From positions 496,001 to 560,000 of the forward strand of contig BROG01000472.1 in NCBI GenBank assembly GCA_030159075.1: a stretch of DNA of 64,000 bases, read 5' to 3'. The notes under the pieces were generated by a model. It saw nothing but the letters and a program-made list of their open reading frames with translations. It was not told where the DNA came from and made no database searches. Below are positions 1 through 64,000 of this stretch, piece after piece. Position 1 is the first letter of the stretch. Every line of letters begins with the position of its first letter. The translations under genes were made by a program, and so were the position numbers. Source of the DNA: Atrina japonica (lineage: Eukaryota > Mollusca > Bivalvia > Pterioida > Pinnidae).

Positions 1-110
1 CTCCCCCCATGGCACCTGATCCCACCTCTTGTTTTCCAGAGGTCCGTGATTGTCCATTTTACCAGATTTGTATCTATATCCTGGACATCCTAAAGATTTA
101 TACTTTGGTA
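1..110 (+). mobile_element. PLE 3' tail fragment
   Basis: This non-coding tail, with the phrase 'catggcacctgatcccacct', recurs at 10180-10290 in the same orientation and at about 4855-4985 inverted. The 4855-4985 copy lies directly downstream of the Penelope-like reverse-transcriptase relic on the minus strand, so the fragment is read as the 3' non-coding end of the same family, cut off by the window edge. Confidence 0.6.
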
Positions 111-279
111 TCTGATATTTTCATATAGCATTCATATTTTTAGATACGTGTGTAATATAGTTACATGTATGATATTTACAATAAAAATCGAAACTTTTTT
201 ATATGTATAATTATAACTTTTATGATATCTGTTTATAGTACAGAAGTTATACATTAATATGTTACTGGACTTCCTCATA

Positions 280-606
280 TTAAGCTGCAATTTGCCTTTT
301 GTACTTTTTTAGGATATTATCCACCAATGACGCAGTGTCTCTCAATAAAACGATATTCCACATGTACCTTGATGTATGACTCATGGTTCTGTACTTTTCT
401 GGTATATATGATTCACTTACAAGGGACTGCAGCGAGGTGCCATTCCCAATTATAACATACAATTCACATAGGTAATCCAGCGCCAATTGTTCTATACTTG
501 ACGTCATGTTTTTAAATTCATTCGTTGATTCTGTAGTTCGCATCAGCTCTAAATAGATCAAGGCTATTGATATTTTTCTATAATCTTCCACAAACATTTG
601 ATTCAC
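280..606 (-). CDS. Last coding exon of a helix-rich host protein (cytokine-like candidate)
   Basis: The open frame begins right after a good acceptor on the minus strand (pyrimidine-rich, ending TTTCACAG) at 606/607 and runs 108 codons to TAA at 282-280. The first codon is GTG, so this is an exon and not a full ORF. Sequence pattern predicts three amphipathic helices: about residues 5-26, 32-52 (with NMTSSIEQLALDYLCELYVI) and 72-105 (PEKYRTMSHTSRYMWNIVLL onward, basic end). It splices in phase 0 and in order with exons at 7880-7981 and 11006-11227. The family is not recognised from sequence. Helix layout, phase-0 introns and a large final exon resemble the CNTF/cardiotrophin group of four-helix cytokines, but that is inference only. 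No canonical AATAAA was found soon after the stop. Confidence 0.6.
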   Translation of the reverse strand: MNQMFVEDYRKISIALIYLELMRTTESTNEFKNMTSSIEQLALDYLCELYVIIGNGTSLQSLVSESYIPEKYRTMSHTSRYMWNIVLLRDTASLVDNILKKYKRQIAA

Positions 607-820
607 CTGTGAAATTAAAATGAAATATTACGAATTACTGCAAACAAATATGGCTGATATGAATGACATAAAACAATGGCAACAATGATAGAATTTGCAA
701 CAACAACAACATCATCATCATCATAATCATAATCATCATCATCATCATTATCATCATATTTATCATAATAATTGTTTAGAGTTTTGTTCATTTTGTTTTA
801 TTTTAAGTTTTTGTTGTTCG

Positions 821-1093
821 ACCTTAGTTGACACGGGGACAGATATATCTATAATATCTACTGAATTTTTCAATAAAGCGAAATTGCACAATGAATTCAA
901 ATTAGAACATGCAACAATGCTCATCAAAGGTATAACAGGCACTCGTATTAAAGTCGATGGCAAAGCGACGCTCAAAATTCAAATTGGCAGATTGGAACGT
1001 TACCACTTATTTTTCGTAGCAGAAAACGTCGGTCAAACTATCATTTTGTGTTTAGATTTTTCTCAGAAAACAAGATGCGAATATAGAATTTGA
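821..1093 (+). pseudogene. Gypsy aspartic protease fragment
   Basis: The open stretch holds the retropepsin active-site triad in VDTGTDISII and continues for roughly one protease domain, ending at a stop after CEYRI. The following frame (1255-1491) continues the linker between protease and reverse transcriptase. The upstream His-rich start (CAT repeats at 707-760) is low-complexity and not part of the protease. Confidence 0.75.
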
Positions 1094-3364
1094 CACTGGG
1101 TTGTTAAACCTACAATAGGGGATGGCCGAAGTAACGTTCTGTCCGAGAGGCGAAAACTACATAATTATGCTTAGTTTCCTTAGTACAAGATGTTATATTA
1201 CCTGCTAGATCAGAAGTAATTTTAAATGTACAACCAAAGCAAAACACAAAAATCTTGTCAAAATTAGGAATAATTGAAATGAACCACGCTTTAATGGGAT
1301 CACATTCGGTTATAGGAGTTACTTGTTTAGTTCACATGAAAAATAAATTAGCTGTTGTCAGGGTCCTAAATCCCACAAATACACATGTAAAATTGCAGAA
1401 AAATTTAACCTTAGGGAACATTTTGGAGGTACAAAACAAAACATCACAACAAGATGAACAAAGCAATCGCAAATTCTATTTCTTCAATTGAAATAAAAGA
1501 GTTAGAAACTGCAAATGGATTAGGAATCGACTTAACAGAATAGAAATTGTCAGTAGAGGAAAAACTCAGATTATTGAAATTTTTAGGCCGAAATCGTGAA
1601 GTATTTGCGTAAGACCTATCAGAATTAGGTTGTAGTGATTTATCACCACATACAATCGACACCGAGGACGCGACACCCGTGAAACAAAGAATGTATCGTG
1701 CATCTCCACTGGCAAAAACGGAAATTTCTCGGCAAATAAAAGAACAACTTGAGAATAATATAAAAAAAAAAACGTCCGTTAGTGAGTGGGCGAGTCCGGT
1801 AGTTCTCGTTAAAGAAAAGGATAATATCGGTTTGCCGTCGATTACAGAAAACTAAACGCAGTATCTAAACCTCAAAATGACCCCTTACCGCTAATGGAGG
1901 ACATACTTGACACACTCGGTGAGAGGTAAAGCCAAAATATTCAATTAATGAGATATGTTCTCGGGTATTGACGATTCAAATTAGACCCTAAAACTAAAGG
2001 GAAAACTGCATTTATCTGTCACACGAGGGACTCTATCAATATAAATGTATTACCTTCTGTCCCCAAGGTAGTTCCAGAGCGTTTATGTCGGTCATGTTTT
2101 ACGCGATCTCAACTTGAAATTCTGATATTTTCTAAGAATTTTGACGAGCACATTGAAAATTTATGAAAAATATTTCAAAAATAAATTCTGCGAAGAAAAC
2201 TTACATTTGAACCGTAAAAATGTAGAAGTAAAATATTTAGGTCACATTGTATATAAAGATGGTATCGCGGTTGACACATCTAAAACGCAAGCAGTGAGAC
2301 CATTTCCTCGCTCAAAGACTGATGTTAGGGCAATTTTATGTCTCGCAAATTATCATTACAAAGGATTGCACTGAACAAACTTTTAAGTCAAGGTAGCAAA
2401 TTTGTATAAACAAAATCACGTGAAAAAGCTTTCAATGATCTGAAAGAACATCTTACAACCGCACCTATACTAGCTTTTCCCGACTTTGACAAAGAATTTT
2501 GTATACACTGACGCGTCCGGATTCTCGATATCCTACATCCTAGGTAAGAAAGATTCGCATGCTAGAGAAACAATCGTAGCATATGGTGGAAGAACCTTGC
2601 GACCGCCAAACAAAAATGGTCAATTTCAGAACCCGAATGTTTAGCTTTAGTAGAGGGGGTAAATATTTCCGCATATATTTAGCTGACAAGAAATTCCAGA
2701 TTTTTACAAATCACAGTGCTCTCACATTTGTAAAGAACTTAAACGAGGTGGAAACTTCAGATCGCTTAGCACATGGGCTATTTTCCTAAAAGGCTATCAA
2801 TTTGATATCGCTCATAAAAAGGCAAAAGCACATTCAACGCGGACGCTCTTAGTCGACGCTTACATACTGATAAAAAGAAATAACCAGTATACACAGAGAT
2901 GTGAACGTGCAAAACGCCAGAGTTCAAACAAAAACGATATTTACAGATTATGATCCTTTTGCTAGTATTGCAGAAATCACCAAAGTATCACAACAAGAAA
3001 TCATAGCACAACAACGGAATGACCCCGATTTCCAAGATATATTTAGATATAACGACAATCGCCAGTTACCCGACTCAAATCAAAACGTCTGGTAAGTCGT
3101 AACCGAATTAAAGTACAAAAAGCAACCACCAGTGAATAAGATAAATGACGAAGTCTTCATTGATACAAAGAGAAAGCTGTAAGTCTAACACCAAGATATG
3201 TTCAGATGATATTGAGCTGAAATCTCCTCAGCACGCTGACCGTATGAAATTGTACCATGATCCAGAGCGGCGGCCAACAAATCTTGTTGATCCTCCTATA
3301 GAAAATCCGACAGACAATGATAGCGAGTTCGAGTGATTTCAAACTGACGCTCCAGAATCCGAGA

Positions 3365-3515
3365 CTGAAAATGAGAACGAAACTTACATCGTAGAGAAAA
3401 TTTTGCGTCACAAACGAATAGATGGTATCAGGCAGCTCCGTATTAAATGGCAGGGGTATCCCAGTCGTGACAATACATGGGAACCTGAACATGACTTACC
3501 AAAAGACGTGATATA
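3365..3515 (+). pseudogene. Integrase C-terminal chromodomain
   Basis: This frame reads ENETYIVEKILRHKRIDG, then LRIKWQGYPSRDNTWEPE, ending DLPKDVI and a stop. The aromatic and acidic positions (Y at the start, W of IKW, W of TWEPE) are those of chromodomains at the end of chromovirus integrases, which target insertion by binding modified histone tails. It is preceded by an acidic linker and not by a catalytic core, so it is an orphan end. Confidence 0.75.
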
Positions 3516-3529
3516 AGAATATTTTGCAG

Positions 3530-4840
3530 ATATATAAAGATAACGAAGAAATAAATCATTTATTGATAAAAGATACCAAACACTCTTGCATTTGACAAAA
3601 ATTAGATTTATATAAGGCCTATTTACAAATAGTTAGGATCTCAAAATACATGAACTGAAATGGCAGGCGAGCACGATTAGAGTGCAGACTCGTCACCCAC
3701 ATTTTAACCATGCTAAGTCTATAGGTCGGGGAAGTGACTAGTGTAACACTATGAGGTTCGGGAGGAAATACTTATATTCAAATATTAACTTGTAAATATA
3801 GATATAAACAGATAATAACATTGGTGTGCCCTGATATAAAATATAACATGCACTACATACATTGTATGTGAGAAATGTGGGCAGGAATTAATTACATAAT
3901 GAAATTTATGTTTCGGACAAACAAGTTACCAACACATTTTAATCAAATTTAATGATAAGGGTTAAATATGAATGTAGAAATTGATTTTTATATATTGTTT
4001 AAGCAACAAGGTTACATAGATCATTATCTGTCAATGTCATCCTTGGTACACAAATTTCGGCATTTTCGATTTTAATGTTAAATAATATAACGTACTAAAA
4101 CTGCACTATTTAAGATGGTGTCAAAAGGTTACAAAAGGTGAAAGTTTGACAGATTTTGATGGGTACAGCACCCGTATTTCTCTGGTTTTTTTCAGTTACA
4201 AAGCGGGAGAAGCGTCTAGAACTATACGATCACGAGCTGAGTTATTGATTCCTTGTGGGTTACACGAGCCCTACCTTGAACACGAGCCCTACCAAAAACT
4301 TATATCAGCTTCCGTCGTCATTAATTTATTATATCTTGGGAGAAGTAATAAAATACAATGTTTATAAGTAAATAAGAAAACGAGTGAAAGGAAAATTTAT
4401 CCCAAATTCAATACAAATGCCATACACTTTAATTACATTTTAGGAAGGTAACCATTTAGAATTAAATAATTAAAAAATAAGACATGTAGTCTAGTAAATA
4501 TGTGAACTAACTAAGTCACTTTTTTACATTTACATTGTACCAAATCGCGAACAGACGTGGAACTCGGTTATCACCTACACAGGTAAGTAAAAGACATGAG
4601 GCAGAATCCCTCTTTAAATACTAGTATTTTATTTAAAATTGCGAACTAAATGATTATTTGTTGCCCAGCGATAAAAATCAACGACATTGATGTTACATGT
4701 TCACACTTGTTTACATCTACATCTTTATTCTGAGATTCATTGTGTGTTGAAATAAGTGTTTCACTGGGTACAGGTGTTTACATATGCGTGAATCTGCGTA
4801 TCGGGTTATTCAAGCCAGAAGAAACGGAGAAGTATAAAAC
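3530..4840. other. No gene; possible gypsy LTR remnant
   Basis: AT-rich sequence with no convincing frame. A purine-rich stretch (GGTCGGGGAAG at about 3726) is followed shortly by TGTAACAC at 3742, which resembles a polypurine tract followed by an LTR start, but no second LTR copy is visible upstream of the gypsy relic, so the assignment is weak. Confidence 0.25.
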
Positions 4841-6855
4841 ATCTCAAACAAAAAGCATAAATCTTAAGGATGTCCAAAGTATAAATCTTAAGGATGTCCA
4901 GGACATAGATACAAACCCGGCAAAAATGGAAAAACACCGACCTCTGGAAAACAAGAGGTGGGATCAGGTGCCATGGAGGAGTAAGCACCCCCTGTAGACC
5001 GGTCACACCCGTCGTGAGTCCACAGTCAAGTCCAAATATAATAAGTGAGGAACGAATTCTCGTCACAATTGGTACAGGCGTCTCAACAACCGCCAACGAA
5101 AAGGCAACTCAACATTTCACCCAGTTAAACAGAGTAATCGAAAACAAGTTTATTATTTGCGGAACGTTAACAACAAACGCGGTTTTCGATATCCCTGTGT
5201 CAATAATTTGTCAGTGAGCAGTTTACATCTGTATATGAACTGTTCATATGTTGAGCTGGCATATTGGATCATTTGTGAAATATAAACTCCATATGCGGGT
5301 GACTGTGGGATGTTACTACTTAAATGTGGAAAATTTACTATGGGAAAGCCGAAATCGTCGCGATTGTTGTATATCTTAGTTGCAAATTCCCCGTCTGTGT
5401 CTATAGTAAGTAAAATGTCTAAGTATGAAGCGTGTGTGCTTGATTCTGTTGTATCTTAAATTTCTAGTTCGCTGGAATATATCGCATTGACATATGTATG
5501 AAAATTGTCATTATTAATTGACAAAACGTCGTCGAAATATCTAAATGTCAAATTGAAGGACCCCGCTACCTTTTCCTTCTTTTGATTCAGCAGTTTCTAA
5601 ATGCAGTCTGCTTCGTATGAATAAAGGAACAGGTCGGCCAATAAAGGGGCACAATTGGCTCCAATAGGAATGCCGACAGTTTGTTTAAAGACCACGTCTA
5701 CGAACATTACAAATATATTGTCTATTAGATATTCCAGCATTTTTTTTATATCAACTGCAGTGTATTTATATGTAGAATCAGAGTGGTGTTTGACAAAATA
5801 AGCATCATAGCCAATCACTAGATATTGAATCTTTCGGGTATTACCTTTAGTGAAAAAACATTTGTCTATAATGCTAAAAAGTCTTTCTTCTAAATTTTAA
5901 TGTGGAATAGTTGTGTAAAAAGTAGAGAAGTCGTATGTTTTAATACTGTGAATTTCAGAACAAGTGTGTGCCTTTCTTAAAGTTGTGGAGAATCCAGAAG
6001 TATCCACATCTGATTTACACCGCTTCTGGAATAAGCAACTGTACAATATTGCTGACGTTTCTCCTTAACGGCTGTCATATCTTGGAGTAAAGATAAAGGT
6101 TTGTTAGAACATTTGCTGGATCCTGCTATGTACCTCTGTTTACATGGGTTTTATGAAGTTTAGGTATCCAATATAAATAGCTCAAAATCAGTATCGGTTG
6201 TAGGTACATCAATATAGCGTAATACGGACACATGATTTAGAAGGACCTCGTCCTTTGAAAGTGAGCTACGTGTGTATGTAGGATTACCAGAATTCGTATT
6301 AAACCCTAGGTCTCCTAATAAACAATTAAAGTAATGTGTCTTGCAAATAAAAATTATATTATTTTAGGCTTTGTCATCTGGGACCAGTACACATTGGTAA
6401 TGTAATCTATCCAGTTCAGTTACTACTTCTGGATCACTAAATACAGAGGGATAACGTGTGTTCATAGTTCTTTCAAGTTTTCGAATACGAGATTTTATCA
6501 ACAATTGTACAGGTTTTAGCCATTCAGACAAAGTGTCTTCATGTTTCGCCCATCGTCTGGCATAATCTGCGACAGAATTCATAACTAAACTGAAATTCTG
6601 GCGCCATTTAAAGGAACGGTATTTAGAACCTCTTAAAATAAGATTTTTGAGGTTTTCATTTTCAACAATAGAAACGTACTCGGTGATTACATACCCGATA
6701 GGATTATATTTGAAGGGATATGATGCACATGGACATGTGACGGTGTTGTGCTGAAAATGGTTCATGTCTAGGCACTGCAAAACCCGTTTGTTATTGTATA
6801 GCTTGGATGCGATGCTAGATGTATAGCTATATGAAATGCAAGGCGTGGTCTCCAA
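4840..6855 (-). mobile_element. Penelope-like (PLE) reverse-transcriptase relic
   Basis: Reading right to left, 6855-6364 gives 163 codons of the N-terminal region (SVADYARRWAKHEDTLSEWL, then RTMNTRYPSVF and VPDDKA), and 5818-5597 gives the RT palm segment with VGIPIGANCAPLLADLFLYS, followed by broken frames to about 5220 and a non-coding tail to 4840. The GIPxGxNxAPxxAxL motif is typical of the PLE-type reverse transcriptases abundant in molluscs and corals. Stops and frameshifts lie between the two blocks, so it cannot be active. No GIY-YIG endonuclease was seen. Related pieces are at 1-110, 9765-10300 and 55200-56040. Confidence 0.75.
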
Positions 6856-6859
6856 TTTA

Positions 6860-7344
6860 TAATATGGCGGAACACATTACTGAACTTTTTTGTGATTTAG
6901 AACATTGCTAATGTTTAAACGTCTATACCTTTATTTGTAAATTTAAGTTTTAGGAAAAGCCGTTTCTGTTCAGAACAGTCATCGTTTGTAACGCGTGTAG
7001 GCTTAAATAATCTGTGATAAACAATGTCTATTATAATGGAAATGAAACAAATAGATTATCTCATTTGAAATGATGATAAAAGCAAACAAACAACCATGTG
7101 TACAACTTACAGATTATGACATTACCCAGTATGTGAATTTCACATCCTGTAACACATTTCATAGATTTCAATTATTTACCTTATAACATGAGTGTATATG
7201 TGTTGATAGTGCATAGAACCTGTATACCAATTGATAAGCTTTTGTATTGAATTTACGTATCAAAGCAAGTCATATATCAATTATTATTTCATATTTAGCT
7301 TCATCTACCTTGTAAATAGAACGTTTGTCAATTTACCACATTGA

Positions 7345-7345
<1 letters not shown>
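6860..7345. other. Intronic sequence, nothing recognised
   Basis: AT-rich, no supported frame, no repeat family recognised. It separates the PLE relic from the (AT)n tract within an intron of the helix-rich gene. Confidence 0.4.
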
Positions 7346-7348
<3 letters not shown>

Positions 7349-7423
<75 letters not shown>

Positions 7424-7428
7424 TATAC
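7349..7428. repeat. (AT)n microsatellite
   Basis: About 35-40 uninterrupted AT units. One of five similar tracts in the window (also 8421-8480, 13573-13655, 47541-47622, 51834-51872). Confidence 0.95.
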
Positions 7429-7431
7429 AGG

Positions 7432-7630
7432 TTGAAAGACACAAAAGACACAGAAACAGACAGACAGAGAAACAGAGACAGACAAAAACAGATAGAGAGA
7501 CATACAGACAGACAGACACACTGAGACAGACACAGACAGAGGCAAAGACACAAAGAAAAAGACATAGATAAACAGAAAAAGACAGAGAGACAGACAGATA
7601 GACACAGAAACAGACAGGCACAGACAAAAT
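7432..7630. repeat. Imperfect (GACA)n tract
   Basis: About 200 bases of degenerate GACA/AGAC units (e.g. ACAGACAGACAGACACA). It ends exactly where the SINE 3' part begins (about 7630), so it may have grown from the SINE tail. Confidence 0.85.
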
Positions 7631-7800
7631 ACCGGTGAAGGGCTTAAAATCTTGGCCTATGCTCGGCACTTACGTCCACTTAACAGTGAGTGTTCTTTAA
7701 CATGCTGACAATTACTGTGATACGGGACCTCTGTTATTTACCATCTCCTTCGAAGGACAGGAAACCGACCCATCGCCGATTGGACAAAATGCTCGTGGTT
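7630..7800 (-). mobile_element. tRNA-derived SINE, 5'-truncated or decayed copy
   Basis: Contains the same body as the 9495-9749 copy (ACCGGTGAAGGGCTTAAAAT, then CTCGGCACTTACG and GAAGGACAGGAAACCGACC), in minus orientation, but the tRNA-like head past about 7795 is missing or unrecognisable. Confidence 0.75.
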
Positions 7801-7879
7801 TATTCAGAGAGAAAACAATTCGATGACATGAATATTTGACAATATCATTCGTCATTTAAAACAATGCAAAGCAATTTAC

Positions 7880-7981
7880 CTGTATATTTTCCTCACTGCT
7901 GCTTTTTGGAAACAATGTCAGTGGTGGTTGATTGGTCAATGATTTCAGAAGATCCGAGTCATTTTGTACTCGTTGAGAAAT
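7880..7981 (-). CDS. Internal coding exon (34 codons) of the helix-rich host gene
   Basis: On the minus strand this 102-base block is open throughout, preceded by an acceptor (TTTGTATATCAG) and followed by a donor (CAG|GTAAATT). Both boundaries are phase 0 and the length is a multiple of three. The translation contains NDSDLLKSLTNQPP and ends in a Ser/Glu-rich linker (SSSEENIQ). Placed between the 11006-11227 and 280-606 exons it gives a continuous frame, with the linker lying where an A-B loop would be if the protein is a four-helix bundle. It is too short for a normal ORF screen; the paired splice signals are the main evidence. Confidence 0.55.
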
Positions 7982-8533
<552 letters not shown>

Positions 8534-8539
8534 TAATAA

Positions 8540-9490
8540 TGACAAAACTTAGTTTTAAAAATAGTCAACTATTTGGAAGTGAGAAATAGTTCACTATATA
8601 TTGTAATCTGTGTAAATGTTTTAATTTTCAATGATTTATTGTCTGTATTGTTCGTGTGTTGGAATTTTATTTACAAATATGTCAAACTATTTATGCATTT
8701 ACTATCTATGTTTTGTTTATTGATTCTTCCTTGTACAGAATTAAAATTATTAGATTTACAGTGAGTCAGTTACTTGGTCCCTGTTTCTCTGAAACCGGTT
8801 TGTTTTGGTATTGCATAATAGCTTTACGGAATTCCTGCTTGAAAACGGCATTTACAGTATAATTTTAGATATTTGTATTCAACTTCAATGTCTGATCATA
8901 ATTCAAATCTAAGTTAAGTATAATCCGCCGTTAGCTTTCAACTTGTTATGGGAAAACAGAAGGTACAATCACAAACTATACACTGAGGCCATTTGTAATA
9001 CAACTATAATTCTCTAAGATGATAAGCGTTTCTTGATAGACTCCTTTATATATACCTTGACTCATGGCGACTAAAAACCAAGGCATTTGCTATCTTTGTG
9101 TGAGGCAATGCACTTTGTAAGCATTAGTAATTTAAAATAGTAAAACAAAACATGCATTGTTGAATATTATCAAAATACAATAGTAATAGTTTTTAAAAGT
9201 AGGCGAAAAAATAACTTAAGACGATAGTTTCTGTCAATAAACATCATTTGAGCTCGAATTAAATATAAATCTACAAGTCTATTGTAAATATGTAATTTAT
9301 ACATGGTTGTAGAATTTATAAAAAATATGTTAATTACATAAATATAGGGACATAATAGTACACATCCATAATAATTTTATTTATTCATTATTTCATTTAT
9401 ATTTTTTCTTGACTTTTCTTTATTATATACAATTTTTCCCTTTTTTTAACTTATTTCATAAAACTTTTTTTACTTAACTTACTATAGATT
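8540..9490. other. AT-rich intronic sequence
   Basis: Short frames at 8573-8862 lack a family match, splice support or domain. No repeats were recognised. Confidence 0.35.
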
Positions 9491-9494
9491 TTGT

Positions 9495-9749
9495 TTGTTT
9501 ATTGAATCTTTCATTCATATGGACACGTCACCAAATGCCGGTAAAGGGCTTAAAATTTTGGCATATGCTCGGCACTTACGGCCATTGGGCAGTGAGGGTT
9601 TTTAATCGTGCCGACACCAACTTGACACGGGACCTCGATTTTTACTGTCTCATCCGAAGGACAGGAAACCAACCTGCCGCCGGCTGGACTTGAACTCACG
9701 ACCTTACGATCACGAGTCGAGGGCGCTACCGACTGAGCGAGGTCGGCTC
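9495..9749 (-). mobile_element. Full-length tRNA-derived SINE
   Basis: On the minus strand the element opens with a tRNA-like head: A-box-like GCTCAGTCGGTAGCGCC and B-box GTGAGTTCAAGTCCAG. It is followed by a body (GGCAGGTTGGTTTCCTGTCC) and 3' part (TTTACCGGCATTTGGTGACG). The copy at 35360-35561 has the same modules in plus orientation. Internal RNA polymerase III promoters and copy number support a SINE mobilised by a LINE. Confidence 0.85.
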
Positions 9750-9764
9750 TAACTTACTGTAGGC

Positions 9765-10300
9765 ACAGACGGGAAATTAACAACTAAGGCTATATGACAA
9801 CCGCGTCGTTAATTTTCCACATTTATGTAGTAATATCCCACAATCACCTACATATGGAGTTTATATTTCACGAATGATCCTGTATTCCGGTCATGTTCAA
9901 CATATGAACATTTATATGCAGAGGTAAACTACTCTCTAATAAATTATTGACACAGGGATATCGAAAACCGCCTTTGAAGTCAACGTTCCGCAAATTTTAC
10001 AGTCGGTATAATAATTTTGTTTTCGATTACTCTATTTAACTGGTGAAATGTTGAATTGCCTTTTCGTTGCGGTTGTTGAGACGTCTGTACCAATTATGAC
10101 AAGAATTCGTCCCTCATGTATTTTATTTTAATTTAACTGTGGACTCACGGCGGATGTGAACGGTCGACAGGGGATGCTTACTCCTCCATGGCACCTGATC
10201 CCACCTCTTGATTTCAAGAGGTCCGTGTTTGTCCATTTTTTTACCAGATTTGTACCAATATCCTGGACATCCTAGTGATTTATATCTAGGTATACTAGGT
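9765..10300 (+). mobile_element. PLE 3' part, inverted relative to the 4840-6855 copy
   Basis: The reverse complement of this block matches 4855-5400 almost continuously, including CATATGGAGTTTATATTTCA, GTTGTTGAGACGTCTG and the ATGGCACCTGATCCCACC tail. No complete coding frame remains. It sits in the intron between the host exons at 7981 and 11006. Confidence 0.7.
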
Positions 10301-10910
10301 GGATATGTGCGTCTATTCAACCGGAACAAAACGCATCTCCGCAAATATTGTCTCCCTAAAGTAAATTGCATCATCACTTTGATATATGGTATATTATATA
10401 AAGTTCTGTTGATTGAAATCAGTCTACAATTGTTCATTTTGAAAAAAAGAATCGATGAACCAATGTCTTATCCATTGAGATACAGTTTCTCTAAAAACAT
10501 TGAGAAAATGAAACAAATGTGAGTATTAAAAAGTGTTTAACTCGAATCTTAAATATACACATGATGTCAGCTCTGACTAAAGTTGTAGAATGCACCATGA
10601 ATGGTTCCACTACGATACCAGTTCGTGATTACATGGTATTTTGGTGACATGCTGGTATTTGGGTAGTCCGATCATACCGTCAACATAATGAATAATGATG
10701 AGCTATATCTCAATCAAGCAATCATTGTAGAAATTAGGAATGCAGAATATTAATGTAAAATTCATACCCTTCACTAACACCTCGCGATTCAAAGATGTGA
10801 TCCTTAGCTACCTAGATAAAAATGGTCGTGAAAGTTGTTTACGATTTCAAAATTAATCATATAATCTTACGTTGGTTTTATACTTAAACATAATGGCTAA
10901 TGATTCTATA

Positions 10911-10912
<2 letters not shown>

Positions 10913-10964
<52 letters not shown>
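10913..10964. repeat. (GT)n microsatellite
   Basis: About 24 GT units, about 40 bases downstream of the 11006 exon donor on the minus strand (there read as CA repeats). Confidence 0.95.
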
Positions 10965-11005
10965 TTGATTTGTTCATCAAAATTTCTTAATATAATAATA
11001 CTTAC

Positions 11006-11227
11006 GGATATGTTCATCATATTGCTCACAGCTTCATGCAGATTTTCCAATCGAATAATCATGGATGCTATTTTGGAAGAAACAGAAATGTTTTGATGTG
11101 GTATATGTAGCATATCTCCAGCTCGTGGTTTACTACCTGCACAAGGTTCCCTCCACGCTGCGATGTTTTTACGATGTCTAATTGGTGGTGGTGTTTGTGT
11201 GCATGCTCGATGTACAGCAAGCATCAT
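11006..11227 (-). CDS. First recognisable coding exon of the helix-rich host gene
   Basis: Starting at the tandem ATGs at 11227/11224, 74 codons run to an excellent donor (ATATCC|GTAAGTATT) at 11006/11005, phase 0. The start is basic and proline-rich (TQTPPPIRHRK) with no obvious signal peptide, followed by a strongly amphipathic segment (SKIASMIIRLENLHEAVSNM, about residues 51-70) that could be the first helix. An acceptor-like CTTTAACAG lies just upstream at about 11236, so an earlier exon, possibly carrying a signal peptide, may exist beyond it. A GT/CA microsatellite sits in the intron immediately downstream. Joined with the other two exons the protein is 216 residues. Confidence 0.5.
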
Positions 11228-11239
11228 GGTCAAAACTGT

Positions 11240-13569
11240 TAAAGATATTTCAAACGTAACAGAGAAGTATCAATATTTATTGAATTGCAGAGTTAAAAAG
11301 GAATATAAATATCAGGGAGATATAAGTTTGATAGTCGTGGAAAATAAAATTTATGAAAACGAAAAACTGTTACCAACATTCGAAATATAGCATTATTTGT
11401 AAATGCATACACGCACCGTTTGATACCACCGTTTTATTCAATTTTCATTATTTACACGGAAGAGCAAATAGGACATACATATTTAAGAAATGTAGTTTAA
11501 CAGTGATGTCTTCCTTCTAACTGAATATCCTGTATAGACGTCCTTTAATTTCTCTAATTAACATTGTCACCTTTAAAGTACAATTACCTAGGTGTTTTGA
11601 TTATCCCCATATGTGTGGAAAGGCAATGTCCGCATGACGTCACAAACTTGATATCAACTTTTGTTAAACAGAATGAAGTTCACATGCGTCATCATGATGC
11701 GATTATCTTGTAACTGACTATTTCATGCTTTAAGTCATTAATGTTTTTATTGTTTCATTATTGTCCTAATCAATGATTTTTGGTGCACGTTTTAATATTG
11801 GAAAAGAAAGCCCGTTTACAATCCACAAGAGAAAAAACCACCGTAAACTTAGCTGGAGAACCTATCTACACAATCAGTCCAGGCTCAAGCGAAACTCGAA
11901 CCTGTGCTGATTAAAGCGTAACGCGCCAAGATCTAACAACCCGACCACTTTTTATATGCATTGAATATGCAAATATAAATCATAACAGTTGGGGAAGCCG
12001 CCCTTCCCAAAGGAATTATTAATTCTTGAATTCACATCCGAATGGAATTTATGAGAAAACCTGGTTGCAATTTGTCGTGAAAGGGACAATCGACCTATCG
12101 CAATTGAACGCGAACATTCACACAATCATCATCATCAGCTTCTTCTTCTTCTTCTTCTTCTTCTCTCACTAAACATGTCATTTTTCTCATTTAGTATTTC
12201 GTTTAAATGTAGAGGGATACTCAAAGGGTAATGGCATCTACATTAGTGTATTTCAAATTTGGAAATTATAACCGATTATGAATTCCGACTTTTTGTCTCT
12301 CTGATTATGATTTACAAATACCGATAATTATACAAAATCAAATTATTGATATGGCCTGGGAAAAAAATATAAAATGTTGTCAGTGCCACAAAATCAGCAT
12401 ATCTGAAGCAAGATTCTGTACACTTGTGTTTTTGGTGAACTAGAGATTAAGGATACCGCAATATTCAAACATGCATGGTAATATAAATACCGACGACAAA
12501 TAATAACAATACTTTATGACAAATGTTATGACCGGCTTTGTTAGCTTTCCAAGTTGTTTGTAACAGTTGCATGTGGTGAAAATATGTCTACCAAAGTCTT
12601 CTCTACGTAAAACCATTTATTATTCAGAAGCAAACTGTTAAGTGATACATTATTATTAAAGGTTATGGTCAATCACAAGTTAACATATCAAATTCCATGA
12701 GTGATCTTGGTTTATAATATCAGATATCACAATGTTTGATTGATACACGTTATATGTTTAAATATTCATTTATCTAAACTTATCTATAACTATCTAGTTA
12801 TTTATAGATAGGTTTCAGTAAATAAATATTTACACTTCTAATGAAACAGTTGTCTGAAGTGCTCAACTGTGTTTTGATTTAATTGTTAGTGTACATAATG
12901 TTTAACTGCTACTGATTATCTGCAATTTTTGACTTCCGGATTTTCTTAATCAAATAAGAGAAATATTATTTAAGATATGAAAAATTGACATGTGGTTTTA
13001 ATATTTAGCATAAAACTTTTAATAGCAATGTGAAATCATGTCAAAAGGTTGAAACATTGATACAAACATTGAATTTGACACATTTTATTGATGTGAATTT
13101 CAAAATTTCTATTAATGACATTATGAAAAAGAAAAAAACCATTCATAATAAAATGAAAATGAAAAAAAAAAAACAATATTACATAAAAAGAAACGAGAGT
13201 AAATATATAAGAACGTTCTAAGCAAAACATTTATAAGATATACTTGGGAAGCATTTGTTGATATGTAATAACAAATTTAGATAAGCAACATTGTGTAAAA
13301 ATACATAAAATATGAGAAATAGGTATAGATTATAATGATACAAATAATTCAATTGAAAATATATGAGAGATATGCTGTTTCTATGAATTAAGAAGACACT
13401 TCAAAATACAGATGAATGAATAAATTATGAGGTTAATAAATCGACGAAAAGATTTAATTAAAGTAAAATATGGTCATCGTCATCTAGGCATATAATCCTT
13501 CTCTTCATCCACTTCTTGACACGCAATTATATATATGATACACGTTATATGTTTAAATATTCGTTTATT

Positions 13570-13570
<1 letters not shown>
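11240..13570. other. Gene-poor stretch with a possible second SINE type
   Basis: No supported coding frame. At about 11850-11960 the minus strand has a B-box-like GGTTCGAGTTTCGC after a head resembling a tRNA-Ser/Leu-type SINE, at low confidence. A (CTT)n tract lies at 12139-12162. The 13030-13221 frame is low-complexity Lys/Asn and not a gene. Confidence 0.35.

Positions 13571-13572
<2 letters not shown>

Positions 13573-13655
<83 letters not shown>
13573..13655. repeat. (AT)n microsatellite
   Basis: About 41 AT units. Confidence 0.95.
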
Positions 13656-13657
<2 letters not shown>

Positions 13658-13659
13658 GT

Positions 13660-15685
13660 CACCATCTATGACAATATTACATGTTCTTTGTAGGCAAGAG
13701 TGCGTGATATAATGTTGATTTAACTTTTCTGCTCGATCCTTTTCCATGATTATTTGAAATAAATGTTTTATTAAACTACATAAATTAAGTAAATAGATAA
13801 ACAAAAACATCCTTTCCCATTTAAAGTGGATAATTCTTTATAAACTCTCTGTATAGATATTATGTTTTTATTTAATGGGGGTTTTACCAATTACCATGCT
13901 CTTCTTTTTTGTAAAACCCCCGTTAAAACAAAAATGACAATATAATATAGATGAAACTTTCAATTTTGTTAATGGGGAACGACATTTTTTCATGATTTTT
14001 TTTCCATGAATCATATCGTAAAACTCCCTTTAAAAGTTACAATGAATGACCGACAAAATTTAGTTTAGTTGTGCACGTTCTTATGTCTCGATAATAAATT
14101 ATTAAGTCTCCATGCTTTTACGTTCCTGTTTTAAATTCTCTACTACCCTTATATTTTAGTTATAAATGTGATACATTTTAATGCTTTTTATTCAACGATC
14201 ATGTTACCCAAAGTTTACAAATCAGCTTCACAAATCTTCAAATTTCAAATTAAACAAAAGTACAGATTTTACTCTGATTTGTCAGTTGTAAATAGTCATT
14301 GTGGTGAATACATGTCTCTCACGGTTGAGTAAATAGAGAAAATTAACTTTGACACTGAAGTCAACAAAACTTTTTGAAAATGCAATGATGCGTCGGAATT
14401 AAAATATGAGCTGTCACATGTTTAGAGAGTTAAATGATATACAAGGAGTGGTATATAACACAAGTACATTATATTAGGCCTCTGTTATGCCTGTGAGTGA
14501 AATGATATCTAACATAATGATAATGTTTGTAATAAAAAAATTGCTCATCCAAACAGAAAGGAAAAGTGAAACTGAAATATCGTGTCCAGAAGTAACGCAT
14601 TTGGAGAAATAAAGATTTTCTTTGTTTCTAACCGCTCGCAGTGGACTGGAGTGTTTGAAACACGAGCGGAAGGTACCGGGTGACATCTAACACAAATGGT
14701 AGTCACTGTTACTTCGACAAGTGCTCGACAATAGACAAGTCAATTGTCTTACTCGGGTTCCATCTCACGGCATGTGCGGTACGTTACATAACTCTCACTG
14801 CGGAATACTTCACTTATATCTGATGGAATCTCCATGTCATTGAAGAAATATTCGGTGGCACGTTAAAACAATTTTGTCTTATAATCTGTTCGTAGATTTA
14901 CAGCAGATATATTTAATACTACATAACGTCAATGTATGCATTCTTTCTTTTATTTTCTGCCTTAAATCAAATTTGTTTACGGGAAGTTTATGTTACACAT
15001 GGAAGCCTTAAGGTTTAATTTTGGACAGAGTCAAACTTATTTTCATATTTTAAAATCTGGAGGCTTTTATATAAATATCTATAAAGTAGGAAAAAAGTAT
15101 AGATCCGCATATGTAACTACTTGTTATTATCATTATATTTTGGTATATATCTAAAGTTATGTTAAAACCTTACTTTAGACACTACCTAAAATACGTGGCG
15201 TATCCATAGAAGTAAAATTCTTCAGCGGGATATAAAACAAAAAGCGTGTGTGTCTTCACAATACAAATACGGAAGATCCCGAAATACAGTGACAAGTAAA
15301 GGAAGATTACAGATGATACAGACGTTATACTTCCGTTTGTGAAATAAAAATGACATTTGATATTTCAACTGAACTATGATCAAACACATTTAGTCTAAAG
15401 GAATGCGGATTTTGTGAACAGTTCTATTGTCCCGAAACAGTGTACTTTTTTGTCTACAGTATTACTAATTTCAAATCATATTTCTGAATCAGTTTTGTAA
15501 TAAATTAAGTCACAAAGAACACGGAAATCTAATTGTGACAAAGTTGTGTTCTAACAGATTTAGTTTAAAAAACTGATTATAACACAAAGCAGGTAAAGAA
15601 CAGTAGGTGTGATTCAGATAGTGTTGCTGTTCATCATGATCTGCATTAAGCTGCAAATTTTGATAAAAATTAAGATGTAATTATT
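13660..15685. other. No gene recognised
   Basis: AT-rich. A SINE-tail-like phrase (GGTGGCACGTTAAAACAA at about 14855) resembles the end of the 35360 SINE, but no head was found. Short frames lack support. Confidence 0.35.
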
Positions 15686-15687
15686 AA

Positions 15688-18600
15688 CAGAATATCATTA
15701 TCAATGTCATAACCAATATAAAACACGTTGTCATAGTCAACAGAATCTCCTTATCAATGTCATGACCAATATAAAACACGTTGTCATAGTCAACAGAATG
15801 TCCTTATCAATGTCATGAACAATATAAAACGTATAATCATAGTCAACAGTGTCCTTCTCAAAGTCATGAAAAGTATATAACACGTTGTAATAAATTATGA
15901 CCAATAGAAAACACGTTGCCATAGCAAACAGAATGTCCTTTAAAAGTCATGACCAATATAAAACACGTTGTCATAGTCAACAGAATGTCCATGTCAATGT
16001 CATGGCCAGCATAAAACACATTGCTGTAGTCAACAGAATGCCCTAGTCAAAGTCATGGCCAGTATAATACACGTTGTCGTAGTCATCAGAATGTCCTTGT
16101 TAAAGTCATGACCAATAGAAAACATGTTGCCATAGTCAACAGAATGTCCTTGTCAAAGTCATGAACAATATAAAACACCTTGCCATGGTAACTAGAACGT
16201 CATTGTCAAAGTCATGACAAATAGAAAACACATTGTCGTAGTAAACAGAATGTCCTTGTCAAAGTCATGGCCAGTATAATACACGTTGTCGTAGTCAACA
16301 GAATGTCCTTGTTAAAGTCATGACCAATATAAAACAAGTTGTCATAGTTAACAGAATGTCACTGTCAAAGTCATGACCAATAGAAAACATGTTGCCATAG
16401 TCAACAGAATGTCCTTGTCAAAGTCATGACCAATAGAAAACACGTTTCCATAGCAAACAGAATGTCCTTGTCAAAGTCATGACTAATATAAAACACCTTG
16501 CCATGGTAATTAGAACGTCATTGTCAAAGTCATGACAAATAGAAAACACATTGTCGTAGAAAACAGAATGTCCTTGTCAAGTCATGGCCAGTATTATACA
16601 CGTTGTCGTAGTCAATAGAATGTCCTTGTCAAAGTCATGACCAATATAAAACACGTTGTCATAGTAAACAGAGTGTCACTGTCAAAGTCATGACAAATAG
16701 AAAACATGTAGTCAACAGAATGTCCTTGTCAAAGTCATGACTAATATAAAACACGTTGCCATGGTAAACAGAACGTCATCGTCAAAGTCATGACAAATAA
16801 AAAACACATTGCCATAGTCAACAGAATGTCCTTTTCAAAGTCATGACCAATATAAAACACGTTGAATAGGAAATAGAATATCCTTGTCAAAGTCATGGGC
16901 AACATAATACATGTTGTCGTAGTAAACAGAATGTCCTTGTCAAAGTCATGAGCAATATAAAACACGTTGCAATACTAAACAGAATGTCCTTGTCAAAGTC
17001 ATGGCCAATAGAAAATACGTTGCCATAGTAAACAGAATGTCCTTGTCAAAGTCATGAGAAATATAAAACACCCTGCCATGGTAAACAGAATGTCCTTGTC
17101 AAAATCATGCCCATTATAAAACATGTTGCCATAGTAAACAGAATGTCGTTGTCAAAGTCATGATCAATAGAAAACATGCTGCCATAGTAAACAGAATGTC
17201 GTTGTCAAAGTCATGATCAATAGAAAACATGCTACCATAGTAAACAGAATGTCGTTGTCAAAGTCATGATCAATAGAAAACATGTTGCCATAGTAAACAT
17301 AATGTCCTTGTCAAAGTCATGACCAATAGAAAACACGTTTCCATAGCAAACCAATAGAAAAGACGTTGCAATAGGACACAGAATATCCTTGTTGAAGTCA
17401 TGGCCATTATAAAACATGTCATTTTCAACAGAATGTCTTTGTCAATATCATAACCAGAATAAAACGCCTTGCCATAGTCAACAGAATGTCCTTGTCAAAG
17501 TCATGGCCAGTATAAAACACGTTGTCGTAGTCAACAGAATGTCCTTGTCAAAGTCATGACAAATATAAAATACGTCGTCATAGTAAACAGAATGTTACTG
17601 TCAAGGTCATTACCAATAGAAAACATGTTGTAGTAGTTAACAGAATGTCCTTGTCAAAGTCATGATCAATAGAAAACACGTTGCCAGAGCAAACAGAAAA
17701 TCTTTGTCAAAGTCATGACTAATAAAAAAAAACGTTGCCATCATAAACAGAACGTCATTATCAAAGTCATGACAAATAGAAACGTTGCCATAGTAAATAG
17801 AATGTCTTTCTCAAAGTCATTGCTAGTATAAAACACATTGTCATAGTCAACAGAAAATCCTTGTCAAAGTCATGACTAATATAAAACACGTTGCCATCGT
17901 AACCAGAACGTCCTTGTCAAAGTCATGGCCAGTATAAAACACGTTGTCATAATAAACAGAATGTCATTGTCAAAGCCATGGCCAATATAAAACAGGTTGT
18001 CATAAACTACAGAATATCCTTGTCAAAGTCATTAGCAATATAAAACACGTTGCCATAGTAAACAGAATGTCATTGTCATAGTCATGACCAACAGAAAACA
18101 CGTTGCCATAGTAAACAAAATATCCATGTCAAAGTCATGACCAGTATAAACACGTTGTCGTAGTCAACAGAATGTCCTTACAAAAGTCAAGACCAATAGA
18201 AAACACGTGCCACAGTAAATAGAATATCCTTCTCAAAGTCAATGACAAGAACACGTTGCCATAGTAAACAGTATATCCTTGTCAAGTCATGACCAATATA
18301 AAACACGTTGCCATAGTAAACAATGTCATTGTCAAAGTCAAGAACAATATAAAACACGTTGCCGTAGTCAACAGAATGACCTTGTCAAAGTCATGACTAA
18401 TATAAAACATGTCGTAGTAAACAGAATATCCTTGTCAATGTCATAACCAGAATAAAACACCTTGCCATAGTCAACAGAATGTCCTTGTCAAAGTCAAGAC
18501 CAATATAGAATATGTCGTCATAGTAAACAAAATGCCACTGTCAAAATCATGATCAATAGAAAACACGTTGCCATAGCAAACAGAATGTCCTTGTCAAAGT

Positions 18601-19275
18601 CATGACCAGTATAAAACACGTTGTCGTAGCCAACAGAATGTCATTGTCAAAGTCATGACTAATATAAAACACGTTGCAATAGTAAACAGAATATGGTTGT
18701 CAAAGTCATGACCAATAGAAAACACGTTGTCATAGTAAACAGAATGTGTTGTCAAAGTCATGACCAGTATGAAACATGTTGTCATAGTCAACAGAATGTC
18801 CTTGTCAAAGTCATGACCAATATAAAACACCTTTTCACAGTCAACAGAATGTCCTAGTCAATGTCATGACCAATATAAAACACGTTTTCATAGTCAACAG
18901 AATGTCCTTGTCAAAGTCATAACCAACATAAAACACGTTGTCATAATCAACAGAATGTCCTTGTCAATGTCATGACCAGTAAAAACATGTAGTCATAGTG
19001 ATAAGAATCTTCTTGTCAATGTCATGACCAGTATAAAACACGTCGTAGTCCGCACAATGTGCTTGTCAATGTCATGACCAGTATAAAACACGCTGTCATA
19101 GTCAACAGAATGTCCTTGTCAATGTCATGGCCAGTATAAAACACGTTGCCATAGTCAACAGAATGTCCTTGTCAATGTCACGACCAGTATAAAACACGTT
19201 TTCATAATCAATAGAATGTCCTTGTTAAATTCTTGACCAATATAAAAACATGTTGCCATTGTCAATAGAATGTTT
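15688..19275. repeat. Minisatellite, 53-54 bp unit, about 65 copies
   Basis: A unit close to AACAGAATGTCCTTGTCAAA + GTCATGACCAATATAAAACA + CGTTGCCATAGTA repeats head to tail for about 3.6 kb, with sub-variants (AGTATAAAACACG versus AATAGAAAACACG; GTTGTCGTAG versus GTTGCCATAG). Units of 54 bases keep frame, so minus-strand frames with an 18-residue period (GHDFDKDILLTM...) appear, but stops and 53-bp units break them. Not a gene. Confidence 0.95.
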
Positions 19276-19279
19276 TTGT

Positions 19280-19920
19280 TTAAGTTGTCATGGTACAAAT
19301 TATCAATTCTAATAAAAATGCACGGTGATTTGTATACATTATGAAGTCATATTTCGTGAGAAACGTTCAGAAATATAATTTTTTGTACGCACTCAATGTT
19401 TGTTCGCATATACTTTCGTCGTATTTTTAAAAGTTTATGCTTATTAATTAGTTATCTAATCACGGGAAACACCCAGCGTGTAGACCTAATAATAACCTCT
19501 TAAAATAGTATGGAAATAAGGAGATATCGAATTGTCCATGATTAATATCCTATGCTAGAATCAACACAACATAAATCCTGCAATAGCCTATTTAGCTTCG
19601 ATTAAATCTTGTTGAACAGGACATTCATTTGGCCGAAACACTGTCCCTAATTTAAGTTAGTTTGCTTATTTCTTCGTACTTGTAGCAAGACGGCCCGTGT
19701 GGTGACACAATTTCACCGCAACATATCGATCCGTTTCACAAAATATTTCTCGTCGCAGCCATTGGAAATTTGGTCAGTTGCATTAATCCGTCGGCAAAAA
19801 GTTGTGTCACAACATAATTGCAACTATTTGAGACGTGAAGTCTAGCTACCGGAACTCACGTTTGTATACATGTTTATCGTCCTAACTCCATTACGAATTT
19901 CTACTCTTTAGATTGCCAGT
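19280..19920. other. No gene recognised
   Basis: Unique-looking AT-rich sequence between the minisatellite and the outer inverted-repeat element. No supported frame. Confidence 0.35.
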
Positions 19921-19949
19921 CTACGGAAGCCGATACTTGCCACATGTAG

Positions 19950-20325
19950 TAATAAAAATATGTCGTCATATATCTTGTTAAAACGACTTGATATGTCGTT
20001 ATAACGAGATATGTATTATCTTGTTTTATCAAGATATTATGTCGTTATAACAAGATATGTCGTAATAACAAGATATTATGTTGTTATGACGAGATATGAA
20101 TTATGTTGTTATAACAAGATATTATCTCGTAATAACAAGATATTATGTCGTAATAACAAGATATTATGTTGTTATAACAAGATATGAATTATCTTGTTAT
20201 AACAAGATATTATGTCGTTATAACAAAATAGTATGTCGTAATAACAAGATATTATGTCGTAATAACAAGATATTAAGTTGTTATAATAAGATATAAATTA
20301 TCTTGTTATAACAAGATATTATGAG
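19950..20325. repeat. Array of palindromic TTATAACAAGATAT units
   Basis: About 20 or more copies of a 17-18 bp unit such as GTTATAACAAGATATTAT, each near-palindromic around TTATAA. Similar arrays are at 21715-21838 and 34270-34415, all within the outer element. Confidence 0.9.
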
Positions 20326-20339
20326 TATACTAGTACTCC

Positions 20340-20990
20340 AGGAAATGTTAAATTTCACAAGTCCAGAGAGTTCAAAGTTTTTTATCTAGGTTCCTGACAT
20401 TAAATTAGGAACCGGTTTTATTTCAAAGTCATTAAACGAAGAGACTGATTATTTGTATAAGTCATTTTTTTTTTTTCGGGGGGTGGGGTTGTTTGTCAGT
20501 GTTTTACTCCTTCCTCGTGTTGGATTTGCAGAAAAAATGAATGCAAATGACCACTGATTAAGTCAGCAACGAAACTTCTTTGATCTAAATTATATATAAA
20601 TGTCCTTATGTATTAATCAAGAAATATGAACGTAACCAGTCGACAAAATTGTAGAGAAATACAGAGAGCGAAGCGATCCGAAACTTTTTAAAAAATGATG
20701 TTCATAACAAATTTAGTACCATTTAAGGTCAGATTAGTTATCAAATTGCTAATAAAGGACATACTATTTCTTTTCAATGTGTTCAAGGCCATAATATTAA
20801 TTTTAAAATTCTGTCAGCTCCCTCCGCTCCAGAATCAATAGTCATTGCCTCATATGTCTCATCCGTCCATGTCTAGCGTACAGAATGATGGCGAGAATGA
20901 ACTGCCTGGGAGCTCAAAAATTAAAAACATATTAGAAATATGACACAATTCTTAATTCAAAAAATATCAAACAGAAAATGTCTTATAACG
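20340..20990. other. Interior of outer element, nothing recognised
   Basis: No supported frame. It includes a T-run and G-run at 20468-20488. Class and function are unknown. Confidence 0.3.
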
Positions 20991-20993
20991 GAC

Positions 20994-21452
20994 CAATCTA
21001 ATTGTAAACCGATCTCTAATCGCTCCTGTTTTCTGATATGTCGCGTACAGGATCTAAACGCAAACCGCTATGGGGTCCCGCGAAGATGACATCGTAAATT
21101 TGTCATTTTCGACCCATGAAAATTCGACTTACACGATCTTGTAAGCGATTTAATGGCAAAGAGATGTGAATACTTTTTTAACATTTTAAACAACACAAAA
21201 TCCGATAGTACAGAATTATTTTCATAACGTTGGATAGATTCAAATCACGAAATATATTCCGATGGACTTTTGCGGACTGACGGTTTTCTTTTTATAAAAT
21301 AAATTTCATTTCTTTGCCATTTAATTTTGTAAGTTGCATTTTCATTGGTCGAACATTATAAACTTACGAAATGTCACTCGCACGTGACTCCATTGCGGAT
21401 TGCGACATATCTGAAAACGGGAGCGGTGAGAGATCGGTTTTTAATTAGATTG
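20994..21452. mobile_element. 459-bp MITE with 51-bp TIRs and 9-bp target duplication
   Basis: The left end CAATCTAATTGTAAACCGAT... and the reverse complement of the right end CAATCTAATTAAAAACCGAT... match over about 51 bases with about six differences, up to GATATGTCGC. The flanks carry the same nine bases, ATAACGGAC, at 20985-20993 and 21453-21461. No coding frame. A 9-bp duplication and long TIRs suit a Mutator-like family, though hAT-like (8 bp) is not excluded. Confidence 0.85.
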
Positions 21453-21714
21453 ATAACGGACAATTTAAAACAAAGCTTTTTTACATAACATACTCTTAAT
21501 CTTATCACTTTAAATAAAACGTATTTATTAAGGTTGTGATACTAACAATATTGAACAAGAATGATAAAATGTAACATGAATAATGTCTTGTAACACACAT
21601 ATAGTAATGCAATGTTATGCCTTATTAAGAACAACGATGTGAAAAATGCAAATGAAACCTTAACAACTAACAATTATAAGACAACTCGTGGCCCTAATAC
21701 GCTTCCGTATATTT

Positions 21715-21838
21715 CATATCTCGTTATAACAACATAATATTTAGTTATAACAAGATAATTCATATCTCGTTATAACAACATAATATCTTGTTATTACGAT
21801 ATAATATCTTTTATTACGACATGATATCTTGTTATAAC
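21715..21838. repeat. Palindromic TAACAAGATAT array (short)
   Basis: About seven units of the same family as 19950-20325, in the form ATCTCGTTATAACAACATAA. Confidence 0.85.
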
Positions 21839-22000
21839 CACTTTACTTTTCAGCGTAAGAATACATGAACGAATCAATAAAGAATAGAATATCACATGTT
21901 TATTTCTTATATATTTAATCTTAAAAGCCATACATAAGGCCTATCACAAAACAAATAAAAATCACAGAAAGAAATCGGAAACACGAGACTACATCTGTAG

Positions 22001-22006
22001 CACATT
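22001..22006. repeat. Target site duplication of Polinton 1 (left)
   Basis: CACATT here equals CACATT at 33368-33373, immediately outside the two ends of the element. Polintons make 6-bp duplications, so this fixes the ends of the element to the base. Confidence 0.92.
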
Positions 22007-22590
22007 AGTAGTAATAGGCAGCTCCATGGTGTGCCATTTGAATTTTGGCTTCTGATTGGTCAATTCAAATGGCACACCATGGAGCCGCCTGTGACGTCAT
22101 AACCGGAAGTGCGTCATACCGGAAGTGAGGTCATACCGGAAGTGCGTCATACCGGAAGTGAGGTCATATTGTCATGGCAATAAGGAGAAAGAGCCAATCG
22201 TTGAGTTTGGGGGCGTGTCTATGACCGGAAGTGGAAGGTTGTGGGGGCGGCCATCTTGGCTAAGGAGCCAATGAGAGCCTTCGTTACAAGAGGTTGGGGT
22301 CACGAGAAGTCACAAGAGGTCACGAGAGTTCACGAGAAGTCAACGGGAAGAGAGAGAAGTTGGGTTTTTCCAGTTTTGAGCTGAGAGTGAATCTATTTTT
22401 AGAACCGAAACTTTGGGGTTTTCCAGGTTTGTGAAACTCGTAGTTGGTGGCGCCACCGTCGGTGAAACTAGTAGTTGGTGGCGCCACCGTCGTTGAGAGT
22501 TGTGTATCATGCGCATGCGCGAGAAGCGATAGGCCGAGCTCGATTCAAGCTTGAACTAAGACTTGTACTAAGGCTTGTAGAGTGACGAGT
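22007..22590 (+). repeat. Left terminal inverted repeat of Polinton 1
   Basis: Matches the reverse complement of 32640-33367. From the tip: a palindrome (22017-22089), CRE GTGACGTCAT (about 22090), four ACCGGAAGT ETS-type sites in about 60 bases, CCAAT (in ATTGGCTC form near 22196), GGGGGCGTG, another ETS site, YY1-like GGCCATCTTGG (about 22249-22259), two GGCGCCACCGTCG blocks and NRF1-like TGCGCATGCGCG (22510-22521). The right copy differs by an internal duplication of about 60 bases. Confidence 0.9.
22017..22089. repeat. Terminal hairpin (left)
   Basis: A 28-base arm GGCAGCTCCATGGTGTGCCA... pairs with its inverted copy ending TGGCACACCATGGAGCCGCC, one mismatch, around a 17-base loop. The right end has the same arms around a loop about 50 bases longer, so the left loop carries a deletion. 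Confidence 0.9.
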
Positions 22591-22597
22591 ATGTACA

Positions 22598-22745
22598 AAG
22601 GGAGATCACTCTGTATAGACTTTACAGGTGAAACAAAGGGAGATTACTCTGTATAGCTTGTATGAGTAGGACTAAAGGGAGATCACTCTGTATAGACTGT
22701 ATAGGTGAAACAAAGGGAGATTACTCTGTATAGACTATAGGGTGG
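22598..22745. repeat. Short tandem repeat (about 40-bp unit, about 4 copies)
   Basis: Units contain AAAGGGAGATCACTCTGTAT or AAAGGGAGATTACTCTGTAT followed by AGACT. It lies just inside the left TIR, and no coding frame is present. Confidence 0.85.
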
Positions 22746-22919
22746 AACAAAAGGATGATGACTCTTTATGGGCTGTAGGCATTAAACCAAAGGGGTGGGT
22801 GGCTAGCGAAACAGGAAGGTTAGGAAGGGTAGCCATCTTGGGTATGGAATCATGGGATATCTAGTTTCCAGGGACTGACTAATCTCACGGCAGGAGTGAG
22901 AACCATAGAACATGAAAGT

Positions 22920-23290
22920 GTGTAACGTACTCAAAGTTTGTCAAAGTGATCAAGTGTGTACCGTTCTCAAAGTTTGCAACGTGTGCAACGTTCTAAGTTA
23001 TGAAGTCTCAAAGTGACACAAGTGACAAAGTGGCACAAGTAGTTTGTGTCGTTCTCAAAGTTTGCAACGTGTGTACCGTTCTCAAAGTTTGCAGCGTGTG
23101 CAACGTTCTAAGTTATGAAGTCTCAACGTGACACAAGTGACAAAGTGGCACAAGTAGTTTGTGTCGTTCTCAAAGTTTGCAACGTGTGTACCGTTCTCAA
23201 AGTTTGCAGCGTGTGCAACGTTCTTAGTTATGAAGTCTCAACGTGACACAAGTGACAAAGTGACACAAGTAGTAAAGTGTAAAGTATGAA
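22920..23290. repeat. 115-bp tandem repeat, about 3 copies
   Basis: AGTTTGTGTCGTTCTCAAAG recurs at 23041 and 23156 (115 bases apart). The unit contains smaller repeats (CAACGTGTG, ACCGTTCTC, GACACAAGTGACAAAGTGGC). It lies between the TIR and the leader/coil gene, and its role is unknown. Confidence 0.9.
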
Positions 23291-23344
23291 GTTGTTCACT
23301 TACATCGTTTCAACAAGTTTTTATATATTTCTTGTACTACTGTA

Positions 23345-23455
23345 TATAAAATAAAAAAATTAAACACTCACCCAGAGAGAGTTTTTCTGACGATGTTGAC
23401 TCTTCGAGCTTCGGCTGCCAAATGAGCTCTCAGTAGTCTAACTGAAGTTATTCTC
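23345..23455 (-). promoter_or_regulatory. Outward-facing leader with splice donor (left copy)
   Basis: On the minus strand CTTCAGTTAGACTACTGAGA begins a leader that contains GCTCGAAGAGTCAACATCGT and ends CTGGGTGAGTGTTT, i.e. a splice-donor-like GGTGAGT. The same module repeats three times on the plus strand at 31975-32440 and twice at 43425-43730. The TCAGTT start fits an initiator motif. All copies point out of the element. Confidence 0.5.
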
Positions 23456-23664
23456 AAGTGTTTAATGTTACTATTTTTAGAATTGCCTCGTTTTGAATTT
23501 TTTATCTCTAACTAAACTTTTTCTCAAGTGTTTAATGTTACTATTTTTAGAATTGATTTCTATCTTATCAAATTTGTTCAATCAAGTAAAAAGAATTAAC
23601 TTACTTACTACTAGACTTACCACTATAGTATAACACAACACAAAAACTGCATCGTTTCAGTTAA

Positions 23665-23706
23665 GGTTTCTTTTCGTGAAAGTTAGGTGGCCCTGAAAAG
23701 GGCCGT
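23665..23706 (-). terminator. Histone-type 3' stem-loop and downstream element of the coiled-coil gene
   Basis: Twenty-three bases after the stop codon of the coiled-coil gene the minus strand reads AAAC-GGCCCTTTTCAGGGCC-ACC (stem-loop 23704-23689): a six-base-pair stem, four-base loop TTTC, and the A-rich and ACC flanks. It agrees with the replication-dependent histone mRNA stem-loop pattern. Fifteen or so bases further on, GAAAAGAAA (23675-23667) resembles the purine-rich histone downstream element bound by U7 snRNP. The equivalent gene in the second Polinton relic has the same arrangement at 43253-43289. Confidence 0.75.
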
Positions 23707-23727
23707 TTGTTTCGGGTTGTTAAAACC

Positions 23728-24075
23728 CTATTCCCCGTCCATCAGACGTCGCAACTGACTGACTTGCACTTCTTTTTCCTTTATCAGGCGTCTAATTTCT
23801 TGTTCCTGCAGCCTCAGAAGTCTCAAATCTGCCTGAGCCATAGTATACTGCAGCTCAGGCAGTGGAGGCGCTGATGGTACAGCCCTGGGTGGAGGAGGTC
23901 TAGGGGGTGGTACCCTAAAGCTGCAAGGTGGTGGTGGCGGCGGACGGTCTAAAAATGCTGGTCGACGGGGAGTAGGCCGCAATATCGTCACTTTTCTCTT
24001 CGGCGACGAACACCGACGAATTCCTCTGACAAAATCTGTTTCACTTGGAATATCTTCAAACCTGTGATGATGAAC
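23728..24075 (-). pseudogene. Small Pro-rich coiled-coil Polinton protein, start codon lost
   Basis: The frame read leftwards has a basic start (CSSPKRKVTILRPTPRR), a proline-rich middle (DRPPPPPPCSFRVPPPRPPP) and a C-terminal coiled coil of about 35 residues (LRLLRLQEQEIRRLIKEKEV). ATG at 23991 would give 87 codons, but the frame extends upstream through GIRRCSSPKRK, and the second relic (42916-43281) places its start further up. At the homologous spot (24068-24066) this copy has ATC in place of ATG. TATATAAA (24110-24103) lies about 35 bases upstream of that spot in both copies. The gene is transcribed toward the near end of the element. Function is unknown; the coil suggests self-association. 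Confidence 0.7.
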
Positions 24076-24102
24076 TGATACCGAGTCACACCAAATGTCT
24101 GG

Positions 24103-24110
24103 TTTATATA
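24103..24110 (-). promoter_or_regulatory. TATA box of the coiled-coil gene
   Basis: TATATAAA on the minus strand, in the same context (CTCTATATAAAC) and at a similar distance from the start site as TATATAAA at 42875-42882 in the second relic. Confidence 0.65.
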
Positions 24111-24306
24111 GAGACTATGAACGCGCACGCAATCAATGACGTCAGAGGTCTATTCGGAGTATGAGTTGTTTCATGACTCCTACTACTACTACTCGGAACG
24201 TTTTTGTCTTATACCTTAGATGTTTTATGCATACACTACTCAAGTGACCATGTATATAATACATGACTGAAGTGACCATGTATATAATACTACATCTCTC
24301 AGTTTC

Positions 24307-24989
24307 ATGACTAGTATTAAAATGGCCTACTATCAGTCCATATCTCCTGATACGATACAATTAAAGCATGAATTTACCATGGTTGTGGCGGGACCTACCA
24401 AATCAGGGAAAACTGTATTTGTAAAACAGTTGATAGAATGGAAGGATCAATGGATTCATTCCCCTCCCGACAAAATTGTATGGTGTTATCGTGAATGGCA
24501 ACCTGCTTATGAAATCTTACAACGGGAACATCAAGTTCACTTCGTTCAAAATATACCTGAGGATGACGAAGTCTTAGTTTCTGATCCAACTCGTCGTCAC
24601 CTACTTGTCTTTGATGATATGATGATGGCAGTAAAGCTCTCGATTCTATCGTAGAATGGTTTACACGTAAAGCTCATCATCGAAACACAAGTGTGATCTA
24701 CATCACTCAAAACTTGTTTGATCGTGCTAAACAATATCGTACCATAAGTCTGAATGCTCATTATCTCGTCCTGTTTAAGAATCCTAGAGATAAATCTCAA
24801 GTGACCAGCTTATCACGTCAATTAGACCTACCAGTATTAAACCATGCTTATCACGATGCTACAAATCGTCCTCATGGTTATCTCTTGATTGATCTCACAT
24901 CGTCTACCCCTGATAATCTAAGATTAAGATCAGATCTGTTTCATCCTTGGTTTACGGGAGGAATAGTGTTGTATACACCTTATAAGTAG
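24307..24989 (+). pseudogene. Genome-packaging ATPase (FtsK/HerA, A32-like), frameshifted
   Basis: This is the double-jelly-roll virus packaging ATPase that pumps DNA into capsids. Walker A is VVAGPTKSGKTVFVKQL (about residues 26-42) and Walker B is HLLVFDDMM (about 97-105). After it the frame is lost near 24625-24650 by one base; the next frame resumes with NTSVIYITQNLFDRAKQYRT, a sensor-like motif, and runs to a stop after YTPYK. Combined length of about 225 residues is normal for the family. The more likely start is the second ATG at 24322. It lies directly inward of the coiled-coil gene, where the other relic has PolB. Confidence 0.88.
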
Positions 24990-25041
24990 ACAGTCACTTT
25001 CTCTAGGGTGTCATTTCTCGTATTCCTGTTAACGTAGAATC

Positions 25042-26047
25042 ATGAATCCTTTACCTAAAGCCACCAGTAAACTGGTGACTACTCTAAGAAAATTACAATT
25101 GGAGAAAGATCCCGTCAGACGTCAAGAACTGTTAGAATTAGGTAGAGACGCTTTATTGAAATGGTTTGGTATGGGGGCTAAAATTCTTCTGTCTGGTACC
25201 ATTCCAGTGACTAAACCTACAGCATCGTTAATACAGAGAAATGCTGATCATTTAAAAATCATTGCTGACCCAAAAGCTGATGAAGAAGCTAAGAAAACTG
25301 CTATCTTAAAACGAGGAGGGGCAGGGTTCTTAGGTGGGGTAATCATTCGATCCCTGTTACAGTGGGCTAGTCGTCTCAAGAAGAACACTGCACCTAAAAA
25401 GAAAAAAACACCCCCTGTTCCTAAGCAGAGAAAGCAGAGCCCTAAAAAGAAGAAGAGTCCTAAGAAGAAGAAGAGTCCTAAGAAGAAGAGTCCTAAGAAG
25501 AAGAACCCACCATTGATTCTAAAACTAAATCTGAAGCAGATTCGTGAAGCTAATACAATGAATCAGGCTACTCCTACACGAAATACCGTCTCCACCTGTA
25601 ACCAACAGTCCTGTAGCAGGAACTTCTGCTACTGCAACATCTATCTTTTGGACAACCTATACGTCTTCCTGGTAGACCTAATATCAAAATTACCCAACGG
25701 AAACAACCTTCTATTACTAAGACTAAAGCAGTCCTACAGGCACTGAATGTACCTAAGAAGTCTACTCCTACTAATACTCCCAAGCAGTCTTTGTTATTTC
25801 CCTTATTACCAAACCTTTAACTGCTAAAGATGTATCATCTCAGCTGAACAAACATGTTACATCTACTCCAAAGTCTACTCGTTTAACTTCGTTTGCTTCT
25901 ACCTTTGGATCTCCCATCACAAGTCAGCCTAAGACACAGGCTACTTCATATATGAATAGCTACAAATGTCTATGGTGTCGGGCTCTTTTTACTACGAGTA
26001 AAGAACTTCAAGATCATAAACGACTTCAACATCCTATGTTGATATAG
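25042..26047 (+). pseudogene. PX-like core protein with SPKK repeats and C-terminal C2H2 finger, two frameshifts
   Basis: The N-terminal about 110 residues (RRQELLELGRDALLKWFGMG, then LSGTIPVTKPTASLIQRNAD, then ILKRGGAGFLGGVI) have the layout of the PX-like virion core/membrane-active proteins of Polintons: helical repeat, xxIPxT, and a Gly-rich hydrophobic end. A run of Lys-rich repeats (SPKKKKSPKKKKSPKKKS) follows, suited to DNA binding. Frame changes near 25600-25650 and 25790-25800 interrupt the tail, whose last frame (25802-26047) ends with a C2H2 zinc finger: CLWC, then HKRLQH, spacing C-x2-C-x12-H-x4-H. The combination of core domain, SPKK tail and finger is unusual. It is probably a DNA-condensing core protein (inference). 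Confidence 0.7.
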
Positions 26048-26113
26048 GTTTATAAAACTACCTCAGATCATGTATTGAGTCATTTGTATAGAATACTTAG
26101 TTGTAGTGACATC

Positions 26114-26479
26114 ATGGCACCACGAAAAAGTAAGCATGGGCTTGAATCTCATGCTGCTTTGATTAAAGTCTTAGGACAAAAGCAGTATCCTATTGAGTTT
26201 AAAAAGATGATCTTACGGTATGCCCCTGATGATACGATCATGAAAATTTGTGAAGTGGTGTATAACATCTTAAAAGGAGTGATTCCTTTAACAAAACGCC
26301 AGAAACAACACTTGGGTTCAAAGAAACGGGTCTTAAGAGAACTAGTTCATCCTCAATTGACTGTCCCTCAACGACGTCGAATTCTAACGAATCAACAGGA
26401 TGGTGTGTTACCTTTCTTACCCTTATTAGCGCCATTACTAGGAGCCATAGCTTCTCCTGTCTTAAAATCTATTCTATAA
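26114..26479 (+). CDS. PX-like core protein, intact
   Basis: One of the few unbroken frames in the element. The ATG at 26114 (MAPRKSKHG) is preferred over the one at 26075 because similar proteins start with a short basic segment. The frame has IMKICEVVYNILKGVIPLTK, KRVLRELVHPQLTVPQRRRI and a hydrophobic C-terminus FLPLLAPLLGAIASPVL. This matches the Polinton PX-like class (compared with adenovirus core protein X by others): basic, then a Gly/Pro/Leu-rich membrane-active end. It is a paralogue of the N-terminal part of the gene at 25042, which sits directly upstream. Confidence 0.75.
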   Translation: MAPRKSKHGLESHAALIKVLGQKQYPIEFKKMILRYAPDDTIMKICEVVYNILKGVIPLTKRQKQHLGSKKRVLRELVHPQLTVPQRRRILTNQQDGVLPFLPLLAPLLGAIASPVLKSIL

Positions 26480-26481
26480 CC

Positions 26482-27367
26482 ATGAGCACACGAAAAATGA
26501 TCTTAGTTCCCGAGAGGACCATGAAGAACTCAAACAATGGAGAGAAAGAAGTTTAAATCCTTTGCCTCATACACCTGAAGTAGCATCTTCGGTGCGTTTA
26601 GGTAATGAATTAGATACGATTGTAGATCGTGATGATTTGACTCCTGAAGCTAAGGTAGCCAAGTTTGGTCAAGAACTTCATCGATACCGTACGTATCTAC
26701 AACAAGCTCGTCATCCTGTAGAAGAGAGACCTTGGTCTCTGAAAACAGATAAAGTCAAAGAAGTCAAAGATGATGTTAAAACTGAAATGTCTTCTGATGA
26801 TCAAGATCTTATGACAGCTATTTCATCCAGTGTCACTGCTCCATTAAAACCAAAAGTCCCTCTGTTATTTAAACATCTCAAGAAACATTCTGATGCACTA
26901 ACATGGGAAAAAGACGGTCAAATACAATACAAAGGAAAGACCGTCCCTGGACCAATATGGTCGATCTCGTAACTGATGCTTTACGAACACAACCTAGAAA
27001 AGGGTATCAACCCTCGGGACTTGATAGTTTTGTAAAAGGATTAGTGGAATCGAATGTTCCTCGTGATTGGATACGTAACCCTAATTATATCAAAGTGATG
27101 AATCAACCTATTGTAAAACCAAAGGCTATGAGTACCCCTAAACCTCTGGAAAATGATGATGAAGATGACACAGGGTTCTATGACGCTATGCCTACTCTTC
27201 CTTCTACTGACATAAAAGATTCTGCAAAGACACCCCTTAGTCAGAAAATGGTGAAGGATTGGCAAAGATTGACTCCTACGGCCTGGTCTACCATTAAAAA
27301 ATCTAAAAAGAGTTCTCATCTTCCAGAATGGATCAAAACTCAAAATCTTCGTAAAATGCCAAATTAG
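26482..27367 (+). pseudogene. Conserved Polinton protein of unknown function, two frameshifts
   Basis: Begins MSTRKMILVPER at 26482, three bases after the preceding stop codon, shifts near 26515, continues with VRLGNELDTIVDRDDLTPEA, shifts again near 26950, then reads VDLVTDALRTQPRKGYQPSG, FVKGLVESNVPRDWIRNPNY and a basic tail to 27367. About 290 residues. The order (mostly helical N-terminus, central VDLVxxALR and GYxPxGxxxFVxxLxxSNVPxxWIRN) recurs in invertebrate Polintons upstream of other structural genes, but I know no assigned function. It may be a minor virion component (inference from position). Confidence 0.6.
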
Positions 27368-27379
27368 CATCCATCTATT

Positions 27380-28442
27380 ATGATCCGTTCTAATCGGGGT
27401 GGTTATGCAGGTGTACAACCTCTCTATCGAGAAGTGAAACGTCGAAAGTACCCCATTTCTCTAAATGAAGTCAAACAATGGTTGAAAGAACAAGACACGT
27501 ATACGCTTCATAAATCTATCAAGAGAAAGTTTCCTCGTAAACCAAACGAGAGTGACCGATATGGATGAACAATGGCAATTAGATTTAGCGGATGTATCCA
27601 ACATCAAGACACACAATGATGGGTATACGTTTCTCTTATGTGTCATTGATGTTCTATCTAAATATGCTTGGGTCATCCCTTTGAAAAATAAATCTGCCAA
27701 AGAAATGGTACGAGGGTTTCAAGCAGTATTAAAACAAGCTAAAGGACGACGTCCTATTCGTATACAATCCGATAAAGGAAAAGAGTTTTTGAATCGTGAA
27801 TTTCGTCATACGTTTCATGATATTCATTTCTTTACGACAGACAATACAGAAACAAAAGCTAGTATTGTAGAACGCTTTCAAAGGACCCTAAAAGCTCGCA
27901 TGTGGAGATATTTTACTCATACTCGTTCACGTCGTTATGTTGACGTTCTACCTCAGATTGTTCAAGCTTATAATCAATCGTATCATCGTAGTATCGGTAG
28001 AAGTCCCATAGAAGTCAATCCTTCCAATGTGTTAGAAGTCTGGGAGACCTTATATGGTACCCCTTCTAAAAACCGTCCATTGCCCAAGTTTCATACAGGT
28101 GATCGCGTACGTATCAGTAAAGTAAAGCGTACATTTGATAAGGGATACTTACCTAACTGGACCACGGAACTGTTCACGGTCGAGAAACGAGTACCTGATC
28201 GTTATCCTTATGTGTATTACATCCAGGATGATCACCAAGAACGATTGGAAGGTACGTTTTACGAATCTGAATTACAACCCGTTGTGAAAACAGATGATGT
28301 CTATGAAGTCGACGAGATTCTCGATCATAGAAAAAGGCGTGTAGGTAAAAATCGAGTTATAGAAGAAGTGAAGGTACATTGGAAAGGATATCCTTCTACT
28401 TTTGATTCATGGATCCCCAAATCCAACTTGATCGACCAGTAG
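27380..28442 (+). pseudogene. Polinton integrase (DDE rve core and chromodomain), one frameshift
   Basis: This enzyme inserts the element, producing 6-bp duplications. The N-terminal part (27380-27560) has GGYAGVQPLYREVKRR and WLKEQDTYTLHKSIKRKFPR. The frame shifts near 27550, and the core (27552-28442) carries the catalytic triad: D in WQLDLADV, D in IQSDKGKEFL and E in SIVERFQRTLKARMW. An SH3-like segment follows (TGDRVRISKVKRTFDKGYLP), then a chromodomain (EVKVHWKGYPSTFDSWIP). Only one frameshift separates it from a complete protein. A stem-loop follows the stop directly. An N-terminal piece of a second integrase is at 40221-40343. Confidence 0.92.
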
Positions 28443-28458
28443 ACTCGGTAAGCCGAGT
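28443..28458 (+). terminator. Stem-loop right after the integrase stop codon
   Basis: ACTCGG-TAAG-CCGAGT: a perfect six-base stem with a four-base loop, starting one base after the stop codon TAG. Geometry is that of a histone-type stem-loop but the sequence does not fit the histone consensus, so its role is unproven. Confidence 0.45.
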
Positions 28459-28508
28459 GTCTATCAGAGTTAACAATGAGCCCACCGAGCAAACACCCGA
28501 TAGAGTGA

Positions 28509-28736
28509 GTCATACGCCTAGTACTACTTGGAAATGGTGCGAGAGAAAAGATACCTCGGAATGAAATTGTATTCTTTGTTCAAGTCATTCTTGCCTTTAC
28601 TATCATCATAGCTTCCGTCGTTCATTTGGCTTTGAAAGATGCCAATAGTCAGTTCTGGATGGTTATGTTAAGTGGATGTATGGGGTACATCATGCCTAAT
28701 CCTAGTATGAAACTACCTTCCAAAGCAAATCATTGA
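28509..28736 (+). CDS. Small membrane protein
   Basis: The open stretch from 28509 reads EIVFFVQVILAFTIIIASVV (one clear transmembrane helix), then ALKDANSQFWMVMLSGCMGY, a second hydrophobic segment, and ends GYIMPNPSMKLPSKANH. The FW..LLSxxxGYxxPxPxxK ending is a hallmark of a small membrane protein found between integrase and capsid genes in invertebrate Polintons. There is no in-frame ATG near the start, so the beginning is unclear or damaged. It may act in virion membrane or egress (inference). Confidence 0.6.
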   Translation, partial: VIRLVLLGNGAREKIPRNEIVFFVQVILAFTIIIASVVHLALKDANSQFWMVMLSGCMGYIMPNPSMKLPSKANH

Positions 28737-28803
28737 ATCTATAAAGACTTCAAGTTCCCACGTTTGAATCCATTCCTAAGGACTGTATTGATAGTGACAC
28801 ATT

Positions 28804-29318
28804 ATGACACTCATCGTTCATAAAGGGGTACCCCGTCAGAAAGGCTATGGGCTTCTCTTCCCTAAACTGACTCAATCGTTAACGAGAACAACTCATGGTC
28901 TGATCTCTCCTGAGAGAGGTGGGATCATCAATCCATTAAGACTTGCAGGGAATATCGCAATACACTCGTAGGAACATTTAGTCCTAGAGCATCGGATATG
29001 CAATATGGCAAAGGTATTTGGTCAGACTTTCTCAAACCTACCATGACGAAAGCCATTCCTCATATAGCTAAATTTGCTTTGAATACGGGTATGGATGTGA
29101 TACAAAAAAAACGTTCATTGAAAAATGCTCTTGTTCAACGAGGAAAAGAAGCCGTGAGCAACTTAATGACGGGTCCTAAGAAAACATTAGCTCGTGCCCC
29201 CTCTCATGTCGCTTCTCGTTTAGCAGGCAAGAAACGAACAGGAACAACGAGTCATACGAACAGTAGTATAAAAAAAGAAACGAACGAGCCGTCCCTTTCA
29301 GTCTACTTCTACAAGTAA
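28804..29318 (+). pseudogene. GLG/pVI-like small basic protein, frameshifted
   Basis: Starts MTLIVHKGVPRQKGYGLLFP, loses frame near 28970, then resumes (from about 28998) with GKGIWSDFLKPTMTKAIPHI, KFALNTGMDVIQKKRSLKNA and QRGKEAVSNLM before a Ser/Lys-rich tail. The 'KxGxxRQxGxG', helical middle and 'RGxxAVxNLM' are shared by the small protein directly upstream of the major capsid gene in many Polintons, compared by others with adenovirus pVI. It would act inside the capsid on DNA or membranes (inference). Confidence 0.55.
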
Positions 29319-29362
29319 ATCTAAACAGGTCGGAAGAGAGCAAGATATCTTTGACTAACAAG

Positions 29363-29985
29363 ATGATGATGCAAAAAGATTCCTGTGAGTGTAGTAGTGA
29401 AGCTTTAGAGTTGTTTAAAGTCCCTCCCACCAATGTAACCTTAGAAGAAGGAAGATGGGTGGAATATTACCCCATCTCTAGTGTCAATACACAATCTGCT
29501 CCTATTTGAGTTTGAAATCAAAGGACAAGGCGATGAGTATTTTGATTTGAACCAGACCTATGTGTACGTAGAAGCTAAAATCGTCAAACAAGATGGAACT
29601 GATCTAGCAAATGATACTCAAATCACTCCCGTCAACAATTTGCTGCATAGTTTGTTTTTCCGAGATCGATTGTAATCTAAATGGAAAAGTGATCACTCCT
29701 GGAACCGATACCTATCCCTATCGAGCTTATCTCGAAAAGTTGCTGTCCTTTTCTAACGAAACGCTAAAATATCAGATTAGTGCTACCAGTTTATGGTACA
29801 AGGATCAACCTGGACGATTTGACAAGTTGAATCCTCATGCCGATGATGTCGCCGAGAAAAACTCAGGATTAGCTGATCGTCATGAACGTATCAGTGAAAG
29901 TAAAACCTTTAATATGATGGATCGTCTCCATTTGGATCTGTTTGAACAGAAACGATTTCTACCTAATGGCATGCAGATCGAGTGA
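29363..29985 (+). pseudogene. Major capsid protein (double jelly roll), 5' third only, two frameshifts
   Basis: The frame starts MMMQKDSCECSSEALELFKV at 29363 and reads GRWVEYYPISS; a one-base insertion near 29505 and another in a T-run near 29660 shift the frame twice. Later landmarks are FDLNQTYVYVEAKIVKQDG, NGKVITPGTDTYPYRAYLEK and FNMMDRLHLDLFEQKRFLPN. These match the N-terminal jelly roll of Polinton/adintovirus capsid proteins, which are about three times longer. The sequence stops at GMQIE and passes within about 20 bases into the protease end, so the rest of the capsid gene and the protease start are missing, most simply by one deletion. Confidence 0.85.
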
Positions 29986-29992
29986 TTTATAA

Positions 29993-30247
29993 TCAGCAGA
30001 TGTATCAACACCCTGCACCAAAGTTTGTGGACATTACTGTGTGTATTATTTACGTCAAAGACATCGAGGTGTCCCTAGCCATGTTTTATTTCAATCGTTA
30101 AGTCCTCAACCTAGACCAAGAAGAAGAAACATTGATCCTTTACTAAACGATCGTTTTGTTTGGAGATGGTTTAGAGAGCAATATCGCATACCTGTACCTA
30201 AATCAACCGTGTATCAGTCCTGTCAGTCACGACAAGTATGGGTTTAA
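29993..30247 (+). pseudogene. Adenain-like cysteine protease, C-terminal part only
   Basis: In the frame containing 30026, TKVCGHYCVYYLRQRHRGVP carries the catalytic cysteine of the Polinton/adenovirus maturation protease (C5 family), followed by LLNDRFVWRWFREQY, the usual final helix. A stop at 29990-29992 closes the frame upstream; the catalytic His and acidic residues lie in the missing N-terminal part. After 30247 another frame continues (FNYVKESEPTDLGQKL) to 30332 and is unassigned. AATAAA signals follow at about 30341 and 30469. Confidence 0.72.
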
Positions 30248-30421
30248 TTACGTCAAGGAATCCGAACCGACCGATCTAGGACAAAAGCTGACGTTCTTTT
30301 GCTCCGCGCTGTATGGGCAAGATCAACCGTAGTAGTGAGACGTAATAAACTCTTTGTTGTTTTTTTTAATTTTATTATTATTATTATTATTTTGCTTTTT
30401 GGTATCACTGTACGTAGTCTT

Positions 30422-30444
30422 AGAGGGACGGCCCTAATCCTCCA
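30422..30444 (+). terminator. G/C-rich inverted repeat between two Polinton genes
   Basis: AGAGGGACGGCCCTAATCCTCC resembles the element at 31670-31695 (AGAGGGATAAGCCCCTAACC...). Both lie downstream of a gene end, so they may be a shared 3' processing or termination signal. Confidence 0.35.
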
Positions 30445-30539
30445 AGAACTACTTCTAGTTTGAGCGGGTAATAAAATGTTGAGTGAATAGACTTGTTTAT
30501 GAGTTATTTATGAGTTAAAAAACAATATAAAGTAGAAAG

Positions 30540-30690
30540 AAAAGGTGGGGGGTGTGCATGAGAGAGAGAAAACAGAAATAAGAGAAAGGTGAACATGTGG
30601 AGAGAGAGAAGAAATGAGAGAGAGAAAGAAATGAGAGAAAGGTGAACATGTGGAGAGAGAGAGAAGAAATGAGAGAAAAGAAATAAGAGA
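30540..30690. repeat. GAGA-rich tract
   Basis: Purine-rich (GAGAGAGAAAGAAATGAGAG with AAGGTGAACATGTGGAGAGA repeated at about 30585 and 30640). No coding value. Confidence 0.8.
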
Positions 30691-30800
30691 AAACATGGGA
30701 AATGGGAAGCGAGTACAGAGATACGATTCATGGGGGATCACGTGACCTGATGGGTATGACATAGACTGACATCCCATCAGAGTGCACACAGAGAGAAATC

Positions 30801-31058
30801 ATGATTGCAACTGTATGGATGATCTGCTGTTCTCTATTACGCAGAAGAATGAAACATCAGATACGATGTACTCCTGATTGGAATACTTATGTACGTGGAG
30901 TGAAAACACCTGCACATTTTATAGGGATTGTGTATCATATGTTTGATGATGAGATTTTTACGACAGACCGCTTATGCGTATTAGAAACCTTTACAGAAGA
31001 TGTAAGTGCATTACGTCAAAATCCTATCTATTGGGAGATCTACGGTATAACCCCGTGA
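30801..31058 (+). CDS. Unknown Polinton protein
   Basis: Eighty-five codons. The first part may be out of frame, but GIVYHMFDDEIFTTDRLCVL and ALRQNPIYWEIYGITP look like genuine protein. The NPxYxxIYxx ending is echoed by the frame ending NPVYDIYRM at 39859 in the second relic, next to the same neighbour family. No domain recognised. Confidence 0.45.
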   Translation: MIATVWMICCSLLRRRMKHQIRCTPDWNTYVRGVKTPAHFIGIVYHMFDDEIFTTDRLCVLETFTEDVSALRQNPIYWEIYGITP

Positions 31059-31220
31059 CATGATCGAGAGACAATTGTGTACAAGCAACTAAAAATACAT
31101 AGATGGGATGTCACGTGATTCACTCAGCTATTAAAACTGTAGTTCAGACTTGAAACGGACCAGATGAATTTTTGCTTGTGGACCACTACACTAGTTATTT
31201 TCGTCAACATCAACTACAAC

Positions 31221-31639
31221 ATGGAGCAGAGCTACAGTCAATCCATTGATAGTCAATGGCACGCATGGTGTACGCAGAAGCCATATTAAACAAGATGTAC
31301 GAAGTAGCCAACACTCAATGTTACGGCTGTGAGATTGATCATCCGAGTCAAAAGCAACATTCCTGCCTGATGATGTATGATGACGGCACAATGATGTTTC
31401 ACTACTTTGACGAGGCTCTAGACACGGTGAACGAAATGAACATTTTGGAAAATTTTGAAGAAAGTTTAGAGAAATCCAGTATTCCTAAAGCATTTAGAGA
31501 CGTCTACAAACAGAAATTCTACTGCCCAGATTGGAGAGCTACTCAATGGCACAAAGAAACCGACCGAAGCCGACTTTGGGATACGGTGTATCGTTTGATG
31601 GAACTGGCACCCCGTCTCCATAATGAAGTGACAGTTTAA
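31221..31639 (+). pseudogene. Conserved Polinton protein with CYGC..DHPSQ..H.CLM motif
   Basis: Starts MEQSYSQSIDSQWHAW at 31221. A frameshift near 31260 moves to the frame YAEAILNKMYEVANTQCYGC, then EIDHPSQKQHSCLMM, IPKAFRDVYKQKFYCPDWRA and a stop at 31639. The spaced Cys and His residues (CYGC, H of DHPS, H and C of QHSC) suggest a small metal-binding module (inference). The same family occurs at 38931-39328. About 135 residues, no known function. A TATA-like TATTAAAA is at about 31129. Confidence 0.65.
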
Positions 31640-31669
31640 GTTTTTTTCTTTCAATTATTGTACATTTTC

Positions 31670-31695
31670 CAGAGGGATAAGCCCCTAACCCTCTG
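31670..31695 (+). terminator. Stem-loop 31 bases after the CYGC-family gene
   Basis: CAGAGGG pairs with CCCTCTG (seven base pairs) around ATAAGCCCCTAA. It is related in sequence to 30422-30444. Confidence 0.45.
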
Positions 31696-31974
31696 CGAAA
31701 ATACAGTTTGATTTCCTTTTTTTCATGGGGAAAATTAAAACATTAAAACATTAAAACAAAATTATTTTTGTTGTTTATGTATTTTATCTGGGTATAAGGT
31801 GTGCACCTATAGTGTAAACATAATACTAGTACACGGTAGACACAAAGGTACAAGAGTTATAGGGTGTAAAAACACCATTGAGAAACTATGAGACGGAGTA
31901 ATAGTATCACAAACTCTATGAGATGTTTTTGTTATGATGTATTCACTTCATTAGATAAAAGTCTAAATAAAGTA

Positions 31975-32450
31975 AGTCATGTGACTAGAGAGAGGTTCAG
32001 TTCAGCCTGTGAAAACTCATTTGAGATCCGAAGCTCGAGGTGTTAACATCATAAGAAAAATCCACTACTATCAGCATAGGGTGAGTGTTTCATTTTTTAT
32101 TAGATAGGGCTAGATTATTTTCCATGCACTAAAAATAGAATTATCTCAAAAAAAGTCACATGACTAGAGTATAGGTTCAGTTAGACCTCTGAGAGCTCAT
32201 TTGCGATCCAAAGCTCGAAGAGTCAACATCGTCAAAAACCACTACCCAGCATAGGGTGAGTGTTTCATTTTTTATTAGATAGGGCTAGATTATTTTCCAT
32301 GCACTAAAAATAGAATTATCTCAAAAAGTCACATGACTAGAGCATAGGTTCAGTTAGACCTCTGAGAGCTCATTTGGGATCCGAAGCTCGAAGAGTCAAC
32401 ATCGTCAGAAAACCACTACCAGCATAGGGTGAGTGTTTGAATTTTTATTA
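31975..32450 (+). repeat. Triplicated leader module (E-box, initiator-like, splice donor)
   Basis: Three units of about 175-185 bases begin near 31975, 32155 and 32327. Each has GTCAYRTGACTAGAG, then GGTTCAGTTMRRCCTSTGA, TCATTTGNGATCCRAAGCTC, AACATCRTMAR, and GCATAGGGTGAGTGTTT, i.e. a palindromic E-box, an initiator-like TCAGTT, a downstream GATCC and a splice-donor-like GGTGAGT about 80-95 bases later. The left end has one inverted copy at 23345-23455. They face outward, through the right TIR. Confidence 0.7.
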
Positions 32451-33235
32451 CCATAGGTTTAGTGATTATCGTATGAAACATGTACAAACAATATCTCAGA
32501 AAAAATTAGGTAACTAGCAACGTGAATAAGGTTTTCATTACTTATCACTTAATTATGGTATCAGGTAAATACCCCATCATCTAATCAATGTTCATTCACT
32601 CTAGACCTTAAAGACCCATCACTATACATTTACTGTACAAGTCTTAGTACAAGCTTGAGTCGAGCTCGGCCTACAGCTTCTCGCGCTTGCGCACTTGAAA
32701 CAGAACTCTCGACGACTAACAGTGACGGGCTCGGCCTACCGCTTCTCGCACATGCGCACTCGCACACTCTTAACGACGGTGGCGCCACCAACTACGAGTT
32801 TCACAAACCTGGAAAACCCCAAAGTTTCGGTTCTAAAAATAGATTCACTCTCAGCTCAAAACTGGAAAAACCCAAAGTTTCGGTTCTAAAATAGATTCAC
32901 TCTCAGCTCAAAACTGGAAAAACCCAAAGTTTCGGTTCTAAAAATAGATTCACTCTCAGCTCAAAACTGGAAAAACCCAACTTCTCTCTCTTCCCGTTGA
33001 CTTCTCGTGAACTCTCGTGACCTCTTGTGACTTCTCGTGACCCCAACCTCTTGTAACGAAGGCTCTCATTGGCTCCCTAGCCAAGATGGCCGCCCCCACA
33101 ACCTTCCACTTCCGGTCATAGACACGCCCCCAAACTCAACGATTGGCTCTTTCTCCTTATTGCCATGACAACATGACCTCACTTCCGGTATGACCTCACT
33201 TCCGGTATGACCTCACTTCCGGTTATGACGTCACA

Positions 33236-33357
33236 GGCAGCTCCATGGTGTGCCATTTGAATTGACCAATCAGAAGCCAGTATTCTGATGACGTCATCAA
33301 AACCGTTAAAAAGCGCCCCCTGGCGGCAAAATTCAAATGGCACACCATGGAGCTGCC
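33236..33357. repeat. Terminal hairpin (right) with full loop
   Basis: Arms GGCAGCTCCATGGTGTGCCA... and ...TGGCACACCATGGAGCTGCC flank a loop containing TGATGACGTCATCA (palindromic CRE) and GCGCCCCCTGGCGGC (33313-33327). Confidence 0.9.
33313..33327 (-). promoter_or_regulatory. CTCF-like motif in the terminal hairpin loop
   Basis: The minus strand reads GCCGCCAGGGGGCGC, very close to the core CTCF recognition pattern (CCACNAGGGGGCGC type). It is absent from the left hairpin because of a loop deletion. Binding in this organism is untested. Confidence 0.4.
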
Positions 33358-33367
33358 TATTACTACT

Positions 33368-33373
33368 CACATT
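33368..33373. repeat. Target site duplication of Polinton 1 (right)
   Basis: CACATT, identical to 22001-22006. Confidence 0.92.
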
Positions 33374-33379
33374 GTACAG

Positions 33380-34130
33380 CCTACAGGCCCATATCGCGAT
33401 ATATCTAGGTCATGTTATGACCAGAACCACAGACCACCGTCTGGCTTCACAGTTACAACAGAAAAAAGAAAGTAAGGCCTAGTGAAACTTTGTCAAGCAA
33501 GTCGATTTGTTTGCCTTCAATGGATATTCATATAAGAAACAATTCGTCACCCGCATCGTGTGAAATTAGGTCGTGTGAAATGGGCTTACTTATGTAGGTT
33601 ACGTACCAATCAGTCATCGTGGTTCCCAGCTGCTTGGTAAAAATGTCAAATAAAATGGCTTCTTTCAGTTGTCATAAATTAATATTAGCTGACTCACTTC
33701 TTGTAAGTCACACTAAATCTTTCTATAGTATATCCCATTTATAATATCAGAATTCAAACGCAAATTCGTTGTAAATACATTATTCAGCATACTCATGCGC
33801 AGCAGCCATTTGCAATTTCAATTCTCTTCTGACACATTTTACCTTCCGGTTACCAAGCAGACGAATATTCTAAAATAACTTAAAAACAATCTGACACTTA
33901 TTCAAAATTTTCCATATCAATATTTTCTTTCAAAATGATATAAAAAGAAGAAAATAAACCTTAATTCCATTTAGTTTTTCGGACAGAAAAGGGGAACTAC
34001 TTCTCATGTCAAAACAGCTGTTGAGCTATACGTCATACGTAAACACACCCCCGCAAATTCAGTATACCGGAATGAATTTAGTATCCAGTAGACAACATTT
34101 TCACTGAAAAATGGTAATATATATAAATAT
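33380..34130. other. Right part of the outer element, no gene
   Basis: No supported coding frame. It continues the host element interrupted by the Polinton. Confidence 0.3.
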
Positions 34131-34270
34131 AAGGATTATTTTTCATTTTTTTGACTTCATTCGAATATAATGGCAATGCATTATGGAAAAAAATTCAATG
34201 TGCAGCACTTCGTGCTGCACAGAATTGCCATTATATTCGAATGAAGTCAAAAAAATTAAAAACAATCCTT
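34131..34270. repeat. 140-bp foldback element with a nested hairpin
   Basis: AAGGATTATTTTTCATTTTT... pairs with ...AAAAATTAAAAACAATCCTT, and the arms continue through GACTTCATTCGAATATAATG GCAAT: 47-base arms with few mismatches. At the centre TGTGCAGCAC-TTC-GTGCTGCACA is a perfect inner hairpin. No coding frame. Confidence 0.85.
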
Positions 34271-34415
34271 AATTACGACAAAATATCTTGTTATAACAAG
34301 ATAATCATCTTGTTATTACGACATAATATCTTGTTATAACAAGATAATTGATATGTCGTCATAACAACATAATAAGTCGTTATAACAAGATATATGTCAT
34401 AATAACGACATTTAT
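34270..34415. repeat. Palindromic TAACAAGATAT array next to the right end of the outer element
   Basis: Units such as ATCTTGTTATAACAAGATAA, the same family as 19950-20325, mirrored at the other end. Confidence 0.85.
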
Positions 34416-34454
34416 TTATTACTACTTGTGGCATGTGTCGGCTTCCGTACAATC

Positions 34455-35136
34455 ATATCTGAGGCGTAGTAAGGATTTCTTATATGGAATGTCTTTCACC
34501 GAAGTAAATTTAGAGACTTCCGAAGAAATCCTGTTAATAACTCCTTTTAATAAGACGATTTGTTTTGACTTTTATTTTCGTTTTCATTTCCTTCTGTTGG
34601 GAGTGGTTTTCGAAAGAAAATGTCAACTTTTACAAAACCTCTACGGAATGTGATTTAAGAAAAATTAAATTCAACTTGTTTTACATCAATCAACCCCGGA
34701 ATAAAAAATGTTAATGATTTCTGAGAATGAGGCTGGATATGTTATTATTTTCTTGTGACGCACTAAGCAATGTGTTTATATATCGAATTTAAGATAAAGG
34801 TATAAATAGTCAAAGGAAATATATTTCCTATATCATTAATTAATACATTTTCTGGAAGTTATTTGAATGTTTTGTTGGCGAAACATATATCTTTCTTGAC
34901 AAAGGTAATTACATGAGGTTCGTATACATTCTAAAGATTTATGGATTTGTTCCCATATAGATGACACAAGTCAAATATTTTGTTCCTACATGGTTGCTGA
35001 ATTGTTTCTCTGAAAAGGGATTTTACGATAATTTACGATTTTAAAACGGAAACTGGGTAAGGCAAGAGGGAAATGTTGATATAATAGCTGTACAGTACTG
35101 AAGGCATGTCTTGTTCAAATGGTTTAATAAGAGAAA
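34455..35136. other. No supported gene
   Basis: A frame of about 70 codons (34441-34653, with RRSKDFLYGMSFTEVNLETS) is open but has no family match, start context or splice support. Confidence 0.3.
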
Positions 35137-37455
35137 ACGACGGTTCCAAGTAATAACCACAAATGGGCCTCACTTAACATTAGAAATCACTTCTATTAGT
35201 GTCCACAGATGAACCTCAGTTAACATTAACGACTGTTCCAAGTAATGGCCACAAATCGGCCTTAGTTAATTTGGACACGTAGATTTGAATTGTGTTTCAA
35301 ATTCCTATTGTATTTATTTACCTGTATGAACTTACTTGTGGTTTTCTTGATATATTTACGAGCCGGCCTGGCTCAGTCGGTAGCGCGCTCGACTCTGGAT
35401 CGTGAGGTCCTGAGTTCGAGTCCCGCCGGCGACAGGTTGGTTTCCTTTCTTTTGGATGAAACGGTAAAAGAACGGCCAAAATTTGAAGCCCTTCACCGGC
35501 ATTTGGTGACGTCTCCATATCAGTGAAATATTCTTGAGTGGGACGTTAAACAAACAAACAATGGTATATTTACCTCCCTTTAGGAAATATACTACTTAAT
35601 CCTTTTATGGATTGTGAACATTTATTTTTGTGTGCGATAATTTTCTAACATGAGGGTGATCTCCCTTATTTAAACCTTGCAACTGTGTATGCAGGTAAAA
35701 TTAATGTCTTTTTGTGAGTACTTTTCATGTCTTTTGTTTTATTTCAACTTTCTTTTCTCAGTGTTTAGATTTGGCTAGCTGTGTCCAGTTTGGACCAGTT
35801 TTCTGTATAGTATATATGTTGGACAAATTTAACACTACTTTAGTTTACCTTAGTTAACATTAACCAGCACTTCCAGTAGTGACCACAGATGGACCTTAGT
35901 TAACATTAACCACCACTTCCAGTAGTGACCACAGATGCACCTCATTTAACATAAACACTCACTTCCAGTAATGACCACAGATGGGTCTTGGTTAACATTA
36001 ACCACCACTTGAAGTAGTGACCACAGATGGACCTTAGTAAACATTAACGACCGCTCTAAGTATTGACCACAGGTGGGTCTTATTAACATTAACGATCACT
36101 TCCAGTAGTGACCACAGAAGGGCCTTAGTTAACATTAACTAACATTAACGATCACTTCCAGTAGTGACCACAGATGGACCTTAGTTAACATTAACCACCA
36201 CTTCCAGTAGTGACCACAGATGGACCCTAGTTAACATTAACCACCACGTCCAGTAGTGACCGCAGATGAAACTCGGTTAACATTAACAATCATTCCAGTA
36301 ATGACCACAGATGGTCCCCGGTTGTTATTAACGATCACTTCCATGTAATGACCACAAATGGACCTTGGTTATCATTAATGATCATTTCAAGAAGTGACCA
36401 CAGATGAACCTTACTTAGAATTAACCATCACTTCAAGTACTTACCACAGATAAACCTTGGTTAACATTAACGACTGATCCATGTAATGACCACAAGTGAA
36501 TCTTGGTTATCATTAACGGTCATTTCCAGTAATGACGACAGATGAGCCTTTGTTAACATTAACCACCACTTCCAGTAGTGACCACAGATGAACCTTAGTT
36601 AACATTAACCACCACTTCCAGTAGTGACCACAGATCAACCTTAGTTAACATTAACCACCACTTCCAGTAGTGACCACAGATGAAGCTTAGTTAACATTAA
36701 CGATCACTTTCAGTAATAATCACAGATGGACCTCAGTTAATATTAACGATCACTTCCAGTAGTGACCACAGATGGGCCTTAGTTAACATTAACGATTGTT
36801 CCAAATAATGACCACAGATGGGCCTTAGCTAACATTAACCACCACTTCCAGTAGTGACCACAGATGGGCCTTAGCTAACATTAACCACCACTTCCAGTAG
36901 TGACCACAGATGGACCTTAGTTAACATTAACGATCACTTCCAGTAGTGACCACAGAAGGGCCTTAGTTAACATTAATCACCACTTCCAGTAGTGACCACA
37001 GATGGACCTTAGTTAACATTAACGATCACTTCCAGTAGTGACCACAGAAGGGCCTTAGTTAACATTAACGATCACTTCCAGTAGTGACCACAGGTGGACC
37101 TTAGTTAACATTAACGATCACTTCCAGTAGTGACCACAGATGGACCACAGTTAACTTTAACGACCGTTCCAAGTATTGACCACAGGTGGGCCTTAGTTAA
37201 TATTAACGATCACTTCCAGTAGACCACAGATGGGCCTCAGTTAACATTAATGATTTTTCCAACTAATGACCACAGATGGACCTTAGTTAACATTAACCAC
37301 CACTTTCTGTAGTGACCACAGATGGACCTTAGTTAACATTAAACACCACTTCCAGTAGTGACCACAGATGGACCTTAGTTAATATTTACAATCACTTGTA
37401 GTACTGAGCACATATGGGTCTTAGTTAACAATAACGATCACTTCCAGTAATGGCC
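35137..37455. repeat. 46-bp minisatellite, interrupted at about 35275-35840
   Basis: The unit GATGGACCTTAGTTAACATT + AACCACCACTTCCAGTAGTG + ACCACA is repeated about 35 times from 35845 to 37455, with three more diverged units at 35137-35270. Between them lie about 560 bases that include a SINE, so the array predates that insertion or the block was captured inside it. Confidence 0.93.
35360..35561 (+). mobile_element. tRNA-derived SINE
   Basis: The head GAGCCGGCCTGGCTCAGTCG contains the A box (TGGCTCAGTCGGTAGCGC), and the B box is GAGTTCGAGTCCCGCC. The body is GACAGGTTGGTTTCC, and the 3' end is TTGAGTGGGACGTTAAACAA + ACAAACA. It is shorter than 9495-9749, lacking about 55 internal bases. Translated frames over it are artefacts. 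Confidence 0.9.
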
Positions 37456-37726
37456 ATCAATAACAAAATGTAATGAATAATGTTATTTCAGTAACTAGAT
37501 ATAGTTTTGATAATTACGAGAATAAAATCTTTGTAAAATTCTATGAACGAGAAACTTTAAGGCTGGGGTACATTAAATACTACTGGTTAACATGATGTTT
37601 GTTTCATACCTGTTGTTTTGAGTAATAAGCGTGATTGGTTTCACATTTTACTTCCTGCCTTTACATCGAAAATGGTTTGTGTATTTAAAATGTATACAAA
37701 TTACAGCTTCTTGAACTTTCAATAAA

Positions 37727-37911
37727 CAGTGAAACCTGTATGTATATAGGGTTCACCCAAGGCACCAGAAAATATTGATCTTTATGAGCAGGTGACGCTT
37801 ATACACAGGTTCAATTTAGTTGAAGTATGCAGTAAAGGGACTTGAAAAAATTGACCCCTATAAACAGGTATAAGCCTTATATAGAGGTGGCCACCATAGC
37901 AGGTTTTAATG
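37727..37911 (+). mobile_element. Tigger/pogo-like MITE, 185 bp
   Basis: Starts CAGTGAAACCTGTATGTATA and ends GGCCACCATAGCAGGTTTTA ATG, an imperfect inverted pair. It matches the element at 58270-58792 throughout (CACCCAAGG, CCAGAAAA, TTCAATT, GTTGAAGTATGCAG). Confidence 0.75.
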
Positions 37912-37914
37912 TAT

Positions 37915-38860
37915 TTGGTAGCATGTTAAGATTTTATAACTTCACGTTCTTCTACTTTCTCAAAAGCGTTTAAGCAATATTTGAATAATATGGAAAGTTA
38001 AATATTTTCCCCAATAGATATGCGATTTTAAACAGGATGTATAGTATTATATATATAAGTTTAACACACACATTATATATACACTTAAGTAGTAGGAAAG
38101 TGAGGGTACAGCTCTTCCGGTATGCCGTTGATATTTTTAGAAAGTACGGGAAATAAGCACATGGCATTGTTGATGTTTTGAGAACAAGCACGTGGCTATA
38201 TTTTGAAGCACATGGTGAAATCTGCGTGGTATTGTTGATGTTTGTAAAAGGCGGCGAAAATGGATTAGCTGTTTGTTTGAATTTTAAATAAGTACGGGAA
38301 AATTATCTATAGCTCGGATTAGGATTTAAAGGTCAGAAAGGTGAAGAATTGGGTTGTATACTTAAGGTATTAGTCGATCAGCTGTTCTTTGTATTAGTAA
38401 TTTAAATTTGGAAAAGTACGGGAAAAAGTCGTACGATGTTTGTTGGTCAACATAAAAGCAAATGGTCATTTCCACGTGGTAGAGTTGATGTTTTGAGAGA
38501 AAGCGTGTGGCTATATTTTGCTATGAAGTACTGAAGTACTTTTTAAACATATACCCCCTTAATTTTACAACATTCAAAGATGAGTACTCAGTACAAATGG
38601 GTGATGTGTATACGAACCATGTGGGGGATCTGAAGAAACGATCATGGAAAGTCACTGGTTTAGAAGCAGACAGGAATGTGAAGAAGATTTTTTAGTTAAG
38701 GTCGCAAACGTTGGTTACAGTTTGCCCGACTGTTATGGGAGTCAAGAATATATAGTAAAACGCAAAGTATTGTCGATATAGAATTCGTATCCCTCATTAA
38801 GTGTAATGATTTATTTTCGCGGATTTTGTTTTTTTCGAAATTTAGATTTTCCCGTAAAAA
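37915..38860. other. No gene; diverged direct repeat
   Basis: AAGTACGGGAAA and CGTGGCTATATTTTG recur at about 38140-38210 and 38410-38520, a loose direct repeat of about 300 bases. No coding support; this is the region left of the second Polinton relic, whose left end I could not find. Confidence 0.4.
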
Positions 38861-38870
38861 AATTAATGAT

Positions 38871-38893
38871 ATGCAAATGACTGTCTATATAAA
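38871..38893 (+). promoter_or_regulatory. Octamer plus TATA promoter
   Basis: A perfect octamer ATGCAAAT (38871-38878) is eight bases upstream of TATATAAA (38886-38893), about 38 bases before the start of the CYGC-family gene. This is a compact RNA polymerase II core promoter. Confidence 0.5.
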
Positions 38894-38930
38894 GTGAAAC
38901 CAATTTGTTCATTTATCATCATTTTACGAT

Positions 38931-39328
38931 AAGGAACAGAGCTATTCAAACTACACCGAGAGGGAATGGAAAGCAGTATATGCTGAAGCGTTGAGAGAAA
39001 CTATTCAAGACGTTTTTGTGAGCAAGTGTTACGGTTGTAAGGTTGATCACCCCAGTCAAACCCAACATACGTGTTTAATGCCGTTTAGGGAGGAATATTT
39101 ATTATGTTATTACTTCCATGAAGCTTTAGACTCTTTAGATGAATCGGCTATGCTAAAAAAAATGAAGAACGGCTTCAGAGATCTTCCATTCCCGAAGACT
39201 TCATAAACATTTACAAGCAAAAGTTTTATTTTGTAGATTGGAGAGCTACAGTGTGGAAATCAGTAGATAACCATGGTTTCATATTTGATAGGGTGGAAAG
39301 TTTGATTAAATTGGACAGATTGTTTTAA
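38931..39328 (+). pseudogene. CYGC-family Polinton protein, second copy
   Basis: Homologous to 31221-31639: EQSYSNYTEREWKAVYAEAL, VSKCYGCKVDHPSQTQHTCL, then a frameshift in an A-run at about 39155-39163, then IPEDFINIYKQKFYFVDWRA and a stop at 39326-39328. The start codon position holds AAG (38931) where the first copy has ATG. Order and orientation relative to the neighbour at 39608 differ from element 1, showing rearrangement. Confidence 0.7.
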
Positions 39329-39329
39329 C

Positions 39330-39640
39330 ATGGAACAGACCTATACCGACATTGTCCCACTTCATTCCGACTATTTATTCTTCGAAGATAGAGTAAAATC
39401 GTTTTTGTGTTGGCCGCCGCAGGTGAGTCACACACCGCGGGACTTAGCAAGAGGCGGACTATTTTATTTAGGAATTTGTGACAACGTTGTCTGTTTTTAC
39501 TGTGGAGTGTAAGTTTCACATTGGGCACACTTTGAACAACCGTTGATTCTACATAGACTTTTGTCACCTGAGTGTGTTTTTCTACGAATCATTGGAGTGT
39601 CTACATCATGTCAGAACTTACAGGAGATGAAGTCCACCAA
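39330..39640 (+). pseudogene. BIR-domain (inhibitor of apoptosis) gene with in-frame stop
   Basis: From ATG at 39330: RVKSFLCWPPQVSHTPRDLA, then GGLFYLGICDNVVCFYCGV, a TAA at 39510, and in the same frame VSHWAHFEQPLILHRLLSPE CVF. Zinc-ligand spacing C-x2-C (CFYC) and H-x6-C (HRLLSPEC) and the R..SF..WP start are those of a BIR domain, which binds caspases or pro-apoptotic proteins. A single stop codon splits the domain. There is no RING tail. It starts two bases after the CYGC gene ends, so both appear to belong to the relic. IAP genes are often captured by insect and mollusc DNA viruses; here the carrier is a Polinton (inference). Confidence 0.72.
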
Positions 39641-39859
39641 GATGTAATTATAGAAGATATGTGGTATTCCCTTATTTCAATGACAGTTGAGAACATTATC
39701 ATCCACATTAAAAGTCGAGTGTGTGGTTCAATGTGGACCAAAGAAGAACATATTGACTTAAATTTTGATTCAGCTATACATTCATTATATTATGATGATA
39801 TTATTTCTCGATGGATATTAATTGATTCAAATCCAGTGTATGACATCTATAGAATGTAA
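39608..39859 (+). CDS. Unknown protein of the second Polinton relic
   Basis: ATG at 39608 (MSELTGDEVHQDVIIEDMWY) gives 83 codons ending LIDSNPVYDIYRM. The acidic start and NPxYxxIYxx end recall the 30801-31058 frame weakly. It overlaps the decayed end of the BIR gene. No domain recognised. Confidence 0.45.
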   Translation: MSELTGDEVHQDVIIEDMWYSLISMTVENIIIHIKSRVCGSMWTKEEHIDLNFDSAIHSLYYDDIISRWILIDSNPVYDIYRM

Positions 39860-40220
39860 ATCTTAAATACTTTCTGGAATGCGGTAATATTTTATTTTGA
39901 TAGCTACATTTCATATTTACTGGAAAAAATTAAAACACTATCTCTATCACAATATTAGTGTGAATTGTTTGTATAACTGAATAAAATTTAAATTTGTATA
40001 TATTTTTTGGTCTTTTGTCAAATCACTGAAAAATACTTAAAATGTGTCAATCTCGCTGATAAGTGTTTAAGAAAAAAAAATACCGATGCAGTATGTCGGA
40101 TGATGAAATAACACATCACCAAGACAGGTACATTTTTAGTATTTACAACTTGTTAGATAAGTCATATAAATGCTCAAACGTAGGAAATATTTTGATTTAT
40201 AAATATACAATATGTTAGAA

Positions 40221-40343
40221 CAGTGGACCCCAAAAGTTCTATGAAGCTGTCAAAGCAAAAGGTGAAAAGTCTTTCAGTTATAACCAAATTAAACGATTCC
40301 TGCACAGCCAGGATACTTACTCATTACTGTGTGATGTAAAATA
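40221..40343 (+). pseudogene. Polinton integrase N-terminal fragment
   Basis: GPQKFYEAVKAKGEKSFSYN followed by QIKRFLHSQDTYSLL corresponds to GVQPLYREVKRRKYPISLNE and VKQWLKEQDTYTLH in the integrase at 27380. It is cut off at 40343, where a different, tandemly repeated sequence begins. Confidence 0.6.
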
Positions 40344-40344
40344 A

Positions 40345-40500
40345 GCGATCTGACACAAGATCCTTTTCCACCATAAATGTAAATAAACGATCTAACGCAA
40401 GATCCTTTTCCACCATAAATGAAAATAAACGATCTGACGCATGTACCCTTTTTCCACCGTAAACGGGGATAATCGTTCCAGTGCAAGACCCTTTTCCTCC
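40345..40500. repeat. About 45-bp tandem repeat, about 3-4 copies
   Basis: Units contain ACGATCTRACGCAAGATCCT + TTTCCACCAT + AAATGTAAATAA, decaying to the right (CATGTACCCTTTTTCCACC). Right after it (40530-40680) lies another short repeat, CCAGTCGGGACCACTTYCGA + GGTT. Confidence 0.8.
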
Positions 40501-40774
40501 AGTTGTACCCCCCTCTAGGACCACATGAGCCGAGAGCCAGTCGGGACCACTTTCGAGGTTCGCCGCCAGGTCGGTGCCAGTCGGGACCACTTCCGAGGTT
40601 GGTCGCCGATCGAGAGCCAGTCGAGAGTCAGGCGTGACCAATTTTGAGGTTCGCCGCTGGGTGCGTGGTCGCCGCTAGGTGGTTGATTTAATCGATAAGA
40701 TTTTTTTAAAAATATTTTTTTTACCCGAGAATCGCGTGATAAGAATTGAGAAATAGTTTAAGGAAATACTTGGC

Positions 40775-41160
40775 AAGGCAAAAATCATGACGGTTCTCTC
40801 AACAATGAAATCTCTTCATAGGAGGGGGGTATGATCGATGAAAAAAAAATTACGAAACGGTTTCGAACTTTATGCGATGGACGACGAGCGAAGAAGAGAT
40901 CAAGAAAGATTTAGATTTGATAAGACCCAAATTTTGTCGAGTGATTTGCGAAATGAAAGAACGAGGTTTGACGAAAAACAAATTTGGTCGAGTGATGAGC
41001 GAACTGAAAGAACGAGATTGGATGACAGTGTGTTAGGAGAGGGGGTCCTAGCGCAGCTGGACCCTCCCGCCCTCCTAACACCCGTCCTGTGCGCCAGACC
41101 CCACTATAGACCCCTGCCTCCTTATCCCAAATTCCTCCATATCGGGGCCCTTTGTCGTCA
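40775..41160 (+). pseudogene. Unknown gene, version A
   Basis: In one frame from about 40785: IMTVLSTMKSLHRRGV, a stop, SMKKKLRNGFELY and a highly charged stretch of repeats (RTRFDEKQIWSSDERTERTR). The opening aligns with ETMTVLSKMRDLYRRGLWSM at 41462-41521, so this is an older or diverged copy of the gene at 41440-41865. Family not recognised. Confidence 0.45.
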
Positions 41161-41214
41161 ACGCCACTCCCGTGCTATAAAAATCTCCAAAATCGGGTAA
41201 ATATCAACCACGGA

Positions 41215-41345
41215 ATTAAGATCGAGTTCAAAGGTCAAAATCTCCCCCAAAATTCCACCCCCAGTCAAAGGTCAAAATCCTCCCGAAAATTCCATCCCCC
41301 CCAGTCAAAGGTCAAAATCTTCCCGAAAATTCCATCCTCCCGAAA
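41215..41345. repeat. About 38-bp tandem repeat
   Basis: Three units of CAGTCAAAGGTCAAAATCYT + CCCGAAAATTCCATCC upstream of the GC-rich gene. Confidence 0.8.
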
Positions 41346-41439
41346 ATCCCCGGAAAAATTCCCCGCCCCTCAACTCCCCGATAATGCGGCTCCCCCCATC
41401 ATTCACGCCCCCTCCCCGCATCTTTCTTCCGAGCGACTT

Positions 41440-41865
41440 AAAGAAAACGCGCGCGTGCAAGAAACCATGACCGTTCTGTCCAAGATGAGAGACCTGTACC
41501 GGCGGGGGCTCTGGTCCATGAAAAACGTCTACGCGCTCGTCTCGCGATACCTCAACGGCACCACGCCCGAAGAGGTGATCCGCCGAGAGCTCGACCGCGC
41601 GGTCCGCCCGCGATTCGACCCGATCATGAACGAGCTGAAGAGAGACGGGAGAGAAAAGAACCTCGACGACGCGTTGAATATCTCGGCGATACTCTCTTCT
41701 CGGCATCGAGCGAGGGCGAGACCTCGTCCTAAAGCGAAGCGTTTGGACGGAGCTCAACGAAACGTTTTCGCGTCCCTGGAACGAAAACGTGGATTGGATG
41801 GCGGTGAGGCGATCGTTGCCCGAAAGTCCGTCTCGCAGTATGTGCACTTGCATCGCCATAAATAA
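41440..41865 (+). CDS. GC-rich unknown gene, version B
   Basis: The frame is open from 41152 but protein-like only from about 41440: ETMTVLSKMRDLYRRGLWSM, ALVSRYLNGTTPEEVIRREL, FDPIMNELKRDGREKNLDDA and a basic tail SSRHRARARPRPKAKR to TAA at 41865. G/C at third positions is far above that of every neighbour (the block looks near 60% GC in a roughly one-third GC region), pointing to recent transfer from a GC-rich source, possibly a large DNA virus. The first ATG in the protein-like part is 41467. It overlaps a long minus-strand frame (41305-41931) that is likely its shadow. A TATA-like GCTATAAAAA lies at about 41172. No domain recognised. Confidence 0.5.
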   Translation, partial: KENARVQETMTVLSKMRDLYRRGLWSMKNVYALVSRYLNGTTPEEVIRRELDRAVRPRFDPIMNELKRDGREKNLDDALNISAILSSRHRARARPRPKAKRLDGAQRNVFASLERKRGLDGGEAIVARKSVSQYVHLHRHK

Positions 41866-41867
41866 AT

Positions 41868-42524
41868 TTTTTCCCAATATCGTTGCCAGTTTTTGTACTT
41901 GTCTCCATCTCCAAGCCCAGGCTTCTGACAATGAAAATGACCAACTACAATAGCACGAGCTAAACAGGTCTTGTCTTTATTCTTGATCGGTATCAAACTT
42001 CGCTTCTTGTTCAGCATGACTTTTTTTTTATCAAAACAGGTGTTATTTACGTTTTCCACTGCCTACAGGTTGTATGATATGGATCACCGACATGATGGTG
42101 GACCCATCTTCGATTCTAAAATTTTCATTACTCTGTTGTACTTTCTCAAATTTCTCCATGAATAGATCAGTATTCAGTTCTTTGGCATCCGTAAATTCTA
42201 CCCACACTTCACTTTTGTATATTGACTCGCATCCTATCCCGATCTTCACACTGTAGTTTGTTCTTGATATAAGTCAAAACATTTTTAATACCTCTGATAA
42301 CATTGATTTTAGAAAAATGTTTAAACTTGACTTCTGGGCTTTTTAAATTTGCGTGATTTATGCTCGCTCAGGCTCTCTATTTCATAGTAATCACAATAAT
42401 CAGTTAGTTGTCTGTTTGCATTAAATCAATCACCCCGTCGGTCTCTCTGGTGAGCCTGTCTTTGACTTCTCGCCTGTTCTTGTCTTTCATTTAACACTAA
42501 ATCAAAGTTAGGTAAATTAGCCAT
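41868..42524 (-). pseudogene. Polinton DNA polymerase B, N-terminal region only
   Basis: Read leftwards from ATG at 42524 (MANLPNFDLVLNE), through broken frames with YYEIESLSEHKSRKFKKP, then EFTDAKELNTDLFMEKFEKV, QQSNENFRIEDGSTIMSVIH and SLIPIKNKDKTCLARAIVVG. The order 'IEVxxxxxxDLxxExxxxxxExVxQSNExFxxxxxxxIxVxHI' followed by 'IxNKDxxCLARAIVV' is the N-terminal signature of the protein-primed PolB of invertebrate Polintons. The exonuclease and polymerase domains are missing; sequence changes at about 41868 to the GC-rich block. It is divergent to the coiled-coil gene. Confidence 0.72.
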
Positions 42525-42737
42525 TCCGTGTGAATGCTTCCGTTGTCGAATCTAAAACGAAGGACAGTAACTGTATACATGTATTTATAATAAAAAGGAA
42601 ATAACTGTATAGATACTCAGGCGAAGTATCATCACACATAAATATTCATAACGCTGTTTTATTCTATTTTTTTTATGTTTACAGGTTTATAGGAATTATT
42701 TTATTTCGTTTTATTTTCATATAGAATAATAGTGACA

Positions 42738-42815
42738 ATAAAACAGGTGGCCAGATGTCTAAAACAGGTGGCCAGATGACAAGTGTCAAAATGTCAAAAA
42801 CAGGTGGCCAGATGT
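42738..42815. repeat. Short tandem repeat in the PolB/coil intergenic region
   Basis: Three copies of AAAACAGGTGGCCAGATG, of variable spacing, at about 42740, 42760 and 42798. Confidence 0.8.
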
Positions 42816-42874
42816 CTAGACGGGAGAATGAAACTCATACTCAAATCAATGTGTCACGCGCACGTCATAAACTC

Positions 42875-42882
42875 TATATAAA
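42875..42882 (+). promoter_or_regulatory. TATA box of the second coiled-coil gene
   Basis: TATATAAA, 34 bases upstream of ATG 42916, in the context ACTCTATATAAACTTG shared with 24103-24110. Confidence 0.7.
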
Positions 42883-42915
42883 CTTGTACTGTCTGAGTCT
42901 CTGTATTAGTTCATC

Positions 42916-43281
42916 ATGGATAACTCATCCGACATTGATATGCAACCTGAAGAGAGAAACACGAAAATCATTCTTACACGGAGGACACGTATTGTAGTAA
43001 GGCCACACAGACCGATAAATTCTGGTAGGACCCCTGCGACACCTACTACACAACACCAGGGACCACCTAGACCTGACCCTTCACTTCCAGTACCTGTACA
43101 ATACGTACTAGCTCAGGAAGCATTAGCCAATCTTCGACAACATAAGGCAGAGATAAATCGACTGATGATAGAGAAAGAAAGTTCGTCGTTGGCGATGTCT
43201 ACTCGACATATATTAGTCTCTCTCTCTTATTCAGCTTTTAGGAGCAATCAACGGCCTTTTAAGGGCCACCCATCTTATTAG
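42916..43281 (+). pseudogene. Pro-rich coiled-coil Polinton protein, second copy
   Basis: ATG at 42916: a basic start KIILTRRTRIVVRPHRP, Pro-rich middle TPTTQHQGPPRPDPSLPVPV and coil ALANLRQHKAEINRLMIEKE, the same three-part layout as 23728-24075. After the coil the frame runs on into the 3' stem-loop, so the original stop (expected near 43200) has been lost by a small indel; the annotated end is not the ancestral one. It faces the surviving terminal repeat at 44414, as in element 1. Confidence 0.7.
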
Positions 43282-43290
43282 AAAAGAAAT
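43249..43290 (+). terminator. Histone-type stem-loop, second copy
   Basis: CAAC-GGCCTTTTAAGGGCC-ACCC (43253-43267) followed by GAAAAGAAA (43281-43289). Compared with 23689-23704 one base of the left stem is lost and the loop is altered, but flanks, spacing and the purine-rich downstream element are kept. Confidence 0.6.
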
Positions 43291-43424
43291 CTTAACTAAA
43301 AGTACGCAGGTTTTATGTTTGTGTTATTCTGTAGCGGCGAGTTTAAAATATTGTAGTGACTAAACACTACTTATCAGTGTATGTTTGCTCAACATTTACT
43401 TCCATGTATTAAAGTTTGATATAG

Positions 43425-43735
43425 TAAGTCATGTGACTGGAGAGAGGTTCAGTTAAGCCTGTGAGAGCTCATTTGAGATCCGAAGCTCGAGGTGTTAACA
43501 TCATAAGAAAACCACTACCAGTATGGGTGAGTGTTTATTTTTTTATTAGATAGGGCTAGATTATTTCCCATGCATTAAAATGACAAATATCTCAGAAGAG
43601 AAAAATAAGTCACATGACTTTAAAAACTAGAGAATATGTTCAGTTAGACCTCTGAGAGCTCATTTACGATCCGGAGCTCGAGGTGTCAACATCGTCAGAA
43701 AACCACTACCAGCATGGGTGAGTGTTTGATTTGGT
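43425..43735 (+). repeat. Leader module (E-box, initiator-like, splice donor), two copies
   Basis: AAGTCATGTGACTGGAGAGA / GGTTCAGTTAAGCCTGTGAG ... TATGGGTGAGTGTTT, and AAGTCACATGACTT ... TGTTCAGTTAGACCTCTGAG ... CATGGGTGAGTGTTT. Same module and same outward direction as 31975-32450. Confidence 0.7.
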
Positions 43736-43974
43736 GTTTACCTTACGAAACGGTAATTTTCAATATCTCAGAAAAAAATTAGTGAGCTAGCAATAAGCGT
43801 TAATAAGGTTTTCATTATTTACAACTTTATTATGCTATCTGAGGAATCCCCCATCAGCTAATCAACGTTCATTCACTCTAGACCTCAAAACTGGGGAAAA
43901 CCCATCTCCTGTAGCATTACAACTCTCGTCAACTCACGTAAACTCTCGCCGACTGTGGCGACACCTACTACTGA

Positions 43975-44414
43975 TTTACCTCCAAGTCTCAAACCTGGAA
44001 AAACCCAAAGTTTCGGTTCAAAAAATAGATTCACTCTAAACCCAAAACTGGAAAAACCCAACTTCTATCTTTAGCATCTGACCTTTCGGAACTCACGTGA
44101 CCTCTCATGACCCGGACCTCTTGTAACGAAGCCTTTCACTGGATCATTAACCAAGATAGCCGCTCCCATAACATTCTACTTCCGGTCAACGACACGCCTC
44201 CGAACTCAACGATTGGCTCTCTCCTTGTCGCCAATTCAACATGACCTCACTTCATGTATGACGTACTTCCGGTATGGCCTCATTTATGGTATGAAGCACT
44301 TCTGGTTATGACGTCACAGGCAGCTCTATAGCGCGCTTTTTAAATTAAGCAATCAGAAGCCAAGTTTCTGATGACGTCATCAGTGGTGGAGCTATGGAGC
44401 TGCCTATTACTACT
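43975..44414 (-). repeat. Surviving terminal repeat of Polinton relic 2
   Basis: Aligns, with much divergence, to the right TIR of element 1: AACCCAAAGTTTCGGTTC, ACCTCTTGTAACGAAG, AACTCAACGATTGGCTC, TATGACGTCACAGGCAGCTC and the tip GAGCTGCCTATTACTACT ending at 44414. The next six bases are ATTATG; no matching left end with that duplication was found, so the left end is lost. Confidence 0.8.
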
Positions 44415-44454
44415 ATTATGTAAGTTCGATACCCGAATGATTAAACTAGGATTA

Positions 44455-45046
44455 AGTCTCTGTAATCTTTAGTGTTCAGTGAACTGAATACCTCGCATTA
44501 ATTTTCTACATTTTTCAATTCTATCACGATTGTTTGATTAAGATAAAATTCTCGGAGAAGTCTGGGTATCAGCGTGTTATAGCAAACCAACATCCTTTTC
44601 TTACGCAACAATGGTATTCTCGGACTTAAAATCTGTCGCAAAACACCAACATGTCTTTTGAATACTTCATTATCACGAACCAGCAACGTAATGGAGCCAT
44701 TCATGATACATTCTACAACTTAAGTCAGAGCTGCCATCATAAGTATATTTAGCATACGAATTAAACCTTTTTTTACTTTCACACTTGTTTCATTTCCCAA
44801 TTCTCTGAGAAAAAATAGATATCGACGGACAAGAGATTGATTTATCTTTCCTTTTCAGACTTTCAGTTGTAGACTTATTTCAATTAGTTGTTCTTTATAT
44901 TATATTGTTAACATTATTCATGTATTCTAATAAATTCCATATATATCAAATATTAATTAACTAATTCAATTTCTATTTTTACAAATAACGCCACATTCTC
45001 ACCTCAATTGTCAATTGAATTATGAGATTGCAGTAATATCTGACTT
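44455..45046. repeat. Direct repeat, left copy, flanking the LINE
   Basis: GTCTCTGTAATCTTTAGTGT ... TTGCAGTAATATCTGA. Virtually identical to 45819-46382, apart from about 28 extra bases here at about 44970-44998. A 68-codon minus-strand frame (KRHVGVLRQILSPRIPLLRK, CYNTLIPRLLREFYL) is identical in both copies and weakly resembles the second half of PX-like Polinton proteins. Confidence 0.9.
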
Positions 45047-45818
45047 TGTTAGCATTATTCTTAAGAATATGCAAGGATCAAAATACATTTATGATTTATT
45101 CTTAGAAAATATAAAACATATATCAAAGCATGAAAATAAATGGAAATCTTCATTAAACTTAAACAACAATTTTATATTTAAACCATACTACAAACTTCTA
45201 CATCAGTGTACAAAAGATCCTAAACTAAAATGTTTCAGTATAGAATATTGTATAGAATTCTTGGTACAAATAAGAATCTTTTTGATTGCAAGATAAAAAC
45301 AAACGGAGTTTGTAGTCTATGCCAATCCAATACAGAAACAATAGAACATTTATTTGTCCAATGTTATCACGCTCAACAGATATGGACACAATTAAAACAA
45401 TGGATTGAAAACATGTTATACAGATTTACATTTTTCATTAGAAAATATTCTATTTGGAATTCCTGGTAAAAATAATAATGCAATTAATGTGATTTTACTA
45501 CTTGTAAAATACTATATATTTACAAAGTCTAGACAAAATTCACACCTGAACCTCAATGAGTTACAGCATAATATTTTGTCTTATTATATTGCAGAAAAGA
45601 ATTCATATGCAGTGAATATGAAGCAAAACGAATTCACCATCAAATGGAATAATGTAAAAAACATTATAACTAATATACATTAGAATTCCTATATATATAT
45701 GTATCATAATATGACCTGGATGAAAGTTGTGTGTATGTGTGAATATACCTGTCTCTTGTATCTTATATGTTGTATTTTGTTTACATACTAAATAAATAAA
45801 AAAAAAAAAAAAAAAAAA
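45047..45818 (+). mobile_element. 5'-truncated LINE with poly(A) tail
   Basis: Broken frames carry the end of a non-LTR reverse transcriptase: KCFSIEYC / QYRILYRILGTNKNLFDCKI and NGVCSLCQSNTETIEHLFVQ CYHAQQIW, a zinc-binding tail of the C-x2-C...H-x4-C type. After a final stop at about 45683 come about 115 bases of 3' UTR and a poly(A) run to 45818. Only the 3' part was integrated, as usual for LINEs. Confidence 0.85.
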
Positions 45819-46382
45819 GTCTCTGTAATCTTTAGTGTTCAGTGAACTGAATACCTCGCATTAATTTTCTACATTTTTCAATTCTATCACGATTGTTTGA
45901 TTAAGATAAAATTCTCGGAGAAGTCTGGGTATCAGCGTGTTATAGCAAACCAACATCCTTTTCTTACGCAACAATGGTATTCTCGGACTTAAAATCTGTC
46001 GCAAAACACCAACATGTCTTTTGAATACTTCATTATCACGAACCAGCAACGTAATGGAGCCATTCATGATACATTCTACAACTTAAGTCAGAGCTGCCAT
46101 CATAAGTATATTTAGCATACGAATTAAACCTTTTTTCACTTTCACACTTGTTTCATTTCCCAATTCTCTGAGAAAAAATAGATATCGACGGACAAGAGAT
46201 TGATTTATCTTTCCTTTTCAGACTTTCAGTTGTAGACTTATTTCAATTAGTTGTTCTTTATATTATATTGTTAACATTATTCATGTATTCTAATAAATTC
46301 CATATATATCAAATATTAATTAACTAATTCTAATTTCTCACCTCAATTGTCAATTGAATTATGAGATTGCAGTAATATCTGA
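45819..46382. repeat. Direct repeat, right copy, flanking the LINE
   Basis: Begins at the base after the LINE poly(A) with GTCTCTGTAATCTTTAGTGT and ends TTGCAGTAATATCTGA. See 44455-45046. Confidence 0.9.
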
Positions 46383-46384
46383 AT

Positions 46385-47385
46385 ACTGAAATAATTGTAT
46401 TCCGATTACATATTTTTCTAAAACTACATATGAGACTTAGGGAGCATAATATATTCTCACTCAATACTCATTTAGCACTTTCTCGCCCCAATGTCATTTT
46501 TCAAAACAGAAAATACCTGGAAATTAACACATTGATATATAAATCTAAATAAGGGTTTGTGTAATTATCACAATAGAAATAATAATAAAGCTTAAAACTA
46601 TGAAAACTGGTGTTAAGATTTATAATTATGATATAAATAAAATGTTCATATGCATATAATGAGTCTTCTATAATATTCTTTTCACTTAACTCAACTCTTA
46701 AATTAATCTTCATCTAGTGACACAGTTTCCGAGTCCTTCACAAGTTATATAGTATGCCTCTGTTGTTCCTTTTCTTTGTGGTGGCTCCAATATTACAGTT
46801 TCCTGAACTTGATAGCTGCTGACATAGATCAATCTATTAAATTTGTAATAATTTTGCGTTGTGCCCGTTGAATGTCACTATACTTTGACTGAATAACGGC
46901 AAATGTTGAAAAGTCTGTCAGATAGGTATTCCAGGGAGGTTGTACATACTTTTTAAGGTGAGAAAATGCCCATTATGGTTAGGCACTTAGGTTGTCTTCT
47001 ATGGCAGGGTATAGTGGCAATAGTCAGGTTTCAGGTGCAGGTTTTGTTGTTCACAGCATTTTTATGTACAGGAAATGTATTTTTCTCCTTGTTTTCAACA
47101 GTGTGAGGTACTTTACAATAATATGTTATATTTTAACATTATGTCTATGATTAACATATCAAGTATGGAAAGCTATAATATATACCATAGGTTGTCCATA
47201 TTTCGTGCCCCTTAGCACGTCGCCGCATGTATTACTTTGGAATAAAATAAAATGTAACAAAACCATATCTTTATGAATTCATTAATAACTAACCTACTGT
47301 TTGATGTAGATAGGATACTGTGTTGCTCATATTTATTCTTGCTTATGTCAGTATAAATGTCCGAGTAGCATTAGATGACATCGGG
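46385..47385. other. No gene recognised
   Basis: AT-rich. The 46501-46713 frame has no support. Confidence 0.3.
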
Positions 47386-47537
47386 CCGACATGATTCTAA
47401 ATTCGTGCCTCATTTTCAAACATGAAATAACCACTTTGATGCAGTACCAATTAATTGTTCGTTGAATGGCAATGTGATTGGTCGGGGAGTATTGAGATTT
47501 CAAGTTTTGCTCAGATAAGAGTTAAATATGTACATGT

Positions 47538-47540
<3 letters not shown>

Positions 47541-47622
<82 letters not shown>
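47541..47622. repeat. (AT)n microsatellite
   Basis: About 40 AT units. Confidence 0.95.
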
Positions 47623-47623
<1 letters not shown>

Positions 47624-47689
47624 AATTGTAGAATTATTCAACACAATCTATTTTAATTTGTCTATTCACATCTGTAGATTCATTTATCT

Positions 47690-49460
47690 TTATTGACAAT
47701 GAGGGCATACATATTCCACACCCCTTCTGATGACAGTTTCTTTAGTGCAATACTGTAAATGAGCCCAGTGACTACATTTATCACACTGTACCCACTTTGT
47801 GATTTTTTCTGATTTCTGCTGGCGTGAACAAGTCACATATACAGCATTTTTCTTCGTCTGTGGTGGAGTCCTCAGAATCTGACATTGAAGGACAAATGGT
47901 AGATGGTCCGGATACAGGTGAACTTGGTTGACATAACCTTTCAAACTGAACATTGCTTTGATTTTGGATTTTGGTATGTTTCAATTGTTTTCCCTTTTTC
48001 GATACATTTTTAATCGATGATGGGGTTATTCTGTTATTTTGTTGTGTGTTTTGTGTTGTGTTATTTAAATTTCTGTATTTTTTTCTGTGATAGCTTTGCC
48101 AGAGACAAGTTTGCTTATTGTTTTGCGTTGATTTTTTTCATAGATATGTTTACTTTTAATTTATTTCAGTTTCTCAATATTGCATTTTATGAAGATGCTT
48201 GGAGAACCATTTGCTAATTCATCGCTGTCTTGTCCTAAACAATCCCTAACCTCCATACTTTCAGATATGACACACTCAAAAATTTAGCTGGTTCAACACT
48301 TTCACTACCAATAACAGACCTACCAAAGAGGGAGATGCCAGTTTTTCGGAAAGCAGCATGCAAATTTTCTGCAGATAGAGATTTCGAATAAGCCTTGCAA
48401 GATATGCCGCAAACTTCAAACTGTGTGACAACTGCTTTATTTTTGTAAGTTTGTGACATTCAGAATTGTAAATATTTTGGAAGGGGCCATAACATGCGAC
48501 ATCAAGAGGTTGAAGAACATGTGATGTATGCACAGGAAGAATCAACAAAATAATTTTGTTTTCCTTTGCCCAATCTATCAAATTAATGGAAATGTGCGAC
48601 TTGTGACCATCCAATCACAGAAGGAAATGCTGATCTGCTTCTCGTTGGGGTACAAATTTTAAAAAATGGTTTTGGAGGTAACCACGGAAAACAACAGAAT
48701 TAGATCAGCCAGTCTCCGACATTGAACATCCAGCCCCAGGGGTGGAGTCTTTCATCAACTCTGGTATGAATCTCTTTCCAGCAAACACAAAATATGGAGG
48801 GATTGCCGTGCCCTGGCACTAACGCATCCGAGGATTGTAGTGGTTTGTGATTTGCCTACAGTAACTGCATGAAGACAAAAGTCTTTGCTGGCTATTACTT
48901 TAGGAGGCACATGATTTTGGGTGATGCCTTTCTCATCAACATTGAATATGAAGTGTGACTTATCAAAGAGGTCATATTTAGTTAGGATTTTATTCAACTC
49001 ATCAAAGTAATTTGATATGACTGTGGATGAAGTGGATTTAGCCCTCTGTTGATCTAACGCACGAGATCTAATTACTTGGAGTTCTAGCCATCTTTTAATT
49101 TCCTGAACCAGCTGAGAGTAAATGGCGTATCTGAAGAGATCTTTTTCCTAGCCTACATGCATAATCGGAGACAAGATTGACAACCTCTTGCCGGGTATAC
49201 ACATAACCATACTTTTCAACAGTTTTCAGGTGCTCTACCACTTTAGCCTCTTCCTCCTCACTGAAATCAGGCTGTCTACCTGAACTGAGGCATTCAACAA
49301 TATATTTTCCTAAAACACGATCCATTAGTGTTTGGGTTGGGACAGCATACATCTTAGCAGCCCGCTTCACTGATATACCCTTTTCTTTAACTGCAATATA
49401 TGCATCCGTGATCAATGAAGGATTGTAGGATCTATACTTCTTTACAGGTTGGGGATTCAA
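47690..49460 (-). pseudogene. Pogo/Tigger transposase with C-terminal PHD finger, frameshifted
   Basis: Reading leftwards from 49460: a helix-turn-helix (VKEKGISVKRAAKMYAVPTQ) with the CENP-B/pogo-like second domain (FSEEEEAKVVEHLKTVEKYG); a DDE core with FIFNVDEKGITQNHVPPKVI and TTTILGCVSA (48755-48997), then MDGHKSHISINLIDWAKENK and LPVHTSHVLQPLDVACYGPF (48276-48614); and at 47690-47984 a Cys/His-rich end, CCICDLF then WVQCDKCSHWAHLQYC and VEYVCPHC, a PHD-type zinc finger. Frame breaks between blocks make it inactive. PHD fingers on pogo-type transposases occur in some invertebrate families and could read histone marks. Confidence 0.8.
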
Positions 49461-50229
49461 CTGGGGAAAACAAATTTAAATTTATATTTATGGGTTTTTT
49501 TCGTTTAAATTTATTATTATCAGTAAAAACCTTGGAAAAATGTTTATTTCATTTCAGAAATAAAGGTAGCATTGTAATTGTTGACGTTTATTTCTATTCA
49601 AATTTATTACTAATGTTGATTAAATGTGTAAACAGTGAAGTTAATGTGAAGCACATAGCCTGTATATATAATCTATACGGTACTGCACGGTGCAGTACAG
49701 TTTTACTTTTTATAGAATGTACATTCACGATTTTGGTCCACATCCTTTGTTTTTATTTCGAACAGTTGATAAGAATCACCCAAAATGCACTGAATGAATA
49801 TCAAAATATCTTAAAAGTGATAAAAATTGGAATTAGAATGCTTAATTTTAATTCTTGGAAAGAAACGAATCTTTCAAAAAGCTTGGCCTTAAAAACCAAA
49901 ATTTAATGACGTCACACCCACGATAGCATACACAACTTAGATAGCAGACGCTCACTGGAAACGCCGAGTGCATGTTAGAGGGTTTTCTCATGGCTATTTT
50001 AAGAACAAGCCATTGGTAATAGTGGAAATGTGAATATTTGGTTTGGATTATATTCTTTTTGTATATCTTACCTGCTTAAACCGCATCTTATATTTTTTTT
50101 CTTGGAGACAAAAGGTAAGTTTGCAATGTAAATATTTATTTTCTGCAATTCTCGTATAGCGCGTTGTGCAACGATATTTCAGCACGAAAACAAAAGGCAC
50201 GAATTTAGAACAGGCACGATTTTAAGACC

Positions 50230-51300
50230 CTTTACGATATTATTTAGTATAAACTAACTACATGTATATATATAATTCATTTGTATGAAAGTAATAATTT
50301 AATATTATGACATTATTTTGGTCATTTATCACTCTACAGTACATATATCACTGTCTACACATCTCAGGCTGTAGCTTACACGATTTTTTTTTCAATAATT
50401 AGATCAAGGGTTTATCTAAATACCCCTATCACGCTTTTTTGCGTGCCAGACTTTGACTGATTGTGTGATCTACAAGATATTTCTTAAAACCGTAAAATAT
50501 CCATACCTTATCAAATGTCTACACTTTAATAGACTTTATATACTATATTAATTAATATACATTATCATAACAATTATAACTTAAATAATCATACACAACT
50601 CAATTAAATAACCATATAATTATAATTTCGAAACAACAAACTACTTTACTTTTTCCATTGAGAGCTCGCACTTAGGGCGACATAATATACGGAGTAGATC
50701 CCGATCCACTATTAAGATCTAGGGGCAACATCTGAAATCTTTCCCCACAACTGGCCATAAAAATCACCAAGGTCCTAAATATAACTCCATTAATTAATAT
50801 TACCTTCAACATGCACAGTTACATCGGTCCCTTTATGAGAAATATGCCTTAGAGATCATACAAAATTTAGAAATGGACAGCAAACTCACTTCGAAGTTCG
50901 CCCAGTTCGATGTTCATTTTCTGTTCTGTATCTCCAGTGTCACTGATTTTTTTTCAAAAACTTTCGAACTGTTGACGTAGATAGTGGATACATTAAACAT
51001 TTCCACTGCCTTTCGACCACTTAAACACTCCATCTAAATTTAATATCGTCTGCTTTTTAGTTGAGACAGAACAAGTCTGTGCGGAGCCATTTTGTTTAGC
51101 TTCGTACGGCGTTATAAATAGCTCACAAAAATCCCTTTATTAATACGACATATCTACAGTACGTGTTCAAAAGTTTTTACCACGGCATCACCATTTATTG
51201 GTATTTGTTAGCAAATGTGACCAGTTTATAATCAAACAATGAATTGACAATTATCATTACATTATAGATGGGATTAATTAATCGGATTTTCGTTAGTGGC
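50230..51300. other. No gene supported
   Basis: A minus-strand ATG in good context at about 51092 (ACAAAATGGCTCC) starts only a 16-codon frame, and another minus frame near 50920 ends at a donor-like GTGAGT; neither could be joined to further exons. Confidence 0.3.
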
Positions 51301-51308
51301 CCGACACT

Positions 51309-51366
51309 GTATTTTGATTGGCTTAATGAAAAATATTGATATTTTTCATTAAGCCAATCAAAATAC
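51309..51366. repeat. Perfect 28-bp inverted repeat
   Basis: GTATTTTGATTGGCTTAATG + AAAAATAT and its exact reverse complement are separated by two bases. Too short for an autonomous element; a foldback or cruciform-forming site. Confidence 0.95.
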
Positions 51367-51828
51367 AATAAAATCAATGAAAATAACAGTGAAAAATAAA
51401 GCATTTATTTCATTGAAATATCTTATAAAAAATGTAATAATAAGTTTATTTTAGCTGTTTTGCTCATATTATCCAGTTACAAATAACTTTTTATGTAATT
51501 ATTTACTTGACTTAAATGTCAGTCTACGAATCTATATTTATTTTTATTCAATATTTTAATATAGCCCATCTGAGATGCATGTACATTAATTGTCTTTATA
51601 ACATAATATAAAACATGTCTTATATCTTATAGAAATCGGCTTAGTATATTATTATAAACCTACATGTACATATATATTATATAAATTTATATTGATTAAT
51701 AAACTGACTTTATAAGAAATGTACCTCTCAAAGTGAAAAAAATTAGGCTGAAAAATCCATATCGCATCGCCACACTATATGCTCCCTCAGTCTAACCCCA
51801 AGTCGATGTATAAGCTGTCTGTTTCCTA

Positions 51829-51833
<5 letters not shown>

Positions 51834-51872
<39 letters not shown>
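51834..51872. repeat. (AT)n microsatellite
   Basis: About 19 AT units. Confidence 0.95.
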
Positions 51873-51873
<1 letters not shown>

Positions 51874-52889
51874 TAGTAATGCAAGGAAGGTTGTAAGTGC
51901 TTCCTAGTTAGTCTATGTAGAGAATGGATGTCCTATTTTTTTTTTTCATTTATATCTATAGAAGAGGGATGTAAACGGGGAGATTCCAATATATATTTCC
52001 CCTATATATTTATACGAAACTGCATTCGCCCAAATATTCTCCTATAGTTTATATACTGTCTTAGCATTTTTCTTTATATTTTTGACCGTATAGTTTTGAC
52101 CTTAAATTTGATTTTCAAACGCCGTATTTCATGCTGAGGTTATTTGATATGGGGAAATTCAGTTTTAGCATATAAAGTTTGCCTTAACGGCCGGAACTTT
52201 AAAAACTGCTAAAGTGGTAAATAATTAGATGCAACAAATAGTGAAACTACACTGATAAAAAATGGGACTTCGATGGTGAACATTATATGAAGATTCAACT
52301 GTAGACAATTTCAGGAGAAATATTGGAAAACTGCAATTTTATACCTATTGTATGAGAAGTATTTTTAACAAACTTTTTTCCTGCTGCTCTACGTAGATAC
52401 GTATGATGTTTTCAAGATGGCGGATCTAGAAAATTATCTGAGGGGATGAGTATGGCGATATAGAATTATATATATACAGCTTTATAAAACTGTTGTACTC
52501 AACTGTTATACAATGCATATCTTACCAGAGGCAGACCGAGGATTTAAAGTTTGAGGGGCTGCAATGTAGAACATGTTCGCCGAGTTCAAATTTGTTTTCA
52601 ATTTTCCTACTTTTTATAGAAAATAAAGGTTTTACATCAGATTTTGTCAATCTTAGGGAGACACACTGAATGCCTCCATGGTCACTGCACATAATATGAC
52701 TTCAAGTGTAATATTTCGTTAGGGAGTCGAGTTTAACACATACTTTAGATGATTTTGAAATATGGAAGCCCGTAAGCCCAGACGCGAAAATGCGCCTAGC
52801 AATCCGGTAATTAATCGCATAGAATATTCTTTTCAAAAGGAGCGGGTTGATTCTTCAAAAAGGAACGTAAAATCAGGAAAGATTTGATT

Positions 52890-54200
52890 CTTCAACAAGA
52901 GGCTCTCAAGAGCCTGTATCGCTCACCTGGTTATTTGCTTGAGAAGATCAGACGAACCGAGCAATTTTTGTAAAGGACCTTCCATACATAAATCCTGTAA
53001 AGTTTGGTTGAATTTGCTTCAGTGGTTTCAGAGGAGAAAATGAAAATGTGATTTTCCCATAGGGTCCAATGATAAACTAAGCCCAGCCCTGGCGGCCATG
53101 GTTTTGACAGATCGGAACGAAATGAGCCATCTTTGTAAAGGACCTTCAATACATCATTCTTCTAAAGTTTGGTTATATTTGCTTCAGCGTTTTCAGAGGA
53201 GAAGATGAAAATGTAATTTTCCCACAGGATCCAATGTTTTTCTTCCAAGTCAGGAACCGGATTCATGAATGAATGAATAAGGTTCTGAGAAAACTTTGCA
53301 GTGTGTGCAGCACAGCAGTCTTCTTTTGGCTATATAACGTTAAACTAAGCCCCGTTCTAGTGGCCATGATTTTTGACGAATCAGAACAAAATGAGCAGTC
53401 TTTGTAAAGGACCTTACATACATCATTCCTGTAAAGTTTGGTTAAATTTGTGTCAGTGGTTTCAGAGGAGAAGATGATTTTCCTATAGGATCCAATGTTA
53501 AACTAAGCCTCGCCATAGCGGCCATGTTTGTTGACGCAAAGTGATTCCAAAAGCCAGGTGAGCTAAAAATGGCGGTCAAGGAACAATTTTCAACAACGGT
53601 TTTGAAGTCGCAACATCAATATCTATTTGGAAACCAAATTTGATTGAAATCAAACAATGTTGAATTTTCCCGCCTTTTTTGTCGGCCATTTTGAAAATGC
53701 AATTTACACTTGACCTCTATCTGCTACATTTTTTGAAATATAAAAAATGGAGTTAGAAAAATGAAAAACAAAATTTTGAAAATTTTCTGTGAAAAAAAAA
53801 AGGGCTATAACTCCGAGATAGATCTTTTCCGATTTTCTTCAAAATTGCATGGCAGGTAGAAATCTCATCAAGCTGATCATTTTACAAAAACCCTATGTCC
53901 GATTTTCTTTTTTGATATCTGTAATGGTTTTGGAGATTTTTTATATCTGTAATGGTTTGGCCAAAAAAACTGCAATTTACCCCCCTATGTTCTATTTTTA
54001 GCAACAGCGGCCATGTTGTTTGACCTGCGACATAGAAAATAACAAATTTGAAACTAAAAACCCTAGTGACGACTTAGTTCAAGTTTGGTTCAATTTGGCC
54101 CAGTGGTTTCAGAAGAGAAGATTTTTGAAAGTGAGTTAACGACGGACGGACGGACGACGGACGCAAAGTGATTGCAATTTCTGAGATATATAGCAGTAAC
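52890..54200. repeat. Mollusc dispersed repeat with internal diverged units
   Basis: Begins ACAAGAGGCTCTCAAGAGCC TGTATCGCTCACCTG and ends with GACGGACGGACGACGGACGC AAAGTGATTGC. In between, a unit with TGTAAAGGACCTTNCATACA, AAAGTTTGGTT and CAGTGGTTTCAGAGGAGAAG repeats about four times. Similar non-coding repeats with the same ends are common in bivalves. The minus frame at 54136-54438 is a by-product. Confidence 0.75.
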
Positions 54201-55200
54201 AAGAATTGTTCAGGAGGGATCGACGGCGGACAGATGCAGGTCCATATGAATATATATAAACATAATTTCTGCCAAATTCTGTGTTTTCGACTAGTTTTGT
54301 AGATCTTTGCATCCTTAATTCTTTCAGGTAAAATCTTAATTCTCTTGCTTTAACAATATTAGAGAAAGTCAAAGGTTTGTGCTGACCCTTTGTTCTATTT
54401 TGAGCCATGCATATGCCTGGCAAACATAATTTACACAATCTTTATAGTATATAAACATATAGGATGATTGTGGTCAAGATTAATGTAGTTTTCGGAAATC
54501 CTTTCTGTAGAACCAATAAAAATCAATGTCTTCGTAAGGGAAGTATAGTTATGTGGACAGTAGAAATTCAAGATTTTTTTCAAGATGTTTGCAATCTACG
54601 ATTACGAATCTGAAAAATTAATACAAATGGTCAGGGCAAGCTTTTGATTACTGAACACTTCCTTCGTGCAAATTGCTTCCAGTATACCTTCAAAAGTTAT
54701 AGTTTACAGATGTTGGACACTGATGGTCTAAGACAATAGGTCACTTAAGTCAATGGTTCACGTGACCTAAAGTTATTGATGGAACATACAAATACTTATC
54801 ATGATGAAACAAACAATATAAATACACATATAATGTCGTTTTTCTTAGCAAATCAGACATATACTGTAGAATCATTAAATTTCGTGGGGTTAAAATTCCA
54901 GTTTTTTTTTTTAATTTCAAATTTCGTTGAAATAGAAAAGACCCTATTACTATTATGATTTATATAAATTATTTAGGACACAAAACACAAGATTATCATA
55001 CATACAGTTTATATATTAAATTTGAGAGTAAATCAACACATTGAAGCAATACAAACAGCAATAAATATATTTACAATATGTATAAATTACGAAAGACTAG
55101 AACATATCTTTATCAAATGTAATATTTAATTATTTGACCAGCACTAATGAAAATGTCCTCTTGCACAGACTTTCGTGTTTAGGGTCAAAAGTTGTATTTT
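54200..55200. other. No gene recognised
   Basis: AT-rich, no supported frame or repeat. Confidence 0.3.
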
Positions 55201-56040
55201 CTCATGTTTTGGTAATTCCAAATGAAATACGTCACAATTAGTACAGACGTCTCAACAACCGCCATCGAAAACGCAACTCAGTGTTTCACCTAGTGAAACA
55301 GAGTAATCAGAAACAAGACTATCATACTAACCATCGATATCCTTGTGTCAATAATTTGTCAGTTTACATCTGTATATGAAATGTTTGTATGTTGAGCACA
55401 CCCCATCATATTGGATCATTCTGAAATATAAACTCCATATGCGGGTGACTGTGGGATATTACTACTTAAATGTTAAAAATTTACGATGGGAAAGCCGAAA
55501 TTGTCTTATAGCTAGGTTGCCAATTTACCATCTGTGTCTATATACTTAAAATGTTTAAGTATGAAGTATTTGTCCTTGATTCTGTTATCTTTAATTTCCA
55601 GTTCGCTGGGATATATCGCATTGACATATGTATGAAAATTGTCATTATTAATTGACAAAATGTCAATTATATATCTTAATGTCAAATTAAAGGACACTGT
55701 GGGCTTTTTCTTTTTTTGATTCAGCAGTTTCTGAATGAAGTATGAAATCTGTTGTATCTTTAATTTCACGTCTCCGAACATTACAAATATATTGTCTTTT
55801 AGATATTCCAGCATGTTTTTTATATCAACTTCAGTGTATTTATGTATAGAATCAGAGTAGTGTTGACAAAATAAGTATCATGATAACCAATCACTAAATA
55901 TTTTAATTTTCGGGTACCACCTTTAGTGAAAAAACAGTTGTTTATGATGCTAAAAAGTCTATCTTTTATTTTTTTATGTGGAATATTTGTGCAATTGCTG
56001 AAGTTTCTCCTTAGGGGCTGTCAATATCTTGGTTAGGAGT
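55200..56040 (-). mobile_element. PLE relic, internally deleted
   Basis: Same family and orientation as 4840-6855. The minus strand gives MLEYLKDNIFVMFGDVKLKI and SFNLTLRYIIDILSINNDNF, HTYVNAIYPSELEIKD; the GIPxGxNxAP block is lost by deletion. Non-coding tail matches (CTCCATATGCGGGTGACTGT; GTCTCAACAACCGCC) reach 55230. Confidence 0.72.
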
Positions 56041-56927
56041 AAAGATAAAGGTTTGGTAGTACACAAATTTTCTGATCTATGGCTCTGACAACAGTTCTAG
56101 AATTTATTTTTTAATATCAAACCGATTTTAAGTGGTTATTAATCATTTCCCCCTTTGAACAGAATGTGATTATTCCTTTGAACAAACTTATATCCCATTC
56201 ACCCAAGGATGCTTTGTTTCTAGTCAAGTGATTCTGGAGAAGTTAAAAAAATGCAAATTTAAAATGCCAACAACTACCATATTTATATCAGAAATGTCCA
56301 CTTAAATATTTGGCAAAAACCTTTCTTCAAGATCAAGATACTAATTTCCATTAGCATAGTAAAATAGAGTGCCTTAAAAGTTTTAACAATACAGCAACAA
56401 ATTTCTTCAAAGACTTTCCTATAAGTCAAAAATACCAAGTATTCTAGGACTTTTTTAAAGTCTGTACCAAACATGTAATAATTTCCTTTCCTTAATTCAG
56501 TCACTGATGAATATTCATTACCTACCCAGTAATTTATTTGTTAAATTTATTTTCAAGTTAATGTTCTTATATACAAAATTTATAATAATACAAAAATATT
56601 GATTTAGTATACATACAAATACACTCACACACTTTTCTTTGTTGCTTTGTTTTCATGTAAACACTCTCCAATCTGCTTCATACCATTCAGCTACTATGAT
56701 ATGACGTAATTTGTTGATGTGGAGAGTGTGCAATGTTACTGGCTGCGCAATGTTACCGGACAATATTCTCGGTATCTCTATGTTAGTAGTTGTTTGGTGC
56801 GGTGTTATAAGAATCAAAGCAAGCTAAAATGAAAATACAGTCTTTCTCCTTGAAATCACCAGACATATTTATGTTGCTAAGAAGAAAGATCATTTGTATT
56901 ATTATTGGTTTTACAGTATTGATCCTG

Positions 56928-57056
56928 TTACTTATCCGAGGTTAAGCTTATCCATAGTTTTTCAATAGGCTTGTTTTTGGATCCATCTATCACATCTTTA
57001 ACAATTTTCAACAGTTCCTCATGAAGGATATCTTCTTGTTTATCAGCATTTATGAC
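56928..57056 (-). CDS. Probable last exon of thymidylate kinase
   Basis: A minus-strand acceptor (TTTTTTCCAG) at 57057-57066 is followed by 42 codons to TAA (56930-56928): VINADKQEDILHEELLKIVK, DVIDGSKNKPIEKLWISLTS. This resembles the C-terminal end of animal dTMP kinase, the enzyme that makes dTDP from dTMP: a short strand followed by 'D-A-x-K-x-x-x-x-V/L-H-E-x-I/L' and a final helix with 'KPxxxLW'. Upstream exons would lie to the right on the minus strand; I could not identify any with certainty in the remaining 7 kb. The assignment rests on a short exon. Confidence 0.5.
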   Translation of the reverse strand, partial: VINADKQEDILHEELLKIVKDVIDGSKNKPIEKLWISLTSDK

Positions 57057-57109
57057 CTGGAAAAAATAATTATCATTTTACAATAAAGCTAGAAAAATAA
57101 CAAACTTAT

Positions 57110-57310
57110 GATAGCCTTGCCACAGGCTATTTGATGAGGACACAATTTGTGGTCCCTTTTGGAGCCCCATTGGGCCCAAACTCCTTTTCATGAATAAATT
57201 TTTATCGGGCTTCACACGAAAATATTATCTGCCAAGTTTAGTTAAAACTGACCCATTGGTTCTTCAGCAGAAGTAAAAATGTCTAAAATCACAGTATTGA
57301 AAGACCTGGT
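57110..57310. repeat. Dispersed repeat fragment (GGCCCA family)
   Basis: Non-coding text GGAGCCCCATTGGGCCCAAA ... ATTATCTGCCAAGTTTAGTT ... TTCTTCAGCAGAAG, of the same style as 52890-54200. Confidence 0.55.
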
Positions 57311-57485
57311 ACAATTGATGGCAATCATAAGTTTAAATGAGGTGCTATATGTTAAGTATAATTTTAAAGAATACATATTCTGTTACTTAGAATGCTGTGA
57401 ATCACAAAGGCTCCTAAATAAAGAGATAATTAAAGAAATCATACTATACTAAACAATGTGTAAAACATTTATCATACAATATTAA

Positions 57486-58200
57486 CAACAGGCCCAATGG
57501 GCCTTGACGGTCACCTGACAAACACAATTAGCTCCCATGAGCACTGACATGACAATAACTGCCCTGTGGACCTTTTTGTAGATCTTAGCATGCCGAACAT
57601 TTCTCCTTCTTAAAGTGAATTTAACTATATCTATGATATTTCAAGATAATGTCAAAAAACAGTCCAAAACACAAATAATCCACTTAAATGGGAAATAATT
57701 CCCAAAAGAGGCAACCAGAAAATTTCAGCCCTTTCAATTTTTTTGTAGATCTTTGCGTGCTGAACATTTTGCTTCTTTAAATTTCTCTCTTTTATACTTT
57801 ACAAGATAATAAGACAAAACTGTCCAAAACATAAAAAAAATTACAAAAAAGAGGAAATAACTCCCATAAGGGTCGACCCGGCAATATCATCCATATGGAC
57901 ATTTCTTTTCTTTGCATACTGAACATTTTTGCTTCTTTCACTCTCTCTATTTTTTGTATATATTTTTCAAGATAATAGGATAAAACTGACAAAAACATGA
58001 AAAATCTACTAAAACAGGAAAATAACTCCCATAAGGGGCGACCTGAAAATTTCAGACCTGTTGACTTGTTTTGTAGATCTTTGCATGCTGAACATTTTCA
58101 CATCTTTTACTTTTACTCTAGCTGTTATACTTTTCAAGATAATGTCACATACTTTTCAAGATAATGTCTAACTTTTTAAGATAATGTCAAACAAGAGGCC
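57486..58200. repeat. Diverged tandem repeat, about 165-bp unit, about 4 copies
   Basis: Starts ACAGGCCCAATGGGCCTTGA CGGTCACCTG. Units contain TTTGTAGATCTTTGCATGCT GAACATTTT, CTTTCAAGATAATNNNNNAA, AAATAACTCCCATAAGGG. Ends near the next GGCCCAAGAGGGCC block at 58196. Confidence 0.75.
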
Positions 58201-58204
58201 CAAG

Positions 58205-58795
58205 AGGGCCTCACTCTCTTACCTGAGAACCATCTACAAATGTGGAAAGAAGACCAAGAAAAATATGTACAGTGAAGCCTGTATATAGGGGTCACCCAAG
58301 GGACCAGAAAACATTGACCTTTATGTGCAGTTGACCCTTAGACACAGATTCAATTCAGTTGAAGTATGCAGTCGAGAGAGCCTCAATCTCTTACCTGAGA
58401 ACCATCTACAAATGTGGAAAGAAGACCAAGAAAAATATGTACAATGAAGCCTATATATAGGGGCCACCCAAGGGACCAGAAAACATTGACCTTTATGTGC
58501 AGTTGACCCTTAGACACAGATTCAATTCAGTTGAAGTATGCAGTCGAGAGAGCCTCAATCTATTACCTGAGAACCATCTACAAATGTGGAAAGAAGACCA
58601 AGAAAAATATGTACAATGAAGCCTGTATATAGGGGCCACCCAAGGGACCAGAAAACATTGACCTTTATGTGCAGTTGACCCTTAGGCACAGATTCAATTC
58701 AGTTGAAGAATGCAGTCAAGGGACTTTAAAAAACTGGCATTTATAAACAGGTAATCCTGATATAAAGGTGGCCACTATAGCAGGTTTTACTGTAC
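58205..58795. repeat. 172-bp tandem triplication covering a MITE and its flank
   Basis: CTCAMTCTMTTACCTGAGAA starts at about 58209, 58381 and 58553, exactly 172 bases apart, with few differences. Each unit contains part of the repeat flank and the first part of the Tigger-like MITE (58270-58792), so the duplication happened after MITE insertion. Confidence 0.9.
58270..58792 (+). mobile_element. Tigger/pogo-like MITE expanded by triplication
   Basis: Begins CAGTGAAGCCTGTATATAGG and ends ACTATAGCAGGTTTTACTG, an imperfect inverted pair, with TA on both sides (58268-58269, 58793-58794), as expected of Tc1/mariner-pogo insertion. The single-copy relative is at 37727-37911. Confidence 0.8.
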
Positions 58796-58799
58796 ATAA

Positions 58800-61400
58800 G
58801 CTGATCTGGCCAATTTATTAACAAGAGCTTAGGTGACCTAAAAATTCTAGAAATTAATTTGTGGCAAAATTCTTGCACAAAAATATTTCTTCACCTAATT
58901 ACAAGTAAAACACATTAAATGAATGCATTATAAGGAATACAAGGAGAGATAATTTAGGAAATCGTACAAAAATGAATGAAAATGACAAAGTCTGAAAAGA
59001 CCTAAAAACATTAAAGCAATATAAGCTCTCACAATGATTATTTTTGTCTCCTGACATATAGTCGAGAATATGATAAAATGTGAATTCAAATACATTATCA
59101 AACACGTGAAACGTTGTAAAAGATCTTCTTTTAGAAGTTATTTGTTTTATTAGAACTTAAGTTTTGTCTGAATAGTTAGTGTTCATATCATCTGACCTCA
59201 ACAGAATGTCGGGCAAGATCCCTTCCCGTTTCGTAATATTAACATTGACAACTTTAAATGATATTGTGTCTCAGTTCTTCTCCTTGGATTCAATTGTTGA
59301 TAGATGTTGTAATCCATTCTTGAAATGACTACAAGTGCTGTCACTTCCTTGTAGACTGCTTTTCACATCTAGCATCTAACACTGCATGCTATCTAGATTC
59401 CAGGTCATATATATAAAAGATAAAACAGGAAGTTCTTTGAAGTTTGCATACTATTATGACAAACGGTACAGTAACAGAAAAAATCAACTCCAAAAAGGTC
59501 CATTGACTAGAGATGCTAGTGGCTTACTGGAAAAATTCCTGAAATTAGAAACTGAGCCAATATGGATCGGGGGTCTGGGGGCTGCCTAGGCACTTTCTGG
59601 TGTTTGACTACAATAATGGACTTTTTGTACTTTTTTCAATATAAATTTCATTTGAAGCAAGGTGAAAACCAACCACTATGTAATATATATATATAGAAGG
59701 CTTGTTCTGCTTAGGGAAAAGGTGTAGGCTACATATAAAATGATTTGATCATTACACACAATACATAATACTGCCCCTTTACATCAAATTTACGGACATA
59801 ATCTGACATGTCAAGAAGATACCCATGCCGTCCCTTTCTTCCAGCAACGTGTTCTTAATCCCTGGCCTTGGTCAATCATTTCTATTTCAGCAGATCCATC
59901 TAAAACACTCATGTTAGATTTTCAAATTTCTCTCGGACACCATGCACGACATGTGCTTTAAACTGTCATCACTTTAGCAATGAGTCAAAGCAACATTGAT
60001 TCTGATTTGTCAATTTGGTTACAATCAACGAATGAATAAACAGATAGCAAAAGTTGTCCAATGAACCGAAAATGTATCTCGGTGGTCTGCCTAATTACAG
60101 AAAAGAAACAGACATATTGTGTTATACTAAATAACGGAATAGTAATCAAATTCCCGAATTAGTTATACTAAATAACAGAGTAGTAATCAAATCTGGAATG
60201 TATGGGGATGGAAATTAAAAATCTGGAAAACTAGCATCTCTAATTGACCCATACCAGCAGGAAAAATTACCTGTTTTCCAGATAACTTGTTTTACGGATC
60301 TAAAAAAGGCACAGTAATATTTTCCACCATAGAAAAATGACCCAAGTATATTTTCACAATAGAAAAAAAAAAAAATTCAACAGTTAATAATGACCATGTC
60401 GTACAAGTTACACATGTTTTAGTAGGCTGAAATTATAGCTATATACATGGCAATTGTGTGGTTTGCAAGCAGTGCAATTTCGTTTGAAAATTACGGTGTT
60501 TTCGATGGCATAAGTAGTTTATAATGGGCAATGACAATCCTACTAATAATATGTTCCTTAAAGGTTCCTCTAAAACAACTAAGTACTAATTGACACAACA
60601 ATTTTCTCTCCTGTCATGTAAACAACTGAAAAATCTGACATAGTGATTTCTTAAATTTGCCATGAACTGTGAACAAACAGTATAGCCCCATCATCATAAA
60701 ACCCTGTTCGGATTCACTATGTTTTTTCCTACCTGTAGTTTCATGTGCCCGAAATCACTCGTTCATATTTTTCTTATTATCCATAAAGCCTCAACCAATG
60801 CGAGTAAACGGTGCACGCAAATTCGTCATCTAATCAGATTGAGGCTATTAGACAACTTCAAAATTGTATTAGATCAAGACTTTGCGATAACTTCCGTTGC
60901 CAATCACAACTACTGTGATTGGATACTTTGAACACACTTACTCCTTTATAAATATTCATTAGTTTTGAGTGATTTCGGATACATGAAACCAGAGGTAGGC
61001 AAGTGCATAGCGATTCCGGACCATGGTTTTATGACTTTCTATATAAAAATCTATGCACATTCGGGGTTTCTAAATTTCTTTGTATTCGAAACCTAAATCA
61101 AATCGCCAAAAGCTCGAAAATTGTAACAACCCCTTTACCTTATAACAGTGTTAAATCCGAAGACAAAAGTGTCACAGGTAGGACTTCAATTCCCTTCTTA
61201 CCCAGGTAATGGTAAAAATAGCAGTGTCAATTAATACAATCTAATTTTAATGAGGATTTGACATGATCTTGTTCCATAAAGTTTCCTTTGTAATTCCTCA
61301 TGTCTGTAGTGACAGTTGCAAAATAAATGGATCTACATGTAAATGGGGAATTTACTTACATTATATTAATCAATCAATCTTGATATCTTCTTGAAATATA
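58800..61400. other. Intron-like, no exon identified
   Basis: AT-rich with several short frames and no splice-supported exon. If 56928-57056 is a thymidylate kinase exon, this should be one of its introns. An ACAAGAGCTTAGGTGACCT repeat start lies at 58821. Confidence 0.3.
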
Positions 61401-62240
61401 CAGTTCACCCCCGTTATATTGCCCTCGGTTATAACACCAAACCCACATACCACCGCTATTTCTTGAAGAATGGATTTCTTCCGATGTAATTCCCTCGTTG
61501 TAATGCCTAAACCTGCATACCGCCATAGGCCGCCAATTCTCTGGTACAAATGGTCATTTTTACATGTTAAATCCCTCCAACATATCACAAGACCAGATAA
61601 AAAACATGTAAAACTGTTAGCAGACGGTAGTTTGTTTACTTTATACTTTGACTGCAAAGGAGGATACCACAAATATTGAGTGTCATAAACTGGTATCCAG
61701 TTGTATGAACACAGTGTAGAAGTTAGACGGGGACCAACTTCCAAATGTCACAATTTTCAAATCACGGAAGTTTTTCCCTGAAAGTTGGGAAAATTTGACA
61801 TATTGTGTGATACACAGCAATTATCACACGCCAAGAAATAATCATGAGTAGATGAGATATATAAACTTAAAGCCTTTGTATTACCGGCCTGTCAAAGACT
61901 TACTTTATACAAAAAACGATGGAAGTTAACATTAGAAACGCTTTCGGGTTACATAAGAAATAGATCAAGATTTTCCGTCTGTCGAACATACATAATTCTG
62001 ATGGTTTAATTTTGGCCATTTTAATAGGGTCAATTCAGCTAATTGTCCAAACTTAACCAATAGACAAAATATCCGAATTTTTGATAGTGAGTTGTAAACA
62101 GGATATACAACAGGGATTAAAGACATGTCATGATGAAAACAACCACACCTCGAAAATAGTAAACCTCGATATATTGCCAAACCCATTATACTGCCAATAT
62201 TCAGCATAACAAAAGGTGGTGGTATATCAGGGGTGAACTG
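61401..62240 (+). mobile_element. Tigger/pogo-like non-autonomous element, 840 bp, TA duplication
   Basis: The tip CAGTTCACCCCCGTTATATT (61401) is inverted at the right as ATATCAGGGGTGAACTG (ending 62240), with TA on both sides. Subterminal repeats CCTCGGTTATAACACCAAAC and CCTCGATATATTGCCAAACC occur inside each end, as in Tigger-like families. Internal frames lack a transposase. Confidence 0.85.
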
Positions 62241-62479
62241 TATTTAAAATGTAAAAAAAAATATTTCATAACTTGTTTTCCCCAAATTTCTTAAAATAAA
62301 TATTGCAACATCACAAATATGCCCACCTTTCCCCAGCCGCCACAAAAAAAAAAAAAAAGATAAAACAAAAACAAAAAGAAAAACTAAATTTTTTTTGCCC
62401 TAGGAAAAGAGGATAAGAGACAAACTATCAACTTTTTATATTTTAAAATGATACTGAACATCTATGTCTGTTCATTACT

Positions 62480-63240
62480 GATTTCGTGGGGGATATTTAT
62501 CATATGGCAGTGGCGTAGGAAGCAAATCAAAAGAGGGTGGGGGGTGGGTGGGTGACAATTTTTTTTTGAAAGCAGTTTTCCCAGGAAAAAATTGTTATGT
62601 GCCTTTTGATTATGCAATCATGTAGAAAAAAATTTAAAAGGTGGATGTTTTAGACCGGAGACATAAAATTATACCTAATTGTGATACAATACATACATCA
62701 TGAAAAGCAGAATGATGATTCAAAGTTGGAGTAGTGTAAATATATAATTTATGAGGTGAGCAGAGTGAGGCCCAAACAATTTTTGGAAATTTTTTTCTAA
62801 TTTGGTGACATAAAATTATACCTTTTTATGATGCAATGCAAACATCATAAAAAGCAGACTGAGGATTTAAAGTAGGAGTGACGTAAATTTATTCTCTGAG
62901 TGCAGCGAGACATGAAATTTTGGGGGGAATTTGTTTTTAATTTGGTGACAAAATATTACTTTTTTCTGATGCAATGCATACACTGTATATCATCAAAAAC
63001 AGACTCAGAAATCAAAGTTGGAGTAGGTGTCAATTTACAATTTATTCGCAGAGCAGAGCAAAAAAAAAATTGGGAAATTGGATTTTAATTTTCTTACTTT
63101 TTACAGAAAAATTAAGGGTTTCACAACTATTTTAAACTTTAGGGACACACTCTCCTTAGTTACTTCACATAGTTTTAATTGTTGGATTGTTGGATTAATT
63201 GTCAGGCAATATTTTATTAGGGGTTGTGTTTTAAGCATCT
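62480..63240. repeat. Diverged tandem repeat, about 140-150 bp unit
   Basis: GGTGACATAAAATTATACCT, ATGCAATGCANACATCATNA AAAGCAGA and CAAAGTNGGAGT recur three times. A related piece lies at 52530-52640 (GGCAGACCGAGGATTTAAAG). Non-coding. Confidence 0.7.
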
Positions 63241-63259
63241 AATAGAAACAATATATACT

Positions 63260-63450
63260 TGTATTTTTCTCATTTGGGAGCTTGTACAAGTGAGAGAACC
63301 CGGTTACAATGTACCCAGAAAGAGATCACCTGCCTTCCGCAAGTAATCTGGGAAACTTTCTCACAAAAATAAGCTTAGAACTGGCACTGACAGTAAGTGA
63401 AAGACTTCAAAATTTAAAGCATGATGCTCTGACCACTCAGCCCCTATATG
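63260..63450 (-). mobile_element. Possible tRNA-derived SINE fragment
   Basis: The minus strand has GGGGCTGAGTGGTCAGAGCA, close to a tRNA A box, and GAACCGGGTT-like text near 63300, but no good B box. Low confidence. Confidence 0.25.
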
Positions 63451-63589
63451 CTGAGAAAACTGTGAAATTTACTGATATGTAGGGCAAGCACAACACAGAA
63501 TACAAAGTCAGTGGTCCAAGTTCATAAAATCCAAGATATACAGACTTGCCAACCTTTTGAAGTGTAAAAAAGGAAGGTATGCCGAGCAG

Positions 63590-63778
63590 AGCATGGTGGC
63601 AAATTTTTTTGCCATAATTTGTCTCATGATTGAAAACCCTTGATACTATTGGGTATAACTTGTTGTCACTGTTATTAGATCCATCTCTTGATATACTAAA
63701 TGGTCCACACTTCATCAATTCACAAGTTGATCTTGAAGTTTCTGTTGCCAATTCTTTAACAACAGCACCTGTTTTCAT
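63590..63778 (-). pseudogene. hAT/ZBED-like transposase-derived fragment
   Basis: From 63778 leftwards: KTGAVVKELATETSRSTCEL, then GPFSISRDGSNNSDNKLYPI and VSRVFNHET before similarity fades at about 63600. The 'PFSxxxDGSNxxxxKLYPIV' motif is typical of hAT-related proteins abundant in mollusc genomes, where the D is the first catalytic acid. Cut at both sides. Confidence 0.6.
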
Positions 63779-64000
63779 GGGACTGTTCTTATGCCTATGT
63801 ACGGGGGGAATACTTATTATATGGCCATTTTTGGTATCGGGATACCTTTTTTGTAGGAGTCAAAATTATATGGGACACCATAATAAGATCAATATCACGA
63901 GGATAACAGGGTCAACACTGAAATGACTCCTAAAGTCACTGGAATGACACATCATATTATGTTTTTGGCCATTTTTACATAATCAATATGCAGAATAAGA

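Follow-up and report, generated by a model that had tools for sequence, protein, structure and literature searches.

Histone-type mRNA 3' end signals behind six small non-histone gene families of Polinton-type elements in Atrina japonica

In replication-dependent histone mRNAs, the 3' hairpin is bound by SLBP, and the downstream element is the pairing site of the U7 snRNP. The pre-mRNA is cut just past ACC(C)A without the addition of poly(A), and the resulting mRNA is unstable after DNA synthesis stops.

Passages of PMC12819152 describe histone mRNAs as the sole non-polyadenylated protein-coding transcripts in animals, and the abstract of PMC12775136 uses similar wording. The bracovirus histone H4 treated in the same passages of PMC12819152 resembles the present case in being a virus-derived gene that touches histone expression; a histone protein is involved there, whereas only a histone-like message end is involved here. 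Among the open-access titles and abstracts listed, histone-type 3' ends are undescribed in Polintons or other mobile elements, and a term search of the retrieved text of a viral histone review (PMC9145170) returned none of the terms stem-loop, SLBP, polyadenyl-, Polinton, and Maverick.

The gene families described below, A to F, share with the replication-dependent histone mRNA 3' end (RF00032) the stem, the loop, the AAC/ACC flanks, and the downstream element, and with these mRNAs in general the distance past the stop codon and the uninterrupted open reading frames (ORFs). Unlike replication-dependent histone genes, they are non-histone, lie in a mobile element, and are known here from DNA sequence alone. 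Their elements have in common with Polintons (Mavericks) a PolB gene, an rve-chromo integrase, long inverted repeats, and an ATPase-like gene; they differ in carrying A to F with histone-type ends and, beside an array of these genes, an ORF with a BIR domain, features absent from the Polinton descriptions found.

A histone-type 3' end on gene F in a Polinton-type element

The window, a 64,000-nucleotide stretch of A. japonica contig BROG01000472.1, contains two histone-type 3' ends (Table 1). On the minus strand, positions 23709 to 23663 read CAAAC-GGCCCTTTTCAGGGCC-ACC, followed 13 nt past the stem by GAAAAGAAA, and 23 nt separate the stem from the stop codon of a small ORF, gene F. The Rfam Histone3 model (RF00032) aligns to these positions over all 46 of its own, with 40.0 bits (E value of 2.8e-8) against a gathering score, used here as the cut-off, of 34 bits. 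This is the sole gathering-level match of any Rfam family in the window, and the full histone 3' end layout that the initial annotation had read at this site was thus borne out. The same downstream element occurs in copies of A, B, and D to F and, as GAGAAGAAA, in most copies of C.

Table 1. Features of the window
Feature	Position	Strand	Remarks
Left terminal inverted repeat, F-carrying element	22040..22431	+	93.6% identical, inverted, to 32909-33285
Purine-rich downstream element GAAAAGAAA, likely U7 site	23667..23675	-	Read from sequence; within Rfam alignment
Histone-type 3' stem-loop of gene F (GGCCCTTTTCAGGGCC)	23689..23704	-	AAC before, ACC after (23688-23686); Rfam RF00032
Gene F reading frame, 128 aa, stop to stop	23728..24114	-	Stop codon 23728-23730; relatives L040, L055, L096
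TATA box (TATATAAA) upstream of F	24103..24110	-	Read from sequence; placed alike in L055 and window E
Packaging-ATPase-like gene adjoining F, split over two frames	24313..24989	+	Best Pfam Pox_A32
Polinton-type integrase with chromodomain	27561..28442	+	Pfam rve 5.1e-10, Chromo 5.6e-10
Right terminal inverted repeat, F-carrying element	32909..33285	-	Pairs with 22040-22431
Reading frame of gene E (121 aa; related to F), second element	42916..43281	+	
Decayed histone-type 3' end of gene E	43248..43292	+	RF00032 27.7 bits, below cut-off
Right terminal inverted repeat, second element	43946..44415	-	77.8% identical, inverted, to 22006-22465

The product of gene F is proline-rich and basic with a coiled-coil-like C terminus. 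The window copy lacks the start codon that intact copies elsewhere have at the same place. Gene E is a relative of F, as evidenced by the match of query E to F, and neither product matched PHROGs. The initial annotation had described a second relic keeping the signal at the same gene. A decayed hairpin does stand at E, F's relative; it is weaker than that description implied, since its 27.7 bits (E values of 1e-5 for the 601 bases searched and 0.0011 for the whole window) fall short of the gathering score. Its 5' arm is short by one base, and the ORF of this copy of E reads through the hairpin.

The elements are Polinton-type, an assignment pieced together from separate copies, with PolB beside an array of genes A to D and the integrase beside F. 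Gene F adjoins the ATPase-like gene in the window and in L023, L041, and L046; the Pox_A32 match of the latter gene has an E value of 0.0038, below the Pfam cut-off. F and E both point outward in the window and lie inward of a left inverted repeat by 1.3 kb and of a right one by 0.7 kb, respectively. At L069, which adjoins the array locus L010, a protein-primed family B polymerase (PolB) is present in two pieces (PF03175, 49.1 and 45.5 bits; cut-off of 25.8) together with a degraded E. Comparison of a candidate capsid fragment with solved structures gave no meaningful match.

Other sequence features were also noted. CRE-like TGACGTCA words occur upstream of F and inside terminal repeats (window 24137-24144, 33289-33296, and 44372-44379), as well as in 5 of 6 listed gene A promoters. 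Minisatellite-like long direct repeats lie at 35840-37456 and at 22938-23273, the latter within the element, in the stretch from the left inverted repeat to F, and 44454-45043 is directly duplicated at 45817-46382 with 95.6% identity.

Six gene families with the same 3' end

All counts for A to F come from one genome, the 832-Mb host assembly. The exact 19-nt hairpin GGCCCTTTTNAGGGCCACC occurs there at 778 places (366 + 412), and the reversed pattern, searched as a control, at none (0 + 0). A chance hairpin is ruled out by this difference and by the Rfam score at gene F. A search of the assembly with the Rfam model scored the best 75 of 155,611 first-look candidates, which makes it a ranking rather than a census, and 72 of these 75 hits exceeded the RF00032 cut-off. 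The 75 hits were all taken, in 73 stretches (60 of 4 to 4.8 kb and 13 of about 0.6 kb). By homology, 68 of them end genes of six small non-histone families, A to F; one lies behind a linker histone H1 (L018; PF00538, 3e-21), and six are unassigned (L015, L022, L032, L049, L056, and L057). A one-gene oddity is ruled out by the hairpin being common to six gene families.

The larger loci contain 117 gathering-level hairpins, found in 59 of the 60 (L064 was outside the Rfam scan), and 109 of these hairpins lie 3' to a gene of families A to F and on that gene's strand. The other eight are at L018 (the H1 gene), L015, L022, L032, L038, L049, L056, and L057, and one of them has just an antisense gene nearby. 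Outside the studied loci, 17 of the first 20 exact-hairpin places listed matched A to F by tblastn and three matched nothing, with the match at one of the 17, L101, consisting of a single fragment far upstream. No H1 was found by tblastn at any of these 20 places, core histones being outside the query set. No relatives of gene B were found in the viral contig collection or in phage records, nor relatives of PolB or the exact hairpin (0 places) in the contig collection, in which a wider hairpin pattern occurred at one place, inside a phage-like ORF and without an Rfam match.

Among 100 listed places, exact hairpins also appear in outward-facing pairs 5 to 8 kb apart, as if at the ends of short element copies; examples on G000 are C2:1681273(-)/1686614(+) and C2:3685089(-)/3692846(+). 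At L090 (C2:3692246-3692896), a zinc-knuckle frame leads straight into a histone 3' end of the D type, which looks as though it had been swapped onto another gene.

Does the hairpin go with the gene? When up to three substitutions are allowed, it is present in the studied loci at 34/37 copies of A, 34/38 of B, 30/33 of C, 31/33 of D, 11/11 of E, and 7/7 of F, two E rows that were F copies having been dropped; the 12 misses comprise seven genes without a hairpin and five without a C terminus. Many of these rows had been chosen by their hairpin (29/34 for A, 7/11 for E, and 6/7 for F, the seventh F being the window copy). Outside such rows, the stem is fully paired in 4/5 copies of A, 23/30 of B, 23/27 of C, 19/24 of D, 1/4 of E, and 1/1 of F. 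A gene-first test instead picked copies of gene B by protein similarity, scoring 150 among 562 candidates, and took the first 20 that reached the C terminus outside the studied stretches plus five more diverged ones. The first 20 all keep the hairpin, 18 with every pair and 16 passing the Rfam cut-off; the five diverged copies, judged by eye, include four with the hairpin, two of them with a full stem, and one, L128, that has lost the region. The gene-selected total is 24/25 with a hairpin and 20/25 with a fully paired stem. Two of the checks that the initial annotation had suggested came out in its favor: the Rfam model exceeds its cut-off at window F, at the 117 locus hairpins, and at 16 of the 20 B copies, and far from being missing at related elements, the stem-loop is present at every F and E copy studied, most of them hairpin-chosen, and at nearly every B copy selected by gene.

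Genes A to D, whose query proteins have 64 to 119 residues, form an array. Wherever all four can be recognized (30 loci), they stand in the order D- C+ B- A+ or the reverse complement of this order; another 11 loci contain between one and three of the genes. A and B are divergent with a median of 121 bp between them, as are C and D with 227 bp, and B and C are convergent with 284 bp between their coding parts. In copies with intact, uninterrupted ORFs, the hairpin lies 13 to 34 nt past the stop codon, and at L010 and L012 all four array hairpins exceed the Rfam cut-off. For 16 of the 25 other array loci, the 2 kb to the right of the array align with those of L010 as a single block no shorter than 1.8 kb. 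Certain copies share 99% identity across 2 kb and have therefore spread recently. To the right of gene A, on the opposite strand, ORFs at L063 and L010 encode a BIR (inhibitor of apoptosis) domain (Pfam, 4.8e-23) and, as seen by eye, CCHC zinc knuckles. No Pfam family, histones included, reaches its cut-off with A to F, and A to F are accordingly rejected as histones. In many copies of A to D, the extreme C terminus is a basic stretch followed by cysteines (e.g., CFLCHGI, RRCYCQY, and CCCCCL). Such tails resemble lipid-anchored ones and would suit membrane anchoring.

Of 140 copies, 134 have TTTC or TTTA as the loop, with variation at the same base as in histones. Stem pair 3 is C-G in 99/102 copies of A, B, D, and F and in 7/11 of E, while in 25/27 copies of C it is T-A, i.e., changed on both sides. 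Mean identity to the majority letter, taken outside hairpin-chosen sites, was compared for the zone before the hairpin, the hairpin, the downstream element, and +60 to +100. The respective values are 0.81, 0.96, 0.99, and 0.83 for gene D; 0.94, 0.97, 0.99, and 0.83 for gene B; and 0.92, 0.97, 0.96, and 0.87 for gene C. By these figures, the hairpin and downstream element are a conserved island in D, and the contrast is small in B and C. Pooled dN/dS, from non-independent pairs and with some ORFs altered at an end, is 0.40 for A (12 ORFs), 0.44 for B (8), 0.46 for C (11), and 0.24 for D (8). Gene D, with a median dS of 1.10 versus 0.16 to 0.29 for A to C, is far more diverse than its array neighbors. 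The cis signals are real, repeated, conserved, and rightly placed; the sequences show their strand and number as well, together with coding constraint on the genes.

Message processing and competing explanations

We propose that A to F probably encode SLBP/U7-processed, non-polyadenylated, S-phase mRNAs of a Polinton lineage that are built like histone messages. In this account, the lineage carries six small non-histone families whose messages have the layout of replication-dependent histone ones, namely, an uninterrupted short ORF, a short gap past the stop codon, an SLBP-type stem-loop, AAC/ACC flanks, and a purine-rich U7 element. Cleavage by way of host SLBP and U7 snRNP would fall a few bases past the hairpin and leave an mRNA without a poly(A) tail, which would be translated in S phase and destroyed once DNA replication stops. 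The D- C+ B- A+ order is a compact divergent and convergent array resembling a histone repeat unit. The parts required by this machinery are present in the A-F sequences, which makes replication-coupled mRNAs the most likely products; cleavage at the hairpin, the missing poly(A) tail, S-phase coupling, and the host histone-gene origin of the 3' end are what we infer. We also lean, though only somewhat, toward the idea of an S-phase regulon of the element's own making, in which non-histone genes arrayed like a histone repeat recruit host SLBP and U7. A search for host U7 snRNA found none, and it was equally silent in its control genomes.

The 3' end of the host H1 gene (hairpin, then CGAAAAG) resembles the A-F cassettes, and this resemblance suggests that their 3' end was captured from a host histone gene. 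It is conceivable, if unlikely, that the hairpin is a mere leftover of such a captured end, spread by duplication within the element, and that downstream poly(A) sites do the work, alone or as a second mode. Within 250 nt past the hairpin, AATAAA occurs in 25/34 copies of A, 19/23 of C, 2/29 of B, 1/26 of D, 1/8 of E, and 2/7 of F. When ATTAAA is also admitted, the counts are 29/34 for A, 20/23 for C, 7/8 for E, and 5/7 for F, i.e., most copies of these genes, along with 15/26 for D and 3/29 for B. These are raw counts, uncorrected for AT content, of words that are common in AT-rich DNA. They fit a leftover hairpin, as do the broken stems of some copies and the sequence similarity among the genes, which extends past the downstream element. 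A leftover would nevertheless not be expected to show the conserved island of D, the two-sided stem change of C, or the retention of every pair in 18 of 20 gene-selected B copies, and in B the poly(A) word is rare. After PolB and after 8 of 10 other window genes, the first 300 nt contain neither word, and the word test therefore separates no two gene classes. The counts do not support a neat division of the genes into one class with hairpins and another with poly(A) signals, and a mixed or backup poly(A) mode for A to F is possible.

Two further explanations appear very improbable. The palindrome might act as DNA, or in another RNA role, in replication, packaging, or termination without SLBP. 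Polinton replication needs terminal signals, and at the exact-hairpin places listed, hairpins near element ends often face outward in pairs, as such a role would have it. Against this, the hairpin tracks the gene strand and the stop codon (109/117), occurs inside arrays away from ends as well, and fits the whole histone model, including the loop, the flanks, and the downstream element; a DNA-level palindrome without strand sense is in particular disfavored by the strand placement and the stem and loop pattern. About equally remote is the explanation that A to F are host genes of a histone-like class that merely lie near or inside Polinton debris. The array and gene structure are histone-like, and host H1 has a 3' end of similar type, yet A to F have no Pfam histone match, F adjoins the ATPase-like gene within an element that has inverted repeats at its ends, PolB stands beside array L010, and the alignment to the right of that array continues in a single piece across most of the array loci compared.

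Implications for Polintons and the histone mRNA pathway

The rule that only histone mRNAs are made in this way would be broken by a mobile element that carries such 3' ends by the hundreds. If SLBP/U7 processing of the A-F messages is true, these genes would be the first non-histone animal protein-coding genes to make non-polyadenylated, replication-coupled mRNAs, and poly(A)-selected transcriptome sequencing could miss them for that reason. Their RNAs could also load the host SLBP/U7 pathway as competitors. Element activity would then be timed to host S phase, perhaps in the germline or the embryo, and A. japonica would show how a selfish element can couple its expression to host DNA replication.
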